Shown here: positions 1-64,000 of the stretch, one piece after another | Layout: each line of letters begins with the position of its first letter | Numbering within the stretch: position 1 is the stretch's first letter | Assembly (NCBI GenBank): GCA_018432315.1 | Contig: JAHDLB010000029.1 | Span: 1 to 64,000 of the forward strand | Direction: 5' to 3' | Source of the DNA: Anaerolineae bacterium | GTDB taxonomy: Bacteria > Chloroflexota > Anaerolineae > Aggregatilineales > Aggregatilineaceae | DNA: 64,000 nucleotides | Program-made: the position numbers and the translations under genes | Notes under the pieces: generated by a model | The model's database searches: none | Told to the model about the DNA's origin: nothing | Seen by the model: the letters and a program-made list of their open reading frames with translations, nothing else

Positions 1-270
1 GCTCATCTGCGTGCCATCCAGCCGGCGATTCAGCTCGTCGACGATGGCGACGTTGAAGGCGGCGAACAGCCCCGGCGAGTCGATGAGGCGCGCCGCCTGG
101 ACGATGGTGGTCGTCTTGCCGCTGCCGGCCACCGCCGAGACGAACAGGTCGGGGCCGGCGGTGCCCTGGCGGACGCTGTCGAAGATGGCCTGCTGGTAAG
201 GCGACGGCGTGAAGCCGTTGGATGATTTGGGATTGCTGAGAGTCAAGGTGAGTTGTTCTGCAGTCGTCAT
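1..270 (-). CDS. Superfamily I helicase/ATPase-like protein, N-terminal part (cut by window edge)
   Basis: Only the first 90 residues are in the window. The chain has an N-terminal segment resembling a helicase Q-motif (TPSPYQQAIFDSV, about residues 21-33). A Walker A P-loop follows, SAVAGSGKTTTIVQAA, about residues 44-59. The spacing is that of UvrD/Rep-type superfamily I helicases, which also use a GSGKTT loop. Walker B and the later helicase motifs are not visible, so another P-loop ATPase is possible. The ATG at 270 is preceded by GAGGAG with suitable spacing. It is the most downstream visible gene of the leftward element cluster and probably acts in element replication or transfer. Confidence 0.6.
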   Translation of the reverse strand, partial: MTTAEQLTLTLSNPKSSNGFTPSPYQQAIFDSVRQGTAGPDLFVSAVAGSGKTTTIVQAARLIDSPGLFAAFNVAIVDELNRRLDGTQMS

Positions 271-300
271 CTGGTATACTCCTCGGTAGTGTGGGTGTGG

Positions 301-334
301 AAAGTGTGGGCTCCCCACACCCGGAAAACACTTT
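301..334 (-). other. Nested inverted repeats in the leader of the helicase-like gene
   Basis: GTGTGGG (304-310) pairs with CCCACAC (314-320) across a 3-nt loop. A second pair, AAAGTGT (301-307) with ACACTTT (328-334), competes for the same bases. The sequence lies between the stop of the zinc-ribbon gene and the start of the helicase-like gene. It could be an attenuator, a processing site or a protein-binding site. There is no T-tract, so a simple terminator is unlikely. Confidence 0.35.
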
Positions 335-353
335 GCATAAGGGCGGCGGGCTG

Positions 354-854
354 CTAACGCGGCTGGCCGTCCTTGCCGTGCCACGTCGCCAGCCGCGGCG
401 GCAGCAGCCGGTTCTCCGCGAACAGGGCCGCCGACAGCCCGTCGAGACGCGCCTGCAAGCCGTCGGCGCGCGCCTGCTCCTGCTCCAGCTTCTCCTCCAG
501 GTAAGCCGCATACGCGGCGTGCTCGCTCACGGCTTCATTCAACTCGTCGATGGTGGCTTGCTGGCGGCGGATGACCTCGTCCTGGTGGTCGTTGGTCCGG
601 CACAACTCCCGGTTCTCGCGCTCCAACTCCTCGTTGGCGGTCGTCAGCTCGGCGACGATGGCGACCATGTCGTTGCTCAGGTCCTCCAGGCTGTGGGTGA
701 ACGCGTCGACGTCGACCCGCTCGTCGGGGGGGATGACCTGCACGTCGACGTCGTTCAGCAGGCGGTTCCAGTGCGCGTTCCAGCAGCGCGTGCAGGTGCG
801 GTGCTCGGTCAGGCTGAGGGTCGCCCCGCACACCCGGCAGGTGTTACCGGCCAC
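354..854 (-). CDS. Hypothetical zinc-ribbon/coiled-coil protein
   Basis: This is a 166-residue protein that I do not recognise by name. The N-terminus has two Cys pairs, CRVC (residues 7-10) and CTRC (residues 21-24), spaced as in a small zinc ribbon. From about residue 55 to 150 the sequence is strongly heptad-like, rich in Glu, Leu, Gln and Arg, and should form a long coiled coil. It overlaps the upstream gene by 11 nt, which suggests translational coupling. A zinc ribbon joined to a coiled coil suggests an adaptor or DNA-associated structural role in the element, but this is only inference. Confidence 0.6.
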   Translation of the reverse strand: MAGNTCRVCGATLSLTEHRTCTRCWNAHWNRLLNDVDVQVIPPDERVDVDAFTHSLEDLSNDMVAIVAELTTANEELERENRELCRTNDHQDEVIRRQQATIDELNEAVSEHAAYAAYLEEKLEQEQARADGLQARLDGLSAALFAENRLLPPRLATWHGKDGQPR

Positions 855-1626
855 GGCTCGCCTCCTCGGGGGTGACGCCGACCCGGATGCCCAGGCGCTC
901 GACAGAAGCCAGGACGCGCCCCCAGGCGCGGCCGCGCGCGTGCCAGGGCTGCGCCAGCGAGAGGAGGACCTCCAGCCCGTCGCGCTGGATCTCGCCCAGC
1001 GGGGCGTTGGTCAGCCAGGCACGCAGGTAGGCCAGGGTGAGCACCGCCGAGCCCGGGTCGCGCGCCGGTTTGGGCTGGTGCGCCGCTTCCAGCTCGGCGA
1101 TGCGCCCGCGCAGCGTCGCGACTTCGTTCTTGAGCGCGGCCACGATGTCGTGGCTCGCCCGCTGCGCCGTGCCGCTCCGGGCGAGCAGCTCGTCGCGGTG
1201 CGCGCTCACGTTCTCCAACTGGCGCCCCAGGCCGGCGCGCTCCTTGAGCAGGCCGGCGGTGTCGTGCCCATCCAGCCGCAGCTCGCGGTACGCTTCGCGG
1301 TAGGCGGCGCGGGCCGATTCCCCGAAGCCCGAGCCCTTCGCCTCGTCCGCGTACAGGCGCACGAAGGTGGTGTGGCCGTTGGTCGAGGTGAAGGCGAAGC
1401 GGTCGTCGTCGCCGGGCGCGGTCCAGGTCGTCTCGCGGTCGTAGCCGGTCAGCTTCTCGAGGTCCTGGCGCCGCTCGACCCGGTTGGGCGTCCAGGCGGG
1501 CGGCAGGTCCGGCGCGGCGGGCGTGGATGTGGGCGGCGCTGGTGGGGTGAGCGTCTCGCCCCCCTGCTCGTCGAGGGCGCGCGGGGCAGCCGGCTCGGCG
1601 TTGGTGGTGCGGGTGGTGCGGGTCAT
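844..1626 (-). CDS. Hypothetical element protein with coiled coil
   Basis: This is a 260-residue protein of unknown function. The first 45 or so residues are low-complexity and rich in Pro, Thr and Ala. A globular part follows. Residues about 125-185 are Ala/Glu/Arg/Leu-rich and probably coiled coil. The C-terminal 60 residues are predicted mostly helical. No catalytic motif was found. The start ATG at 1626 sits behind AAAGGAATCC. It lies in the same leftward gene series as the ParB-domain gene and overlaps the next gene by 11 nt, so it probably belongs to one transcript with it. Confidence 0.55.
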   Translation of the reverse strand: MTRTTRTTNAEPAAPRALDEQGGETLTPPAPPTSTPAAPDLPPAWTPNRVERRQDLEKLTGYDRETTWTAPGDDDRFAFTSTNGHTTFVRLYADEAKGSGFGESARAAYREAYRELRLDGHDTAGLLKERAGLGRQLENVSAHRDELLARSGTAQRASHDIVAALKNEVATLRGRIAELEAAHQPKPARDPGSAVLTLAYLRAWLTNAPLGEIQRDGLEVLLSLAQPWHARGRAWGRVLASVERLGIRVGVTPEEASRGR

Positions 1627-1679
1627 GATGGATTCCTTTCGTCGATAACTTGGTGTGTATGGACGGGATTATGAACGGG

Positions 1680-2015
1680 CTACTGCTTGCCCCAGTTCGG
1701 CCCGCGGCGAACGAAAATGGTGGGCACGTTGTCGCGGTCTGCGCCGGCGACGATGATGACGGCGCCTTTCCCCAGGCGACTGTTGAACAGATGTCCGAGG
1801 GCGGTTCGGGCCCCCTGAATTCCTTCACCATTCGGAAACGGGACGGCGAGGGCCAGGTTATCCGGCGTCTCCTCCAGGCGCAGCTTGAGATCCCAATACA
1901 GCGCCCACCACTTCCCGCCCCTTTCGGGTGGTACTTCGTCTGCCAGGATCTCGCGGATCTTCCCCCACGGGCGGGCGTCGGGCTCGGCGCGCTTGGTGTT
2001 TCCATTCGGCGGCAT
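1680..2015 (-). CDS. Hypothetical small element protein
   Basis: This is a 111-residue protein that I do not recognise. It is a compact mixed alpha/beta sequence with several Trp and Gly residues, and has no signal peptide, membrane segment or Cys motif. The ATG at 2015 is preceded by AAAGGAATC, the same initiation leader seen before the next gene in the series. The gap to the ParB-domain gene upstream is only 30 nt, so co-transcription is likely. Function cannot be inferred beyond membership of the element. Confidence 0.5.
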   Translation of the reverse strand: MPPNGNTKRAEPDARPWGKIREILADEVPPERGGKWWALYWDLKLRLEETPDNLALAVPFPNGEGIQGARTALGHLFNSRLGKGAVIIVAGADRDNVPTIFVRRGPNWGKQ

Positions 2016-2021
2016 GATTCA

Positions 2022-2034
2022 GATTCCTTTCGTC
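2022..2034 (-). repeat. 13-bp initiation-leader repeat (second copy at 1631-1643)
   Basis: The plus-strand sequence GATTCCTTTCGTC occurs at 1631-1643 and 2022-2034, each time a few bases upstream of a leftward start codon. Read on the minus strand it contains AAAGGAATC, the Shine-Dalgarno core. The identity extends past the ribosome-binding site, so it may reflect duplication of a translation-initiation cassette or a shared translational control site. Confidence 0.5.
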
Positions 2035-2045
2035 TCTGGGGGCGC

Positions 2046-3812
2046 CTACGCGGCGCCCAGCTTCTGGTTGATCTCGGACAGGATGATGGGCAGGTCGGTC
2101 GCGGCGGCGCTCAGCGCGTCGAGCAGCTCGCGGGCGTCCTGGCGCCGCTCGTCGTCGAGGTCCGCCCAGGCGATCTCATCCGCGGCGCGGATGCCGGGCA
2201 GCGAGTCGAGGATGGTGCGCGCGGCGGCGGCGAACCGGAGGTAGGCGTACTCGGCTGCGTGCTCCGGCTCAGGCGCTGCGGCGGGCTTGACGAACTGGTA
2301 ATCGTCGCCCTCGACCAGGTCGGATGGCTCGACGCGGTTCACGCCGAACAGCCGGTCGTGCAGCGCGTAGGCGTCGAACTCGATCCGATCGTCCCCGTTC
2401 CAGACGTTCGCCGCGACCAGCTTGCGGGCGATCTCGATGGCGCGGTGCCAGGCGCCGTCGTCGGAGCGACCGAGCAGCGTGATGGCGTCGTGGTCGAAGG
2501 TGGCGTGCAGCTCGTCGATCCGGAGGGTACCGAGGTCGAGGCTGGCCGTGACGACGACGATCGGCGACTCCTGGTCACTCTCGGATGGTGGCGGATCGGG
2601 GATGCGGTAGAACGTCAGGAAGTCGATGAGGGTTTTGCGCGGCTGTTCGCGCGCACGCTCCAGCTCCAGGAGTTTGTCGAGCTCCGCGCGACTCTGGCGG
2701 GCGCCGCGGGACTTGATCACGCTGGTGATGTAGGACACGGAGGCATTGAGAAAGCGGTTGAGCTCGTCGTCGCTGTCGGGTGATTCCGCCGGCGGCACGG
2801 GAGACCAGCTCGGCTCCCATTTGGGGATGTGGCTGAACGCGCCGGTCTTCTCAGAGTCCGCCGCACGCTGCTCCAGGCGGTCGACGACGTCGGCGAAGTG
2901 GTACTCGCGCGCGCCGTGCGAGTTGATGTGCTCCTTGACGCTGCCGGCCTCGATCATGGCGTCGAGCGCCGCGTCGAAGGCCTTCCGTTTGATGCCGCTC
3001 GCGCCGGCGATGCGCGATGCGTCGCGGTAGAGCTGGCCGCGCGCCAGCGGGCTGTACTTCTTGCGCAGCGCGTCGACGATGAACTCGCGCGCGATCTGGA
3101 CCTCGTTCTCGCTGGGCGCGGGCGCCGTCGCCGGGCGCGACTTGCCGTCTTTGCTCACCACGCGCTCAGGGAGCTGAACTGTAAAGTCCTTTACAGTTGC
3201 CTCCTGCACGTCGCTGCGGGCCGTCATCTGGCTCACGCCCAACTGCTCGCCGATCGCGCGGTAGCTCAGACCCTGCTTGCGCAGCTCGATGGCGCGCGCC
3301 TGGCGCTGTTCCTTCGTCAGGTGCCGCCGGTCGGCGTTCAGCGACCAGGCCAGCGCCTTTTGCTCTTTCACGCTCGTGGCCTGATCCAGGATGTTGAGCG
3401 GAATCTTCGCCAGGTCCAGTTCGAGCGCCTGGGCGACCTTCAGCCGGTGCAGCCCGTCGATCACGTCGAAGTGGTTGTTCAGCAGGCGGTAGACGACCAC
3501 TGGCTGCTGGATGCCGTGCTCGCGGATGCTGGCCGTCAGGCCGTCGAACTCGTCGTCGGCCAGCGGCGGCAGCCAGTCGGCGTAGCGCAGGTAGAACTTC
3601 GCGTGGCCGATGGCGATGACCTCGCAGTCCGGATCCAGGATGGCGTCGTCGGGAGATGTGCTCGCGGTGGTCTCGCCGCCGCGCTGCTCGGTTGCGGGCG
3701 GGGGCGGCGTGGCCCGCGGCGCGGTGAAGGGTCCCTTGGGGCGGGTACCGGCGGGCTGCTCGGTGTGGGGCGATTGTGATTCGGGGGTTGATTCGCGGAC
3801 TGATTCAGACAT
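2046..3812 (-). CDS. ParB-like nuclease/partition-domain protein, long form
   Basis: The protein has 588 residues, about twice the length of a chromosomal ParB. Residues 1-60 are disordered and Pro/Thr-rich. Residues about 63-155 match the ParB N-terminal fold, with DGLHRL (119-124) in place of the usual GxxR nucleotide-binding box. Residues about 178-203 form a helix-turn-helix (LSYRAIGEQLGVSQMTARS). The C-terminal 380 residues are unique and end in a helical segment, with no recognisable second domain. An ATG at 3812 follows GGAG at 7 nt. No parA-like gene is visible nearby, so it may regulate or initiate replication of the element rather than act in classical partition. Confidence 0.75.
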   Translation of the reverse strand: MSESVRESTPESQSPHTEQPAGTRPKGPFTAPRATPPPPATEQRGGETTASTSPDDAILDPDCEVIAIGHAKFYLRYADWLPPLADDEFDGLTASIREHGIQQPVVVYRLLNNHFDVIDGLHRLKVAQALELDLAKIPLNILDQATSVKEQKALAWSLNADRRHLTKEQRQARAIELRKQGLSYRAIGEQLGVSQMTARSDVQEATVKDFTVQLPERVVSKDGKSRPATAPAPSENEVQIAREFIVDALRKKYSPLARGQLYRDASRIAGASGIKRKAFDAALDAMIEAGSVKEHINSHGAREYHFADVVDRLEQRAADSEKTGAFSHIPKWEPSWSPVPPAESPDSDDELNRFLNASVSYITSVIKSRGARQSRAELDKLLELERAREQPRKTLIDFLTFYRIPDPPPSESDQESPIVVVTASLDLGTLRIDELHATFDHDAITLLGRSDDGAWHRAIEIARKLVAANVWNGDDRIEFDAYALHDRLFGVNRVEPSDLVEGDDYQFVKPAAAPEPEHAAEYAYLRFAAAARTILDSLPGIRAADEIAWADLDDERRQDARELLDALSAAATDLPIILSEINQKLGAA

Positions 3813-3878
3813 AGTGATGCTCCATCCATTCTACTAGCTCGGTACGATTGGGTTCTGAAAATTGGCTCGATTACCTCC

Positions 3879-3884
3879 ATTATA
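3879..3884 (-). promoter_or_regulatory. -10 box for the ParB-domain gene
   Basis: A perfect TATAAT is read on the minus strand, about 67 nt upstream of the ATG at 3812. No good -35 hexamer lies at 16-18 nt, so activation or an extended element may be needed. It faces away from the XRE gene promoter 115 nt to the right, which makes this intergenic region a natural control point for the XRE repressor. Confidence 0.45.
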
Positions 3885-3998
3885 GTATGTATAGCGCGGC
3901 CCATTAGATTGGCGCCGTGACTCGTGCATCTCGTTATCGCATACGCAAACACAGTATAGCATGGTCGAGTACGCGGTGTCAAGTACAACGTTATCGCC

Positions 3999-4028
3999 TT
4001 GACAAACGGAAACAGCGCCCTCTATAAT
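3999..4028 (+). promoter_or_regulatory. Consensus sigma-70 promoter of the XRE regulator gene
   Basis: TTGACA (3999-4004) and TATAAT (4023-4028) are both perfect hexamers, separated by 18 bp. Transcription should start near 4035. This makes an in-frame ATG at 4027 unusable and fixes the start at 4063. It is the strongest promoter in the window by consensus. Confidence 0.85.
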
Positions 4029-4062
4029 GGTGAGCAGAACCGTTATATCTTCTGGGGGCGAT

Positions 4063-4332
4063 ATGCCTAGAATCGAGAACCGATTTGCCGAATTACTTGA
4101 GCGAAAGCGGCGTCGTGATCGCTCTATGCGGTGGACGTACCGTGAGATCGCTGAGCATACAGGCATTTCGCCAGCAACGCTGACCAGATTCGCACAGCAG
4201 CGTCACAACCAATACGACAGCGAAACTCTCGCCAAGCTGTGTGAGTTTCTAGATTGCGATATTGGCGATCTACTGGTGCTTGTATCAGATGAGGACGACC
4301 AGGGGCAGGTGTTGGCCGTCGCCGCGAACTAG
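4063..4332 (+). CDS. XRE/Cro-type DNA-binding regulator
   Basis: An 89-residue helix-turn-helix protein of the small Cro/C1 type. Helices 2 and 3 lie in YREIAEHTGISPATLTRFAQ, about residues 26-45. LCEFLDCDIGDLL follows, the typical fourth and fifth helices of this family. The start is set by the promoter at 3999-4028 and by the GGGGGCG ribosome-binding site just before ATG 4063. It diverges from the ParB-domain gene and probably represses one or both promoters in the shared intergenic region, as lysogeny-type regulators of integrative elements do. Low-GC flanks and its position at the element edge fit a mobile origin. Confidence 0.8.
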   Translation: MPRIENRFAELLERKRRRDRSMRWTYREIAEHTGISPATLTRFAQQRHNQYDSETLAKLCEFLDCDIGDLLVLVSDEDDQGQVLAVAAN

Positions 4333-4692
4333 GCACGACGACGGCCGGGTCAACCGTGCGCAACCACGGCGGCCCACACGAATCGTAAGTGCAGCTCGGT
4401 CTGGGCGCAACGGAACGAGCGTTCTAGCGCCGACGTGCGATCTGTAAAGGTTCTGTAAATGTGAGGTTGCCGTCAAGATGCGGCGAGAAATTTGTGCTAA
4501 GTTAATGCGTATCGCTATCTTTGAGGGCGAAAAGCGGCGCTGATTCCCTGGCAATTCGTGTTCTTCTGAGGTACAGTGCCGGCCAATTCGGGACCCTGTC
4601 TGGGCTCCCAGCACGTTACCAATTGCATACCCAAGGAGGCCCGGATATCAGGGCTGAATTGGGTACTTCAGATGGTACAAATCTGAGCAAAG
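4333..4692. other. Gene-free stretch, no clear feature
   Basis: About 360 bases between the XRE gene and the tRNA fragment, with lower GC than the surroundings. Open frames here are short, lack ribosome-binding sites and do not look like proteins. No repeat array or RNA gene is apparent. Recombination-accessory binding sites would be expected beside an attachment site, but none could be recognised by eye. Confidence 0.5.
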
Positions 4693-4728
4693 TTCAAGAG
4701 GCCCCCGGTTCAAATCCGGGCGCCCCGA
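4693..4728 (+). other. Attachment-site candidate: 3' end of a tRNA-Pro gene
   Basis: CCCGG-TTCAAAT-CCGGG (4704-4720) is a perfect T-arm. It is followed by CGCCCCG and the discriminator A (4721-4728), which is the 3' acceptor strand of a bacterial tRNA-Pro whose 5' strand would be CGGGGCG. The upstream bases TCAAGAGGCC fit the end of an anticodon stem and a variable loop. No 5' half is present, because neither CGGGGCG nor a D-arm occurs upstream. A 3' tRNA remnant at the edge of foreign-looking genes is the classical product of integrase-mediated insertion. The intact tRNA should lie beyond the left end of the window. Confidence 0.7.
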
Positions 4729-4784
4729 CACGTTTTTCGGTAGTATATGGATGAGTTCCACCAGTTTGGGACCCCAATGACCTG

Positions 4785-4830
4785 ACCCTGTACGCAGCTT
4801 TGACAGCTACGTAGCAGGGTTTTTGTTTTT
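4785..4830 (+). terminator. Rho-independent terminator downstream of the tRNA-Pro fragment
   Basis: ACCCTG-TACG-CAGCT (4785-4799) pairs with AGCTACGTAGCAGGGT (4805-4820), with one bulge and one mismatch. TTTTTGTTTTT follows. It lies 57 bases past the tRNA 3' end, so it is most simply the original terminator of the target tRNA gene, left on the chromosomal side of the junction. Confidence 0.8.
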
Positions 4831-5040
4831 CTGTTCTTGCCACTCTGTTAGATTGCCGGACAGGAGATTCCCTGCGCTTTTCAGGTCGGATTCGTCAACG
4901 CCCTGGTAATACTCCAGAGCCATCAAGGCAAATTCTACTACGTTCCCGGTGTATGGCATGGCGGGGAAAACAGTGCAGGCGATCACGATTCGCCTGCACT
5001 GGGAGTCAACCGGACGCACCTGAGTTGAGCGGTCAATCAC
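4807..5040 (-). CDS. Doubtful small hypothetical protein
   Basis: A 77-residue frame begins with GTG and overlaps the end of the MFS gene by 8 nt, so translational coupling is conceivable. Its middle part looks protein-like (acidic, helical), but the last ten or so residues are encoded by the terminator hairpin and its T-tract. Base composition is lower in GC than in neighbouring genes. There is no family resemblance I can name. It may be a gene remnant or not be coding at all. Confidence 0.22.
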   Translation of the reverse strand: MIDRSTQVRPVDSQCRRIVIACTVFPAMPYTGNVVEFALMALEYYQGVDESDLKSAGNLLSGNLTEWQEQKNKNPAT

Positions 5041-6640
5041 CCGCGGCGGCCACGCCCGGCAGATCGTGTTCGTGTGCTCCCTGGGCGGGCGCCTCCTCGC
5101 GCGGGGCGCGCACGCGCGAGGGCAGAATGAGGATCACCAGCAGCGCGTTGATCAGCATCACGGCTGCTCCGAACAACATGGCGTCATTCATCCCCGCGAC
5201 GAATGCCTGGTCAGCGGTGTTGATTATGGTGTTGGCGAACGATTCAGGCACCTGCGGGTTGCTGGCGATCTTGTGCGCCGCCTGAATGCTGCTGCTGATC
5301 CCCTCGAACATGTCGGGACGCAACTGCGGCAGCGCAGCCTTCAACGCCTCGATACCATCCAGGTAGCGGCCATTCATGATCGTGCCGAGCACGGCGATCC
5401 CCAGCGCGCCGCCAAGCTGGCGGGTGGTGTCGTTCATCGCCGAGCCGACACCCGCCTTGTTGACCGGCACCGAGCCCATGATCGAATCGGTGGCCGGACT
5501 CATCGCGAACCCCATGCCGCTCGCCAGGATGATCTGCCCAACAACCACGGTCGAATAGGCCGTATCGACCTCGTACATCTGGGACATGAACAGCAGGCCG
5601 CCCGCCGCTATCATAATGCCGAGGGCGACGGTTCGCTTGGTGCCAAGCCGTTTGGCGATGCGCGCCGATGAAACCGACACAACCGCCAGCGATACGGCCA
5701 TCGGGACCATGCGCAGCCCGGCATCCAGCGCCGAATAGCCCTGAATCGTCTGGAGGTACTGGCTCAGGAAGAAGATCGAGCCGAACATGCTGAACATGAT
5801 GAACGTCATGGCAATATTCGCGCCGGTGAACGACATGTTCTTGAAGAAGTGCAGCGGCAGCATCGGGTTGGGGGCGCGGCTCTCCCACCAGGTGAAGATG
5901 GTCAGCAGCACGGCGGAGATGCCGAAGGCCGTCAGCACGTGCGGGTCGGTCCAGTCTTTCATCCCCGCCTCGATGATGCCGTAAATCAGGGCGAACAGGC
6001 CGGGCACCGACAGCAGCACCCCGATGATGTCCGGCTTGGGCGCGTGCTCGTCCTTGGAATCGGCCAGGAAGAACGCCCCACCCAACAGCGCGACGGCGAC
6101 CACCGGCAGATTGACGAAGAAGACCGCGTTCCATTCGAAGTGCTCCAACAGCAGGCCGCCCACGACCGGGCCGACACCGACGCCGAGCCCGAATATGGCC
6201 GCCCAGACGGCGATAGCCTGCGAGCGTTCCTCGCGGGGGAAGGTGGCGCTGATGATCGAGAGCGTCGCGGGCATGATCGTCGCGCCGCCGATGCCCAGGA
6301 AGGCGCGGGCCGCGATCAGCATTTCGGTCGAGGTGGACAGGGCCGCCCACAGCGACCCGAGGCCGAACATGACCAGGCCGAATTGCAGCGCCCGTTTGCG
6401 CCCGATCTTGTCGCCAAACGAGCCCATCGTCAGCAGCAGCGCGGCGAATACCAGCACGTAGGCATCCACGATCCACTGCAAATCGCTGGCCGATGCGCCG
6501 AGATCGTTCGAGATCGAGGGCAGGGCCACGTTGAGAATGGTGTTGTCCAGGCTGATCACCAGCAGCGAGATGCCGATGAAGAGCAGGCCGAGCCAGCGGG
6601 TGGAATAGCCGGGCAGGTTCTGGTGTGTGTCTTTCGACAT
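5033..6640 (-). CDS. 14-TM MFS drug/proton antiporter (EmrB/QacA, DHA2 type)
   Basis: A 535-residue inner-membrane exporter of the DHA2 family. Hallmarks are the TM1 signature LDNTILNVALP, the cytoplasmic motif A GDKIGRKRALQ after TM2, and repeated Gly-rich helices such as GLGVGVGPVVGG (motif C) in TM5. About 14 hydrophobic segments are visible, and the length is normal. The start at 6640 is chosen because AAGGAGGAC stands 7 nt before it. The substrate is unknown; family members export hydrophobic cations, dyes or antibiotics. Its promoter carries the same palindrome as the ferredoxin gene (6727-6742), which ties it to the nearby Crp/Fnr-type regulator. Confidence 0.88.
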   Translation of the reverse strand: MSKDTHQNLPGYSTRWLGLLFIGISLLVISLDNTILNVALPSISNDLGASASDLQWIVDAYVLVFAALLLTMGSFGDKIGRKRALQFGLVMFGLGSLWAALSTSTEMLIAARAFLGIGGATIMPATLSIISATFPREERSQAIAVWAAIFGLGVGVGPVVGGLLLEHFEWNAVFFVNLPVVAVALLGGAFFLADSKDEHAPKPDIIGVLLSVPGLFALIYGIIEAGMKDWTDPHVLTAFGISAVLLTIFTWWESRAPNPMLPLHFFKNMSFTGANIAMTFIMFSMFGSIFFLSQYLQTIQGYSALDAGLRMVPMAVSLAVVSVSSARIAKRLGTKRTVALGIMIAAGGLLFMSQMYEVDTAYSTVVVGQIILASGMGFAMSPATDSIMGSVPVNKAGVGSAMNDTTRQLGGALGIAVLGTIMNGRYLDGIEALKAALPQLRPDMFEGISSSIQAAHKIASNPQVPESFANTIINTADQAFVAGMNDAMLFGAAVMLINALLVILILPSRVRAPREEAPAQGAHEHDLPGVAAAGD

Positions 6641-6699
6641 GGGAATAGTCCTCCTTGGTGACTGGCAGTTTGAGTTCGCCCTGTGGTAGGCCAAAGGCG

Positions 6700-6742
6700 A
6701 TCATCTCACAGGCTGGCGAGCGTGTCTTCGACTTTTGTCGGA
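6700..6742 (-). promoter_or_regulatory. Promoter and Crp/Fnr-type operator of the MFS gene
   Basis: On the minus strand the palindrome TCCGACAAAAGTCGAA (6742-6727) runs into a -35 element AAGACA (6728-6723). A 17-bp spacer and GATGAT (6705-6700) follow. Counting from the -10 box, transcription starts at about 6693, and the palindrome is centred at -41.5. That is the class II activator position used by CRP and FNR. A 22-bp segment including operator and -35 recurs exactly at 7529-7550. Confidence 0.7.
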
Positions 6743-6764
6743 TTCGGGAGCGAATGGCACGGAA

Positions 6765-7229
6765 TCAGGGGGCGCTGTGTTGTGAGCGCGGCTTGAGCCA
6801 GTCGTGCCACTTGAACCACAGCGCGATCAGAAGTTCCTGCTCCAGGCGGGCCTCGAAAAGCGCCTGCCTGAGCGACGGAATCGTGAGGTCCCGTTTGCGG
6901 ACCAACTGCCGCACGCGCTGCCGCGCCTGTTTCAGTGCGCGCTGGTGCACGACCGGGAAAGGCTCGACCTGGGATTCGGTCGCCAGCCGGGTGATCAGGG
7001 CGTGCTCGATCTGGTAGGTCCGCAGTTTGCCGGCGTCGCCGCGCGGCGGCCTGTCGTCAGCGAAGTGATTGCCGAGGTAGCGCTGCCAACGGTGCAGGCG
7101 GGTCTCGACGTCGATCAGGTATTCGGCCAGGAAATCCTGCCCCAACAGGGTGATCAGGTCGCGCTCATCGTCGAGCATGTCCCGTATGAGGGCGCGGACG
7201 TTCAGAGTCGGGCGTGGTTTGTCGAACAC
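6765..7229 (-). CDS. Hypothetical protein co-expressed with the ferredoxin
   Basis: A 154-residue soluble protein of unknown family. It is predicted nearly all helical, with an acidic N-terminal half and an Arg/Lys-rich segment around residues 95-130. There are no Cys clusters, signal peptide or membrane helix. The GTG at 7229 is preferred because AAAGGAGCC precedes it and it begins 2 nt past the ferredoxin stop, which implies one bicistronic message. The tight coupling suggests it uses or is served by the ferredoxin, possibly as a redox-dependent enzyme or sensor. The sequence itself does not say which. Confidence 0.6.
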   Translation of the reverse strand: MFDKPRPTLNVRALIRDMLDDERDLITLLGQDFLAEYLIDVETRLHRWQRYLGNHFADDRPPRGDAGKLRTYQIEHALITRLATESQVEPFPVVHQRALKQARQRVRQLVRKRDLTIPSLRQALFEARLEQELLIALWFKWHDWLKPRSQHSAP

Positions 7230-7231
7230 GA

Positions 7232-7465
7232 TCAGGCTCCTTTTGGTGGGACGATGACGACTTGGAAAGGGCGCTCGATGGCTTGCGTGGGGCAGATACG
7301 CTCGCAATAACCGGCATAGTCACATCGCTCCGGGTGGGCTACAACCGCGCCGTGATCGGTCAGCGCCAGCGCCCCGTGGGGGCACACATCCACGCACAGC
7401 CCGCACCCGGTGCAGCGGTCGTGATCGATGAGCGGGACCGGCAGTTGTTGTGCTGGCTGCGCCAT
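7232..7465 (-). CDS. 2[4Fe-4S]-type ferredoxin with an incomplete second cluster motif
   Basis: A 77-residue bacterial ferredoxin-like protein. The first cluster motif is complete: CTGCGLCVDVCP. The second reads CDYAGYCERICP, where the usual second Cys (CxxCxxC) is Ala, leaving three Cys. The cluster there may be a [3Fe-4S], be absent, or have another ligand. The start at 7465 is chosen because GGAG lies 5 nt upstream; an ATG 15 nt further upstream is possible. It is the first gene of a two-gene unit behind an operator-bearing promoter, so electron transfer to its 154-residue partner is a reasonable guess. Confidence 0.85.
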   Translation of the reverse strand: MAQPAQQLPVPLIDHDRCTGCGLCVDVCPHGALALTDHGAVVAHPERCDYAGYCERICPTQAIERPFQVVIVPPKGA

Positions 7466-7506
7466 ACGCGCTCCGTGCAAAGCAAATCGCCCAGGTTACT
7501 GTGTCA

Positions 7507-7549
7507 AGCATACGCCCTGGGCGACTGTGTGTCTTCGACTTTTGTCGGA
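7507..7549 (-). promoter_or_regulatory. Promoter and Crp/Fnr-type operator of the ferredoxin unit
   Basis: The architecture is the same as upstream of the MFS gene. The palindrome TCCGACAAAAGTCGAA (7549-7534) is followed by -35 AAGACA (7535-7530), a 17-bp spacer and -10 TATGCT (7512-7507). The predicted start is about 7500, so the palindrome centre is again at -41.5. The site lies between the regulator gene and the ferredoxin gene. Confidence 0.72.
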
Positions 7550-7558
7550 TAGTGCGGG

Positions 7559-8251
7559 CTACGTTTCGAGTCCGGCCCGCGCCTCAAGCGCCGCCTTGTC
7601 GAGAATCTGTATCTGGTGCCGCTCGACTTTGATCAGGCCATCCTGGGCCAGCGACCGTAACGCGCGGTTGATCACGTCCGGGACGGTGCCGAGGCGAGCG
7701 GCCATCTCCGATTGGGTCGCCCACCGGTGGCGGGGCAGGATGTCGGTTTGAGCCTGTTGCAGCAGCAAGCGGGCCAGCCGCGCCTCGACACTGCGCAGCG
7801 ACAAATCCTCGACCAGTTGAATGAGGTGAGTGACGCGGTTTGCCAGATCCTGAATGACGGCGCGTGCCAATGGGGGATGGTCGTCCAGCAGGCGGAGCAT
7901 GGTCTCGCGCTGAATCGTCCAGATCGTGGACGGTTCGAGGGCGATCACGGTTGCCGGATTGGCATCGCTGGCGAACACGGCGACGGCATTGAAGACTTCA
8001 CCCGGCCCCAGGAAATTCAGGATCTGCTCCCGGCCATCGGGCGCCGTCTTGATCGCCTTCAGCCACCCGTTCTCGACGACACAAAGCCCGCTGCTGGATT
8101 CGCCTTCGAGGAAAACGACCTGGTCCGGCTCGTAAGTCCGTTTGACCGCAGTACGGGAGACTGAATGCAGCGTGGCGCTGTCCAGACTGTCGAGATACGC
8201 GATGGAGGCGAACAGCGCGGCGGCGGTATGGGGCTGGTCTGCATCGGGCAT
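7559..8251 (-). CDS. Crp/Fnr-family transcription regulator
   Basis: A 230-residue regulator with the standard layout. An N-terminal cyclic-nucleotide-binding-like beta-barrel covers about residues 15-120. A long dimerisation helix covers about 125-155, and a winged helix-turn-helix about 165-222 (WATQSEMAARLGTVPDVINR). Only one Cys is visible, so an Fnr-type [4Fe-4S] sensor is excluded; heme/NO (Dnr-like) or nucleotide sensing are alternatives. The start at 8251 has GGGAG upstream. It lies 43 nt past fbp and may be read through from it. The twin palindromes at 6727-6742 and 7534-7549 are its likely targets. Confidence 0.85.
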   Translation of the reverse strand: MPDADQPHTAAALFASIAYLDSLDSATLHSVSRTAVKRTYEPDQVVFLEGESSSGLCVVENGWLKAIKTAPDGREQILNFLGPGEVFNAVAVFASDANPATVIALEPSTIWTIQRETMLRLLDDHPPLARAVIQDLANRVTHLIQLVEDLSLRSVEARLARLLLQQAQTDILPRHRWATQSEMAARLGTVPDVINRALRSLAQDGLIKVERHQIQILDKAALEARAGLET

Positions 8252-8294
8252 AGCAAGCTCCCTGCTTGGCGGATCGTCGCTGAGGGTCAGCGCG

Positions 8295-9341
8295 TCACCG
8301 GCGTTTCTCGTACTCCGCCAGGAGATCCCGGTCGAAGCGCCGGAGGAACCATTCCGCTTTCTCGACCAGGTCGCGATTGCCCATGAAGACCGGCACCCGC
8401 TGGTGCAGGTCTCGCGGCTGGAGGTCAAGAATGTCCCCGATGCCGTCCGACGCGTACCCGCCCGCCTGCGCCGCGATGAAGGCCAGCGGCTGCGCTTCGT
8501 AGGTCAGGCGCAGCTTGCCGTTGGGGCGCCGCTCGTTCGCGGGATAGACGAAGACGCCGCCGCGCAGCAGATTGCGGTGAAAATCTGCGATCATGCTGCC
8601 GATGTAGCGGTGTTCGAGCGGCTGGCGATCGGTGTCTTCCAGGGCCTGCAACCACGCGACGTAGTGGCGAATCCCCGGCGACCAGTATTTGTGATGCCCG
8701 TGATTCACGCTGTAATATTGGCCGGGCGCGGGAATCCGGATGTCCGGGTGGCTGAGCAGGAACTCGCCGACGCTCGGATCGAGCGTGAAGCCGTGCACGC
8801 CGTTCCCGGTGCTGTAGACCAGCATGGTACTGGAGCCGTAGATCACGTAGGCCGCCGCGACCAGCCGCGACCCTGGCTGGAGCACGTCGTCCATCGTGCC
8901 GTGCCCGTCGCCGGGCGTGATCTTGCGGTGGATGGCGAAGATCGTGCCGATCGAGGCGTTGACGTCGATGTTGGACGACCCATCGAGCGGGTCGTAGATC
9001 AGCACGTAGTAGCCCGGCTGGTGGTGCGCGGGGATCGGCAGCAGGTCGTCGTGTTCTTCGGAGGCCATCACGCAGACGCGGCCCGTGTGGTCGTTCATCC
9101 GGAAGATGACCTGATCGGCGTAGACGTCGAGCTTTTGCTGCTTCTCGCCGTGGACGTTCTCGTCGGAGGTCGCGCCCAGGATGTTGGCGATGCCGGCCCG
9201 CGTGGTTTCGCGCGCGATCAGTTTCGCGGCCAGCGCGATGTCGTAGAGCAGGCTGGTCAGGCGCCCGGTGGCGCCGGGGTGCTGCCCCTGCTGGTCCAGG
9301 ATGTGGCGTTCGATGGTGACGAGCGAGGATAAGGATGTCAT
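8295..9341 (-). CDS. fbp: Class I fructose-1,6-bisphosphatase
   Basis: A 348-residue cytosolic enzyme that removes the 1-phosphate of fructose 1,6-bisphosphate in gluconeogenesis. The metal site [19 protein letters not shown] is intact, and so are the substrate-binding stretch [18 protein letters not shown] and the C-terminal [22 protein letters not shown]. The length is typical of class I enzymes. The ATG at 9341 is chosen over an upstream in-frame ATG that would place coding sequence in the promoter. It is the first gene of a possible fbp-regulator transcript behind the -10 box at 9384-9389. Confidence 0.95.
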
Positions 9342-9383
9342 GGCGGTCGTGTTTTCTCCCCAACTGGCTTCATGCGCGGGAAT

Positions 9384-9389
9384 ATTATA
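9384..9389 (-). promoter_or_regulatory. -10 box of fbp
   Basis: A perfect TATAAT is read on the minus strand, 43 nt upstream of the chosen ATG. No convincing -35 lies at 16-18 nt. Transcription starting near 9377 would leave a 36-nt leader with GGGGAG before the start. Confidence 0.5.
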
Positions 9390-9443
9390 CCGTATGTGAC
9401 GAACTGGCATCCTGGCCGGTCATGATGTGAAAAAGGGGGACAC

Positions 9444-10718
9444 GTGCGCGGGTTGAAATACGCGATGGTGGGGCTGGCCTGCCTGTTGATCGTGGTCGCG
9501 CTCGACGGGCTGACCAACGAGCTGGACACGGCCCGCTACTACTGGGACTTCGCACTGTATTACGACATGGCCGAGAACGGGCTGGCGGACAACGATCACC
9601 TCGTGGCGCCGTTCGCGTACCGTTTCGCCACGCCGCTGCTGGCGCGCGGGCTGAGCGACATCCTGCCGGAGGGGCGCGAGATCGTCATCCTCGCGTCCGC
9701 CGACGGCGCGCTGTTCGCCACGCGTACGTTTCGCGGCTTCCGGCTGATCGCCCTCGCCGGGGCGGCGGCGCAGCTCGCGCTGGTCTTCGTGCTGGCGGAA
9801 AGGGTGGGCGTCAACCCGCGCCGCGCGCTGGTGGCGGTGGCCGTCGTCGCGCTGTCGCTGTACAACGTGCGATTCCTGCTGTTCGACGTCTCGCGCCCGG
9901 ATCACCTGGCCTATCCGCTGATGGTGATCGGGATGCTGGCCGCCGTCCGGCGCGACGTGCTGCTGTGCCTGGTCGTGTCCTGCGCCGGGTTGATGGTGCG
10001 CGAGTTCCTGATCATCCCGCCCGCCGTCCTGAGCGTGCTGCTGCTGCGCGCCTACCGCGCGACGCGCTCGCGGATGGCGCTCGGCAGCATCGCGATCCTG
10101 GCGCTGGCGACCGGGCTGTGCATCGCCATCCCGCGGGCGCTCATCCCGGTCACCGGGACCGGGCAGTATGTCGATCCCGTCAACGATCCGGATTGGCTCG
10201 GCAACCTGTTCGAGGCGCCCCTGTCCGAGCGGCGGGACTTCAACATCATCTTCAACGTGGTCAGCTACACGATGCCGGTCTGGCTGCTGCTCACGCGGGA
10301 GCGGCTCAAGCGGGCATGGGATCGCCTGGAAGGCTGGCGGCTGAGCCTGGGCGTGTATACCGCGCTGGCCCTGCTGCTGACTCTGTACGGCGGGACCGAT
10401 ATCTGGCGCTTCGTGTCGTACCTGTTCGTCCCGCTGGTGATCGTCCTGGCCGCGCTGCTGAGGGATTACTCGCTCGGCTGGTCGGAGATCGCGGCGATGC
10501 TCGTCGCGGTTGCGGTCTATAACAAAATCTGGCTGGACATCCCCAACCTGCACGCCGAATACCTGGATTTCTATGGCGGCTACGACAGCCGCGTGAACGG
10601 GGCTACCGCGTGGCGGATCGGGCAGATGGGGCTGCTGCTGGCGGGGATGGTCGCGCTGCGCGGCGCGCTCCGCTGGCGGGCCGCCCGGCAGGCAGACCGG
10701 CGAGCCCTCGCGGGGTAG
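9444..10718 (+). CDS. Polytopic membrane protein, unknown
   Basis: A 424-residue integral membrane protein with roughly ten hydrophobic helices. A long first loop contains charged and aromatic residues (ELDTARYYWDFALYYDMAENGL). This layout, with acidic residues just after TM1, recalls GT-C glycosyltransferases, but the family match is too weak to name. The GTG at 9444 has AAAAGGGGGA 3 nt upstream, which favours it over the internal ATG at 9465. It stands alone, convergent with the foldase gene and separated from it by a bidirectional terminator. Confidence 0.65.
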   Translation: MRGLKYAMVGLACLLIVVALDGLTNELDTARYYWDFALYYDMAENGLADNDHLVAPFAYRFATPLLARGLSDILPEGREIVILASADGALFATRTFRGFRLIALAGAAAQLALVFVLAERVGVNPRRALVAVAVVALSLYNVRFLLFDVSRPDHLAYPLMVIGMLAAVRRDVLLCLVVSCAGLMVREFLIIPPAVLSVLLLRAYRATRSRMALGSIAILALATGLCIAIPRALIPVTGTGQYVDPVNDPDWLGNLFEAPLSERRDFNIIFNVVSYTMPVWLLLTRERLKRAWDRLEGWRLSLGVYTALALLLTLYGGTDIWRFVSYLFVPLVIVLAALLRDYSLGWSEIAAMLVAVAVYNKIWLDIPNLHAEYLDFYGGYDSRVNGATAWRIGQMGLLLAGMVALRGALRWRAARQADRRALAG

Positions 10719-10731
10719 CCGGGCCAACCAA

Positions 10732-10764
10732 AAACGGCGCGCCAGTGGGGCCGGCGCGCCGTTT
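10732..10764. terminator. Bidirectional terminator hairpin
   Basis: AAACGGCGCGCC (10732-10743) pairs perfectly with GGCGCGCCGTTT (10753-10764). It lies between two convergent genes, with short A and T runs at its outer edges, so it can serve both strands. Confidence 0.75.
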
Positions 10765-10784
10765 CGATTCGTGCTGCGTGTCCG

Positions 10785-12203
10785 TTAGCCGAGGGGCAGA
10801 ATGTCGCCCATGAGCTCGTTGTACGTCGGCTCCTCGGGGATCCGGTCGATCCAGTCTTCGTGGCGCGGGCCGATGTCCGCTTCCAGCTTCGCCTCGTTGA
10901 GCCAGTCCTGGAACGCCTGCTGCTTGCGGCTGCTCAGCTCGGCGGGGGTCAGCGGGCGAACCTCGCGGCCATTCACCTGGATGATGTGATAGCCGAACTC
11001 GGTTTCGATGGGGCCCACGATCTCGCCCAGCTCCGCTTCGCGGACGGTGTCGGCGAACGCGCCTACGTAGGTGTCGGGGCTGGCCCAACCAAGCTCACCG
11101 CCGGCGCTGCCGCTCCCGGTGTCGTCGGACATCTCCACCGCCAGCGTGGCGAACGGCTCACCATCCTGCAGGGCGCTCAGCACCGCTTCGGCCCGGGCCA
11201 ACGCGTCGGCTTTCTGCTCGTCGGTGGGCGGGGGCGGTGCCTGACCGGCAGGCAGGGTCGGGTCGAACGACAGCAGGATGTGGCGCGCGTTGACCTGAAG
11301 CTCCTCGGTCGGCACTTCCTGGCCGATGTTCTCGGTCAGGGCCTGGCGCAGCGCGTCGTAGTAGAACACCTCGCGGACCACGCTGCGGCTGACATCCGCG
11401 CCGCTGGTGGCGTCCTCGAAGAAATCGCTGGATGCCTGCTCCAGCGTCGCCTGGATCTCGCTGGTCTGGAGCGTGGCGGTTGGCGTGGGCGATAGGGTCG
11501 CGGTCGGTTCTTCGGTGGGCGCCAACGTCGGCTCCGGCGTGCCGTCTTCCTCGCCGTCCTCGCCGGGCGTCGCCGTGGGCAGCGGGGTCGCTGTGGCGGT
11601 CGGCGCCGGCGTGTTGCTGGGCGTCGGCGAGACGAGCGGCGTCAGCGTGATAGTCGGCGTCAGCGTCGGCGTGGACGTCGGCGCGCCGGGGACCGGCAGC
11701 CCGAAGCCCTGGGCCATGAACTCGTCCACCTGGCGATCGATCTCAGCATCGTCGACCGTGATGCCCCGCGCTTTCGCCTCCTGCTCGATCAGCAGGTCCT
11801 CTTCCATCTCGGTGAGGATGGGGCTGCCGAACTGGATCGGGCTGGCGAGCTGGGTCACGAACTGCTCGATCTGCGTTACGTCGCCTGTGGTGAGGTAATA
11901 GTTGCGCAGTTGCTGCGCGGTCTGCCAGCGCAAGAAGCGCACGCGCTCTTGAAATTCCTTCGTCGTGATCTCTTCGCCGTTCACCTGGGTGATCGTCTGG
12001 CGCGGCACCAGCACCTGCTCGTAAAAAACGCTGTACAGCAGGACCACGAGGCTGAGGCCGACCAGGACGGCCGTCACGATCATAACCCGGCGCTGCCACA
12101 TGCGGTCGCGCTCGGCGCGGGACTTGTATTCCTTGCGGCGCGTGAGGTCTTCTGTCGTCATCCGGCGGCTGCGCGGTCCGCCGGTCGTGCTTTTTTTCGC
12201 CAT
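10785..12203 (-). CDS. Membrane-anchored PpiC-type peptidyl-prolyl isomerase (PrsA/SurA-like foldase)
   Basis: A 472-residue protein. The N-terminus is short and basic, with one membrane helix at about 38-60 (VMIVTAVLVGLSLVVLLYSV), so the bulk is extracytoplasmic. A SurA-N-like helical region follows, then a Thr/Pro-rich spacer at about 165-250. A parvulin rotamase domain lies at about 300-415, beginning NARHILLSF and containing GGELGW and FGYHIIQV. It should assist folding of exported proteins. ATG 12203 has GGAGGAG 10 nt upstream. The spacer style is common in Anaerolineae. It may be read through from rpsR across the hairpin at 12269-12300. Confidence 0.85.
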   Translation of the reverse strand: MAKKSTTGGPRSRRMTTEDLTRRKEYKSRAERDRMWQRRVMIVTAVLVGLSLVVLLYSVFYEQVLVPRQTITQVNGEEITTKEFQERVRFLRWQTAQQLRNYYLTTGDVTQIEQFVTQLASPIQFGSPILTEMEEDLLIEQEAKARGITVDDAEIDRQVDEFMAQGFGLPVPGAPTSTPTLTPTITLTPLVSPTPSNTPAPTATATPLPTATPGEDGEEDGTPEPTLAPTEEPTATLSPTPTATLQTSEIQATLEQASSDFFEDATSGADVSRSVVREVFYYDALRQALTENIGQEVPTEELQVNARHILLSFDPTLPAGQAPPPPTDEQKADALARAEAVLSALQDGEPFATLAVEMSDDTGSGSAGGELGWASPDTYVGAFADTVREAELGEIVGPIETEFGYHIIQVNGREVRPLTPAELSSRKQQAFQDWLNEAKLEADIGPRHEDWIDRIPEEPTYNELMGDILPLG

Positions 12204-12268
12204 AAAGGAACATTCTCCTCCAAAGATGCCACCCAAAAGAGGGGTGCAAGCTGCCCCCCCGACGTTAA

Positions 12269-12300
12269 CCGGGTGGACACGCCAACGCGTATCCGCCCGG
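12269..12300 (-). other. Large hairpin between rpsR and the foldase gene
   Basis: CCGGG-T-GGACACGC (plus strand, 12269-12282) folds on GCGTATCC-GC-CCGG (12287-12300) around a short loop. The stem is 12-13 bp with one wobble and a bulge. There is no long T-tract on the minus strand, so partial termination or message stabilisation is more likely than full termination. Confidence 0.5.
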
Positions 12301-12351
12301 TGTATTAGATGCGTTTACTCGGCTTGTCTGCCAACCGGAAGGCCTTTTTCG

Positions 12352-12660
12352 CTAGGTGCGCATATGCTCATCGGTGAAAGGCAGCAAGGCCAGGTGGCGC
12401 GCACGTTTGATCTGACGGGCGAGCAAGCGCTGGTTCTTGGAGGTGAGCCCGGTCTGGCGACGCGGGCGAATCTTCGCCCGGTCGGTCATGAAACGGCGCA
12501 GCGTTTCCACGTCCTTGTAGTTCGGCACGGTATTGTTGGCGTGAAAGTAGTCTTCCTTGCGACGGCGTCCGCGGCGGCGCCCGGAGCGTCCGCGCTGTTC
12601 TTCGTTATCGTCGGAGCCGGAATTCGCGACGTTCCGTTCCCGATCGTCCTGGTTAGCCAC
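12352..12660 (-). CDS. rpsR: 30S ribosomal protein S18
   Basis: A 102-residue protein. The C-terminal two thirds match S18, with [21 protein letters not shown] and [26 protein letters not shown]. The first 30 or so residues are an extra tail, first acidic and then Arg-rich; S18 is usually about 75-80 residues. S18 binds S6 and 16S rRNA in the platform of the small subunit. It is the last gene of rpsF-ssb-rpsR, the common bacterial order, 26 nt after ssb. Confidence 0.97.
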
Positions 12661-12686
12661 AGAGATTCCTCCCGTATAACTCGCTG

Positions 12687-13079
12687 CTAGAATGGGTAGT
12701 CATCCTCGCTGAGGATGTCCGTATCAGATGTGTCCTGCATGGCCCGGCGGTCGCCCAACAAGATCATCTCGTTGGCGACGAGCTCGGTGCGGTAGTGTCG
12801 CGTGCCGTTCTCGTCTTCCCAGCCACGGGTCTGCAGGCGGCCTTCGACGTACACTTGCTGGCCTTTCGTCAGGTGCGTCTTGCAGATTTCGGCCAGATTG
12901 CCCCACGCCACGACGTTGAACCATTCGGTTTCTTCGCGGCGCTCGCCTTCGGATGATGTCCAGGTGCGGCTGGTCGCGACGCTGAAGCTGGCAACGGGCC
13001 GACCGCTGGGGGTGTATCGCAGCTCTGGATCGCGCCCCAGATGACCGATGATCATGACTTTGTTCAGTCCACGGCCCAT
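12687..13079 (-). CDS. ssb: Single-stranded DNA-binding protein
   Basis: A 130-residue SSB that coats single-stranded DNA in replication and repair. The OB fold begins [20 protein letters not shown] and contains [15 protein letters not shown] and [13 protein letters not shown]. The tail ends in the acidic tip SEDDYPF, close to the DDxPF peptide that recruits repair and replication partners. Two ATGs are possible; 13079 is 9 nt from GGGAG, whereas 13085 is only 3 nt away. The linker is short for an SSB. It lies between rpsF and rpsR. Confidence 0.97.
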
Positions 13080-13099
13080 ATGCATGTGCTCCCGTAAGG

Positions 13100-13393
13100 C
13101 TATTCGTCCAGACGCACGATCAGGTGGCGAAGGATGCGTTCGTCGAAGTGCAGGTTGTGTTCCAGGTCGCCGAGGCGCTGGGTGGGATATTCCATGTGAA
13201 CGAAGACGTAATACCCTTCGCGGAAGTCGTTGATCGGATACGCCAACCGGCGCCGTCCCCAGTAATCGACCTTGGTGACACTGCCCTCGTTCTTCTCGAT
13301 CCATTCCTGGACCGCGCCGATGACCGTCTCCGTGTCGCTTTCGGCCACGTTGCTGGGGATGATGAAACCTAATTCGTATTGACGATTGACCAC
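13100..13393 (-). CDS. rpsF: 30S ribosomal protein S6
   Basis: A 97-residue protein with the S6 ferredoxin-like fold: RQYELGFIIPSN at the start, the central GRRRLAYPINDFREGYYVFVHME and the C-terminal ILRHLIVRLDE. It pairs with S18 on the 30S platform. The GTG at 13393 is chosen because AAGGAG lies about 10 nt upstream and because an upstream start would add 20 unrelated residues. It is the first gene of the operon behind the promoter at 13498-13526, after a roughly 97-nt leader that may carry a control element. Confidence 0.96.
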   Translation of the reverse strand: MVNRQYELGFIIPSNVAESDTETVIGAVQEWIEKNEGSVTKVDYWGRRRLAYPINDFREGYYVFVHMEYPTQRLGDLEHNLHFDERILRHLIVRLDE

Positions 13394-13442
13394 AGGTTGA
13401 ATTCTCCTTTCCCTGGGATTGCTCGCCTGGGCCAGTGGGCAC

Positions 13443-13469
13443 TGGGCTGGCAAGCGGAAAGTCGCCCAA
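13443..13469 (-). promoter_or_regulatory. Candidate S6:S18 autoregulatory leader hairpin
   Basis: In the rpsF leader (minus strand) TGGGC and GCCCA enclose an inner pairing of GGCGA with TTGCC. The loop contains CCG. Many bacterial rpsF operons are repressed when the S6:S18 dimer binds a leader hairpin with a conserved CCG element. The position fits, but the exact consensus was not verified. Confidence 0.35.
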
Positions 13470-13497
13470 CTCGGATGTGGGCGCGCAAGCGGACAGA

Positions 13498-13526
13498 ATA
13501 CTACCGCACGTTCGGCGGTTTGGCAA
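13498..13526 (-). promoter_or_regulatory. Sigma-70 promoter of rpsF-ssb-rpsR
   Basis: On the minus strand TTGCCA (13526-13521) is followed by a 17-bp spacer and TAGTAT (13503-13498). Both hexamers match consensus at 5 of 6 positions. The predicted start is near 13491, giving a leader of about 97 nt before the rpsF GTG. Confidence 0.75.
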
Positions 13527-13692
13527 GGCCGGGAATCGCCCGCCCGCGGTCACGGTACGGTCACGGCGAGGCGTCATGATTCGATTCAGTGAGTGGCTAG
13601 GGCAATTCTTACTGTTCTCGGCAGCCCGGTTTCGTCCGGCTGCGTTCTGTATTACACTCTGGGAATGGTGCATGGACCAAGGAGGCAGGCGT

Positions 13693-16600
13693 ATGCTGCA
13701 CAGAAAATGGCTTTTCGTGGGAATGCTCGTCGCGGCCCTGGCGTGGCCCTCCGGTGTGTTTGGTGCCTGGGCGGCTCCGGCAGGCAGCGCCGATCGGTCG
13801 TCTGACCCGGCCCCGGCCCTGCGCGCGCATCGTGATGGCTGGCTGGTCGGGCTGTCGCCTGCCGAGCAGGCAACGGCGCTGGGGCGCTCGCGGGCCTGGC
13901 TGGAAGACTGGATGGCGCGGCGCGCACCACGCCCGCCCGTCGATCTGGTGCAGCAAACGCAGACCACCGCCGCGTGGACGGTGATGGTGTTCATCGCTGC
14001 GGACAACAACCTGGAGCCTGCCGGGCTGATGGACATCAACGAGATGGAGGCGGTCGGTTCGTCGCCGGACGTCAATATCCTGGTCGAAATCGACCGGTCG
14101 GAGGATTACGTCGATTTCGATGGCGATTGGACCGAGGCGCGCCGGTACTACATCCAGCAGGACCAGGACCTGGAAACCATCAACTCGCCGGTGGTGATGA
14201 ACCTGGGGGAGGTGAACAGCGGTAGCGCGGACACGGTCGCCGACTTTGCGACGTGGGGAATCACCAATTACCCGGCGGAGAAGTACATGCTCGTCCTCTG
14301 GGATCACGGCGGTGCGTGGATCAGCCATGCCAGCGACGAGGAATCCGGCGACGACATCACGCTGCCGGAGCTGTCCGGCGCGCTGGAGAACGTGATCGCG
14401 CAGACGGGGATCGGGCAGTTCGAGGTGCTGGGCTTCGACATGTGCCTGATGGGGCAGATGGAAGTCTTCCAGACGATCGCGCCGTTTGCCCGCTACGGGA
14501 TCGGATCGCAGGAGAACGAACCGGGGCCGGGGTGGTTTTACGTGTTCCTGGACGAGCTGATCCAGAACCCGGCGATGGACGGCGCGGCGCTGAGCGCCGA
14601 AGTGATCGACTATTTCATGTACTTCTTCGAGGAAATCTGGGCGTCGGATGACCTGTACGGCCTGGGCGCGGTGGACCTGAGTCGCAGCGGCGAGATGGCG
14701 AACGCCGTCAACCAGTTCGCCGATGCCGTGCGGGCCAATCCGCAAGCCGTGTTGAGCCCCATCGCCGACGCGCGCAACAACACGCTGAGCTATGGCGGCT
14801 TCGACGATCCGCAGTATTACGACGTGTGGTCGTCGGTGGACCTGTACCAGTTCGCGGACCTGTTGAGCGGGATCGCGGCGTCGCCGGAGATCCAGCAGGC
14901 GTCACAGGGCATCATGCAGGCCGTCGACTCGTACGTGATTCACGAGCGCCACGTGGCCGGGTTGGACGGATCGCACGGCGTCTCGATCTACTTCCCGCGC
15001 ACGATCAAAGCCTACCGGATCGGCGGGCTGGACCAGCGCTACCCGGTCGAAGCGCCGCAGGCGATGGCCGATTGGGTGGACGTGCTGCGCGTCTATCACG
15101 GCGTGGCTGTGGAGACGGTGACCAGCGCGCCCCAGGTGGACGTGCTCGCCGTGTATCCCGACGTGGCGAGCATCTACCAGCCGGCGGTCGTGACGATGGA
15201 AGTGTCCGGGCGGGAAATCCTGCAGGTGAATTACGCCGTTTCGCAGGTGCTGAATGAGAACGAGCGCATCGTGCTGGATTACGATTACCTCGTCTCGCGC
15301 ACGACGACCCCTTCCGGCGCGGACATCATCGACTGGTCGGACGGCGTGACGACGCGCACCTTCACCTGGGAAGCCGAAGTGCCGCAGCTAACCGACGGAA
15401 CGGCGGTCACGTATGCGCTGCTGATCCCCAACCGGGACGACCCTAACACGGCGGTCGTGAATGGCGAATACCGGTCGGTTCGCGGGGGCAATCCCATCGA
15501 GGCGCAGCTCATCGTCGACCTGAACAGCCGCCAGTCGACCGCGCTGTGGGGCATCAACGAAACGGCCAGCGGGGCGCTCCAGCCGTTTCAGCTTCAGGTC
15601 GAGGCCGGTGACCAGTTCCGGCCCACCTGGCTGACGATGGACGCCAACAACGACCTGAGCGGCACCAGTTTCGGCGAAACGCTGACGCTCCAGACAGCCC
15701 AGTCGATCACGTTCGAGAAGGTCCCGGCGCCGAGCGGCACGTACTCGATCCAGTTCGTGGCCGAGAACGTCACCGGGCAGAAATCGAGCGACGAAGCGAT
15801 CATCGAGGTGGCGAACGAGGGGCTCGACCCGGCGCTGCGCGGCTACACCGATATCACGTACGGGATCAACTTCCAGTACCCGGCGACGTGGATCCGCCCG
15901 CGCTTCACGCCGGACGGGCAGCGCCTGTTCACCGCCGACCTGGCGACGAATACGGTGCTGAGCCTGTTCCCGTACACGGACGTCGCCTCGGCGCAGGAAA
16001 CGGAAGCCGCCATCCGCGAGAGCTGGACCGACCTGGCCGATCTGCAGGTCACCAACGAGCGCCAGCAGCCGATCGCGGGCCTGCCGGCCATCGTCACGGA
16101 CTACACATACAGCTATGACGGCGAGCCGCGAATCGGCGTCGTAATCGCGATCTACGAGCCGGAGCAGGGCGTGGGCTACGCCTTCGACCTGGATGCCCCG
16201 GCCAGCGATACGCGCGCGGCGGGGCAGGCGGTGGTCGCGCTGGCGAACAGCCTCAACTTCTTCACGCCGGGCGACGTCGTGGGCACGAGCCCCTGGCAGA
16301 CGGTGACCGGCGCGGGCGGGCTGGTCTCGTTCTCGGTGCCGTCGACATGGGTGGAGGAAAGCCAGGGTGGCTGGACGCTGTACGGCCCGGCTGACGATCC
16401 GGCTGTGTTCGTCGGGCTGGTGACGGCGCCCGCTTCCGGCCAGTCGAACGCGGCGCTGGCGCAGGAATGGGTTGATCAGCTCGAAACCAGCGTGGCGAAC
16501 CTGGAGATCCTCGCGTCGGAGCCGTACTACGTGGGCAACCGCGAGTGGCATCTGGTCGTGTTCGTGTATGATGCGGACGTCAAGATGGCCGGCGCGTTCT

Positions 16601-16722
16601 TCGCCACGTCGGTGGGCGGGTCGGATGTCACCTTCTGGCTCGAAGCGCCCGACGCCGTATTCGACCAGCTTTACGCCGACATCTTTTCGGTCACGATCGG
16701 GGGCTTCACCTTCACCGGGTGA
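13693..16722 (+). CDS. Secreted clostripain-family (C11) cysteine peptidase with two C-terminal PsbP-like modules
   Basis: A 1009-residue exported protein. A signal peptide covers residues 1-28. The C11 peptidase region covers about 95-480, with the catalytic pair visible as His205 in LWDHGGAW and Cys251 in GFDMCLMGQMEV. C11 enzymes cut after Arg or Lys. After a beta-rich middle part, two repeats resembling PsbP/DUF1795 domains follow: about 718-860 (YGINFQYPATWIRP) and about 868-1009 (GLVSFSVPSTWVEE). The ATG at 13693 has AAGGAGG 8 nt upstream; a frame upstream adds no signal. The hairpin at 16749-16785 ends the gene. Likely an extracellular or surface protease. Confidence 0.85.
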   Translation: MLHRKWLFVGMLVAALAWPSGVFGAWAAPAGSADRSSDPAPALRAHRDGWLVGLSPAEQATALGRSRAWLEDWMARRAPRPPVDLVQQTQTTAAWTVMVFIAADNNLEPAGLMDINEMEAVGSSPDVNILVEIDRSEDYVDFDGDWTEARRYYIQQDQDLETINSPVVMNLGEVNSGSADTVADFATWGITNYPAEKYMLVLWDHGGAWISHASDEESGDDITLPELSGALENVIAQTGIGQFEVLGFDMCLMGQMEVFQTIAPFARYGIGSQENEPGPGWFYVFLDELIQNPAMDGAALSAEVIDYFMYFFEEIWASDDLYGLGAVDLSRSGEMANAVNQFADAVRANPQAVLSPIADARNNTLSYGGFDDPQYYDVWSSVDLYQFADLLSGIAASPEIQQASQGIMQAVDSYVIHERHVAGLDGSHGVSIYFPRTIKAYRIGGLDQRYPVEAPQAMADWVDVLRVYHGVAVETVTSAPQVDVLAVYPDVASIYQPAVVTMEVSGREILQVNYAVSQVLNENERIVLDYDYLVSRTTTPSGADIIDWSDGVTTRTFTWEAEVPQLTDGTAVTYALLIPNRDDPNTAVVNGEYRSVRGGNPIEAQLIVDLNSRQSTALWGINETASGALQPFQLQVEAGDQFRPTWLTMDANNDLSGTSFGETLTLQTAQSITFEKVPAPSGTYSIQFVAENVTGQKSSDEAIIEVANEGLDPALRGYTDITYGINFQYPATWIRPRFTPDGQRLFTADLATNTVLSLFPYTDVASAQETEAAIRESWTDLADLQVTNERQQPIAGLPAIVTDYTYSYDGEPRIGVVIAIYEPEQGVGYAFDLDAPASDTRAAGQAVVALANSLNFFTPGDVVGTSPWQTVTGAGGLVSFSVPSTWVEESQGGWTLYGPADDPAVFVGLVTAPASGQSNAALAQEWVDQLETSVANLEILASEPYYVGNREWHLVVFVYDADVKMAGAFFATSVGGSDVTFWLEAPDAVFDQLYADIFSVTIGGFTFTG

Positions 16723-16748
16723 GAGTTGCCCGGCCTGCCGTGAGGCCC

Positions 16749-16785
16749 GCGCCCCTGGATGGCAACCCGTTCCAGGGGCGCGCGT
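16749..16785 (+). terminator. Terminator of the C11 peptidase gene
   Basis: GCGCCCCTGGA (16749-16759) pairs with TCCAGGGGCGC (16771-16781), followed by GCGTTTT. The stem is strong and the T-tract short. It separates the peptidase gene from the phosphoesterase gene. Confidence 0.65.
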
Positions 16786-16855
16786 TTTGGCGGGGGGAGC
16801 ATCTTTTGTTACAGTCTCCGGGCTGGTGAGCAGGAAAGCATTGTCGAGGGGACGC

Positions 16856-17719
16856 ATGACACGAATAGCAGTGATGGCCGACATTCACGGGAACTTACCC
16901 GCGCTGCAGGCGGTCGTCGAGGATGTGCGGCAGGTAGCGCCCGATCAGGTGATCGTGGCGGGGGACGTGGTCAATCGCGGGCCGCAGAGCAAAGAATGCC
17001 TCGACCTCGTCCGCGCGATGGGGTGGCCGGTGGTGTTTGGCAATCACGAGGAATACGTGCTCAAGTTCGAAGGCGATTCCACGCCGGAGGAGTGGCGCGG
17101 CGACTGGTGGCTGCCGACGCGCAGCGTGGCCCAGGACGAGCTGACCGCCGACGACCTGGCGTATCTGAAGGCGCTGCCGCTGCATTACGTGGTGGATGCG
17201 CCGGACCTGCCGGGAATCCGCATCGTGCATGGCAGCCTGCGCGCGATCAACGACGGGCTCGGGTTCTGGATGTCCGACGCGGAACTGATCGCGGCGGTGG
17301 GTGAGTCGCCGGAGCCGGTCGTGATCGGCGCGCACACGCACCGCCCGTTCAACCGCCGCGTGGGGCGCTGGTGGGTGCTGAACACGGGCGCGGTAGGCGT
17401 CCCGTTCAACGGCAACCCGGCGGCGCAGTACCTCGTTTTGACGGCGGACGGCGGCGACTGGCGGGCCGACTTCCGCGCCGTGCCCTACGACCGGGCGCCG
17501 GTCTACGCGGCGTGGGAGCGAACCGGGCATCTCGAGCGCAGCATGGCGGCGCAGGTGTTCAAGTACGAGGTCGAGACGGCCACCTTTCACCTGATGGCCT
17601 ATATCGAGTTCTGCGAGGTGCGCGGCCTGCCGCTGAACGCGATGACGAGCTTCGTGAAGTACCGCGAGGCGTCCGCCGGCACGACGCCGGGGCGCTCGCT
17701 CCACTTTGCCGCGAGTTGA
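16856..17719 (+). CDS. Calcineurin-like metallophosphoesterase
   Basis: A 287-residue protein. The metallophosphatase signature is complete: DIHGN near residue 9, GDVVNRGP near 36, GNHEEY near 62, HG near 125 and GAHTHRPF near 160. These residues bind two metal ions. The arrangement is of the YfcE/ApaH-like branch, acting on phosphodiesters or bis-phosphonucleosides; the substrate is unknown. A C-terminal helical extension of 60 residues goes beyond the core fold. It lies 4 nt before the methyltransferase gene, so the two are almost certainly co-transcribed. Confidence 0.85.
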   Translation: MTRIAVMADIHGNLPALQAVVEDVRQVAPDQVIVAGDVVNRGPQSKECLDLVRAMGWPVVFGNHEEYVLKFEGDSTPEEWRGDWWLPTRSVAQDELTADDLAYLKALPLHYVVDAPDLPGIRIVHGSLRAINDGLGFWMSDAELIAAVGESPEPVVIGAHTHRPFNRRVGRWWVLNTGAVGVPFNGNPAAQYLVLTADGGDWRADFRAVPYDRAPVYAAWERTGHLERSMAAQVFKYEVETATFHLMAYIEFCEVRGLPLNAMTSFVKYREASAGTTPGRSLHFAAS

Positions 17720-17723
17720 CCGC

Positions 17724-18383
17724 ATGCCCCGGCTCAAGCTGAAACGGTTCAAGGTCAAACGCCCCGCGCCGGACGTGCTGGTGCATTACGTGCGGGTCTA
17801 TCCCAGCAAGGACCTGCACCACCGGCCCGGCGATCTGCCGCCGATTTCGCCCGCGGCGTTGTTCGGCCTGGAGCGCGCCATGGTGATCGACCTGGGCTGC
17901 GGGCGCGGCGAGTTCATCACCGCGCAGGCGCAAGAGCGCCCCGGTGAGCTGTTCGTCGGGTTCGAGTGGCACGACAAGTCGATCTGGGATGCTGTCAACC
18001 GCGCGCACGCCGCCCGCCTGGACAACGTGCGCTTCATCCGCGCGGACTTCCGGCGGGCGCTGGTCAAGGTGCCCGACCGCTCGGTGAGCGAAGCCTTCAT
18101 GCTGTTTCCGCCGCCCATCACCCGGCCCAACCGGCTGAAGAACGACCCGCTGCCCGAACCCACCCTGCGCGAGATTCACCGCGCCTTGCTGGACGGGGCG
18201 GTGTTTACCCTGGTGACGGATTCGCCGGAGTATTTCCAGGCCAAGCGGGCGCTCATCGAGCGCAGCGGCCTGTTCGCCGATCTCGAAACGTCCAGGGCGT
18301 TCGAGGGCGGCCTGACGCGCTTCCAGCGCTTTTGGGAAGGGTTCGACATCGCCTCGCAGCGGCTGGCCTGCCGCAAGGCTTAG
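17724..18383 (+). CDS. TrmB-like SAM-dependent methyltransferase
   Basis: A 219-residue Rossmann methyltransferase. The SAM-binding motif VIDLGCGRGEFI (about residues 55-66) and the following GFEW correspond to tRNA (guanine-N7) methyltransferase TrmB. In TrmB the active-site loop reads FPDPWxKxRH; here it is FPPPITRPNRLKND, so the key Asp, Trp and Lys are replaced. It may be a divergent TrmB or a paralogue with another substrate. It has a basic, Lys/Arg-rich N-terminus suited to RNA binding. It follows the phosphoesterase by 4 nt and overlaps the convergent O-antigen-ligase gene by 4 nt. Confidence 0.7.
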   Translation: MPRLKLKRFKVKRPAPDVLVHYVRVYPSKDLHHRPGDLPPISPAALFGLERAMVIDLGCGRGEFITAQAQERPGELFVGFEWHDKSIWDAVNRAHAARLDNVRFIRADFRRALVKVPDRSVSEAFMLFPPPITRPNRLKNDPLPEPTLREIHRALLDGAVFTLVTDSPEYFQAKRALIERSGLFADLETSRAFEGGLTRFQRFWEGFDIASQRLACRKA

Positions 18384-19837
18384 GGGCCGGCCCCGGCAGC
18401 GGCGAGGTCCGCGCGCTCGGCGGCCAGCCGGGTGGCGGCGAGCATCAGGCCCATGATGATCCAGACGACGGTCATCGTGGCGTGGAATTGATCGATGTTG
18501 AAGTAGAAGTGATCGAAGACCCCCCCCACCAGCATCCCGACCATGGCGGCGGTGAGGCCCAGCCACACGTCGTCGAGGTCCGGATCGCCGCGAATGGTCC
18601 GGTAGTGATACGCCCCATAACCGAACGCGCTCCCGATCATGATCAGGTAGGCGGCCAGCCCCACGAACCCGGCATGCGAGGCGATGGTCAGGTAGGTGTT
18701 GGCAACGCCGAGATACAGGTCGATCTCCGGTGTGCCGGAGAAGCCGACGCCGATGACCGGGTGGCGGTTGATCAGGGTGAGCGCGTCGCGGTATTCGCCG
18801 AAGCGCATCTGTGTTTCGACGTCCTGCCCGGTGATGCCCGCCTGGAACTTGGCGACATAGCGCTGCGTGACGGGCAAGAACAGCGCCAGCCCGCCCGCCA
18901 GCGCCATGATCAGCAGCAGGCGGCGGTAGCGCAGCGCGGCGATGAAAACCAGCGCCGCGCCCAGGGATAGCATGGCCCCGCGCGAGTCGCTCAGGAAGAG
19001 GGCGAGCACGACCACCGCCAGCATCAGCCCGGCGGCCTCGCGGCGGATGATCGGGCGGCGCGCGAAGACCTGCGGCGCGATGACCGCGCCGATCATTAGC
19101 AGGAAGCCGCCGAACGCATTGGGATCGATCCACGTGCCAATGGCCCGCTCGTTGAGCATGGCGCCCGGCGTCTCGCGGTAGCGGATGACGCCGCCGACCG
19201 GGTAGCCCAGGCGGCCCAGGCGGTTGAGCAGCGCCTCCGCGGTGAGGTCGGGGAGCATCCACAGAACGATGCCGACCACCGCGGCCAGCGACCCGCAGAG
19301 GGCAAGGGCCAGCACCGCCCGCCGGAGCAGCGCCGCGCTGCGCATCACGTCGACCAGGACGATCACCAGCAGCAGGCTCAGGATCATCTCGGCTACGCTG
19401 CGCAGCACGCGCGGGCTGAGCGGCGCGTGGCGCAGGCCCATCAGGAACGCGAACAGCATGATCCCGATGAACCCGATCACGACCGGCGTGATGGGCGTGG
19501 TGCGCATCAAGCGCCGCTGGCCGGTCATCCACTGGAGCAGATACACGCCGAAGAACCCGCCCAGGACGCCGTCGAGCAGGGTGGGCGTGACCGCGAGCTG
19601 AAAGGGCACGGTGCCGAACGGCAGCAGCGCCACGACGACCAGCATGATGTAAAACGCGGCGTGCAGATCGGTGAGCACGACCAGCGCGACGGCCAGCCCG
19701 ATGACCGCGCCGAGGGCCATCACCGGCCCGGCGACGACGATCAGCAGCGCGAGGATGCCGCCCAGCGACCCGATCGCGACGCCGGCGGCGACCGCCCGCG
19801 CGCGGGGATCTTCCGTGAACCGGTTCGACAGGACCAT
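18380..19837 (-). CDS. O-antigen ligase/polymerase-like membrane protein (Wzy/WaaL family)
   Basis: A 485-residue protein with about 11-12 hydrophobic helices. A large external loop around residues 330-395 contains RFGEYRDALTLINRHPVIGVGFSG, the periplasmic H-rich segment seen in Wzy_C/O-antigen ligase proteins. Family members join or polymerise lipid-linked glycans at the outer face of the membrane. It is last in a leftward run of glycan genes, 3 nt after the YfhO-like gene. Whether it is polymerase or ligase cannot be told from sequence. Confidence 0.78.
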   Translation of the reverse strand: MVLSNRFTEDPRARAVAAGVAIGSLGGILALLIVVAGPVMALGAVIGLAVALVVLTDLHAAFYIMLVVVALLPFGTVPFQLAVTPTLLDGVLGGFFGVYLLQWMTGQRRLMRTTPITPVVIGFIGIMLFAFLMGLRHAPLSPRVLRSVAEMILSLLLVIVLVDVMRSAALLRRAVLALALCGSLAAVVGIVLWMLPDLTAEALLNRLGRLGYPVGGVIRYRETPGAMLNERAIGTWIDPNAFGGFLLMIGAVIAPQVFARRPIIRREAAGLMLAVVVLALFLSDSRGAMLSLGAALVFIAALRYRRLLLIMALAGGLALFLPVTQRYVAKFQAGITGQDVETQMRFGEYRDALTLINRHPVIGVGFSGTPEIDLYLGVANTYLTIASHAGFVGLAAYLIMIGSAFGYGAYHYRTIRGDPDLDDVWLGLTAAMVGMLVGGVFDHFYFNIDQFHATMTVVWIIMGLMLAATRLAAERADLAAAGAGP

Positions 19838-19840
19838 GAG

Positions 19841-22138
19841 CTATCCCTCCGCTCGTCGCGCCCGGCGGGACCGGGCGGTGATCAGGACGGTGGCGGCGGC
19901 GACAGCGATCAGTGAAGCGGCGCTCAGGATCGCCCCGGCGGTGAACGTCCAGGGCCGGTAGCGCAGGATCACGGTGTATGCCCCCGCCTCCGGCAGGGCG
20001 ACCGCGCTCAGGCCGCCATAGGCCCGCAAGATGTCGGCCTCCTGCCCGTCGATGGTGGCCCGCCAGCCGGGCACCTGTGGGAGCGACAGGGTCAGCACGC
20101 TGGCGGTGGGCGTTTCGACCTCGATCGCGATCGTCTCCGGCTCGAAGCGGCGAACCTCCGCCCGCCCGGCGTCTTGCGGCGTGCTGCCCGGCAGCGCCAC
20201 GCCCGGATCGCGATCCAGGATCGCGTGCTGGCGCGCGTCGTAGGCCGGCTCGCGCAGCAGCCCGTACGCTTCATCATCGCTGGCGACGACCGTCGCGCCG
20301 TAGGTCAGCCAGGCGAAAGGCCGGGGATCGGCCAGTTGGTGGACGTTGTACGGCCCTGCGGCGTCTTCCGCCTCGGCGACGATCTCGCTCGGGACGGGCA
20401 GCTCCTCCCAGCCCGTGAGCACGAATTGAACGGCCAGCAGGTCCCACGCGCGGGCGGGCGGCAGCGCCTCCAGGAACGTGTGAACGCTCTGCACGGTGAG
20501 CGGGCTGATGCCGCGCACATCGGGGACGCCGTACAGCGTGCCGTAGTTGTCGATGATGCCGCGCTGCCCGTCGATGCGTGCGCCGGGGGCGAGCATGTCC
20601 TCGCGCAGATCGCGCGCGATGGCCGGCTCGGGCAGGCGGTCACCGGCGGGGATGGGATCGTAATTCGGCGTGCCCATCGTCACGCTGAACAGGTCGAACG
20701 CGATCACCGCGACCAGCGCCACGCCGGGCAGCCGGGAATGGGGCTGCCCGGCGATACGTGGCAGCAGCGCCGCGGTCAGAACGGCCAGCAGGGTGGCGAA
20801 AGCCGCCGAGCGCAGTGCCGCGTCGTAGTGCGCGCCGTCCGGCGTCTGCCACAGGACGAACCACGCAGCGGCAAACACCGCGCAAACCCCCGCCAGCGCC
20901 AGCAGCGCCCGCCGCAAGGCGGACTCCTCGCGCGGGGCGGCTCCCCACGTCAGCAGCGCGACCGTTCCCAGCCCGGCGAGGACGCTCGCGCTGTGGGCGA
21001 TCACGAAGGCGGCGCGCTCCTGCCCGCGGAACCAGCTCGCGCCGGGCGCCAGCAGGTAGGCGAGGTCCCAAACCACCGTGCCCGCGCCGAAGCTCCAGAC
21101 CAGCCCCACTAGCGCCGCCGCGCCGAAGAACCGGCTGCCCGGCGCGCTCCGCCAGGCGGCCACTCCCGCCAGCGCCAGCCCCGCGATCCCGAAGTAGAGC
21201 GGCGACCAGTGCGTGAGAAAGCCGGGGAATAGGACTTGCGCGACGTCCATGAACGGGAAGCCGTTGCCTTTGGCGTCGAATGACATCGCCTGGCGCGAAG
21301 TGTGCTGCAGGTATTCCAGGCCGGGCAGCAGTTGGACGGCGGCCAATCCCCCGGCGACCAGTCCCAACAGCGCGGCAGCGGGGACGAACCGGCGCGCCCA
21401 TGCCCGCCAGTCGCGGGGGGCGTGCTGCCACAGCCGGTAAGCCAGATAGGCCAGCGCCAGGTACAGCGCGAACAGGCTGGTTTGCGGGTGCCCGGCCAGC
21501 AGCGACAGCGCGAGCGCTACACCGGCCAGGACGATGCACAACCAGCCGGGGCGGTCGCGCCACGTGGCCTGGAAGATGCCCAGCAGCGCCAGCGGCAGCC
21601 AGATGCCCGCCTCCAGCACGGCGAGCTGGAGCTGCGGGTAACCGCTCGTGTAGCCGCCGTAGCTGAGCGTGAGCGCGGCGACGATCCCGCCGAGCGCCGA
21701 AACGGTGGCGCCGTGGTCGGCGGTGATGCGCCGCACGAAGGCGTACATCAGCAGCGAGCCGAGCAGGACGTGCAGCGCCATCTCGGTTTGGAGCGCGGTA
21801 TAGAGCGCGCCCGGCGACGGATTAGCCCCGACCAGCGCGACGGTCAGCAGGCGCGGGGGGTAGAACACGGCGGACTGCGTATCGGCCAGGAATGGATGCC
21901 CGGCGTAGTTGTACGGGTTCCAGAGCGGGATCTCGCCGCCCGACAGGCGCTCGACCTGGTAGCCGAAGAATGCGACGAACTGGCCGGAGAAATCGCCTTC
22001 GGTCAGCGACAGGGCATCGTTGGCCGACGGCGTGAAGATACGCCAGAAATAGAGCATCCACAGCGCGACCAGCGCCAGCACGGCGATCAGGTCGGCGCGG
22101 GCGGCGCGGTTGGTGGAGGGCTGGGGTTCTGGGGCCAT
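19841..22138 (-). CDS. YfhO-like polytopic membrane protein
   Basis: A 765-residue protein with about 12 N-terminal membrane helices and an external C-terminal domain of about 270 residues before a last helix. The start region (EGDFSGQFVAFFGYQVERLSGGEIPLWNPYNYAGHPF) and the C-terminal beta domain (VPGWRATIDGQEADILRAYGGLSAVALP) are characteristic of the YfhO family. In firmicutes these proteins glycosylate lipoteichoic acid or act as GT-C transferases. It is tightly packed with the two glycosyltransferase genes upstream and the ligase-like gene downstream. The acceptor is unknown. Confidence 0.8.
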   Translation of the reverse strand: MAPEPQPSTNRAARADLIAVLALVALWMLYFWRIFTPSANDALSLTEGDFSGQFVAFFGYQVERLSGGEIPLWNPYNYAGHPFLADTQSAVFYPPRLLTVALVGANPSPGALYTALQTEMALHVLLGSLLMYAFVRRITADHGATVSALGGIVAALTLSYGGYTSGYPQLQLAVLEAGIWLPLALLGIFQATWRDRPGWLCIVLAGVALALSLLAGHPQTSLFALYLALAYLAYRLWQHAPRDWRAWARRFVPAAALLGLVAGGLAAVQLLPGLEYLQHTSRQAMSFDAKGNGFPFMDVAQVLFPGFLTHWSPLYFGIAGLALAGVAAWRSAPGSRFFGAAALVGLVWSFGAGTVVWDLAYLLAPGASWFRGQERAAFVIAHSASVLAGLGTVALLTWGAAPREESALRRALLALAGVCAVFAAAWFVLWQTPDGAHYDAALRSAAFATLLAVLTAALLPRIAGQPHSRLPGVALVAVIAFDLFSVTMGTPNYDPIPAGDRLPEPAIARDLREDMLAPGARIDGQRGIIDNYGTLYGVPDVRGISPLTVQSVHTFLEALPPARAWDLLAVQFVLTGWEELPVPSEIVAEAEDAAGPYNVHQLADPRPFAWLTYGATVVASDDEAYGLLREPAYDARQHAILDRDPGVALPGSTPQDAGRAEVRRFEPETIAIEVETPTASVLTLSLPQVPGWRATIDGQEADILRAYGGLSAVALPEAGAYTVILRYRPWTFTAGAILSAASLIAVAAATVLITARSRRARRAEG

Positions 22139-22139
22139 C

Positions 22140-24389
22140 TCAGCGTACCTCGATCGTGCCCAACAGGACGAGATTGTTCATCTCCGGCGCGGCATCCGGC
22201 GTGAACAGCCGGTCCCGCGTGACGTGGTCGTAGACCCCGGCATAGAGCGACACCGTGCCCGGCTCGGACGGCAGCGGCACGCGCTTCACGTCGCCGAACC
22301 GGTAGCGCTCCGGCAGGGACGTGGTTAGCAGCGTCCCGTCCTGGGGCGCGCTGTCCGCCTGCAGGCCGGTGAACTGCCCCGCCGCGTCGAAGACGTAGAC
22401 CGCCAGCGCGTACGAGTTGGTGATTGGCACGCCGGTCGTCTCCCAGCCGAGCGTCACTTCGACCGTCTCGCCGGGGCGCGCGGCGGCGGGCATGTCCCAG
22501 CCCCACAGCAGCAGCGTCTCGCCGAATGGCACGGGCTCGTCGCGCAGCGCCAACCCTTCGGGCAGCAAGCCATTTCCCCAGATGATCGCCGGCTGGGCCA
22601 GCTCCAGGTTGAGCGGCGACCCGGCGATGCCTTCCGCCGGCAGCAGCGGGACCGCGGTCGGACTCGAGTATACCGCGAGCATCAACTGGCCGCTGATCCC
22701 GACCGGGCCATCGTAGCGTTTGTAGCCCAGCCCGACGTGCTCCACGTAGATGCGGCCCGGCTCCCATTCGCTGGTGGGCGTGAACGGGTAGTTGACCACG
22801 CCAACCGGGTGATCGAAGCCGATCACGCGCCGGTCGTCGATGATGTAGGCCAGCCCGAAGCCGTAATCGATCGGCGTGCGTTCCAGAAGCTCCCAGTAGA
22901 ACGTGATCACGTAGGGCTTGAACGGCTCGATGATCCCGGCGCGGCTGTACTCGGTCTGGACCTCGTAGCCCACCAGCCGCAGCGTGTTGTCGTAGGTGGC
23001 GCCGACCGGGCGCGCGGTGGCGGGCAGGGCGCTCACGGTGGGCGGGCGCGGCAGGTCGTTCTCCGCGAAATAGGCCAGCGCGACTACCACGACGATCACG
23101 GGAATGGGCGCCAGCGCGCGCCGGAGCCCCGGCCCGGACACCGCCCACGCGCCGCCGCTGCGCGTGACCGGGAACTGCTCGACCAGCGTGATGATCCCGT
23201 AAGCGGCAGCCGGGATCATGAGGACGATAGCCGGCGTGCGCAGGCGCGCCTCGACCCAGATCGTGAGAATCGCGGCCATCAGCACCACGAATGACACGGC
23301 GAGCAGTGCCGCTGTCGGGTGCCGCTCGCGTGCCAGGATCACCAGCCCGTAGAGCGCCAGGATCAGCAGGATGCGGAAGTCCAGCGGGACGGCGCGCAGC
23401 AGCGGCGACACCTTCTCGCCGGACAGGACGTAGTTCAGGTTGTTGCCCGGCTCGTTGGGCGAGAGGTACATGCCCACTTTGTGCAGCACCAGCTCGACGA
23501 AACGGCGCGGCGAGAGGCGAATGTCGTGCAGCAGATACGTCCAGTAATCGTCGGTCGTGGTGCGGCTGGCCTGCCCGCCGCCGTAGTCGCCGCGCGTGTC
23601 GCGGTTGTTGCCCCGGTAGATCTCCTCCGCGCCGACGGGCGTGATCAGGTAGTCCGCGCCCCCGGCCCGGTTGTGCAGGATGACGGGGATCGTCACGCCC
23701 ACGGCGATGATCGCAGCCAGCGCGACCTGGAGCACTGCCCGCCGGTCGCGCCGGACGGCGATCAGCCACAGGCCGAACACCGGGGCGAGGAAAAATGGTT
23801 CGAGACGGGTGACGGCCAGCGCGCCGAAGCTGAGCCCATAGAGGATCGCGCCGGCCCAGTTGCGCGGCGAGCGCCACAGCCACAGGACCGCGAACAGCCC
23901 CAGCGTGAGCAGGATCGTGGCCTGGGACGTGATCACGAAGTCGGTGTCGTAAAACGCGCCGACCGGGTAGATGGCGAGCAGCACCCCGGCCAGGATCGCC
24001 ACGTTGCGACGGCCCAGCGCCAGGCGCGTCACGGCGATGAACAGGCCGCAGTTGATCGAGGCTAGCGCCGCCACCAGGACGCGCAGCGTCCCCAGGTCGT
24101 CGGTGCCGATCAGCGCGCTCGCCCCGATCAGGAAATACGACATACCGGGCTGGTACCAGAACGTGTCCGGCGGGAAGGTGCCGTCGCGAAAGCCCTGGAT
24201 GTGGCTGTAGTAGGTATGCTGGTCCGACCCGGCAGGCAGCGGCGCGAACGCGCCCTCGTGCGGCTCGTGTGCGCGGTCGACGATGATCACCAGCCGGAAG
24301 GCAAACGCCAGCGCGATGACGGCCAGCGCGATGATCCAGTCGCGGCGCGTGAAAGTGAGATCGGGCGGGGCGTGTCGTTGGCTCATCAC
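22140..24389 (-). CDS. GT-C (ArnT/PMT-like) membrane glycosyltransferase
   Basis: A 749-residue protein. The N-terminal half has about 11 membrane helices with the GT-39-like first loop; acidic residues follow TM1 and include GSDQHTYYSHIQGF. The C-terminal 300 residues are external and beta-rich. A segment around 470-560 (YDNTLRLVGYEV, PYVITFYWELLERT) also occurs in the next glycosyltransferase. Such enzymes transfer a sugar from a polyprenyl-phosphate donor. The start overlaps the stop of the gene before it (ATGA-type) and the stop is 1 nt from the YfhO-like gene, so the set is translationally coupled. Confidence 0.75.
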   Translation of the reverse strand: MMSQRHAPPDLTFTRRDWIIALAVIALAFAFRLVIIVDRAHEPHEGAFAPLPAGSDQHTYYSHIQGFRDGTFPPDTFWYQPGMSYFLIGASALIGTDDLGTLRVLVAALASINCGLFIAVTRLALGRRNVAILAGVLLAIYPVGAFYDTDFVITSQATILLTLGLFAVLWLWRSPRNWAGAILYGLSFGALAVTRLEPFFLAPVFGLWLIAVRRDRRAVLQVALAAIIAVGVTIPVILHNRAGGADYLITPVGAEEIYRGNNRDTRGDYGGGQASRTTTDDYWTYLLHDIRLSPRRFVELVLHKVGMYLSPNEPGNNLNYVLSGEKVSPLLRAVPLDFRILLILALYGLVILARERHPTAALLAVSFVVLMAAILTIWVEARLRTPAIVLMIPAAAYGIITLVEQFPVTRSGGAWAVSGPGLRRALAPIPVIVVVVALAYFAENDLPRPPTVSALPATARPVGATYDNTLRLVGYEVQTEYSRAGIIEPFKPYVITFYWELLERTPIDYGFGLAYIIDDRRVIGFDHPVGVVNYPFTPTSEWEPGRIYVEHVGLGYKRYDGPVGISGQLMLAVYSSPTAVPLLPAEGIAGSPLNLELAQPAIIWGNGLLPEGLALRDEPVPFGETLLLWGWDMPAAARPGETVEVTLGWETTGVPITNSYALAVYVFDAAGQFTGLQADSAPQDGTLLTTSLPERYRFGDVKRVPLPSEPGTVSLYAGVYDHVTRDRLFTPDAAPEMNNLVLLGTIEVR

Positions 24390-26683
24390 TCAACCTGTAT
24401 CCAGCTCAACCAGACGAAATCGGCGGCCTGCCCCCCGGTTCCGGCCAGCACGGGCAGCAGCGTTTCAGGGTGATCGGCATCGTAGACGCGGACCATCAGG
24501 CGATAGCGGCCTGGCGCGGCGTCGCCCGCAATGGTCAGCGTCCGCGCGTCGGTGACGGTCCCGCCGGGCAGCCATTCGGTGGTGGGGGGATCGGGCGGGC
24601 GGTCGTCCTGGGCGGCTTTGGCGAGCGTGTCCGGCTGGATGATCTGGACCGATACCGCGTAACTGGCGGTCAGCCGCTCCAGCCGCTCCCAGTAGAGGGT
24701 GATCGCCACCTCGTCGCCAGGGCGCAGCGAGCGGTCGCTGACCTCGTAGCCGAGCAGGCGCAGCCTGTCGTCGAAGTTGGCGCCGACCGGGTTGGGGACG
24801 CCTCCGGGCGGCGTCTCGAGTTGAATCTGCCCAAGGCGGACGCCGCGATAATCGGGGTGCGCGCCGTCGCCGGAGGGAAGCATCCGGTCGCCGGTGGCGT
24901 AGTCGTACAGCCCCAGGAACACGTCGAGCGTCTGCGGCGTGTAGATCCCCGGTGGGAGCCGGACCGCGATAAGGTTGTTCCACGTCTCGCCCGGCTCGAT
25001 CTCCGCGGTGGCGATCAGGCCGCCGCCCGGATACACGTCGCGCTGCGCTTCGGTCAGCCCGTCCGCGTTGACGAGATGGACGAAGACGCTCCAGTTGCGC
25101 GTCATGGGGTGGGTGGCGGTCATGGTGGGCGTCAGCCGGAGATCATCACCCGGCAGCAGCATGCCGGACACGCCCCGGTAGGCGAGGCACAGCGCGTCGC
25201 GCTCGGCGCCCGGCTCGGCAAAACAGGCGGCGCGCGCCGGGCCGCTTTCGGGCGTGTCCTCGACCCACGTCGCTTCGGGATCGACCCGGTAGGCGGGGCG
25301 GATGGTGGTGAACGGCGTTATGGCGGCGATCGCGACGAAGACCGCCGCGGCCATGCCCAGGTTGATGCGAAGGGCGGCGGGCGAGCGGCGCGCCCAGTTG
25401 GCGAGGCCCACGGCCATCCACACGCTGAGCGGGGCCAGCGCGGTGAACCACAGCCGCCCCTGTGAGGCGAGCGTGACGCGCGTCCAGCTCAGCAGCGAGA
25501 CGAAGACGATGACCGGCCACATTGCCGCGACACCCCGCGCCAGCCATAGCAAGCGTCCCTCGCGCGAGGGGGGCAGGATAGGCCGCCGGGTGACGAGCAG
25601 GAACACCCCATAGGCCAGCCCCAGGACGCTGAACGCGGCCAGGATGTTGAACAGCGTGTAGGTCGCGTCCGGCAGGGGCAGATTGACGCCGCCGAATAGC
25701 CCCCAGAAGGACATCATGAACGTCTCGCGCTCGGTCCATAGCTGGTGCAGGTCCGCCGGGGGGACGCGGCGCCCCACGATGTCGAGAAAGACGTTGATCC
25801 CGGTCGCGTCGCCGTACAGGTCGTAATTGCGCCAGTACCACCAGCCCGCGATCAGGATGGTGAGGCCGCCGGAGATCGCGCCGCCGAGGACGACCGGGCG
25901 CCAGTCGCGCTGGCGGATCGAGACGAACAGCAGCGCCAGCGCGATCACCGGGAGCAGGAAGCCGATCTGGTATTTGGCGAGCATCCCGGCGCCCGCGGCG
26001 AGGCCGAGCGCGACGTAGAAGCGGCGCGTTAGGGGCGCATCCGCCGCTTTGATCAGCCGCGCGATCAGCAGCAGGATGAGGCTGGCGAGCAGGTTGGACA
26101 GGTTGTCGTTGTTGATGGCGCCGCTGATGAAGGCGAACATGGGGTTGAAGCCGGTGAAGACCGCCGCGGCCAGCGCCAGGGCCGGCTGAGCGGGGAACAG
26201 CTCGCGCGCCAGCAGGTACGTGAGCAGGACGGTGCCCAACCCCATGCCGACCGACAGGAAGCGCACGAGGTGAACGGCCAGCACGGTCCCGCTCCACGGG
26301 AACGCCTCGCGCTCAGCATCGTGCAGCACCATGTTCAGGTTGCGATCGGGCGCGATAGCGCCGATGTCGGCATGGGGATTGATGCGGCGCACGTCGTCCA
26401 TATCCGACGTGTCGATCCAGAACGTGGCGAGGGCGCCCAGCAGGTAATACAGCGGCGGCTGGCTCCCTTCCTGCCGCCAGGGGCCGACGTTGGCCGGGTC
26501 CTGACGGGGCAGGCCGAAGCCGTGATCGGCCACATATTTCACCATGGGGTAATGCCACAACTCGTCGGATGCTTCGAACGGCGGCGTGATCACGCTGTAG
26601 ATTCCGGCCAGTATGACGTAACCCACGAGGATGGCGACCAACCAGGGCCGGTGACCTGTCGGGATGGTCTGTGTCGTCTGCAT
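24386..26683 (-). CDS. GT-C membrane glycosyltransferase (GT39/DUF2142-like)
   Basis: A 765-residue protein and the first gene of a four-gene glycan run. About 11 helices fill residues 15-445. The first external loop has paired acidic residues in TPPFEASDELWHYPMV, as in dolichyl- or polyprenyl-phosphate-sugar-dependent transferases. The C-terminal part is external and carries FDDRLRLLGYEVSDRSLRPG and ITLYWERLERL. This module is shared with the preceding product and ends in a small beta-sandwich. Donor and acceptor are unknown. The upstream gap of 136 nt to the GT4 gene holds nothing obvious. Confidence 0.75.
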   Translation of the reverse strand: MQTTQTIPTGHRPWLVAILVGYVILAGIYSVITPPFEASDELWHYPMVKYVADHGFGLPRQDPANVGPWRQEGSQPPLYYLLGALATFWIDTSDMDDVRRINPHADIGAIAPDRNLNMVLHDAEREAFPWSGTVLAVHLVRFLSVGMGLGTVLLTYLLARELFPAQPALALAAAVFTGFNPMFAFISGAINNDNLSNLLASLILLLIARLIKAADAPLTRRFYVALGLAAGAGMLAKYQIGFLLPVIALALLFVSIRQRDWRPVVLGGAISGGLTILIAGWWYWRNYDLYGDATGINVFLDIVGRRVPPADLHQLWTERETFMMSFWGLFGGVNLPLPDATYTLFNILAAFSVLGLAYGVFLLVTRRPILPPSREGRLLWLARGVAAMWPVIVFVSLLSWTRVTLASQGRLWFTALAPLSVWMAVGLANWARRSPAALRINLGMAAAVFVAIAAITPFTTIRPAYRVDPEATWVEDTPESGPARAACFAEPGAERDALCLAYRGVSGMLLPGDDLRLTPTMTATHPMTRNWSVFVHLVNADGLTEAQRDVYPGGGLIATAEIEPGETWNNLIAVRLPPGIYTPQTLDVFLGLYDYATGDRMLPSGDGAHPDYRGVRLGQIQLETPPGGVPNPVGANFDDRLRLLGYEVSDRSLRPGDEVAITLYWERLERLTASYAVSVQIIQPDTLAKAAQDDRPPDPPTTEWLPGGTVTDARTLTIAGDAAPGRYRLMVRVYDADHPETLLPVLAGTGGQAADFVWLSWIQVE

Positions 26684-26819
26684 GGCGCCCCAAACAGAAA
26701 CGGTGAGTCAGGCTGATTCGAGCGAGAAGTGTACCGGATGCCGGGGCGCTCTGCCAGGGCGGGTTCCCTGCGAGTGCATGACGGATGCCCGGCCAGCGAG
26801 CGCAGCGCAGCGCGGGCGC

Positions 26820-27977
26820 TTACTCCCCGCAGCGCAGTTCTTCGTAGAAAGCGGCGGTGCGCTGGGCGATGGTATCCCAGGCGAACTGGTCGGCCAGCGC
26901 GCGGGCATTCGCGCCCATCTTGGCGCGGAGCGCGTCGTTCTCGGCCAGGTCCTCGATCGCGATGGCGAGCGCGGTGGGGGAGTCCGGCGCGATCATGCGG
27001 ACGTGGACATCTTCGACGAGGTCGGGCACGTCCACTTCGGGGTGGGTCGTGATGATCGCGCAGCCGTGGGCCAGCGCGGCCATCAGGCTGCCACGCCGGA
27101 ACGAGACGCCGTCGCGGTAGGGGAGCGCGATCAGGTCGGCGGCCATCAGGTGCCCGCTGACGGCGGAATCGTCGACGAACCCCGTCCAGTTGATATGGTC
27201 GAGCAGGCCCAGCTCCTCGACCATCTGGTCGATCTCGCGCGCGTAGATGATGTTGGCCGGGTCGCTGGTGCCGGTGCGCCCGCCGATCATCAGCAGCTTG
27301 ACCGGCAGCCCGTTGTTGCGCGCGATGCGCACGCTTTGCAGCAGCGTTTCGATGCCCTTGCTGGCGTTCAGGAAGCCGAAATAGCCGACGACGACGTCGT
27401 TGGGCTGGAATCCCAGCGCGGCCCGCCATACGGCCCGGTTGTAATCGGCGGGTGGGGTGGGGCGGATGTTCGACCCGATCGGGATGTGTTGCAGCTTCGC
27501 GATTGATTTCTCAGCGGAGAGACGCTCTTCGTCGCCGCGATTGGTTACGATCACGCCGTCGCTGCTGCGCGCCAGAGTGAGCACAGCCTGGTAGCGCAGC
27601 GGTCCGGCCTTGGGAAACAGGTACGGGACCAGCAGATCGTGGAAGGTGGTCACGACGCAGACGCCGCTCAGACGGACCGGCAGAATGTGGATGGAGGCCG
27701 CCATGTTGTACGCCGCGGCCTGGTACTGGATATTCAGGACGTCGAGCTGCTGCGCGGCGGCCCAGCGGCGGATGCGGCTGAGCGTGCCCCAGCCCCACGC
27801 GTGGGCGTCGGCGGTGACGTGCGGCGAGGCGTGGTTGTTGACCTCGGCGGCGCGGTGATCGGTGAACACGAACAACTCGTGCCCCTGCTCGATCAGCGCG
27901 CGCGCCAGTTCTTGCGTGAACGCGCCGACCCCTCCCTGCATCGGCGGGTATTCGCCGGTAATCTGGCCGATTCTCAT
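26820..27977 (-). CDS. Glycosyltransferase family 4
   Basis: A 385-residue cytosolic GT-B enzyme. The N-terminal domain begins MRIGQITGEYPPMQGGVGAF, where the GGVG loop lines the active site. The C-terminal domain contains the E(x7)E-like nucleotide-sugar segment in PYRDGVSFRRGSLMAALAHGCAIITTHPEVD. GT4 enzymes add hexoses from UDP- or GDP-sugars to lipid-linked glycans. The start overlaps the GT2 gene by 4 nt (ATGA), which marks an operon with it. The specific sugar is unknown; GDP-deoxymannose from the nearby gmd/rmd products is one candidate. Confidence 0.88.
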   Translation of the reverse strand: MRIGQITGEYPPMQGGVGAFTQELARALIEQGHELFVFTDHRAAEVNNHASPHVTADAHAWGWGTLSRIRRWAAAQQLDVLNIQYQAAAYNMAASIHILPVRLSGVCVVTTFHDLLVPYLFPKAGPLRYQAVLTLARSSDGVIVTNRGDEERLSAEKSIAKLQHIPIGSNIRPTPPADYNRAVWRAALGFQPNDVVVGYFGFLNASKGIETLLQSVRIARNNGLPVKLLMIGGRTGTSDPANIIYAREIDQMVEELGLLDHINWTGFVDDSAVSGHLMAADLIALPYRDGVSFRRGSLMAALAHGCAIITTHPEVDVPDLVEDVHVRMIAPDSPTALAIAIEDLAENDALRAKMGANARALADQFAWDTIAQRTAAFYEELRCGE

Positions 27978-28963
27978 GTCGTGTTGTCACCTGGCGCGGG
28001 CTGCGCCGTGCGTGCCAGCGCGCGGATCACCTGGACGTAGGTGGCGATGCGCGCGCGGCGCATAGGACGTTTGGACCCCAGGAGGGCTTTGATCCCTTCC
28101 TGGGCAAGCTGGACCACGTAGCTTAACAACAGAAAGGCCCGCAAAGCAAATGCGAAGGCCCGCCCGTGGTAGGTGCGAAAGTAGCGCAGCTTGCTTTGCT
28201 GGAAGTAGATATGCTTCTGCGCCTGGGCCTGCTCGGTGCTCTTACCGCCGTGGTGGGTGATGGTCGCATCGCCCACGTAGGCGACGCGCCAGCCGGCGTT
28301 TTTGGCCCGGCGGCACCAGTCCAGTTCTTCCGAGAACATCACGTAGCCGGTGTCCAGCCCGCCGATCTGCTTGTAGACCTCGCGGCGGGCGATCAGCGCG
28401 CAGCCCTGGACCCAATCGACGTCGAAAGTGCCGTCGTCAGGCTGGTCGGTCACGTAAAAGCGTTCCAGCAGGCGGCGCGGCGCGTAGCCCTGGAGCCACG
28501 TGCTCTCGAACAGGGCGGTGAGGGGCGTCGGGAAGCGCCGCCGCGTCGATTGGACGGTGCCGTCCGTGTTCAGGACGCGCGGGCCGGCAATGCCCACCGC
28601 CGGGTTGCCGTCCAGGTACGCGACCAGGCGATTCAGCGCGCCGTCATGCACGATCGTATCCGGGTTGAGGAGCATCACGTAGCGCCCGCGCGCGGCGGCA
28701 AGGCCCAGGTTGTTGCCACGCGTGAAGCCGACGTTGTCCGCCTGGGGCATCAGGCGGGCCCACGGGTAACGCTCGCGGACAGTGTCCACTGTGCCATCCT
28801 GGCTCGCCGAGTCGACGACGATCACTTCGACGAGCAGCGCGCCGTCGCCGTGCGGTGTGCCGTCCGGACCGGCCAGCGCGACCGGCCCGCGAGCGATGCT
28901 GTCCAGGCAGTCGGCCAGCAGGGCGGCCACGTTCCAACTGACGATGATGATTGATAGATCCAT
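27974..28963 (-). CDS. Glycosyltransferase family 2 (rhamnosyltransferase-like)
   Basis: A 329-residue GT-A enzyme. It starts MDLSIIIVSWNVAALLADCL, has VIVVDSASQDGT for nucleotide binding, and carries the DxD-like metal site in MLLNPDTIV. FSEELDWCRRAKNAGWRVAYV follows, a signature of WbbL-type rhamnosyltransferases. A C-terminal amphipathic/hydrophobic segment may bind the membrane. It is coupled by a 4-nt overlap to the GT4 gene and lies 15 nt after a small membrane protein gene. Confidence 0.87.
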   Translation of the reverse strand: MDLSIIIVSWNVAALLADCLDSIARGPVALAGPDGTPHGDGALLVEVIVVDSASQDGTVDTVRERYPWARLMPQADNVGFTRGNNLGLAAARGRYVMLLNPDTIVHDGALNRLVAYLDGNPAVGIAGPRVLNTDGTVQSTRRRFPTPLTALFESTWLQGYAPRRLLERFYVTDQPDDGTFDVDWVQGCALIARREVYKQIGGLDTGYVMFSEELDWCRRAKNAGWRVAYVGDATITHHGGKSTEQAQAQKHIYFQQSKLRYFRTYHGRAFAFALRAFLLLSYVVQLAQEGIKALLGSKRPMRRARIATYVQVIRALARTAQPAPGDNTT

Positions 28964-28978
28964 ACCCGCTCACATGGG

Positions 28979-29500
28979 TCAGGTGGCCGGTTCCAGGCTC
29001 AACAGGTCGCCCACGAAACCGGCGTAATACACGGTGAAGCGCCCCGGATAGGACGGCGCGAGCCGTTTCCAGCGGCGAAACGAGATTCGCAGCTCGACCG
29101 CGCCCACCCGGACGCGCGGCTTGCGCGGCGTGCCGCCGCGTTGGATGGGTCCCGTGGCGCTCTTGACGTCCGGCGAGAAAACGCGCCACGCCGACACGAC
29201 GACCAGCGCCGCGAACAGCGCGAGGCTCACCCACAACGCGCTCAGGACGATCCGCTGCCACGGGCGCTGGGCGCGCGGCGCAACCGCCGCCAGCAGGATC
29301 GCGTTCAGCAGCACGACGCCCAGCCCATTGACCAGGTAGCCAACGCTGCGATAGAACAGGCGCTGCCGCTGGCGCTGGCTGAGATAGCCGATACGGTTGA
29401 GCGCCAGCTCGTGCGGCGTGAAGCCGAAAAGCGCCGCCAGCTCGTGCCGGGCCGGATCGTCCGCGGTGCGACCGTTGTCCCCAAACCGACCTGCTATCAC
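28979..29500 (-). CDS. Small membrane protein, unknown
   Basis: A 173-residue protein with two adjacent membrane helices at about residues 55-75 and 85-108, and a basic C-terminal domain. The N-terminal helical segment includes FTPHELALNRIGYLSQRQRQRLF. There is no recognised family. The GTG at 29500 is the first usable start and its ribosome-binding site is weak, so the start is uncertain. It is 15 nt ahead of the GT2 gene and so probably first in that glycan transcript. Confidence 0.6.
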   Translation of the reverse strand: MIAGRFGDNGRTADDPARHELAALFGFTPHELALNRIGYLSQRQRQRLFYRSVGYLVNGLGVVLLNAILLAAVAPRAQRPWQRIVLSALWVSLALFAALVVVSAWRVFSPDVKSATGPIQRGGTPRKPRVRVGAVELRISFRRWKRLAPSYPGRFTVYYAGFVGDLLSLEPAT

Positions 29501-29657
29501 GCCTTCGACACCCCAAGAATCCCGACTTTCAAGGTCATTTTACCAGGAATTTACAAAACGTCTGCACTCAGTTGACATTTGGGGTGGAGAATGGCAGCAC
29601 GTAAGCGAAACGGCCATCGGGCCGTGCATTCCGAGAAAGCGGAAGGGAGTCACTGAG

Positions 29658-30410
29658 ATGAACAAGCAGATTCTACGCGTGGGCGTTGTGGTATTGGCGG
29701 TGGTGATGGCGCTGGCCCTGGCGGCGAACGCCCTGGCACAGGGGCCGGGCGGTCGGGACGACCCGTGGCGCGATCGCGGGGAGCAGTTGGGCCAGCGCCT
29801 GATCGATAGGGTGGCCGAACTGACCGGCGTGTCGTCCGACGAGATCCTGGCAAAACTCCGCGCGGGCGAGTCGCTGATCGACATCGCTGAGGCGAACGGG
29901 GTCGAGCGGGACGTCGTGATCGACGCGCTGAAGGACGAGGTCGGCGCAGCGATCGACGCGGCGCTCTCGGATGAGAACCTGGGCGCGTATTGGGGAGGTA
30001 TGATGGCCGGGCGGCTGCACGAACCGTTTGCGGCGTGGCTCGATGGCGCGTGGGCGTGGGGCGCGGACCGTTTCGACGCCACGCTGGCCGGGGTGATCGC
30101 GGACCTGGGCGGAGTTGAATTAGGTGACATGCTGGACGAGCACTTCACGCGCCCGTCGCTGGCGGACATCGCCGAGAGTTACGGCCTGGACCGTGACGCG
30201 GTGCTGGCCGAGGCCGAAGCCCGCGCGACCGACGCGATCAACCAGGCGGTAGCCGACGGCTTCCTCACCCAGGCGCAGGCCGATGCCCTGCTGGATGGGC
30301 TGGGCGAGCGGCTCGAGTGGCGATTCGGCTCGGCGTTTGGGACGATGCACCGGGAGTTCGCCGGGCACTGGGACCGCCATTCGGGCGGGCACGGCAGGAT
30401 GTGGCGCTGA
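29658..30410 (+). CDS. Secreted helical repeat protein
   Basis: A 250-residue exported protein. The signal peptide (residues 1-27) ends ALAANALA. The mature part has two similar units around a Gly/Trp-rich centre: SLIDIAEANGVERDVVIDAL (about 75-94) and SLADIAESYGLDRDAVLAEA (about 172-191). Each resembles a short helix-turn-helix-like repeat seen in actinobacterial and chloroflexal secreted proteins. The C-terminus is rich in His, Gly and Arg, which might bind metal. ATG 29658 has GGAAGGGAG upstream. It is monocistronic and ended by the hairpin at 30438-30471. Function unknown. Confidence 0.75.
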   Translation: MNKQILRVGVVVLAVVMALALAANALAQGPGGRDDPWRDRGEQLGQRLIDRVAELTGVSSDEILAKLRAGESLIDIAEANGVERDVVIDALKDEVGAAIDAALSDENLGAYWGGMMAGRLHEPFAAWLDGAWAWGADRFDATLAGVIADLGGVELGDMLDEHFTRPSLADIAESYGLDRDAVLAEAEARATDAINQAVADGFLTQAQADALLDGLGERLEWRFGSAFGTMHREFAGHWDRHSGGHGRMWR

Positions 30411-30437
30411 TCGTTCGCGCCGCGCACCGATAAATCG

Positions 30438-30471
30438 AAGCGGGCACCTGCGGGTCAGGCGCCCGCTTTTC
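30438..30471 (+). terminator. Terminator of the secreted repeat protein gene
   Basis: AAGCGGGC (30438-30445) pairs with GCCCGCTT (30461-30468), followed by TT. It lies between convergent genes and may also act on the leftward CocE-type gene. Confidence 0.65.
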
Positions 30472-30478
30472 GTGCAGC

Positions 30479-32320
30479 TCAGTTCGCCGGGATGACCGGC
30501 AGCACGACGTGGGACGGGAAACCGGCGGCGCGGTGAACCGTCACCGTGGGCGGCGGGTCGAGTTGGGGCGTCTGGAACGTGTCCGCATCGGCACCGGTCA
30601 CGGTGATGCGGATGCGATTGCCGGCGTCGAAGACGTTCGACGTGGGCTGCAGGTCGAACACGAGCTCGACCGGCGTGCCGTCCGGCAGCGGGATGATGTC
30701 CGCCTCGAAACTGCGGTGAAAGGGCAGCCCCAAATTGTTCCACGGCGCGGCTGCCGTCGCGCGGTGCGACGCGCGCAGCACGCCTTCCGTGATGTACGTG
30801 GACCGTCCACGCCGGTCGACTTCTTCGAGATACACGAAGAAATCGCCGTCGCTGGCGGTCGATTTGACCCACAGATGGGCGACCGGGTGCCCGGTGATCT
30901 CCAGGTCCGTTTCCAGCGGCGGGGTGGTGTAGGTCAGGCTCTTTTCGTCGTTGGGACGCATGTCCGCGTAGCCGTAGCCGCCGCCGAAGCCATCCGTCCA
31001 GCGGGTGGTGTCGCCCGTCGTGGTCGAATAGTCGACCGTGTAGGCGTCCTGGCTGTGCCCCGCTTCGGGCGGCTCGGCGAGCAGCAGCCCATCGTTGATC
31101 GACTCGACGCTGCCGGATGGGCCAGCGTGGAAGTAGTACGCGGTGGGCCGCGTCTGGGGCAGGGGCCACTCGTCCGCCGTGCGCCACGCATCGCCGCGCG
31201 GCGCGCCCATCACGTTGTACACGATCGGCGGCTCGTCCATGATCCCGTTGTCGATACCCTTGAGCCAGTAGTCGTACCAGCGCAGGTGCTCGATACCGAG
31301 ATCGAAGCCGCCGCTGCCGTTGTGCGACCACGGCGTCATGACGATCTTCTGGGGGACGGTGAGGTTGGCGAACCACAGCAGCGCGTCGCGCGGGTACATG
31401 TCGAACCAGCCGCCCAGGTGATAGATCGCCACGCCGGACGCGTTGATCGCGTCGAGGTAGGTCGAAGGGCTTAGCTCGGTGAACAGCGCGGCCTCGCCGG
31501 TGTTCTCGCGGCTGTCACGGAACGGGTTGGCGGTCGCCAGCGTGTAGATGTTGGTGTTGTCGACGTGCTCGGCCATCGCCGCCGCGCGGAGTTCGCCATC
31601 CGGATCGTCATCGACCGGCGCGGCGGGCAGGAGCTTGTCGAGCAGGATGGTGTTGCCGCCCCAGTTGCGCACGAAGTTCTCGTTGAAGACGCCGCCCGGA
31701 TAGACGAACGTGTAGAGGTCAAACATCGCCATCATGGGGAAGATGGCTTTGAGGTGCGGCGGTTGCGTGCTGGCGGCGGTGTACTGCGTGATGCCCAGGT
31801 ACGACAGGCCGTACATCCCGACGTTGCCGTTACTCCACGGCTGGGCGGCGAACCACTCGGTCAGGTCATAGGCGTCGAGCGCTTCCTGGCGGGTGAACTC
31901 GCCCGCGCGAGTGCCGAACGACGCGCCGCCGCCGCGCACGTCCGCCGCCGCGACGACATACCCGTAGCGAATGATTTGCGCGAGTTCGGGGGCCTGGTCG
32001 AGAATGGTCGTCAGCGTGCCGTCGCGGTCGATGCGCGCGCGGTGATAGCGGTGGAAGGTCCAGATCACCGGCAGGGGATCGCTCACCGGCGCGCCGTCCA
32101 CTGCCGGGCGAAAGATATCGACGGCCAGCCGCGTGCCATCGCGAGCGGGCACGTACTGCGAAACACGCACCCAGTCATCGTACAGCGGCTCGGAATAGCC
32201 CCGGTACTCGCCGAAGCGCGAAACCCGGTCCGGGCTTTGCGCCGCGGTCGGCGCGAGCGCAGGCATCCCCACGAACAAGACCAGCAGCAGAACGAGTCCC
32301 ACAGAAAGAACCGTCTTCAT
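30479..32320 (-). CDS. Secreted CocE/NonD-family (S15-type) serine hydrolase
   Basis: A 613-residue exported hydrolase. The signal peptide covers residues 1-27. The alpha/beta-hydrolase core has the nucleophile Ser173 in GLSYLGIT and a likely catalytic His in TPWSHNGSGG. A C-terminal jelly-roll domain (about 400-600) is that of X-Pro dipeptidyl-peptidase/cocaine-esterase proteins. It would cleave acyl esters or prolyl peptides outside the cell. The start at 32320 is chosen because the signal peptide begins there and AAGGAG lies upstream; a longer frame is Arg/Pro-rich noise. It is 46 nt downstream of tatD on the same strand. Confidence 0.85.
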   Translation of the reverse strand: MKTVLSVGLVLLLVLFVGMPALAPTAAQSPDRVSRFGEYRGYSEPLYDDWVRVSQYVPARDGTRLAVDIFRPAVDGAPVSDPLPVIWTFHRYHRARIDRDGTLTTILDQAPELAQIIRYGYVVAAADVRGGGASFGTRAGEFTRQEALDAYDLTEWFAAQPWSNGNVGMYGLSYLGITQYTAASTQPPHLKAIFPMMAMFDLYTFVYPGGVFNENFVRNWGGNTILLDKLLPAAPVDDDPDGELRAAAMAEHVDNTNIYTLATANPFRDSRENTGEAALFTELSPSTYLDAINASGVAIYHLGGWFDMYPRDALLWFANLTVPQKIVMTPWSHNGSGGFDLGIEHLRWYDYWLKGIDNGIMDEPPIVYNVMGAPRGDAWRTADEWPLPQTRPTAYYFHAGPSGSVESINDGLLLAEPPEAGHSQDAYTVDYSTTTGDTTRWTDGFGGGYGYADMRPNDEKSLTYTTPPLETDLEITGHPVAHLWVKSTASDGDFFVYLEEVDRRGRSTYITEGVLRASHRATAAAPWNNLGLPFHRSFEADIIPLPDGTPVELVFDLQPTSNVFDAGNRIRITVTGADADTFQTPQLDPPPTVTVHRAAGFPSHVVLPVIPAN

Positions 32321-32366
32321 GGCGCGAAGATCTCCTTCCGACCCGAATGTGAACTTCATCACCAGT

Positions 32367-33170
32367 TTAATCGGCGGGCGTGGGCAGGGCAAACAGGCGT
32401 TCGGCGTTGGCCGTGGTCTGAGCGGCGAAGGCGTCGTCAGGCAGCGTGTGCAGCGCGGCGACCCGCTCGGCGATGTAGCGCACATAGGCCGGCTTGTTGG
32501 GCCAGCGCCCGCGGCGCGGCTCCGGCGTGAGGAACGGGCCATCCGTCTCGACTAGGACGCGGTCGAGCGGGACGCGCGCCGCGATACGCCGGAGGTCGTC
32601 GGCCTTCTTGAACGTCACCGGGCCGGTGAAGCCCAGGTAAAACCCGATCGCCAGGCCGCGCTCGGCGGCGGACTGCGGCGCGGAGAACGAGTGCAGCACG
32701 CCGGGGCGGTCGCGCAGGGCACCGGGCAGGGTAGGGGTCCACGCGGCGAGGATGTCCAGCACGTCGTCGCTGGCCTCGCGGTTATGGATGATCACCGGCA
32801 GCCCCAGGTCCGCGGCCAGGGCGAGCTGCGCTTCGAAGGCGCGCCACTGCTGCGCCCTGGGGGAGTTGTCCCGGTAATAGTCCAGGCCGATCTCGCCGAT
32901 CGCGATCACCTTCGGATGGGCGGCCATCTCGCGCAGCGCGTCCAGCATGGGTTCGTCGAAGTCGGCGGTGCTGTTGGGGTGGATGCCTACCGCGGCATAC
33001 ACGCCGGGATAGGCGTCCGCCAGCCCGACAGCCGCGCGCGAGCGGGCGAGGTCGGTGCCCGGATTGATGATCCGCGTCACACCGGCCTCGGCAGCTTCGC
33101 GCACGATGGAATCGCGCACCGCGTCATAGGCGTCGAAGTCGAGGTGGCAGTGCGTGTCGATCAGGCGCAT
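32367..33170 (-). CDS. tatD: TatD-family metal-dependent deoxyribonuclease
   Basis: A 267-residue TIM-barrel hydrolase. The metal ligands are visible as DTHCHLDF (residues 5-12), GEIGLDYYRD near 92-101, HNREASDD near 128, HSFSA near 154 and ETDGPFL near 205. TatD enzymes are 3'-5' exonucleases acting in DNA repair or degradation. The start at 33170 opens with the canonical MRLIDTHCH; upstream frame sequence is not conserved. It lies 8 nt after gmd and is probably part of the same leftward transcript. Confidence 0.93.
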   Translation of the reverse strand: MRLIDTHCHLDFDAYDAVRDSIVREAAEAGVTRIINPGTDLARSRAAVGLADAYPGVYAAVGIHPNSTADFDEPMLDALREMAAHPKVIAIGEIGLDYYRDNSPRAQQWRAFEAQLALAADLGLPVIIHNREASDDVLDILAAWTPTLPGALRDRPGVLHSFSAPQSAAERGLAIGFYLGFTGPVTFKKADDLRRIAARVPLDRVLVETDGPFLTPEPRRGRWPNKPAYVRYIAERVAALHTLPDDAFAAQTTANAERLFALPTPAD

Positions 33171-33178
33171 GGCGCGGC

Positions 33179-35148
<1,970 letters not shown>

Positions 35149-35193
35149 GTCGATTCTCTCCAGACGCGGGCGTCTCGCCGCCCGGGCGGGTCC

Positions 35194-35221
35194 ATTATAG
35201 CGCGTCGGGTTCGTCGGGCAA
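35194..35221 (-). promoter_or_regulatory. Promoter of the rmd-gmd operon
   Basis: On the minus strand TTGCCC (35221-35216), a 16-bp spacer and a perfect TATAAT (35199-35194). The start is near 35187, leaving a leader of about 39 nt with a GC-rich hairpin (GACGCCCGCGTC) before GGAGAG. Confidence 0.7.
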
Positions 35222-35245
35222 CACGCCGCGCGGCATCGAACCCCG

Positions 35246-37330
35246 TCACCCCTCGTGAGCCACGAGCAGCGTGTTGACGTTCAATCCGCTCGCATCGGGG
35301 AGGATGACCAGATCGTACGAGGCGCCGTCCTCGAACGTGGCATCCCGGATCGTATGCACCAGGATGGAGGACTGGCTCTCGACAACGCGCACCGGGTACG
35401 ACCCGGCGGGCACCGACCGCTGGGCGGTGGCCCACCCGAACGGCACCGGCTCTGTCATCGCTATCTCCGCGGACTGGGGCATGGCGTCCGGCGTGGGCCC
35501 GGCTGTTGCGATCAGCGACGGGTCCTCGCGCATGAGCTGGAGGTCCGGCTTGTTATAGGCGGCGTTGAACACGCGAAGCTGGGCCAGGCCGCCGGGGATG
35601 TCGAACGCCATGTCCGGCACTAACTCGTAGCGCGGGCCGGTTTCGCCCTGGAAAACGAACAGGGTCAACGCGGGCGCGCTGCCGAGCGCCAACGCCGGCT
35701 CGTCGATCAGCACGCTGCCGCTGGCGCTGTCGTGCACGAGGAGAGTCGCCGGCGGAATCTCGAACTGGCGATAGACCGTCGAGGTGCCGCGCTGTACATC
35801 CTGGAAGATCCCCTCGCCGTCCATCTCCAGGTCGATGGGGGTGGGGTTCGGCAGCGCGTTGATCAGGCGGATCTCGACCGACTGCGGCTGTTCGGGTGCC
35901 TCCTGTGTGACGATGCCTTGCTCCGCGATAACGGTCCGGTCGACGCCGACCTCGGTTTCGAGCACGACCGGCTCCGTGTTGGGGTAGCCGGTGACGATGA
36001 CGCTGTAGGCCCAACCCGCCTGCCAGTCCCGCTCGGGGAGAAAATCGACCGGATCGGACTCGGGCTGGTTGGGATCGAGGAAGAAGAACGCGCCCGGACC
36101 GGCGCTGTGCGCCAGCGGACGCGAGGCGGTGCCGAACGAAATCGGCTGCAGGCCAGGGATGGGGCCGCCGAAGGTTTCGATCGCGACCTGGATCGGGCCG
36201 ATTGCCGCGTGGACGAACGTCAGGCGCGCGCCGTTGGCCGGGGTGGGGCTGAGGTCTTCTTCGACCTGGACGACTCGCAGCCGGTCCGCCGCGTCGAGCA
36301 GGACCACGTCGATGGCCCGGTTGGGGCTGAGCGTCAGCCGGCCTTCGTAGAGCGGCTCGGCGCTGACCGTCCCGGCAGGCACCAGGCGCAGCTCGGCCAT
36401 CTGCGAGGGGTAGTCCGCCCACTCTTCCCACGCGCGATAGGCCAGATTGCGGGCGACCGGTTCGCCGTTCAGATAGACGTCGACGGCGGGCAGGTCGGGC
36501 GAGGCGTGGACGAAACGTGCCCGCGTGACGTCGTTCACGCGCGCCTGTATGTCGATGACCTGGACGTCCGCGCCAGCCGGATCGCCGACGACCACGAACG
36601 TGTAGGCGAACCGCTCCGACAGCCGGATGCCGGTTTCGGCCAACAGGTCGGTACCGGCCACGACGTCGAACGTGTGCTGCCCGCCGGGGACCTCGACCGG
36701 CTCGCTGGCGACGCCGAAATACACGTCCCGCAGCAGGGTCTGGTTCGCTTCCTGGAGGCTGATGCCCGGCCCGCGCGGGATGGCGTTGACCAGGGTGACG
36801 CGGGCGGTTTCCGCCGGGAGGGGCGCCAGGTCGTCCTCGTAGAGCATGACGTCCAGATCGCCGGCGGTTCCGACGATCAGCGCCGTCACCTTGCCGCGCT
36901 GGGCCAGGTCGAGCGGGTAGTCGAGCAGCGGCTCCGCCTCGCCGGGTACCGTCTCGGCGGGGAACACGCGCAGGGAATAGCGCCCGGCGGCGTAATACAG
37001 CGGCGTCGAGTGGAACTGGCCCAGCGTGAAGCCCCGCCCGATGGCCGCGCCGTCGAGGTACAGGTTGACGGCGGGGAGATCGGCGCTGGCGTGCACGACG
37101 CGCAGCTCGGCCCGCGTGGCCGGATCGTTGTCCGCGGGCGGGATCGGGAGCGCGGTGGGCGAGGGCGACGGGGTGACGATGGGGGTGCCGGGCGTGGTCG
37201 CGGCGGTTTGCGTTGGGGCGGGCGGGACCGGGGACGACGGTTCGTCTTCACCGCCATCGCCGCCGCAGGCCGCCAGTATCACACCGACCAGAATCGCAAG
37301 AATCGCACTCCAGGCCAGACGTCGCATCAT
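35246..37330 (-). CDS. DUF4397-repeat lipoprotein
   Basis: A 694-residue surface lipoprotein. The signal peptide ends in a lipobox LAAC at about residue 20. A Pro/Thr/Ser-rich linker follows to about 65. At least four DUF4397-like units come next, starting near residues 73 (LRVVHASADLPAVNLYLDG), 273 (ARFVHASPDLPAVDVYLNG), 367 and 485, with a weaker one near 584. DUF4397 is an extracellular beta-sandwich module of unknown role. GGGAGGA precedes two adjacent ATGs (37330 and 37327); either could be used. It is related to the exported protein at 54326-57079. Confidence 0.82.
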   Translation of the reverse strand: MMRRLAWSAILAILVGVILAACGGDGGEDEPSSPVPPAPTQTAATTPGTPIVTPSPSPTALPIPPADNDPATRAELRVVHASADLPAVNLYLDGAAIGRGFTLGQFHSTPLYYAAGRYSLRVFPAETVPGEAEPLLDYPLDLAQRGKVTALIVGTAGDLDVMLYEDDLAPLPAETARVTLVNAIPRGPGISLQEANQTLLRDVYFGVASEPVEVPGGQHTFDVVAGTDLLAETGIRLSERFAYTFVVVGDPAGADVQVIDIQARVNDVTRARFVHASPDLPAVDVYLNGEPVARNLAYRAWEEWADYPSQMAELRLVPAGTVSAEPLYEGRLTLSPNRAIDVVLLDAADRLRVVQVEEDLSPTPANGARLTFVHAAIGPIQVAIETFGGPIPGLQPISFGTASRPLAHSAGPGAFFFLDPNQPESDPVDFLPERDWQAGWAYSVIVTGYPNTEPVVLETEVGVDRTVIAEQGIVTQEAPEQPQSVEIRLINALPNPTPIDLEMDGEGIFQDVQRGTSTVYRQFEIPPATLLVHDSASGSVLIDEPALALGSAPALTLFVFQGETGPRYELVPDMAFDIPGGLAQLRVFNAAYNKPDLQLMREDPSLIATAGPTPDAMPQSAEIAMTEPVPFGWATAQRSVPAGSYPVRVVESQSSILVHTIRDATFEDGASYDLVILPDASGLNVNTLLVAHEG

Positions 37331-37415
37331 ATCCTCCCGTGCAGGCAAAACGTACAAACCGTATTGTACCGGGGTTGGGATGCGAGGGATAGCGCACGAT
37401 GGTCCCATTCGGGCA

Positions 37416-37451
37416 CGAAAAAGCCCGGCGATCGGGGGACGATCGCCGGGC
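37416..37451 (-). terminator. Terminator of hsp20
   Basis: On the minus strand GCCCGGCGATCG (37451-37440) pairs perfectly with CGATCGCCGGGC (37434-37423), followed by TTTTT. A textbook rho-independent terminator. Confidence 0.9.
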
Positions 37452-37475
37452 GGCAGGTGGCCTTGCGGTGCGCGA

Positions 37476-37916
37476 TCAGGTGCTTTTCACCGCGATCTGT
37501 CGCGGCTTGACGGCTTCGGCCTTGGGCAGGGTCAGGGTGAGAACACCATTTTCGAATGCGGCCTCGACCTTGTCGTGATCGATCGGCGTGTTGATGTTCA
37601 GCGTGCGCTCGAATTTCCCGGTCGGGCGTTCGAGCATGATGTACTGCTTCCTGTCCTGTTCCTGGCGCTTGATCTCGCCGCGGATGGTCAGCGCGTCGCC
37701 TTCGAGCGTGATGTCGAGTTCGTCGGCGCTGATGCCGGGGACGTCCGCCTGAATGACGATCGCGTCTTCGGTAATGTAGGCGTCCATGGGCAGCAGCCAC
37801 GCGCCGGTGCCGCGTGTCTCGGTGCCGCGCGCGAAGGCATCATCCAACATGCGATCCATCGCCCGCCGCATTGTGATCATGTCGCGGATGGGGTCAAAAC
37901 GACCGATCTTGTTCAT
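37476..37916 (-). CDS. hsp20: Small heat shock protein, Hsp20 family
   Basis: A 146-residue holdase chaperone. The alpha-crystallin domain covers about 42-135. It begins PMDAYITEDAIVIQADVPGI and includes LTIRGEIKRQEQDRKQYIMLERPTG in two parts. The closing motif is FENGVLTLTLPKAE (the G-V-L signature). The C-terminal IAV is in the place of the IxI anchor. GGAGGCTC precedes ATG 37916. It is monocistronic with its own terminator. No CIRCE inverted repeat was found upstream. Confidence 0.94.
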   Translation of the reverse strand: MNKIGRFDPIRDMITMRRAMDRMLDDAFARGTETRGTGAWLLPMDAYITEDAIVIQADVPGISADELDITLEGDALTIRGEIKRQEQDRKQYIMLERPTGKFERTLNINTPIDHDKVEAAFENGVLTLTLPKAEAVKPRQIAVKST

Positions 37917-38045
37917 GATTGAGCCTCCTCAAACAAGCTGGTTCTCACAACGCCGTTTCGATTCTTACTGTATGGTGGTTGCGCAAGAAGAAAATTAGCA
38001 GCGCGTTGGAAATGCATCAGCGCCGCGTCGATTCTTCGTAGGAGG

Positions 38046-39806
38046 CTAGGGAAGCGCCTGGCGCTGCGTGTCCCACAGGCGGCGGAAGTGCCCCCCGGCG
38101 GCCAGCAGGTCGCCCAGGGAGCCGCGCTCGACGACACGCCCGGCATCGAGCACGAGGATCTCACCGGCGTCTTCCAGGCCGATCAGCCGGTGGGTGATCA
38201 TCAGGGCGGTCCGCCCGGCGCGCGCGGCCTGCAGCGTGCCCAGGATGGCGCGCTCGGTCACGGCGTCGAGGTTGGCCGTCGCCTCGTCGAGGATCAGCAC
38301 CGGCGCATCTTTGAGCAAGGCGCGGGCGAGGGCCAGCCGCTGGCGCTCGCCGCCGCTCAGAGCGTGGCCCTGCTCGCCGATCCACGTGTCGAGCCCGTTG
38401 GGCAGCGCGGCGACCAGGTCGCCCAACTGCGCGGCCTGGATGGCCTCCCGGATCTCGTCCTCGCCGGCGGTGGGGCGGGCGAGCTTCAGGTTTTCGCGCA
38501 TGGTCGCGTTGAACAGGTGCGTGTGCTGGCTCACCACGCCGAACAGCGCGCGGACGTCCTCGGCGGCATAGGCGCGCAGATCGTGCCCGTTGAGCAGAAT
38601 GCGTCCCTCGTCCACGTCCCAAAAACGCAGCAGCAGGCTGGCGAGCGTGGACTTGCCCGCGCCGCTGGCTCCGACCACGGCGACGGTCGAGCCCGGTCGC
38701 AGCGCGAACGAGACGCCGTCCAGCGCGGGCGGATCGGCGGGGGCATAGCGGAAGCGCACATCCTCGAACACCAGGCCGGGTTGGCCGTCGCGCCACGCCG
38801 GGGCGGGCAGCGGGTCAGCGGGGTCCTGGGCGGCGGGGGCCGCATCGACCAGGTCGAACAGGCGGCGGGCGGCGGCGAGGTTCGCGTCGAGGTGCTGGCT
38901 CGCCTGGGGCAGCGCTCCCACGCCCTCGAAGCTGGTCATCGTCGCCAGGGCGAGCACGGCCAGCAGCACGCCGTCGAGGCGCCCCTCGGTCACCAGCGGG
39001 ATCGCGATCAGCAGGGTGGCGAGGACCGCGCTCCCGGTGATCAGGCTGAGCAGCGCGCCGTCCAGCGCGGCGACGCGGGCCATCCGGCGGTTGTGCTGTT
39101 GGACCCGGCGGCTCAGCGCCTGCACGGCCCCAAACTGGCGATCCTGCGCGCCGTAGGCGGTCAGATCAGCCAGGCCTTGCACGCCATCGACCAGGGACAC
39201 GGCCAGCTCGCTTCGCGTAGTCACTAGCGCCAACGAAGACGCCCGGCCCAACCGGCGCGTGAGCAGCGGCACGCCGATCCCGGCCAACAGGTGAAACACG
39301 ACCAGCGAGGCGGCCAGCCACACGTCGTGCAGCCCCATGAAGACCATCGTCACCAGCCCGACGAGCACGGCGATCACCGGCGGGCCGATCACGCGCAGGT
39401 AGAAATTCTCCAGCGTGTCGATGTCGGACACGACGCGCGACAACAGGTCCCCGGAGCGGTGCTCCGCCAGCCGGGCAGGGGCCAGCGGCTCGATCCCGGT
39501 GAAGAACCAGACGCGCAGCCGCGCCAGCAGGCGAAAGGTCGTTTCGTGCGAGACATAGCGCTCCAGGTAGCGGAAGACGCCGCGCGCGATCCCGAAAAAA
39601 CGCACGCCGACGATTGCCACGTTGAGCGCGCTGATGTGCGGGTGCAGCGCCGCCGAGGCGATGATCCACGCGGACGTGGACATCAGGCCGATGCTGCTGC
39701 CGATGGTGAGGAAGCCGAGCAGCGCCGACAGCGCCATCCACCAGCGGAACGGCGCGGCGATGCGCAGCAGGCGGGCGAAGGTGCGGCGGTTCTGCGCGCT
39801 CAGCAT
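38046..39806 (-). CDS. cydC: ABC exporter for cytochrome bd assembly, CydC-type
   Basis: A 586-residue half-transporter. Six membrane helices occupy about 1-310; the nucleotide-binding domain follows, with Walker A GASGAGKSTLASLLL, the signature LSGGERQRLALARALL and Walker B VLILDEAT. With CydD it exports thiols (glutathione or cysteine) needed for cytochrome bd maturation. Assigned as CydC because it follows CydD and because of the TM-domain start RIAAPFRWWMALSALLG. The ATG at 39806 overlaps cydD by 7 nt; frame further upstream is antisense-like noise. Confidence 0.85.
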   Translation of the reverse strand: MLSAQNRRTFARLLRIAAPFRWWMALSALLGFLTIGSSIGLMSTSAWIIASAALHPHISALNVAIVGVRFFGIARGVFRYLERYVSHETTFRLLARLRVWFFTGIEPLAPARLAEHRSGDLLSRVVSDIDTLENFYLRVIGPPVIAVLVGLVTMVFMGLHDVWLAASLVVFHLLAGIGVPLLTRRLGRASSLALVTTRSELAVSLVDGVQGLADLTAYGAQDRQFGAVQALSRRVQQHNRRMARVAALDGALLSLITGSAVLATLLIAIPLVTEGRLDGVLLAVLALATMTSFEGVGALPQASQHLDANLAAARRLFDLVDAAPAAQDPADPLPAPAWRDGQPGLVFEDVRFRYAPADPPALDGVSFALRPGSTVAVVGASGAGKSTLASLLLRFWDVDEGRILLNGHDLRAYAAEDVRALFGVVSQHTHLFNATMRENLKLARPTAGEDEIREAIQAAQLGDLVAALPNGLDTWIGEQGHALSGGERQRLALARALLKDAPVLILDEATANLDAVTERAILGTLQAARAGRTALMITHRLIGLEDAGEILVLDAGRVVERGSLGDLLAAGGHFRRLWDTQRQALP

Positions 39807-41542
39807 GGCGTCACCTCGGCGTCGTGGGCCCGGATGAGATCGCGGTAGAGGCCGGGCTGGGCGATGAGGTCCGCGTGCGCCCCCGCCTGGACGACCCGGC
39901 CCGCGTCCAGCACCAGGATGCGGTCGGCGCTCTGAACGGTGCGCAGCCGGTGGGCGATGATCAACGTCGTGCGGCTCTGCACGAGCGCGCGCATCGCGTC
40001 CTGAATGAGCGTTTCGGTGGCCGGGTCCAGGTTGGCGGTCGCTTCGTCGAGGATGAGCAGCGGCGCGTCCTTCAGGAAGGCGCGGGCCAGGGCGATCCGC
40101 TGGGCCTGCCCGCCGCTGAGCCGCGCACCGCGCTCGCCGATCGGCGTGTCGTAGCCGTCCGGCAGCGTCGCGACGAACCGGTCGAGGTGAGCCTGCTCGG
40201 CGGCGCGGATCACGTCCGCCAGCAGCGCGTCGGGGCGGGCGAGACGGATGTTGTCGGCAACGGTGTCCGCGAACAGGTACGGGGTTTGCGGCACCCAGGC
40301 CACCTGGCGGCGCCACTCGTCGGGCGGGAACGCGCACAGGTCGATCCCGTTGACGGTGATCCGCCCGGAGCCCGGCGCGAGAAACCGCAGCAGAAGCTGG
40401 GCGACGGTGGATTTTCCTGCGCCGCTCGGCCCGACCAGCGCGACCCGCTGCCCGGCTTCGACCGCGAACGTGATCCCGTTCAGGGCAGGGCGCTCGCCGC
40501 CGTCGTAGGCGTAGTGGACCCGGTCGTAGCGCAGCGCGTAGGGCGGTGGCGGGACGGCGCGCGGCGGCGCGGGAGGTCCGCAGTCCGGCAGGGGCGTCTC
40601 CAGCACGTCGAAGATGCGCGCGGCGGCGGCCACGCCGGACATCCCGGCATGAAAGCGCGTGCCCAACATGCGCAGCGGGAGGTAGAACTCCGGCGCGAGG
40701 ATGAGCACGAAGAAGGCTTCCTCGAACGACAGGCGGCCATAGAGCAGGCGCAGCCCGATCTCGACCGCGATGATCGCGGTGCTGATCGTGGCGAGCATCT
40801 CCAGCACGAGCGCGGACAGGAACGCCACGCGCAGCACGCCCATCGTCGTGTCGCGGAACTGCTCGCTGATGCGCCGGATGATCGCGATCTGGTCGCGGCT
40901 GCGCCCGAACTGTTTGAGCGTGGCGAGCCCTTGCAGCACGTCCAGGAAGTGGGCGCTCATGCGGCTGAGCTGGGTGAACTGGCGGCGCGTCAGGCGAGCG
41001 GCCATGCCCCCGATCAGGATCATGAAGAACGGGATCAGCGGCGCGGTAACAAGCAGCACGAGGCCCGACAGCGGATCGACCGGGAATACCACGGCCAACA
41101 TCCCCAGCGGGATCAGCAGGGCAAGGGAAAGCTGGGGCAGGTACTGGCTGAAGTAGGCGTCGAGCGCCTCGATCCCGGCGATGGCCGTGCTGGCAAGCTC
41201 GCCGCTGCGCTCGCCGCGCGTGTAGGCCGGGCCGAGCGCGATGATCCGCGCGAACAGCCGCTCGCGCAGGTCGCCCTTGATCCGCTCGGCGGTTTCGCTG
41301 GCGGCCACGTCACCGGCCCAGGTCGCCGCGGCGCGGGCGGTGATCACGAGCAGCAGCGCGGCCAGCAGCGGCGCGACCTCGCCCAGGCGCTGCTCGCGGA
41401 GGAAGACGCGAGCCACGATCTGCGACAGGGCCCACGCCTGGGCGATCAGCAGCAGCCCGCCCAACATACTGAGCAGGATCGCGCTCCCAAACAAAACCCG
41501 TACTGTCCCAAGCTGGCGCAGCAGCCGCCGATCGAGATTCAT
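39800..41542 (-). CDS. cydD: ABC exporter for cytochrome bd assembly, CydD-type
   Basis: A 580-residue half-transporter. An ABC type-1 membrane domain occupies about 15-310. The ATPase domain has GPSGAGKSTVAQLLLRF, the signature LSGGQAQRIALARAFL and LLILDEATANLD. The order cydD-cydC with overlapping ends is typical, and the cytochrome bd genes lie just upstream on the same strand, past one opposed gene. It probably has its own promoter in the 85-nt gap to the divergent HAD gene, but no good hexamers were seen there. Confidence 0.87.
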   Translation of the reverse strand: MNLDRRLLRQLGTVRVLFGSAILLSMLGGLLLIAQAWALSQIVARVFLREQRLGEVAPLLAALLLVITARAAATWAGDVAASETAERIKGDLRERLFARIIALGPAYTRGERSGELASTAIAGIEALDAYFSQYLPQLSLALLIPLGMLAVVFPVDPLSGLVLLVTAPLIPFFMILIGGMAARLTRRQFTQLSRMSAHFLDVLQGLATLKQFGRSRDQIAIIRRISEQFRDTTMGVLRVAFLSALVLEMLATISTAIIAVEIGLRLLYGRLSFEEAFFVLILAPEFYLPLRMLGTRFHAGMSGVAAAARIFDVLETPLPDCGPPAPPRAVPPPPYALRYDRVHYAYDGGERPALNGITFAVEAGQRVALVGPSGAGKSTVAQLLLRFLAPGSGRITVNGIDLCAFPPDEWRRQVAWVPQTPYLFADTVADNIRLARPDALLADVIRAAEQAHLDRFVATLPDGYDTPIGERGARLSGGQAQRIALARAFLKDAPLLILDEATANLDPATETLIQDAMRALVQSRTTLIIAHRLRTVQSADRILVLDAGRVVQAGAHADLIAQPGLYRDLIRAHDAEVTPC

Positions 41543-41627
41543 GATCGCATATCAACGTGAAAGATGTCTGGCCGAGACACAATCTAACTGGTAGAGTTTA
41601 GCATGGTTACCCGCATTGGGAGGCATG

Positions 41628-42263
41628 ATGCGTTTCAAATACCTGATCTGGGACTTCGACGGCACGCTGTTCGACACGTATACCGTGCTCAACCGGTCGA
41701 TACGGCGCGCCCTGGCCGAGCACGGCATCGAGGGCGACGCCGAGCGGATCGCCGCCATGCTGTCGGACACCCTGTCGAATACGGTCGAGGCGCTGGCGCG
41801 CGAGCACGAACTGGACATCGAAGCGTTCGTCGAGCGCATCCGGCACCACCAGGCCGAGGCGTCGCTGGGCGAGCGCCCTCCGTTCCCCGGCGCGATCCGC
41901 GTGTGCCGGCGGTTCGCCGAGGCGGGCGGGACAAACTACATCCACACGCACCGCGACGCGGCGTCGCTGGCCGCCTATCTCGACTTCCAGGGCGTAACCG
42001 GCCTGTTCGCGGATTGTGTGACCCGCGACGACGGCTACCCGCGCAAGCCCGATCCCGCCGGATTCGCCGCGCTGGTGGAGAGGCACGCGCTGCCGCGCGC
42101 GGCGGTGCTGGCCGTCGGTGATCGCGACCTGGACGTGCTGGGCGCGCACGAGGCTGGGCTGGCGGCGTGCCTGTTCGGCACGGAGCCGGGGCCGGGCGTC
42201 GAACCGGAGTACGTCATTCACGATTTCGGCGAACTGGAGCGTATTCTCGGCCTGGCGACGTGA
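41628..42263 (+). CDS. HAD-superfamily hydrolase (phosphoglycolate phosphatase-like)
   Basis: A 211-residue HAD phosphatase. Motif I is IWDFDGTLFDTY with both catalytic Asp. Motif III is the Lys in YPRKPDPAGF, and motif IV is AVGDRDLDVLGAHEAG. A helical cap sits between motifs I and II. Motif II is atypical, THRDAASL, with Thr-His rather than Ser/Thr-Asn-Lys. The substrate is unknown. The start at 41628 is chosen from two adjacent ATGs because GGGAGG is 5 nt upstream. It is transcribed against the cyd genes on both sides. Confidence 0.82.
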   Translation: MRFKYLIWDFDGTLFDTYTVLNRSIRRALAEHGIEGDAERIAAMLSDTLSNTVEALAREHELDIEAFVERIRHHQAEASLGERPPFPGAIRVCRRFAEAGGTNYIHTHRDAASLAAYLDFQGVTGLFADCVTRDDGYPRKPDPAGFAALVERHALPRAAVLAVGDRDLDVLGAHEAGLAACLFGTEPGPGVEPEYVIHDFGELERILGLAT

Positions 42264-42338
42264 TCGCCGGGGCGCGCAACAACGCCGGGCAGGATGCGGT
42301 TGCACCCCGCCCGGCGAACGCGCTCCGTCAGGGCAAGG

Positions 42339-43352
42339 TCAATATTCGAGCGGCGCCTCCACCGTGACGCGCCGGCGGAAGATCCAGTAGCTCCATCCCT
42401 GGTAGATCAGCACCACCGGCACGAAGAACACGGCCACGATGGTCATGATCTCGAGCGTGTAGTCGCTCGAGGACGCGTTGCTCACCGTGAGGTTGTAGGC
42501 TTCGTCGGTGCTGGACACCATCACGTTGGGATACATGAACCAGAAGAACGTCACCAGCGCCAGGACGATTGTCAGCCCCATCATGACGAACGACCAGCCG
42601 TACTGCCTCTCGCGGACGAAATACCCGACGGACAGCAGCGCCGCGCCGGTGGCGATCGGGATGATGCCGGGATTGACGCCCACTTTGGTGAAGATGTCGA
42701 TGTACAGGTAGTTGGCCGCGGCCAGAATGAGGCTCACCACGACGACCGGCGCCCACAGCTTGCGCGCGAGGTCTTCGGCGCGCTGGCGCAGCACGCCGTC
42801 CGTCTTCAGGCTGAGGAACAGCGCGCCGTGCAGGATGAACACGGACAGCCCGGCCACGCCGCAGATCAGGCTGTAGGGATTGAGCAGGTCGAAGAAGTTG
42901 CCGGTGAAGTCCATGTTGGCGTTGATCGGTGTGCCGTTGATCAGGTTCCCGAAGGCCACGCCCCACAACAGCCCCGGCACCAGGCTACCGATGAAGATCG
43001 CCCAGTCCCAGTACTGGCGCCACCGGGGATTCGCCTCTGAGTTGCGGAACTTGAAGGCGACGCCGCGCGCGATGAGCGCCAGCAGAATCACGACCAGGGC
43101 CAGGTAGAAGCCGCTGAACAGCGTGGCGTACCAATGCGGGAAGGCGGCGAACATGGCCCCGCCCGCCGTGATCATCCACACCTCGTTGGCGTCCCAGTGC
43201 GGGCCGATGGTGCTGATGATGGCCTTGCGCTCGGGCTCGGTCTTGCCGAGGAACGGCGCCAGAATGCCGACGCCGTAATCGAACCCCTCCAGGAAGAAGA
43301 AGCCGATGAACAGCACGGAAATCAGTACGAACCAAAGGTCTTGCAGATCCAT
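42339..43352 (-). CDS. cydB: Cytochrome bd quinol oxidase subunit II
   Basis: A 337-residue membrane subunit with about eight helices. It begins MDLQDLWFVLISVLFIGFFFLEGFDYGVG, and GPHWDANEVWMITAGGAMFAAFP follows, the most conserved stretches of CydB. It supports assembly of the hemes held by CydA. It lies 15 nt after cydA. No small CydX-like frame was seen after it. Confidence 0.95.
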   Translation of the reverse strand: MDLQDLWFVLISVLFIGFFFLEGFDYGVGILAPFLGKTEPERKAIISTIGPHWDANEVWMITAGGAMFAAFPHWYATLFSGFYLALVVILLALIARGVAFKFRNSEANPRWRQYWDWAIFIGSLVPGLLWGVAFGNLINGTPINANMDFTGNFFDLLNPYSLICGVAGLSVFILHGALFLSLKTDGVLRQRAEDLARKLWAPVVVVSLILAAANYLYIDIFTKVGVNPGIIPIATGAALLSVGYFVRERQYGWSFVMMGLTIVLALVTFFWFMYPNVMVSSTDEAYNLTVSNASSSDYTLEIMTIVAVFFVPVVLIYQGWSYWIFRRRVTVEAPLEY

Positions 43353-43367
43353 TTTGTCTCGTCTCCC

Positions 43368-44756
43368 TTACGCGGTGACCAACACCGGCTCGGTGTCATC
43401 CTCAGTCGACTCGTCGTCGCCCGGTCCTTGCTTCCCGGTGCGGCCCAACAGGTACACGTCCACGACCATCAGCACCCCGTAGATCAGCGTGAACAGCACC
43501 AGCGACAGGGCGACCATGCCCGCCGACACGTTCGGCGAAACGGCGTCCTCGGTGCGCTGGAGTCCGAACACGATCCACGGCTGCCGGCCCACTTCCGTCA
43601 GCAGCCAGCCGGCGGTGTTGGCGATGTAGGGCAGCAGGAGCGCCGGGATGAGGATCTGCAGGAAGCGCCGGTTCGATGTGAAGCGATCTTTGAGGATGAG
43701 GTACAGACCGACCGCGGCCAGCGCCAGCATCAAAAAGCCGCTGCCAACCATCGCGCGGAAGCTCCAGTAACTGAGCGCGACCGGCGGGATGTAGTTCTTG
43801 CCCTCGCCGTACGTTTCCTCGTATTCCGCCTGAAGATCGTGAATGCCTTTCACCTCGCCGTCGAGTTGGTTGTACGACAGCAGACTCAACATGCGAGGTA
43901 TGCGGATCGAGAAGACCTCTTCGCGCTGTTCCCAGTCACCGATTGTGATCAGGGACAGGGCGGCGGGGTCTTCGCTCTCGAACAACCCCTCGGCGGCGGC
44001 CATCTTCATCGGCTGGGTTTCGACCATGTGCTGGGCCTGGCTGTGCCCGACCAGAATCACCAGGACGATCGCGATCAGCCCGTAGACGGTGGCGATGCGA
44101 AACGAGCGGCTGAAGAAATCGCGGTGCTCGCTCTTGTTGCGTAGCAGGTGCCAGGCGCTGATGCCCAGCACGAAAAACGCCGCGGTGGCCATGCCGGACG
44201 TGACCACGTGCGGGAACTGCACGCGCACGTTGGGGTTGGTGATCAGCTCGATGAAATCATTCATCTCGGCGCGGTTGTTGCGCAGCACATAGCCGACCGG
44301 CTCCTGCATGAACGAGTTGGCGATGAGAATCCACAGCGCGGAGATGTTCGCGCCCAGCGCCGCCAGCCAGATCGAGGCGAGGTGCAGGCCCTTGGGCAGC
44401 TTGTCCCAGCCGAACAGCCAGATCGCCAGGAACGTCGACTCCATGAAGAAGGCCATCAGCGCTTCGATGGCCAGCGGCGCGCCGAAGATATCGCCCATGA
44501 AGCGGGAATACTCCGACCAGTTCATCCCGAACTGGAATTCGAGCACGATGCCCGTCACGACGCCCATGGCGAAATTGATGATGAACAACTTTCCCCAAAA
44601 CTTCGCCATCCGCTTGTACACCGGGTTGTCGGTGCGGTAGTAGAAGGTCTGCATGATCGCGACCAGGATCGACAGACCCAGCGTGAGCGGTACGAAAAAG
44701 AAATGATAGATGGTGGTAGCGGCAAACTGTAGTCTTGCGAGATCTAACGCATCCAT
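43368..44756 (-). CDS. cydA: Cytochrome bd quinol oxidase subunit I
   Basis: A 462-residue subunit with nine helices that carries hemes b558, b595 and d and reduces O2 with quinol electrons. Visible hallmarks are the N-terminal LARLQFAATTIYHFFFVPLT (heme-ligand His), GMNWSEYSRFMGDIFGAPLA, the Q-loop start VETQPMKMAAAEGLFE and GWLLTEVGRQPW. The Q-loop is of the short type, unlike that of E. coli. AAGGAGG precedes the ATG. The roughly 245-nt upstream region holds a palindrome and short tandem repeats that may control expression by oxygen or redox state. Confidence 0.97.
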   Translation of the reverse strand: MDALDLARLQFAATTIYHFFFVPLTLGLSILVAIMQTFYYRTDNPVYKRMAKFWGKLFIINFAMGVVTGIVLEFQFGMNWSEYSRFMGDIFGAPLAIEALMAFFMESTFLAIWLFGWDKLPKGLHLASIWLAALGANISALWILIANSFMQEPVGYVLRNNRAEMNDFIELITNPNVRVQFPHVVTSGMATAAFFVLGISAWHLLRNKSEHRDFFSRSFRIATVYGLIAIVLVILVGHSQAQHMVETQPMKMAAAEGLFESEDPAALSLITIGDWEQREEVFSIRIPRMLSLLSYNQLDGEVKGIHDLQAEYEETYGEGKNYIPPVALSYWSFRAMVGSGFLMLALAAVGLYLILKDRFTSNRRFLQILIPALLLPYIANTAGWLLTEVGRQPWIVFGLQRTEDAVSPNVSAGMVALSLVLFTLIYGVLMVVDVYLLGRTGKQGPGDDESTEDDTEPVLVTA

Positions 44757-44795
44757 AAAAAGATTAACCTCCTTGTGAACCGGAAAGTTCCTGAG

Positions 44796-44824
44796 GCAGC
44801 GACAAGCAGCGACAGGCAGCGGCG
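44796..44824. repeat. Three 10-bp tandem units in the cydA leader
   Basis: GCAGCGACA occurs at 44796 and 44806, and GCAGCGGCG at 44816, at a strict 10-bp period, 40-68 nt upstream of the cydA ATG. One repeat per helical turn suggests a protein-binding array, though chance slippage in GC-rich DNA is possible. Confidence 0.4.
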
Positions 44825-44842
44825 AAGTTATGATGGTGGGAC

Positions 44843-44860
44843 CGATAATCTAGTTTATCG
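44843..44860. promoter_or_regulatory. Palindromic operator candidate in the cydA/HEAT-protein intergenic region
   Basis: CGATAA-TCTAGT-TTATCG has perfect 6-bp arms with a 6-bp centre. It lies 87-104 nt upstream of cydA and 142-159 nt upstream of the divergent gene. The spacing (6-N6-6) is like Rex or Crp sites, but the arm sequence matches neither consensus. It differs from the palindromes at 6727 and 7534. Confidence 0.45.
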
Positions 44861-44950
44861 TGACCACAATTTGTTTTTCATGTGACAAAAGCCACCAACT
44901 GAGGACGCCAACCGGCACTAAAGGGGGATTTACACGCGCCGCGTTTCGCG

Positions 44951-44979
44951 TTTTCATGAAAGTAACTCGCCAGTACAAT
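44951..44979 (+). promoter_or_regulatory. Promoter of the HEAT-repeat protein gene
   Basis: TTTTCA (44951-44956), a 17-bp spacer and TACAAT (44974-44979). The predicted start near 44986 leaves a 16-nt leader containing GGGAGG before ATG 45002. Confidence 0.55.
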
Positions 44980-45001
44980 AGGATCGATTGGGGAGGCAGC
45001 C

Positions 45002-45955
45002 ATGAAACTTGAGACGTTGATCGCAGGGTTGGATCACCCGGACGCGGCTGTTCGGCGTGACGTGGTGCAGGTGCTCGGCATGGTGGAGGAAACGCGCGCC
45101 CTCGAAGCCCTGCGCCAGCATTACCAGGCCGAGGCGGATGCGGACGTGCGCGCCGCGATCGCGTGGGCGGGCAAGCGCCTCTTTGCCGCGCAGCAGGCCG
45201 GGCACGCGACCATCGACGCGATCTGCCGCCACTTCGGGATCGACCGGGAAATCGAACACGCGCCCGACGCGGCGGAGGCCGAGATGCTTCAGCGCATGCA
45301 GAACGCGCTCGACGCCGACCTGCGCAACATGCAGGGTAAGGCCGGGCTGCGCCGGGCGGGAATGGCCGTGGCTGCCGGGCTGGGCGCGAGCCTGGTGGCG
45401 GGGCCCATGATTGGGATGAGCGCCGCGGCGAGCTCGATGAACCCGGCGTCGGACGCGGCCTCGTCCGGCCTGGGCGGGCGCCCGGAGGGCAGCGTCCAGC
45501 GCGTCCCGGCGATGGCGCCGTCCAACGCGGATGTGAGCGTGTGGGTCCGGCGCCTGCGCGACGGGCCATCGGCTGGCGCGCGCGAGCAGGCGGCCATCGA
45601 GCTGGCACAGTTGAACAACCCCACAGCGCTGCCGCACCTGGCGGCGGCGTTCCTGGGTGACGCCTCGCCCAAAGTGCGCGAGGCTGCCGAGCGCCACGGC
45701 AAGCATCTCTACTGGAACGCGATCTACTGGACCATGGAGCAGGATGGCTCGATGGCGGCGGAGATCGCCCGGCGGGCCGCGGCGATGGGCAGGCCGCAAA
45801 CGCCAGCCGCCGCGCCGCCGGACGCCGGAGCGCCGGACTCGAGCGGCAGCCCTGCCGGGCCGGCTCCCGCGCCGGAGCCGCCGCCGGTCGACGTGGGCGA
45901 GATTCTGCGCAAGGCCAACCAGGGGCGGGCCGCGCGCCGCCGGAAGAAACCGTGA
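45002..45955 (+). CDS. HEAT-repeat-like protein with a hydrophobic Gly/Ala segment
   Basis: A 317-residue protein. Residues 1-65 form HEAT-like helical hairpins (LDHPDAAVRRDVVQVLG, DADVRAAIAWAGKRL). A further HEAT-like pair lies at about 180-235 (GAREQAAIELAQLNN, ASPKVREAAERHGK). Between them is a Gly/Ala/Met-rich hydrophobic stretch (about 118-150) that could enter the membrane. The C-terminal 60 residues are Pro/Ala-rich with a basic end. HEAT repeats bind partner proteins; none can be named. It is followed 88 nt later by mtnA on the same strand. Confidence 0.7.
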   Translation: MKLETLIAGLDHPDAAVRRDVVQVLGMVEETRALEALRQHYQAEADADVRAAIAWAGKRLFAAQQAGHATIDAICRHFGIDREIEHAPDAAEAEMLQRMQNALDADLRNMQGKAGLRRAGMAVAAGLGASLVAGPMIGMSAAASSMNPASDAASSGLGGRPEGSVQRVPAMAPSNADVSVWVRRLRDGPSAGAREQAAIELAQLNNPTALPHLAAAFLGDASPKVREAAERHGKHLYWNAIYWTMEQDGSMAAEIARRAAAMGRPQTPAAAPPDAGAPDSSGSPAGPAPAPEPPPVDVGEILRKANQGRAARRRKKP

Positions 45956-46043
45956 CCGACGTGTTTCGATTGACTCGGCGCGGGGGAGCGATTACACTCG
46001 GCTTGTTTTGGGGAGATAGCGATGGCGTGGAAGGATAGGTGCG

Positions 46044-47096
46044 ATGCGATCCGTTGAGTGGACCGGCCAGAACCGGCTGCGCATGATCGACCAGCGGCGG
46101 ATCCCCTGGGATCTCGTGACTGTGGAGTATGACGATTATCGCGAGGTCGCCCAGGCGATTTTCGAGATGGTCGTGCGCGGCGCCCCGGCGATTGGCGTTT
46201 CGGCGGCGTTTGGCATGGTGCTGGCCGCGCAGCAGTCGCGGGCGGCGAACACTGGCGACCTGTTGGGCGACCTGGAGGCCGCGGCGGAGACACTGAAACA
46301 GGCGCGCCCGACGGCGGTCAACCTCGCGTGGGCGGTCGATCACATGCTGGTCGTGGGGGGCGGCGCGGCTCAGAACGGCGTGGAAGGCGTTCGCGCGGCG
46401 CTGCTGGGCGAGGCGCAGCGGTTGGCCGATGAGGACGTCGCGACCAACAAGCGCATGGCCGCACACGGCGCGGCGCTGATCCGGGACGGTGACACGGTTC
46501 TCCACCACTGCAACACGGGGATGCTGGCGACGGTGGATTACGGCACGGCGCTGGGTGTGATCCGCATGGCGCACGAGAGCGGGAAGCGCATCCACGTGCT
46601 GCTGGACGAAACGCGGCCCCGGCTGCAAGGCTCGCGCCTGAGCGCGTGGGAATGCGAGCAGCTCGGCATCCCGTACGACATTCTGCCGGACACAGCCGCC
46701 GGGCATTACATGCGCCGGGGCGAGATCGACCTGGTGCTGTTCGGGGCGGATCGCGTGGCGGCCAACGGCGACGTGGTCAACAAGATCGGCTCGTACCAGA
46801 TCGCGGTGCTGGCGCACGAAAACGATATCCCGTGTTATTCCGTTTTTCCGACCTCGACCGCCGACCTGACCATGCGCAGCGGCGACGACATCCCGATCGA
46901 GGAGCGCGACAAGGCCGAGGTGCTGGCCCCTTACGGCTGCGCCATCGTGCCGGAAACGTATTGCGCGCGCAACCCGGCGTTCGACGTGACGCCCGCCAAG
47001 TACCTGACCGGGCTGGTGACGGAGCAGGGCATCGTGCGCCCGCCATTCGACGTCAACCTGGCGGCGGTGGTTCGCGCCGGGCAGGGGATGGCGTGA
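46044..47096 (+). CDS. mtnA: S-methyl-5-thioribose-1-phosphate isomerase
   Basis: A 350-residue enzyme of the methionine salvage pathway that isomerises methylthioribose 1-phosphate to methylthioribulose 1-phosphate. The motifs VVRGAPAIGVSAAFGM, HHCNTGMLATVDYGTALGV (catalytic Cys), DETRPRLQG and LFGADRVAANGDVVNKIG (catalytic Asp) are intact. The last separates MtnA from eIF2B regulatory subunits. The length is normal. GGAAGG precedes the ATG. Other salvage genes are not adjacent, but ahcY and a PfkB-family kinase lie 4-6 kb to the right. Confidence 0.95.
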   Translation: MRSVEWTGQNRLRMIDQRRIPWDLVTVEYDDYREVAQAIFEMVVRGAPAIGVSAAFGMVLAAQQSRAANTGDLLGDLEAAAETLKQARPTAVNLAWAVDHMLVVGGGAAQNGVEGVRAALLGEAQRLADEDVATNKRMAAHGAALIRDGDTVLHHCNTGMLATVDYGTALGVIRMAHESGKRIHVLLDETRPRLQGSRLSAWECEQLGIPYDILPDTAAGHYMRRGEIDLVLFGADRVAANGDVVNKIGSYQIAVLAHENDIPCYSVFPTSTADLTMRSGDDIPIEERDKAEVLAPYGCAIVPETYCARNPAFDVTPAKYLTGLVTEQGIVRPPFDVNLAAVVRAGQGMA

Positions 47097-47119
47097 GCCA
47101 CAGGGCCTGCAGAAAACCG

Positions 47120-47149
47120 AACGGCGAGCGAAACGGGCTCGCCGTTTTT
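47120..47149 (+). terminator. Terminator of mtnA
   Basis: AACGGCGAGC (47120-47129) pairs with GCTCGCCGTT (47137-47146) followed by TTTTT. It abuts the stop of the convergent CpaF-like gene. Confidence 0.85.
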
Positions 47150-48450
47150 CATGGAGGGGAAGGCGGATCGAGCGGCAGGCCCGCCGCGCCCGGCCCGAGC
47201 GTCCACGCGCCATCTTGCCACGACAGCACAGGTTCGAGCGCGAGCGACTCGCCGGACGCTGCGGCCCGCAGCGCCGCGATCTCGCTGAGTTGGGGCGCGC
47301 TGCCGGGCGCTTTTAGCGCCACGACGAACGGGAAATGGCGGGCCAGCGCGGCGACGAGTTCGCGCTGATCCAGGGCGGGGCGCTCTTTGCGGATGAGCAT
47401 GCTCAGCGCGCTGAGCAGCCGGTCGGGCCGGTGCGTCCCGCGGAAGACCGCGATCAGGCGCGGCGCATCGTCCCGGCTGAGGATGTCCCACACCGCCGCC
47501 GAGTCGTCGCCGCGCATCTCGTCGGCCACCAGCCAGCCCGGCGATTCACCTGCCGCCGCGCGCAGGGCCGCGCCGAAGTCGCCCCCGGCATGGTGCGCGG
47601 CGCCGGGCGGCAGCGGCATCTCGGCGGCGCGCTCGACGATAGCCGCGCGCGACTGGGCCGGCAGCGCGACGGCAAGCGCCCCGGCCAGGGTGGTTTTGCC
47701 GGTCCCCGCGTCGCCCACGATCAGCAGGCCGCGCCCCGCAGCCAGGATCGCCCGCAGCACGTCCGCGGCCAGCGGCGGGATCAACGCGGGCGCGGCGGTC
47801 AGGTCGTCCAGCGCGAGCGCGTGCGCCGGGTGCAGCCGCAGCGTCAGGCTGTAGCCAGGGCTGACCGGTGGCCCGGCGAGGCTGATCCGGGCACGGCGGC
47901 CCTTCAGCACGGCGCCCACTTCGGCGAACGGGCCAGCGTGGGCCAGGTCGGCCCCCCCGGCGGCGAGAATCCGGTCGAGGATGCTCTCGAAGTGGTAAGC
48001 GTCGTCGAAGGCCGGTTGAACCGGCTCGGGTTTGTCGCCCCGGCGCTGCGCGTGGACCGTGTGCGGGGCGGTCGCCGTGATCTCGATCACGTCGGGATCG
48101 AGCAGGCAGCCATCCAGCGGGCCGAACGAGAACAGGTTGCGGTAGGCGCGGTCGATCAGGTCCGCCTTGACGCGGTGATCGAGCCGGATCGCGTCCTGCC
48201 CCAGGACGTAATCGGCCACCTCGCGCACCAGATCGCGCTGCTCGGCCTCGGTGGCGAGGTCGTTCAGAATGTCGGGACGGTTGGCGGTTTCCTCGATCAA
48301 CTCGCGCTCGATCCGCTCGCGCAGCGCTTCGAGCGAATAGCCGGGACGCCCCGACCGCCCCGGAATGATCGGCGACAGGTCTTGTGGCGGCGGCTGGTCC
48401 TGGCCGGAGTCGTCGTCCGGGGTGGCGGACAGGTGGTCGAGCAGTGGCAT
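47149..48450 (-). CDS. Orphan CpaF/VirB11-like secretion ATPase
   Basis: A 433-residue protein. An N-terminal helical domain is followed by the CpaF-like stretch NLFSFGPLDGCLLDPDVIEI. The ATPase part has Walker A GDAGTGKTTLAGAL and a Walker-B-like GWLVADEMRGDDS, where most CpaF proteins have GEVRGGEA. The His box that normally reads STLHAN is changed to FRGTHRP. CpaF ATPases drive Tad pilus assembly, but no other tad genes are in the window. It is last of three leftward genes after the cyclase and SET genes, 21 nt from the latter, so a signalling-related role is possible. Confidence 0.72.
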   Translation of the reverse strand: MPLLDHLSATPDDDSGQDQPPPQDLSPIIPGRSGRPGYSLEALRERIERELIEETANRPDILNDLATEAEQRDLVREVADYVLGQDAIRLDHRVKADLIDRAYRNLFSFGPLDGCLLDPDVIEITATAPHTVHAQRRGDKPEPVQPAFDDAYHFESILDRILAAGGADLAHAGPFAEVGAVLKGRRARISLAGPPVSPGYSLTLRLHPAHALALDDLTAAPALIPPLAADVLRAILAAGRGLLIVGDAGTGKTTLAGALAVALPAQSRAAIVERAAEMPLPPGAAHHAGGDFGAALRAAAGESPGWLVADEMRGDDSAAVWDILSRDDAPRLIAVFRGTHRPDRLLSALSMLIRKERPALDQRELVAALARHFPFVVALKAPGSAPQLSEIAALRAAASGESLALEPVLSWQDGAWTLGPGAAGLPLDPPSPP

Positions 48451-48471
48451 GGCGTCCTCTTTCCTGGTGGG

Positions 48472-48984
48472 TCAGCGCAGCGCTTTTTGCAGCAGCGTCT
48501 GGATCTGGTCCTGGTTTTCGCGCACGAACCACGTATCCAGCAGCGGCAGGTATTCGAGCTGCAGCAGGAACGGCAGTTGGAAGAAGTTGGAATGGACCGT
48601 GTGCCGGCAGCGCGGGCTGCCGCAGTTGCACAACCAGAGCGTATCACCCCGGCTGTTGATGCAGTAATCGAACGTCAGTTCCTCGGTCATGTAGATCATC
48701 TTGAGCGCGATGACGTAGCGCAGCCCGTCGAAGGTCTTGACGAACGCGTTGGGGCTGCAACTGTGGTTGATGTAGCGCTCGGGCGGCTGCATCAGCACGA
48801 CGCGCCCGCCCATCAGGAAGTCGCAAAACCGGCGGTGCTCGCCGTCCGCCGGGCGCAGCGGATCGTCCGGCGTGACCTCGCGCGAATCGTCGAGGACGAG
48901 CACCGGCTCGCCCGGCTTGAGCGTTACGGCGGCGAAAACCCCCTGGCCGTGAATGCGCGACTCGGCTACGTATACCTTGCCCAT
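48472..48984 (-). CDS. SET-domain protein, putative lysine methyltransferase
   Basis: A 170-residue protein that is almost only a SET domain. The N-terminal SRIHGQGVFAA forms the GxG SAM-binding turn. RYINHSCSPNAF is the NHxCxPN pseudoknot motif, and EELTFDYC supplies the catalytic Tyr. A post-SET zinc site LCNCGSPRCRHTV follows. All elements needed for activity seem present. About 35 extra helical residues end the protein. The substrate is unknown. It sits between the cyclase gene (15 nt) and the CpaF-like gene (21 nt), so the three are probably co-expressed. SET proteins are scarce in bacteria. Confidence 0.87.
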   Translation of the reverse strand: MGKVYVAESRIHGQGVFAAVTLKPGEPVLVLDDSREVTPDDPLRPADGEHRRFCDFLMGGRVVLMQPPERYINHSCSPNAFVKTFDGLRYVIALKMIYMTEELTFDYCINSRGDTLWLCNCGSPRCRHTVHSNFFQLPFLLQLEYLPLLDTWFVRENQDQIQTLLQKALR

Positions 48985-48999
48985 CAGCGGCTCCGGTGA

Positions 49000-50832
49000 T
49001 CAGGTGGCGGCGGGGACGCGCCGGACAGCCCACAGGTGAAATGCATCCCCTTCCAGGCCCTTGAGCGTGGCCTCGACCGGCAGCACGTCCAGCCCTGCGG
49101 ATGGCGCAGCCAGCCAGTCCGCGACTTCGGGATCGCTCGTCACGCTGCTGGAAACGATCACGTCTGCGCCGCTGGACAGGGTTTGCAGCCGGGCGGCGAT
49201 GTTCACCGTCGAGCCGAAGTAGTCCAGCCGGTCGTTGAGCGTGACGGCGATACACGGCCCGAAGTGCAGCCCGGCTTTGAGCAGCAGGGGGCGCCCTCCG
49301 GCGGCGGGGGGATCGGCCAGCGCGCGCTGGGCGTTCAGCGCGGTGCGCAGGGCGGCGGCGGGCGTGCGAAACACGGCCATGACCGAGTCGCCCAGTGTCT
49401 TGACGATGGCGCCATCTTCGGCGACGACGGCTTCGCGCAGGATGTCGAAGTGATCCATCACCAACCCGAAGGCGGGCGCGTCCCCGATTTCCCGGTACAG
49501 TCCGGTCGAATTGCGGAGATCGGTGAACAGGACGGCGACGTTGCCGACGGCGATCTGCTCGCCGGGGCGCAGCGCCTCGTTGGCGAACAGGTCGCGGAAG
49601 ACCTGGAGCATCGTCACCTCGGCGGCGGTCGCGGCCTGGTCCGTCCAGGCCAGCCGTTCCAGGATGAAGAGCTGTTCGTCCGGCGTGTCGTTCACCAGGT
49701 GCAGCGCGGCCTGCGTCGCCAGCGTTTGCTCGCCGGGCGGCCAACCGTCCGGACCCGCGACCAGCGTGATCTCCGTAGGGCCGTCGGCGCGGGCGCTCAG
49801 CGACTGGCCGCCGCGCAGGCCCAGCGTGCGCAGCCGGTAGCGCCCCTCTTCCAGCGCGACCGCGACCGTCTTTTCGGCCCCCGCCGGCAGCAACTGCTGG
49901 ACCGCGACGTGCGGCGTGGACTGGGGCCCGCCTATGCAATACTCGACCTCGTCCACCAGCCGGATGGCCGGGTTGGGGCGGAAGGTCAGCTCGACCGAGC
50001 GGTCGAAATTCACGTCGAAGTCGATGTTGCAGGTGTCGCAGTGGACATTCTGCTCGATGCTCCCCAGCGTGGGCGCGCTGTCCTTCGGATTGCGGCACAG
50101 CGGGCAGAGCACGTCCCACCGGAAATCGAGCAGGCCGTGGCGCGTCGCCAGCAGGAACAGCTTGAGTACGTCGCGGCGCGGCGCTCCCCAGCGGTCGGCC
50201 AGGGCGTACGGGCGCAGGTGGGCCAGCGCCAGCGAGTCGGCGTGTTCGATCACGTCGATCAGCCGGTCGAGCAGTGCCGGATCGGCCCCCTGGTCCAGCA
50301 GCGTCCGGCGCAGGGAGGCCACGCGCTCGCGCGCGCCGCGCACCAGCTCGACCCGGTCGGTGGCGAGATAGTCCGGCTGGCGCTCGGCCAGCAGCCGGTC
50401 GTAACGGCGAAAGCGGTCCTCGAAGCGGCGCGCAAAGGCGATCCCGACCTGGATGGGGATGATCAGCCAGCCCAACAGCGTTCGCGGGCGAGCCCAGGTG
50501 TTGTACGTGAGTTCGGTGCCGCCGTCCGGGCGCGGCTTTAGCTCGACCAGGGCGCGCAGCTCAGCCAGTGGCCCGGACGAAAACCGCCGGGTGAATCCGT
50601 AGCGGTGGGGATACACCCATTCGTAAGGTTCCTGCACGTAGTCCAACACGATGCCGCTCCGTAGGCGCTGCTGCAGGTGCAGCCGGGCGTTGGCCGCGCC
50701 GGTCTGGACGGCCAGCGGGCGACCCCCGACGTCGTGCGTGAAGCGGTTCGTGTCGGCGACCAGCGGCCACAACTGCTCGGGGCTGGACTGAAAATACCAG
50801 ATCCAGCGGTAATATCTCTCGCGATAGCGCAT
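49000..50832 (-). CDS. Class III adenylyl cyclase with START-like and zinc-ribbon/DUF5939-like N-terminal region
   Basis: A 610-residue soluble protein. Residues about 1-150 resemble a START/polyketide-cyclase lipid-binding fold. A helical region follows, then a zinc ribbon (CPLCR, CDTC) near 255-285 and a beta domain of the DUF5939 type. The C-terminal 180 residues are the cyclase domain: FTDLRNST with the first metal Asp, IKTLGDSVMAVF with the second Asp and the adenine-selecting Lys, and DYFGSTVNIAARL with the Asp, Asn and Arg of the active site. It should make cAMP. ATG 50832 has AGGGGC upstream. It heads the cyclase-SET-ATPase unit. Confidence 0.85.
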   Translation of the reverse strand: MRYRERYYRWIWYFQSSPEQLWPLVADTNRFTHDVGGRPLAVQTGAANARLHLQQRLRSGIVLDYVQEPYEWVYPHRYGFTRRFSSGPLAELRALVELKPRPDGGTELTYNTWARPRTLLGWLIIPIQVGIAFARRFEDRFRRYDRLLAERQPDYLATDRVELVRGARERVASLRRTLLDQGADPALLDRLIDVIEHADSLALAHLRPYALADRWGAPRRDVLKLFLLATRHGLLDFRWDVLCPLCRNPKDSAPTLGSIEQNVHCDTCNIDFDVNFDRSVELTFRPNPAIRLVDEVEYCIGGPQSTPHVAVQQLLPAGAEKTVAVALEEGRYRLRTLGLRGGQSLSARADGPTEITLVAGPDGWPPGEQTLATQAALHLVNDTPDEQLFILERLAWTDQAATAAEVTMLQVFRDLFANEALRPGEQIAVGNVAVLFTDLRNSTGLYREIGDAPAFGLVMDHFDILREAVVAEDGAIVKTLGDSVMAVFRTPAAALRTALNAQRALADPPAAGGRPLLLKAGLHFGPCIAVTLNDRLDYFGSTVNIAARLQTLSSGADVIVSSSVTSDPEVADWLAAPSAGLDVLPVEATLKGLEGDAFHLWAVRRVPAAT

Positions 50833-50937
50833 CGTTGCCCCTACCTGTGACTGCTGCAAAGCTAGCGTAACTGGGCGCAAAATGCAACCGGCGCCCGGTG
50901 CCGGGCGGCGATCCGGGGTTCAAACGTCCCGATTTGG

Positions 50938-50946
50938 TGGTATACT
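50938..50946 (+). promoter_or_regulatory. Extended -10 promoter of the PfkB-kinase gene
   Basis: TG-G-TATACT (50938-50946), with a partial -35 TTCAAA (50919-50924) at 16 bp. The same TGGTATACT string precedes the nucleoside phosphorylase gene (58210-58218). Confidence 0.6.
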
Positions 50947-50983
50947 TCCCGCCGGGTTTGGCTTTTTGTGAACGGGACAGGAC

Positions 50984-51943
50984 ATGAGAATCGTCATCAC
51001 CGGCTCGATCGCATATGACTACCTGATGCGCTTTCCGGGCCGCTTTCGAGATCATCTGATTGCCGACAAGCTCGACCGGATCAGCGTGAGCTTCCTGGTG
51101 GAGAGCCTGCACCGCCAGCGGGGCGGGGTGGGAGCGAATATCGCGTACAGCCTGGCGCTGCTGGGCGAGCGGCCTATCCTGATGGGCACCGTCGGGCACG
51201 ACTTCGGCGACTACCGGACCTGGCTGGAAGAGGCGGGCGTCGATCTGTCGGCGGTGCGCGAGATTCCGCACGAGTTCACCGCGTCGTTTTTCGCCAACAC
51301 CGACGCCGAGAACAACCAGATCGGCTCGTTCTACACCGGCGCGATGGCCTATTCGAAGGATTACCGGCTGGCGGACGTGCTGGACGAAAATCCCGACCTG
51401 GTGGTCGTGTCGCCCAGCGATCCGACCGCCATGAGTCAACTGGCTGACGAGTGCTGCGTGCAGGAGATCCCGTTCATGTACGATCCCAGCCAGCAGGTGA
51501 TTTGGCTGGAGGGGGACGTGCTGGTCCACGGGATCGATCGCTGCCGGATGCTGATCGTCAACGAGTACGAGTGGGAGATGATCGCCAACAAGACCGGCCT
51601 GACGCTCGACGCGCTCGTCGCGCAGGGCAAGACGCTGATCGTGACGCATGGCGGCGAAGGCTCGCATATCTACGCGGGCGGCGAGCACTATCACGTCCCG
51701 GTGTTCCCGGTGACGAAGATCGTCGATCCGACGGGCGTGGGCGATGCCTACCGGGCGGGGCTGCTCAAGGGGATCGCGTGCGGATTCGACTGGACGCAGT
51801 GCGCGCAGATCGGCGCGCTGGCCGCCGCCTACGTTCTGGAGCACGTCGGGACGCAGGATCACCACTACACGCTGGCCGAGTTCGTGGACCGGTTCCGCAC
51901 CGTCTTCGACGATCAGGGCGCGCTGGACGCATGGCTGAAGTAA
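50984..51943 (+). CDS. PfkB-family sugar/nucleoside kinase (adenosine-kinase-like)
   Basis: A 319-residue ribokinase-fold enzyme. The N-terminal PfkB signature is RGGVGANIAYSLALLG and the C-terminal one is DPTGVGDAYRAGLLKG, with the catalytic Asp and the oxyanion Gly residues. Substrates of this family include adenosine, ribose and fructose 6-phosphate. The proximity to ahcY, whose product is adenosine, favours adenosine. The next gene starts inside its last codons (13-nt overlap), so they are co-translated. Assignment of the substrate rests on context. Confidence 0.85.
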   Translation: MRIVITGSIAYDYLMRFPGRFRDHLIADKLDRISVSFLVESLHRQRGGVGANIAYSLALLGERPILMGTVGHDFGDYRTWLEEAGVDLSAVREIPHEFTASFFANTDAENNQIGSFYTGAMAYSKDYRLADVLDENPDLVVVSPSDPTAMSQLADECCVQEIPFMYDPSQQVIWLEGDVLVHGIDRCRMLIVNEYEWEMIANKTGLTLDALVAQGKTLIVTHGGEGSHIYAGGEHYHVPVFPVTKIVDPTGVGDAYRAGLLKGIACGFDWTQCAQIGALAAAYVLEHVGTQDHHYTLAEFVDRFRTVFDDQGALDAWLK

Positions 51944-52737
51944 CCCGCTGGCGCACCGTCCGGCTGGACGAACGAGACGCCATTCGCGCCTTCCTGAACC
52001 GGGATCGCGGCCTGACGGCGTATGCCCTGGGCGACCTGGATGACGCCTTCTGGCCGCAGAGTGCGTTCTTTGGCGCGCTGGATGGCGACCGGCTGGCGGC
52101 GCTCGTCTTGCTGTACCAGGGGCTGGAGCCGCCCGTGCTGACCGCCTTCGGCGATCCGGACGGCGCGCGGGCGGTGTTCGAGGCGCAGGCGCTGCCGGGC
52201 GAGATCTATTACCTCTTCCTGCCGGAGATGGAGGCGGTGCTCCGGGCGTGGTACGACCTGCCGAACGGCAAGCGCGAATGGCGCATGGTTCTGGACCCGG
52301 CGGCCTTCGCGGCGGCGCCCGGCGAGCGGGTGACGCGGCTTGGCCCTGGCGACGCGGCAGTGCTGAAAGACCTGTACCGGCACGCCGCAGAGCCGGGCGA
52401 GGAGGTCGTCGCCTTCAGCCCGTGGCAGATCGCGCATGGGGTGTTTTACGGCGTGTGGCGGGGCGGCGAACTGGTGGCAACCGCCGGGACGCACGTCTGG
52501 TCCCCGGCGGAGGGCGTAGCGGCGATTGGCAACGTGTTCACCCACCCGGACCGGCGCGGCCACGGATACGCCACCGGCTGCACGGCGGCGGTCGTGGCGG
52601 AGGCGCTGCGGGCCGGCCTGGACACGATCGTGCTGAACGTGCGCCACGATAACGCCCCCGCGATTCACGTCTACGAGAAGCTGGGCTTCCGGCTGTACCG
52701 GTCTTTTCTGGAAGGTCCTGGGCTGCGCCGGGGCTAG
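51931..52737 (+). CDS. GNAT-family N-acetyltransferase
   Basis: A 268-residue protein. The C-terminal half (about 130-262) has the GNAT core: TFTHPDRRGHG-like motif A (NVFTHPDRRGHGYATG), then LNVRHDNAPAIHVYEKLGFRLY, the usual motif B. The N-terminal half is a degenerate second GNAT-like fold containing YALGDLDDAFWPQ. This two-part layout is shared with FR47-like proteins. The substrate is unknown. It overlaps the kinase gene by 13 nt and precedes ahcY by 89 nt. Confidence 0.82.
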   Translation: MAEVTRWRTVRLDERDAIRAFLNRDRGLTAYALGDLDDAFWPQSAFFGALDGDRLAALVLLYQGLEPPVLTAFGDPDGARAVFEAQALPGEIYYLFLPEMEAVLRAWYDLPNGKREWRMVLDPAAFAAAPGERVTRLGPGDAAVLKDLYRHAAEPGEEVVAFSPWQIAHGVFYGVWRGGELVATAGTHVWSPAEGVAAIGNVFTHPDRRGHGYATGCTAAVVAEALRAGLDTIVLNVRHDNAPAIHVYEKLGFRLYRSFLEGPGLRRG

Positions 52738-52766
52738 ATGGCGATCCGTCTGGCGGGTGCAGGCTG

Positions 52767-52775
52767 TGATACAAT
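52767..52775 (+). promoter_or_regulatory. Extended -10 promoter of ahcY
   Basis: TG-A-TACAAT (52767-52775) lies just upstream of ahcY. No good -35 at 16-18 bp. The start would be near 52782, leaving 45 nt of leader with GAGGAG before the ATG. Confidence 0.5.
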
Positions 52776-52808
52776 GGTCCGGTGTCCGCGCTGCGGACAG
52801 GTGAGTAG

Positions 52809-54095
<1,287 letters not shown>

Positions 54096-54118
54096 CCCCT
54101 GCAGCAATCGGAACCAAA

Positions 54119-54149
54119 CAGGTGCGCCGCGCGTTTTGCGGCGCACCTG
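54119..54149 (+). other. Strong hairpin after ahcY
   Basis: CAGGTGCGCCGC (54119-54130) pairs perfectly with GCGGCGCACCTG (54138-54149); the loop contains TTTT. No T-tract follows, so it may protect the 3' end or end transcription with Rho rather than act as an intrinsic terminator. Confidence 0.55.
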
Positions 54150-54261
54150 CCGCACGATCCACGTCCACTAGAAACACAGCCCGGTAAGTGGTACACTTCG
54201 CAAACAATGCCCGCGGAGGCCAATCGTCATGCCATCGTTGGGTAACCTGTCGGGTATAGGT

Positions 54262-54267
54262 TAGAAT
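54262..54267 (+). promoter_or_regulatory. -10 box of the DUF4397/SH3 protein gene
   Basis: TAGAAT, with a weak TTGGGT (54238-54243) 18 bp upstream. The predicted start is near 54274, giving a leader of about 52 nt with two GAGGAG stretches before the ATG. Confidence 0.45.
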
Positions 54268-54325
54268 GGGACCGCTCGTCGCGTCAATGGTGAGGCGACG
54301 AGGAGATTAACGAGGAGAAAAACGG

Positions 54326-57079
54326 ATGATGAAACGACGATTATGGCTTGTAGCCGGTCTGCTGGTTCTGGCTTTGGTGGCGGCGCTGGTTGGGCCGGCG
54401 CACGGCGGGACCGTGCGGGCCCAGGGCGATTCGTCGCGCGTGCGCTTCTTGCACGCCGTGCCGGGCGCGCCAAATGTGGATGTCTATTTCGATGGCAGCC
54501 TGGCGGTTGCCGGTCTGTCGTATGGCTCGGCGACGCCGCACATGACCGTCGCGGCAGGCGATCACCAGGTGGCGCTGCGCCAGGCGGGCAGCGATCCTTC
54601 GGCTGCCGCGCTGCTCGAGGTGACAGTGCCGCTGGCGCCCGACCTCGCGTTCACGGTGGTCGCGCAAGGGACGCCGGGTGCCCTGGAGGGCGGGCTTTAC
54701 GAAGACATTTTGGACGAGCTTGAGCCCGGTTTCGCCCGCCTGACGGCGATTAACACGATTGCCGACGCGCCCGCGCTGGATGTGCTGACGACAGAGGGCG
54801 GCCCGCTGCTGCAAGGCGTGGGTTACGGCGCCCAGTTCGGCACGGTGAACATTCCCGCCGATCAGAAGGATCTGACGATCGTCCCGGCGGGCGGCGCAGT
54901 CGAGAGCGCGATCGCGCCGGTTGGCCCCGTGTCGTTGACCAGCGGCGTGCTGTATACGATCGTGTCGCTGGGCACGCTGGACGGCGACGTGACGCCCTCG
55001 CCGTTGGTGCTGGCGACGCCGGTGAACGGCGCCGCCGATTCGGTTCGCGTGCGGCTCGCGCACGGCAGCCCGGACGCGCCCGCGGTGGACGTCTACGCGA
55101 ATGACACGCTGATCGCGCCGTCGCTGGGGCTGGGGCAGATGACGCCGCACATCCCGCTCCCGGCGGGCGACTATGCTGTGGCGCTGCGCCCGGCAGGCGC
55201 CGCCCCGGCGGATGAGCCGGTCTTCACGGCGGACGTCTCGCTGAGCGCGGATGCCTCGGCGGTGACAGTCGTGGTCACGGGCGAGTTGGAGGACGGCTCG
55301 ATGGCGCTGGCGTCCTACCTGGACGACGTGGCGGATGTGACGCCCGAATCGGCGCGCATTGCGGTCATGAACGCCGTGCCCGGCGCGACAGCCACGGTGA
55401 CGCTCGCCGATGAGGCCGCGACGGTGCTGGCCTCGGCGCTGGCCGAGACGGAGCAGGGCGACGCGATCGACGTGGCGCCGGGTAATTACATGCTGTCGGC
55501 CAGCGTGCAGGACGTGGACACGCCGGTCGACGTGGTCGTGCCCGAAGAAACCTACGCCGGTGGCATGTACTACACCGTGCTGGTCTTTGGCGGCGGCGCG
55601 GCGGGAGCACCGATTGATGCCCGCGTGGCCGGCACCGCGATCGCGGTCGAGGCGGGCAGCCTGCCCGGCTCGGGCGGCGGCGTGATGGTGGCGGATGTGC
55701 CGCCGGCGGAGGAGCCGACGGAAGCTCCCGTGATGGAAGCGACCGAGGAACCGCCCGCTGAAGTGACCGAGGAAGCGCCGCCGGCTGCCGAACCGACCGA
55801 GGAAGCACCCCCCGTAGAGGAGCCGTCCGAAGTCGTCGAGGCGCCGCCCGTCGAGGAGCCGACCGAGACTGAGCTTGTGATCGATCCGGAAAGCGCCGAA
55901 ACCAGCACCGAGATCGTGGAATCACCGCCCGCCGATGTCCAGGCCCAGCCCACCGCCGCGCCGCAGCCGCTGGCAACGCAGGAGCCGGTTCCGATCGCGT
56001 ACGTGGAGCTGAATCCGGGCGCGAACCTGCACTGCCGCGAGTATCCCAGCGCGACGGCGAAATCGTTGGGGCTGATCCCCAGCGGGGCGACGCTGACAGT
56101 GCTCGGCAAGACCGGCGAGCCGATCGTGCCCGACACTGGCGACCCGACGCCCGAGCCGACGCCGGTCGTGGAGACGCTGCAAGACCTGTGGCTGTCGGTG
56201 CGGTGGGACCCGCCGACGGGTGGTTTCCTGCGCTGCTGGGTGGCGGCGGAATATCTGCGCGTCGAGTTCCGCGGGCAACTGCTCGACGAGCTGGAAGAAC
56301 TGCTCGAACTCCCCGAAGAGCCGTTCAACCTGCCGGGAGAGGCGGTCGATACGGATATCCAGCCGCCCACGCCGGTGTATGATGCCATTCTGGCGACCGT
56401 CAACCTGGACCCCGGCGTGAGCCTGCAGCTCCGCCGCTTCCCGCAGACGGACGCCGAGGCGCTGGATCGCGTGCCGGCGGGCGCGCAGCTTGAGGTGCTG
56501 GGCTACGTCGAATCGCCCAGCGAGGGTCTGGTGGGCCAGCCGGTCGATCCCAACTGGATTCGCGTGCGCTACCTGAAGGAGAACGGCGGCGCGACGGTGG
56601 GCTGGGTGTCGGCGCAGTACGTGACGCTGAGCCATCGCGACCGCGCGATCGAGATCACCGATCTGACGGTGCTCGACCCGGAGGAAGCGGGCTTTTACGA
56701 AACCCCAGGCCAGCAGCCGTTCATCCCGATCGAGCAGCAGGAGATCGTGGGCGTCGTGACACTTGATCCCGGCGCGAACCTGAACCTGCGCGACCGTCCC
56801 AACCCGGATGGGTTCGTGGTGGTCGGCGTGCCAAGCGGCGACGTGGTGACGGTCAACGGGCGCAACGGGGACGGCACCTGGGTGCAGGTCACCTACGAAA
56901 CGGGTACCGGCCCGCTGGAGGGCTGGGTGGCGGCGCAGTACCTGACGATCACCCAAGGCGGCCAGCCGGTGAATCTGTCCACGCTCGCCAACCTGTCCGA
57001 TGAGCCGGACGCGCTGACCGGTGAAGCGCCCCCGGCGGATGCCGAACCCGCCGAGGAAGAGGCGCCGGCGGAAGGATAA
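54326..57079 (+). CDS. Exported DUF4397 and SH3-repeat protein
   Basis: A 917-residue secreted protein. The signal peptide covers about 1-33. Two clear DUF4397 units begin near residues 39 (VRFLHAVPGAPNVDVYFDG) and 239 (VRVRLAHGSPDAPAVDVYA), with related beta regions after each. A Glu/Pro/Thr-rich linker spans about 459-555. Three SH3b-like units follow near 561 (NPGANLHCREYPS), 693 and 813 (DPGANLNLRDRPN), each closing with GWVAAEYL or a similar string. SH3b modules bind cell wall or peptides. It probably sits at the cell surface. Two adjacent ATGs (54326, 54329) are possible. Confidence 0.83.
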   Translation: MMKRRLWLVAGLLVLALVAALVGPAHGGTVRAQGDSSRVRFLHAVPGAPNVDVYFDGSLAVAGLSYGSATPHMTVAAGDHQVALRQAGSDPSAAALLEVTVPLAPDLAFTVVAQGTPGALEGGLYEDILDELEPGFARLTAINTIADAPALDVLTTEGGPLLQGVGYGAQFGTVNIPADQKDLTIVPAGGAVESAIAPVGPVSLTSGVLYTIVSLGTLDGDVTPSPLVLATPVNGAADSVRVRLAHGSPDAPAVDVYANDTLIAPSLGLGQMTPHIPLPAGDYAVALRPAGAAPADEPVFTADVSLSADASAVTVVVTGELEDGSMALASYLDDVADVTPESARIAVMNAVPGATATVTLADEAATVLASALAETEQGDAIDVAPGNYMLSASVQDVDTPVDVVVPEETYAGGMYYTVLVFGGGAAGAPIDARVAGTAIAVEAGSLPGSGGGVMVADVPPAEEPTEAPVMEATEEPPAEVTEEAPPAAEPTEEAPPVEEPSEVVEAPPVEEPTETELVIDPESAETSTEIVESPPADVQAQPTAAPQPLATQEPVPIAYVELNPGANLHCREYPSATAKSLGLIPSGATLTVLGKTGEPIVPDTGDPTPEPTPVVETLQDLWLSVRWDPPTGGFLRCWVAAEYLRVEFRGQLLDELEELLELPEEPFNLPGEAVDTDIQPPTPVYDAILATVNLDPGVSLQLRRFPQTDAEALDRVPAGAQLEVLGYVESPSEGLVGQPVDPNWIRVRYLKENGGATVGWVSAQYVTLSHRDRAIEITDLTVLDPEEAGFYETPGQQPFIPIEQQEIVGVVTLDPGANLNLRDRPNPDGFVVVGVPSGDVVTVNGRNGDGTWVQVTYETGTGPLEGWVAAQYLTITQGGQPVNLSTLANLSDEPDALTGEAPPADAEPAEEEAPAEG

Positions 57080-57112
57080 CACGCCGCTGGCTCATCCCTC
57101 GACAGCAAAAGA

Positions 57113-57144
57113 AAGACCCCGCTCGGTGTTGAGTGGGGTCTTTT
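57113..57144. terminator. Bidirectional terminator
   Basis: AAGACCCCGCTC (57113-57124) pairs with GAGTGGGGTCTT (57131-57142), with one wobble, and TTTT at the right end. The flanking AAAAGAAAG on the left gives a T-rich tail on the minus strand. It serves the converging DUF4397/SH3 and DsbA-like genes. Confidence 0.8.
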
Positions 57145-57178
57145 CTTCTGGAATGTGCCGCCTGTGGCGGGATGCGCG

Positions 57179-58075
57179 TTACTGGGCGTTGCGGTTGGCG
57201 GCTTCGGTCAGCGCCACCAGCGTTTCGTACGCCCGGCTGGGGGCCTTGGACCAGTTCACACCGTCATAGCTGATCAGGACGGTCGGGGTGCCGGTCACGC
57301 CGTTGTCCTGCGCGAACGTCGTGTGGCTCGTCAGCAGGTTGAGGTATTTGGCCGAGCTCACGCAGTCGACGATGTCCTCACTATCCAACCCCATGCTGTC
57401 CGCGGAGTCTTTGATCTGCGAGAGCGAAAACGCCGACTGGATGCCCATCGAGCTCGCCAGCCGGAACAGCTCGGAGCTCATCTCCCAGAATGCACCCTGT
57501 TCGCCCGCGCACAGCGCCGCCTGCGAGGCGGTCTGCGAATAGACCTGGCCGGTCCCGGTCGTCATGACGAATCCGAAGCTGGCCTGCCCATCCATCACGT
57601 AGTTTTCCATGAACCGCTTGAGATCGCCCTGGTGAAAATCCTGGCAGTGCGAGCAGGCGTAATCGGAGACGGTCACGAAATGAATGGGCGCGTTGGGGTC
57701 GCCCAGGAAGGCCACGCCGTTCTGGTTGAAGCCGCGCACCACGCCCGGCGCGCCGTGCGAGTCGGCGTCCAGGGTGCGGACGCCTTCGCTTTCGTTACCA
57801 TCCAGCACCGGGTTAGTGGACAGGTTCCCGGCGAACGGCACGCAGTATTCGGGGAATTCCTCGCAACTCACCGCTTTGACCGCGCCGGCTTCGCGGTAGT
57901 TGAAATACACCACCAACCCCGCCGCCACAACGGTGATCAGCAGCGTCAGGGCGAGCGCGTTGAAATGCCGCCGGTACTGCTCCTGGCGCTGGCGGCGCGT
58001 TTTGCCCACACGGAACGACGCCCGCTGGCGCCAGGGGATGGGGCTTTGTTTTTCGGCAGTGTCGTGTGTTGCCAT
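57179..58075 (-). CDS. Membrane-anchored DsbA-like thiol oxidoreductase
   Basis: A 298-residue protein with a cytoplasmic basic tail and one membrane helix at about 40-60, so the rest is external. The thioredoxin-fold domain has the active site YACSHCQDFH near residue 140 and the cis-Pro loop GTPTVLIS near 265. A helical insert between them contains further Cys residues. It should catalyse disulfide exchange in exported proteins, like other DsbA/BdbD proteins. It is transcribed alone from the promoter at 58129-58156, divergent from the nucleoside phosphorylase gene. Confidence 0.88.
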   Translation of the reverse strand: MATHDTAEKQSPIPWRQRASFRVGKTRRQRQEQYRRHFNALALTLLITVVAAGLVVYFNYREAGAVKAVSCEEFPEYCVPFAGNLSTNPVLDGNESEGVRTLDADSHGAPGVVRGFNQNGVAFLGDPNAPIHFVTVSDYACSHCQDFHQGDLKRFMENYVMDGQASFGFVMTTGTGQVYSQTASQAALCAGEQGAFWEMSSELFRLASSMGIQSAFSLSQIKDSADSMGLDSEDIVDCVSSAKYLNLLTSHTTFAQDNGVTGTPTVLISYDGVNWSKAPSRAYETLVALTEAANRNAQ

Positions 58076-58128
58076 GATGTCTCTTCTTCTCCGTTACAGC
58101 ACATTCGGTCCGTCACCAAGTTATATCA

Positions 58129-58156
58129 AATCTATCGTGAAGGCGGTAACTGTCAA
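58129..58156 (-). promoter_or_regulatory. Promoter of the DsbA-like gene
   Basis: On the minus strand a perfect TTGACA (58156-58151), a 16-bp spacer and TAGATT (58134-58129). The start is near 58122, giving a 47-nt leader with GGAGAAGAAGAGA before the ATG. Confidence 0.6.
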
Positions 58157-58209
58157 AATTCGGCGCGGGGAGGTGGGCGCGACCAAACGCGGCGAATCGG
58201 CCCCGGACA

Positions 58210-58218
58210 TGGTATACT
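58210..58218 (+). promoter_or_regulatory. Extended -10 promoter of the nucleoside phosphorylase gene
   Basis: TG-G-TATACT (58210-58218), identical to the element before the PfkB-kinase gene at 50938. No good -35 is visible, as is common for extended -10 promoters. The start is near 58225, leaving a leader of about 37 nt. Confidence 0.6.
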
Positions 58219-58261
58219 CGCAGGCTCCTAAGGACCTTATTAACAACTCGACGAGGGTACG

Positions 58262-59584
58262 ATGCGCGCGACGGATATTATCGAAAAGAAACGCGATGGT
58301 GGCGAGCTGACCGCCGGCGAAATCCGCTGGTTTGTGGACGGTTACACCCGCGATGAGATACCTGATTACCAGGCGGCGGCCTGGCTCATGGCGGTGTTTC
58401 TGCGCGGCATGTCCGCGCGCGAGACGCTCGATCTCACCCAAGCGATGGCCGACAGCGGCGACCGGCTGGACCTCTCGCCGGTGATCCCCTACGCCGTGGA
58501 CAAACACTCGACCGGCGGGGTGGGCGATAAAGTGTCGCTGGTGGTGCTGCCGCTGGTCGCGGCGGCGGGCGTCCCGGTCGCCAAGATGAGCGGGCGCGGG
58601 CTGGGGTTCACCGGCGGGACCATTGACAAGCTGGAATCGATCGCCGGGTACCGCGTCCAGCTCAGCGACGAGGACTTCATGCAGCAGGTGCGCGATTACG
58701 GGATCGTGCTGTGCGGGCAGACGAAAAGCCTCGCCCCTGCCGACGGCAAGCTGTACGCCCTGCGCGACGTGACGGGGACGGTGCCCAGCCTGCCGCTGAT
58801 TGCCAGCAGCATCATGAGCAAAAAACTGGCGGCGGGCGCCAACGCCATCGTGCTCGACGTCAAGGTGGGCAAGGGCGCGTTCATGAAAGGCGTCGACGAG
58901 GCGCGCGCGCTGGCCCAGATCATGGTCGGGATCGGGGTCGGGGCCGGGCGCGAGATGGTGGCGCTGTTGTCGGACATGAACCAGCCGCTGGGCTACGCGG
59001 TCGGCAACGCGCTGGAGGTGCGCGAGGCCATCGACGCGCTGCGCGGCGACGGTCCGCCCGATCTGCGCGAGCACTGCCTCGTCGTGGGCGGGCACATGGT
59101 GCGCCTGGGGCGGCAGGATACGCGGGCGGGCGCGCTCGACGAAGCCATCGCGGAGCTGGCGGACCTGATGGACAACGGGGGCGGCCTGGCGAAATTCCGC
59201 GAGCTGGTGAGCGCCCAGGGCGGCGACGTGTCGATGATCGATGATCCGGACCGGCTGCCGCGCGCCCGGCTGGTCGAAGACGTGCCCGCTGGGGCGGATG
59301 GATTCGTGGCCGAAGTCGACGCGCTGACCGTCGCCCAGGCGAGCCTGGAACTGGGCGCGGGGCGCGCGCGCAAGTCCGATCCGGTCGATCCGGCGGTAGG
59401 TGTCGTCGTGCGCTGCAAGGTGGGCGATCGCGCACGCGCAGACGATCCGCTGTTCACGATTCACGCCAACGACGAGGCGATGTTGGCCCGCGCGCGGGAG
59501 CTGCTGCGGCAGGCGGTGCGCTTTTCGGAGAGCAGGCCGCAACCTTTGCCGGCCTTTTACGATACACTATATAAAGAAGCCTAG
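58262..59584 (+). CDS. deoA: Pyrimidine-nucleoside/thymidine phosphorylase
   Basis: A 440-residue enzyme that phosphorolyses thymidine or uridine to base and (deoxy)ribose 1-phosphate. The signature SGRGLGFTGGTIDKLESIAGYR and the phosphate-binding VDKHSTGGVGDKVSL are complete. The central SSIMSKKLAAGANAIVLDVKVGKGAFMK supplies substrate contacts. The length fits bacterial PyNP and DeoA; uridine versus thymidine preference cannot be read from the sequence. A small DUF4342 gene follows 99 nt later. Confidence 0.93.
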   Translation: MRATDIIEKKRDGGELTAGEIRWFVDGYTRDEIPDYQAAAWLMAVFLRGMSARETLDLTQAMADSGDRLDLSPVIPYAVDKHSTGGVGDKVSLVVLPLVAAAGVPVAKMSGRGLGFTGGTIDKLESIAGYRVQLSDEDFMQQVRDYGIVLCGQTKSLAPADGKLYALRDVTGTVPSLPLIASSIMSKKLAAGANAIVLDVKVGKGAFMKGVDEARALAQIMVGIGVGAGREMVALLSDMNQPLGYAVGNALEVREAIDALRGDGPPDLREHCLVVGGHMVRLGRQDTRAGALDEAIAELADLMDNGGGLAKFRELVSAQGGDVSMIDDPDRLPRARLVEDVPAGADGFVAEVDALTVAQASLELGAGRARKSDPVDPAVGVVVRCKVGDRARADDPLFTIHANDEAMLARARELLRQAVRFSESRPQPLPAFYDTLYKEA

Positions 59585-59683
59585 TGCGAAGAGGCCGCAG
59601 CAGTCACCATGGCGATCTGGAATGCGATCGGCGCAATTGACAAAGCCCTGAAAGTGCTCACCGTGACAGAAGGAGTGCTCAAG

Positions 59684-59998
59684 ATGACCGACAATCAAGA
59701 ACCGACCGGTAAAGAGAAGCGTACGTTCAAGGAAGAGATTGAGCTTGAGGGACGCCAGCTTGTGGACCGCGTCAAGGAACTGCTGCGCGAAGGCAACGTG
59801 CGCAAGCTGAGCGTCAAGGATGCGGACGGCAAATACCTGCTGGAGATCCCGCTGACCGTCGGCGTGGTGGCCGGTGGCGTGTTCATGCTGTACGCGCCGG
59901 TGGCGGCGGCGCTGGGTGCCATCGCGGGCCTGCTGGCGAACGTGAAGATCGAGATCGTGCGCGAAGTTGACGACGACGATCCGCCCGGCGACGCGTGA
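59684..59998 (+). CDS. DUF4342 domain protein
   Basis: A 104-residue protein. The core EGRQLVDRVKELLREGNVRKLSVKD and LLEIPLTVGVVAGGVFMLYAPVAAALGAI is the DUF4342 pattern. A charged helical N-terminus that may bind nucleic acid or ubiquitin-like folds is followed by a hydrophobic segment and a short acidic tail. ATG 59684 is chosen because AGAAGGAG precedes it at 8 nt; an ATG 75 nt upstream lacks such a site. The role of the family is unknown. A strong terminator follows at once. Confidence 0.82.
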   Translation: MTDNQEPTGKEKRTFKEEIELEGRQLVDRVKELLREGNVRKLSVKDADGKYLLEIPLTVGVVAGGVFMLYAPVAAALGAIAGLLANVKIEIVREVDDDDPPGDA

Positions 59999-60019
59999 TC
60001 CGGTCCGGGCAGAACAGCG

Positions 60020-60066
60020 CCAGCCGCGCCATGTGAGTCGACTCGCTGGCGCGGCTGGTGTTTTTT
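60020..60066 (+). terminator. Terminator of the DUF4342 gene
   Basis: CCAGCCGCGCCA (60020-60031) pairs perfectly with TGGCGCGGCTGG (60047-60058), then TGTTTTTT. It lies 10 nt before the end of the convergent mltG gene. Confidence 0.9.
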
Positions 60067-60075
60067 ACGCGCGGC

Positions 60076-61236
60076 TCACGGGCAGGTGAACGCCGCGTGA
60101 TCGGCCTGTTGCTCCAGCGTGAAGAATTCGTGCCGCCCGTCGTTGTTGCACCCGGCGCGGAAGTAGAAGTATTCGGTCACCGCCGGGTTCAGCACGGCGT
60201 TGATCGATCCCAGGCCGGGCGACGCGATCGGGCCGGGCGGCAGCCCCTCGTTGAGGTAGGTGCTGTACGACTGGTTGGGCACCCCCGCCAGGCCGTAATA
60301 GTCCGCCTGCGTGATCTGCGGCCACCACGAGCCGTCGCGCGTGCTGCCGATGGCGTACTGCACGGTGGGATCGGCGTCCAGGCGCATGGGCAGGCGCAGC
60401 CGGTTGAGGTACACCGAGGCGATGATGGGCGCTTCGTCGGCGGCGACGGTTTCGCGCTCGACGATGGAGGCCATCGTCACGACCTCGTACATCGTGAGTC
60501 CCTGGTCCGCCGCCTGCTGGATCATGGCGTCGGTGACGTTGAGGTTGAACGCGGCGAGCATTTCGTCGCGCAGCTCGAAGGGCGTGATGCCCGGCTTGAG
60601 CTGGTAGGTGGCCGGGAACAGGAATCCCTCCAGCGATGGGGGCTGCCCGTTGCTCATCACGTCCGGGATGCCCACGCGCGCCTTGAAGTCCGGCGGGATG
60701 GCCGCGCCCGGCCCGACCACGCCCAGGAAGTCGCTGCCGGAGAAATCGAGCAGCGGGTTCTGGTCGATGATGTCCGCGATCTGCTCGATGCGCCAGCCCT
60801 CGAGCGTCAGCAGGGGGATGGTGGCCGCGCTGGCGTCGGTGAGGGTATAGGCGATCTCTTCGAGCGTCTGCGTCTGCTGGAGGAAGTACGTGCCCGCTTC
60901 GAGCTGGCTGTCCAGGCCGTAATACTGCACGTAGTCCACGAACAGACCGGCATTGGTGATCAGGCTCTGGGCCAGCAGGTTGTCCGCGATGGCGCTGGCG
61001 GTGTCGCCCGGCAGAATCTCAAACTTGCGGAACTGGGGATCGGCGCCGGCGGGGCGGGTGAGTTCATCTTCGTGCCGCTCCAGGCTGATGCGAAGCTGGA
61101 TGGCCTTGAGCGGGTTCAGCCCTTCCTGGCGCGCCCATAGGAACAGCCCCGCGCCGGCGACGCACGCCACCAGCACGATTCCCAAAACCACGACGAGCAC
61201 GACGGCGACCAGATTGCGAGAGGTTTGTGTCATCAC
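60076..61236 (-). CDS. mltG: Endolytic murein transglycosylase MltG
   Basis: A 386-residue membrane-anchored enzyme that cuts nascent peptidoglycan strands and sets glycan length. One membrane helix lies at about 8-33. A LysM-like region (FEILPGDTASAIADNLLAQSLI) follows, and then the YceG domain with LEGFLFPATYQLKPG, the catalytic Glu in ASIVERETV and VYLNRLRLPMRLDADPTVQYA. The closing GLPPGPIASPGLGSINAVLNP is highly conserved. It has its own promoter (61270-61275) and lies downstream of yqgF, a neighbourhood kept in many bacteria. Confidence 0.95.
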   Translation of the reverse strand: MMTQTSRNLVAVVLVVVLGIVLVACVAGAGLFLWARQEGLNPLKAIQLRISLERHEDELTRPAGADPQFRKFEILPGDTASAIADNLLAQSLITNAGLFVDYVQYYGLDSQLEAGTYFLQQTQTLEEIAYTLTDASAATIPLLTLEGWRIEQIADIIDQNPLLDFSGSDFLGVVGPGAAIPPDFKARVGIPDVMSNGQPPSLEGFLFPATYQLKPGITPFELRDEMLAAFNLNVTDAMIQQAADQGLTMYEVVTMASIVERETVAADEAPIIASVYLNRLRLPMRLDADPTVQYAIGSTRDGSWWPQITQADYYGLAGVPNQSYSTYLNEGLPPGPIASPGLGSINAVLNPAVTEYFYFRAGCNNDGRHEFFTLEQQADHAAFTCP

Positions 61237-61269
61237 GAGCTCCGTGAATGCAGCGCATTGTCAGCCGCG

Positions 61270-61275
61270 ATTATA
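61270..61275 (-). promoter_or_regulatory. -10 box of mltG
   Basis: A perfect TATAAT is read on the minus strand, 34 nt upstream of the ATG. The -35 region is poor. The predicted start is near 61263, leaving a 27-nt leader. Confidence 0.55.
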
Positions 61276-61353
61276 GGTGGAATGCCGCCAGGATAAAAGG
61301 CGGGTGGGCACCGATTAAACTACGCTGCTGGCCCCGCCGTGGCGTTCGGGACG

Positions 61354-61824
61354 TCACTCGCGCGCCGGTTCGACCGGGTCCGGCCAGGGAAATCCCTCGT
61401 CACGCAAGGCATTGAGGAACGATTGCAGGATCACGGCGGCGGCGACCGCATCGACGCGGTCGGGGCGCGCGTGCTCCGTCTCGGCCAGCAGTTCCTCGGC
61501 TTCCTGTGTCGAATGGCGCTCGTTCCACAGGTAGACCGGCACATCTACCGCCGCGGCCAGCCGGGATGCCCACAGCCGGACCCGGTCGGCGGCAGTGTAG
61601 ACGGTGATCTCCGGCGGCGATTCCGGCAGGCCGACCACCACCCCGACCGCGTCGTGCTGGCGGATGAGCGCGTCGATGAGCGCGAAATCGGCCTTCTTCG
61701 ACGTGCGGCGCAGCAGTTGCAGCGGGCGCGCAATGCTGCCCGTCGGGTCGCTGATCGCCAGCCCGGCGACCTTCAGCCCGTAGTCGATGGCGAGCAAGCG
61801 ACCGGGAAAGTCGTGGGGTGTCAT
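61354..61824 (-). CDS. yqgF: YqgF/RuvX-family putative Holliday-junction resolvase or pre-16S rRNA nuclease
   Basis: A 156-residue RNase-H-fold nuclease. The motif LLAIDYGLKVAGLAISD holds the first acidic residue, VVVGLPESPPE the second region, and NERHSTQEAEELL and DRVDAVAAAVILQSFL the last metal ligands. It differs from the usual D-GxxRxG start in having Leu-Lys-Val in the middle. In E. coli the protein trims 16S rRNA 5' ends. The start overlaps the stop of the upstream gene by 4 nt, so the two are translationally coupled. Confidence 0.9.
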   Translation of the reverse strand: MTPHDFPGRLLAIDYGLKVAGLAISDPTGSIARPLQLLRRTSKKADFALIDALIRQHDAVGVVVGLPESPPEITVYTAADRVRLWASRLAAAVDVPVYLWNERHSTQEAEELLAETEHARPDRVDAVAAAVILQSFLNALRDEGFPWPDPVEPARE

Positions 61825-63362
61825 GGGGTCGCCACGCTCACGTTGATCCGGATCGGCAGGAACGGCATGCGGGAATACCACGCGGGCCACGTCGCGATCT
61901 GGGGCGGCGAGTCCGGATCGAGCAGCAGCTCGCGCTGCAGCCGGCGGCGGGCTTCGGACACGCTCACCCCGGCGATGCGACTCCGGACGGAATCCGGATC
62001 GATCGATTCGGCGATGTTGCCGGACACGATCATGGCGAATGTCACGCGCCCGTCCGGCGCGATCTGCTCGATGGCGCCGCGCGTGAAGGTCAGCGCGCCG
62101 GGCGATACTTCCTGGCCGCGCTGGATGTACGGCGCGATTCCGGCAAACGCGATTTGGCGGGCGTGCCGCTCGTCGACCACGACGGCCTGCACTTCGGCGC
62201 GCAGGTCGAGGCTGACGCTCTCGGCGACGTCGCCGACCAGCGCGTTGAAGATGGTCCATTCCGGGCGTTCCTGGATGATGGTGACCGATCCGGGGACGAG
62301 GAACTGCTCGCCGGAAAGCTGGTGCAGCAGCGTGTCGCGCGCCCGCTGGAGCACCTGCTGGCGCCCGAGGACGAGCAGCCGCTCGTGGTCCTGCGCGGTG
62401 ACGGTGGCGCGCTCCTGAACCGCTCCGCCAAAGGTTGCGTTCGGATTCGTGACCGATACCACGTCGCCGAAGTTGCCCTCGATGCGGTTGATGGCGCCGG
62501 GGTTGACGTTGCCCACCGCGCCGGCGTGTTCGGGCAGCGCCTGGACCGGCACCTGCACTTCGACATCTTCGCCGGCGGGCAGGGTGGTTTCGATCAGCGT
62601 TTCGAAGCGGATCGGGAAGACGTCGCTGGTGGCGACGACCGTGCCCAGCGGGATGACCAGCGGCTCGTCCGCCAGATTGGTGAGCGTGACAAGGCCCTGG
62701 GCGAGCGATGCGCCAGCCGATTCGACGCCCGACGATTCGATGGTCACGCGGCTGGTGGCCTGCAAGGTGACGACCGCCGCCGGCATCCGGAAGTTTTCGA
62801 TGTCCACGTCGGCCAGGTCCGGGTCGGCAGTGATCGAGACGGTCTCGTAAACCTGACGGCTGGCGGGCGTGAGCGTGACTCGGGCGCTGGGCGCGACCAG
62901 CACGAAGCCGAACAGGATCGCCAGCACCAGCGCGCCGAACACCGTCCAGCGGACCGCCTGACGCCAGCGCATTCCCGCCGGGGTGGCCGGTCCTTCGCGC
63001 AGGCGGGTGACGTGCTCGGCCAGCGCGGCCTGTTCGTAGGGGTCGCGAGGCTCGATGAACGCCTTGTCGCGCGGATGTTTCCAGCGCTGGCGGCGGGCGG
63101 CTTTCGCGTTAGGGAAAACAGAGATCTCCAGGTCGCGGGCGTGCTCGATCACGACCGGGTCGCGCGTGACCAGGGCGATGCGGATGCCGAGGCGGATGGC
63201 GTGGCGCTGCACCAGCCGCAGGTCCAGCTTGCGCCGCAAGACGCTGCCCTCGCTCGGCCAGACGAGCAGGGCGTAGCGCGCGGTGACGAACGCCAGCCGA
63301 TCGCGAGTCGAGACCGCGTCGTCGTGTCGTTCGAGCTGGAGAATGTGCAGCTTGTCAGCCAT
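61821..63362 (-). CDS. Membrane protein with baseplate-J-like external domain
   Basis: A 513-residue protein. Residues 1-130 are cytosolic and alpha/beta (LRLVQRHAIRLGIRIALVTRD), resembling a nucleotide-binding fold. One membrane helix lies at about 138-160. The external part (about 165-513) is beta-rich and contains the phage-tail-like Baseplate_J segment (IPLGTVVATSDVFPIRFET, VQALPEHAGAVGNVNPGAIN). Such proteins occur in Chloroflexota next to yqgF, and no phage genes are nearby, so this is probably a host surface protein. It lies between alaS and yqgF. Confidence 0.75.
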   Translation of the reverse strand: MADKLHILQLERHDDAVSTRDRLAFVTARYALLVWPSEGSVLRRKLDLRLVQRHAIRLGIRIALVTRDPVVIEHARDLEISVFPNAKAARRQRWKHPRDKAFIEPRDPYEQAALAEHVTRLREGPATPAGMRWRQAVRWTVFGALVLAILFGFVLVAPSARVTLTPASRQVYETVSITADPDLADVDIENFRMPAAVVTLQATSRVTIESSGVESAGASLAQGLVTLTNLADEPLVIPLGTVVATSDVFPIRFETLIETTLPAGEDVEVQVPVQALPEHAGAVGNVNPGAINRIEGNFGDVVSVTNPNATFGGAVQERATVTAQDHERLLVLGRQQVLQRARDTLLHQLSGEQFLVPGSVTIIQERPEWTIFNALVGDVAESVSLDLRAEVQAVVVDERHARQIAFAGIAPYIQRGQEVSPGALTFTRGAIEQIAPDGRVTFAMIVSGNIAESIDPDSVRSRIAGVSVSEARRRLQRELLLDPDSPPQIATWPAWYSRMPFLPIRINVSVATP

Positions 63363-63418
63363 CAGTTCACCGCGCCAGGGGCTGCGCGACTCGAACGCGC
63401 ATCCCGGCCAATCAGAGC

Positions 63419-64000
63419 CTACCGGAGCGCCTCGGCGATCAAATCGGCGGCGTATTGCAGCGCGTCGGCGAGCTTGTCCGGGTCTTTGCCGCCGGCCATC
63501 GCCATATCCGGGCGGCCACCGCCGCCGCCGCCGGCTACCTGCGCCGCGGCCTTGATGACGTTGCCCGCGTGGACGCGTTTCGTCAGGTCTTTGGTGACCG
63601 CCGCGATGAGCTGCGGCTTGCCGTTCTCGGCCACCATGCCAAGCACAATCGCGCCGGACTGGACTCGGTCACGGAACCAGTCGGCCATCTCGCGCAGCGT
63701 GTCCGGCGTGGTGGTTTCGACCTGCGACACCAGCACCGACGCGTCGCCGATTTGCCGGGCCTGGGCCAGCAGCGTGTCGAACTCCAGCCGCGCGATCTGG
63801 CGGCGCAGGCGGGCGGCTTCGTGCTGCTGAGCCTTGATCTCGTCCTGCAGCGACGCGACGCGCGCGGTCAGGGTTTCGGGCGTGGCGCCGAGGCGGGCCG
63901 CCGCCTGGTTGAGGCGGCGCAGGCTGCGCCGGATGTAGGCTTCGGCCCCGTGGCCGGTCAGGGCTTCGACGCGCCGGATGCCCTGGGCGACGCTGCCCTC
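63419..64000 (-). CDS. alaS: Alanyl-tRNA synthetase, C-terminal part (cut by window edge)
   Basis: The last 193 residues of AlaRS. The fragment opens with EGSVAQGIRRVEALTGHGAE, the end of the editing domain region. A coiled coil follows (about 35-80), and then the DHHA1 C-Ala domain, whose Gly-rich end reads KAAAQVAGGGGGGRPDMAMAGG. C-Ala helps position tRNA-Ala and forms dimers. The catalytic and editing domains lie beyond the window. It heads the leftward run alaS - baseplate-J-like - yqgF. Confidence 0.94.
   Translation of the reverse strand, partial: EGSVAQGIRRVEALTGHGAEAYIRRSLRRLNQAAARLGATPETLTARVASLQDEIKAQQHEAARLRRQIARLEFDTLLAQARQIGDASVLVSQVETTTPDTLREMADWFRDRVQSGAIVLGMVAENGKPQLIAAVTKDLTKRVHAGNVIKAAAQVAGGGGGGRPDMAMAGGKDPDKLADALQYAADLIAEALR

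Follow-up and report, generated by a model that had tools for sequence, protein, structure and literature searches.

A Crp/Fnr-type regulator encoded in a 64,000-nucleotide stretch of DNA from an Anaerolineae bacterium (hereafter the window) very probably acts as a class II activator at two nearby promoters that carry an altered operator. According to the proposed mechanism, the regulator (7559-8251) would bind TYCGA-N6-TCGRA operators as a dimer. The operator centres would lie at -41.5 in two promoters whose -35 elements are poor, and the regulator would activate transcription from this class II position. One promoter would drive a ferredoxin and a 154-aa protein, and the other an MFS exporter. 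Replacement of Arg180-Glu181 by Pro-Asp would drop the selection for the G of TGTGA, so that the half-site becomes T(C/T)CGA. Sequence comparison established the sites, their linkage to a regulator clade, a promoter geometry that is fixed and a correlation between helix and operator, and we infer that the regulator physically binds the operators.

Gene organization of the region

The order on the minus strand was regulator, operator 1, ferredoxin, 154-aa protein, operator 2 and MFS exporter. The regulator (7559..8251, minus strand, 230 aa) matched cNMP_binding (PF00027, 1.6e-23) and HTH_Crp_2 (PF13545, 2.8e-13), both past the cut-off, which places it in the Crp/Fnr superfamily; its helix reads LGTVPDVINRAL. 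A single cysteine is present (C57), which is not kept in the clade, and the Fe-S ligand set of Fnr-type proteins is absent. The first gene past operator 1 encodes a 2[4Fe-4S] ferredoxin of 77 aa (7232..7465, minus strand), which adjoins the regulator in many relatives. It is followed by the gene for an all-helical 154-aa protein with a GTG start (6765..7229, minus strand). This protein had no Pfam match, and among 60 other relatives a homologue was found in G007 only. Its predicted model has four helices, for which fold comparison gave no confident match. The exporter (5033..6640, minus strand, 535 aa) is a DHA2/EmrB-type MFS efflux permease, with a match to MFS_1 of 8e-59 and a TIGR00711 score of 279 bits against a cut-off of 230.

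To the left of the region, at 2046-4332 of the window, lie an ORF that resembles ParB on visual inspection and another small ORF that is HTH-like; the two may be the sign of a mobile or plasmid-like segment. A tRNA search of the window gave no hit. The same genome encodes two paralogous Crp-type regulators, L005 (G000:C29) and L006 (G000:C35), which are 35-37% identical. Each has a ferredoxin-like match nearby and a helix unlike that of the window regulator (ATTPETISR/ATTPETVSR), and an operator of the window type was absent near both.

Operators and promoters in the window

An exact 22-nt direct repeat, GTGTCTTCGACTTTTGTCGGAT, was located at 6722-6743 and 7529-7550, and both copies read ATCCGACAAAAGTCGAAGACAC on the minus strand. 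Inside the repeat lies TCCGAC-AAAA-GTCGAA (minus strand), an imperfect palindrome with one mismatched arm pair (CCGAC/GTCGA) and the centre AAAA. Operator 1, TCCGACAAAAGTCGAA, occupies 7534..7549 on the minus strand with its centre at 7541.5 and is kept in relatives. Operator 2 has the same sequence at 6727..6742 (minus strand, centre 6734.5), and comparable sites were found before an MFS gene in L016 and before an MFS-containing gene row in G007. Each operator is overlapped by a -35-like AAGACA on the minus strand, at 7530..7535 for operator 1, where NNGACA-like bases beside GTCG are kept in relatives, and at 6723..6728 for operator 2. A spacer of 17 bp separates these elements from the -10 boxes, TATGCT at 7507..7512 (minus strand), whose offset is shared with relatives, and the weak GATGAT at 6700..6705 (minus strand). 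GATGAT is a poor -10; both window promoters are weak matches to sigma-70 promoters, and the promoter scanner returned none at a score of at least 9/12. The exact repeat, AAGACA, the 17-bp spacers, both -10 boxes and all coordinates given in the original prediction agreed with the sequence, as did its placement of the palindrome centres at -41.5, with 6734.5 and 7541.5 corresponding to predicted starts at 6693 and 7500, respectively.

A terminator-like inverted repeat at 7475..7526 (minus strand), with arms at 7516-7526 and 7485-7495 followed by a T-rich stretch, lies across the -10 box of the ferredoxin promoter. Its folding energy was -18.2 kcal/mol (z -2.2). The same layout, a T-tailed hairpin over the -10 just downstream of the regulator gene, was observed in about ten relatives. 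The hairpin probably terminates transcription of the regulator gene. Most simply, this terminator and the next promoter would occupy the same DNA, and a coupling between termination of the regulator gene and the target promoter is possible.

Frequency of the motif in the genome

TYCGACNNNNGTCGRA with up to 2 mismatches was found 11 times in the window, where 13 occurrences were expected from shuffled DNA, and it is thus not enriched. The window also contains a second exact repeat, of 21 nt. The intact pattern occurred only three times in the entire genome of 5.69 Mb, compared to two times for the reversed control. The repeat in one genome alone is weak evidence, only marginally above chance, and it is the conservation in relatives that lifts it above chance. 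Since the palindrome alone was nearly undecidable in its own genome, relatives were compared. The third genomic copy (G000:C61:295131) is located just past a histidine-kinase-like gene with no fitting -10, and it is unproven as an operator.

Linkage of motif and regulator in relatives

A contig scan identified eight regulators homologous to that of the window (44-79% identity), every one of them in a Chloroflexi/Anaerolineae record, and the core with at most 1 mismatch was present at seven of these eight loci. A class-wide scan for the pattern covered 346 genomes, and a separate, independent scan was performed for the regulator. The two scans overlapped in about 20 genomes from at least 8 families, in which at most a few kb separate the intact core from the regulator. 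Intact YCGACAAAAGTCG was found within 1.5 kb at 40 of the 64 loci with the window-type helix GTVPDV. Permuted palindromes (11 controls) averaged 0 at the same loci, and the intact motif was seen at none of the 24 loci of sister regulators with GTVRE. The motif had been predicted from the window alone, and its recurrence near the regulator in relatives bore the prediction out. The remaining 24 of the 64 Pro-type loci had no intact site nearby; some sites are degenerate and some contigs are short.

A Pro-type regulator was detected in 24 of 38 motif-bearing genomes compared to 26 of 308 motif-less genomes (odds ratio 18.6, p 6e-14, uncorrected for relatedness; G176 and G197 were taken in without a check of helix type), leaving 14 of the 38 in which it was not detected. 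The cluster regulator-site-ferredoxin...site...MFS is conserved in G007, and regulator-site-MFS is found in L016. With high confidence, as far as comparison of sequences can tell, these are genuine, conserved sites that are linked to the regulator clade.

Specificity of the regulator

Aligned on GA, the operator reads TNCGA-N6-TCGNA, with a gap of six bases as in the Crp site TGTGA-N6-TCACA. Crp contacts its bases through residues 180, 181 and 185 (PMC12531629), and a correlation between R180 and the G of the half-site was reported in 2005 (PMC1274295). In the window clade, positions 180 and 181 of Crp numbering are Pro and Asp (P191-D192 in the window regulator), and the sisters keep Arg and Glu. 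The base at the position of residue 180 was counted at the best site per locus, with up to 2 mismatches elsewhere. It was C66/T22/A20/G0 for the Pro type, thus G in 0 of 108, and G24/A2 for the Arg type, thus G in 24 of 26. A motif-free count of short palindromes gave CCGAC as the top half-site for the Pro type and GCGAC for the Arg type. One locus outside the class, with Val at position 180, had TTCGAC. The R180-to-Pro switch corresponds to one change on the tree, and for this reason the correlation of helix and operator has almost no independent replicates. The helix-operator rule itself is not new here, as it was already published in 2005 (PMC1274295). The comparative data support the predicted recognition of the palindrome by the adjacent Cys-poor regulator.

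Comparison with known systems

The window system shares with E. coli CRP the TNNGA-N6-TCNNA spacing and the -41.5 position, and the R-E sister regulators have G at the Crp position. The contact residues are P-D-R here compared to R-E-R in CRP, and no G is present at the R180 base. The two proteins are 22% identical, and the R82-S83 pair of CRP is missing from the aligned window regulator. FNR/DNR sites (TTGATnnnnATCAA) have the central GA in the same register, and the activator geometry, predicted here, is also alike. In contrast, the FNR/DNR half-site is TTGAT and not CCGAC/TCGAC, residue 181 is Asp in the window regulator, and its single Cys does not provide the Fe-S cysteines of FNR. No conserved His or Cys ligand was found in the alignment of the window regulator clade. 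cAMP is improbable as the signal, and so is an Fe-S cluster of the Fnr type.

A resemblance to nitric-oxide regulators of the HcpR or DNR type was also weighed. HcpR1 proteins with Ser/Pro at position 180 use TTGACnnnnGTCAA (PMC1274295). The HcpR1 of delta-proteobacteria is, like the window regulator, a Crp/Fnr protein with no Fe-S cysteines, with Ser/Pro at 180 and with a ferredoxin-like target, frdX (PMC1274295). The arms had been predicted to match no known Crp, Fnr or Dnr consensus. They do differ from Crp and FNR/DNR sites, but they are Crp-spaced half-sites and resemble the HcpR1 operator wyTTGACnnnnGTCAArw (PMC1274295). There is a small chance that the regulator is a true member of the HcpR or DNR type and not a look-alike, which would be compatible with class II activation. 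The recurrent heme-copper/NnrS-like partner described below and a NosD gene near by in two relatives would fit such an assignment. However, the arms are CGAC (TYCGAC-N4-GTCGRA), not TGAC or TGAT, the gene neighbourhood differs from that of HcpR1, and in sequence DNR is more distant than the Crp-type regulators of actinobacteria. Furthermore, hcp in the window genome and seven relatives has no such site. Among 12 genomes, hcp was present in eight, none with the motif nearby. Membership in HcpR was rejected, the motif being absent near hcp in these eight genomes. No publication on a regulator with a TYCGAC-N4-GTCGRA operator was found in a literature search of incomplete coverage.

Promoter geometry and mode of action

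TAnnnT starts exactly 23 nt past GTCG in 38 of 50 non-redundant intact sites, with 0-3 at other offsets. The -35 in relatives tends to NNGACA, with variation at the first two positions, which also belong to the operator. With the -35 hexamer counted directly after GTCG and a spacer of 17 bp, this single offset corresponds to -41.5, and the predicted class II position thus extends to the relatives. The candidate operators have the features expected for Crp/Fnr proteins, an inverted repeat with Crp/Fnr-type spacing at a promoter.

MFS exporters are common targets of local repressors, and one of the two window promoters would drive an MFS exporter. The same regulator could act as a repressor, covering the -35 and blocking RNA polymerase until a signal releases it. 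The overlap of operator and -35 would suit this role, and the linkage and specificity evidence fits it equally well. Repression is nevertheless improbable. The 38 sites share one distance from operator to -10, as class II activation needs, whereas repressor operators usually tolerate varied registers, and the core promoters fell below the threshold of the scanner. Activation by the regulator is likely from this fixed geometry and the weak core promoters; the activator role of the original prediction is thereby favoured, although we infer it and a site over the -35 also fits a repressor. It is very improbable that the palindrome is the site of another factor, an extended promoter or a mobile repeat with the Crp gene as a mere neighbour, as the near-background motif count in the window genome and the 14 motif-bearing genomes with no detected Pro-type regulator might suggest, since the operator base changes with the helix class of the regulator, motif and regulator occur together in at least 8 families of the class, the spacing is that of a Crp site, and the sites lie at promoters of unrelated genes outside any mobile repeat.

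Target genes across lineages

The putative targets of the regulator vary by lineage. In the window they are the 2[4Fe-4S] ferredoxin, the 154-aa helical protein and the predicted DHA2 efflux pump. G007, from the same family, has the same genes, with CopD-like and TetR-like genes in addition ahead of the exporter. The partner seen most often in other families is a membrane protein of about 400 aa with invariant histidines. Weak matches to COX1 (best 2e-4) and NnrS (best 2e-3) were each obtained for 3 of 13 members. The predicted model (pLDDT 79) matched cytochrome oxidase subunit I in Foldseek with a probability of 1.00, an E-value of 0.02 and a TM-score of about 0.55. A profile search of the family against PDB sequences gave no match, and the heme-copper assignment therefore rests solely on the fold comparison and the weak Pfam matches. 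The class has 66 copies of the protein. A Pro-type regulator was located no more than 5.5 kb from 38 of these copies, and in 37 cases the two genes share a strand. In G089, G160 and G290 an intact site is located upstream of the heme-copper-like gene, with the regulator far from this trans site or on another contig. In the window genome no copy of the heme-copper-like protein was detected. The gene is unannotated at L101:3559-4740(-) and at about 20 further loci.

Other recurrent neighbours, assigned as longest-ORF gene guesses, were cupin, DUF6069, ferritin-like, VIT1, DUF1858 and site-2-protease-like genes, and a NosD gene lies near two loci. The heme-copper/NnrS-like partner and NosD point, as a suggestion only, to respiration or nitrogen oxides, and the regulator may respond to a respiratory, redox or nitrogen-oxide signal. 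The predicted two-promoter regulon described the window genome well, in which essentially these two promoters were found, but it is a lineage-specific version, the heme-copper-like partner being commoner elsewhere.

A broader reading can be put forward tentatively. A Crp/Fnr subfamily centred on one class may have exchanged (T)GCGAC for (T)YCGAC operators through a single R180-to-Pro switch. It may control an undescribed heme-copper-oxidase-like/NnrS-like protein together with ferredoxin, cupin and ferritin-like genes, may answer a nitrogen-oxide or respiratory signal, and may have been redeployed in the family of the window to a ferredoxin and a drug-type exporter. The comparison turns a guess from two sites into a regulon that can be tested throughout a large bacterial class of mostly uncultured members, and the link between a regulator and the unannotated heme-copper-like protein offers a way to approach the role of the latter. 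Regulators of the Pro type and the Arg type, sometimes present in one genome, would be natural pairs for testing how one recognition-helix position redirects a Crp-type regulator. In L109, L110 and L115 the two types were observed no more than about 10 kb apart in one genome.
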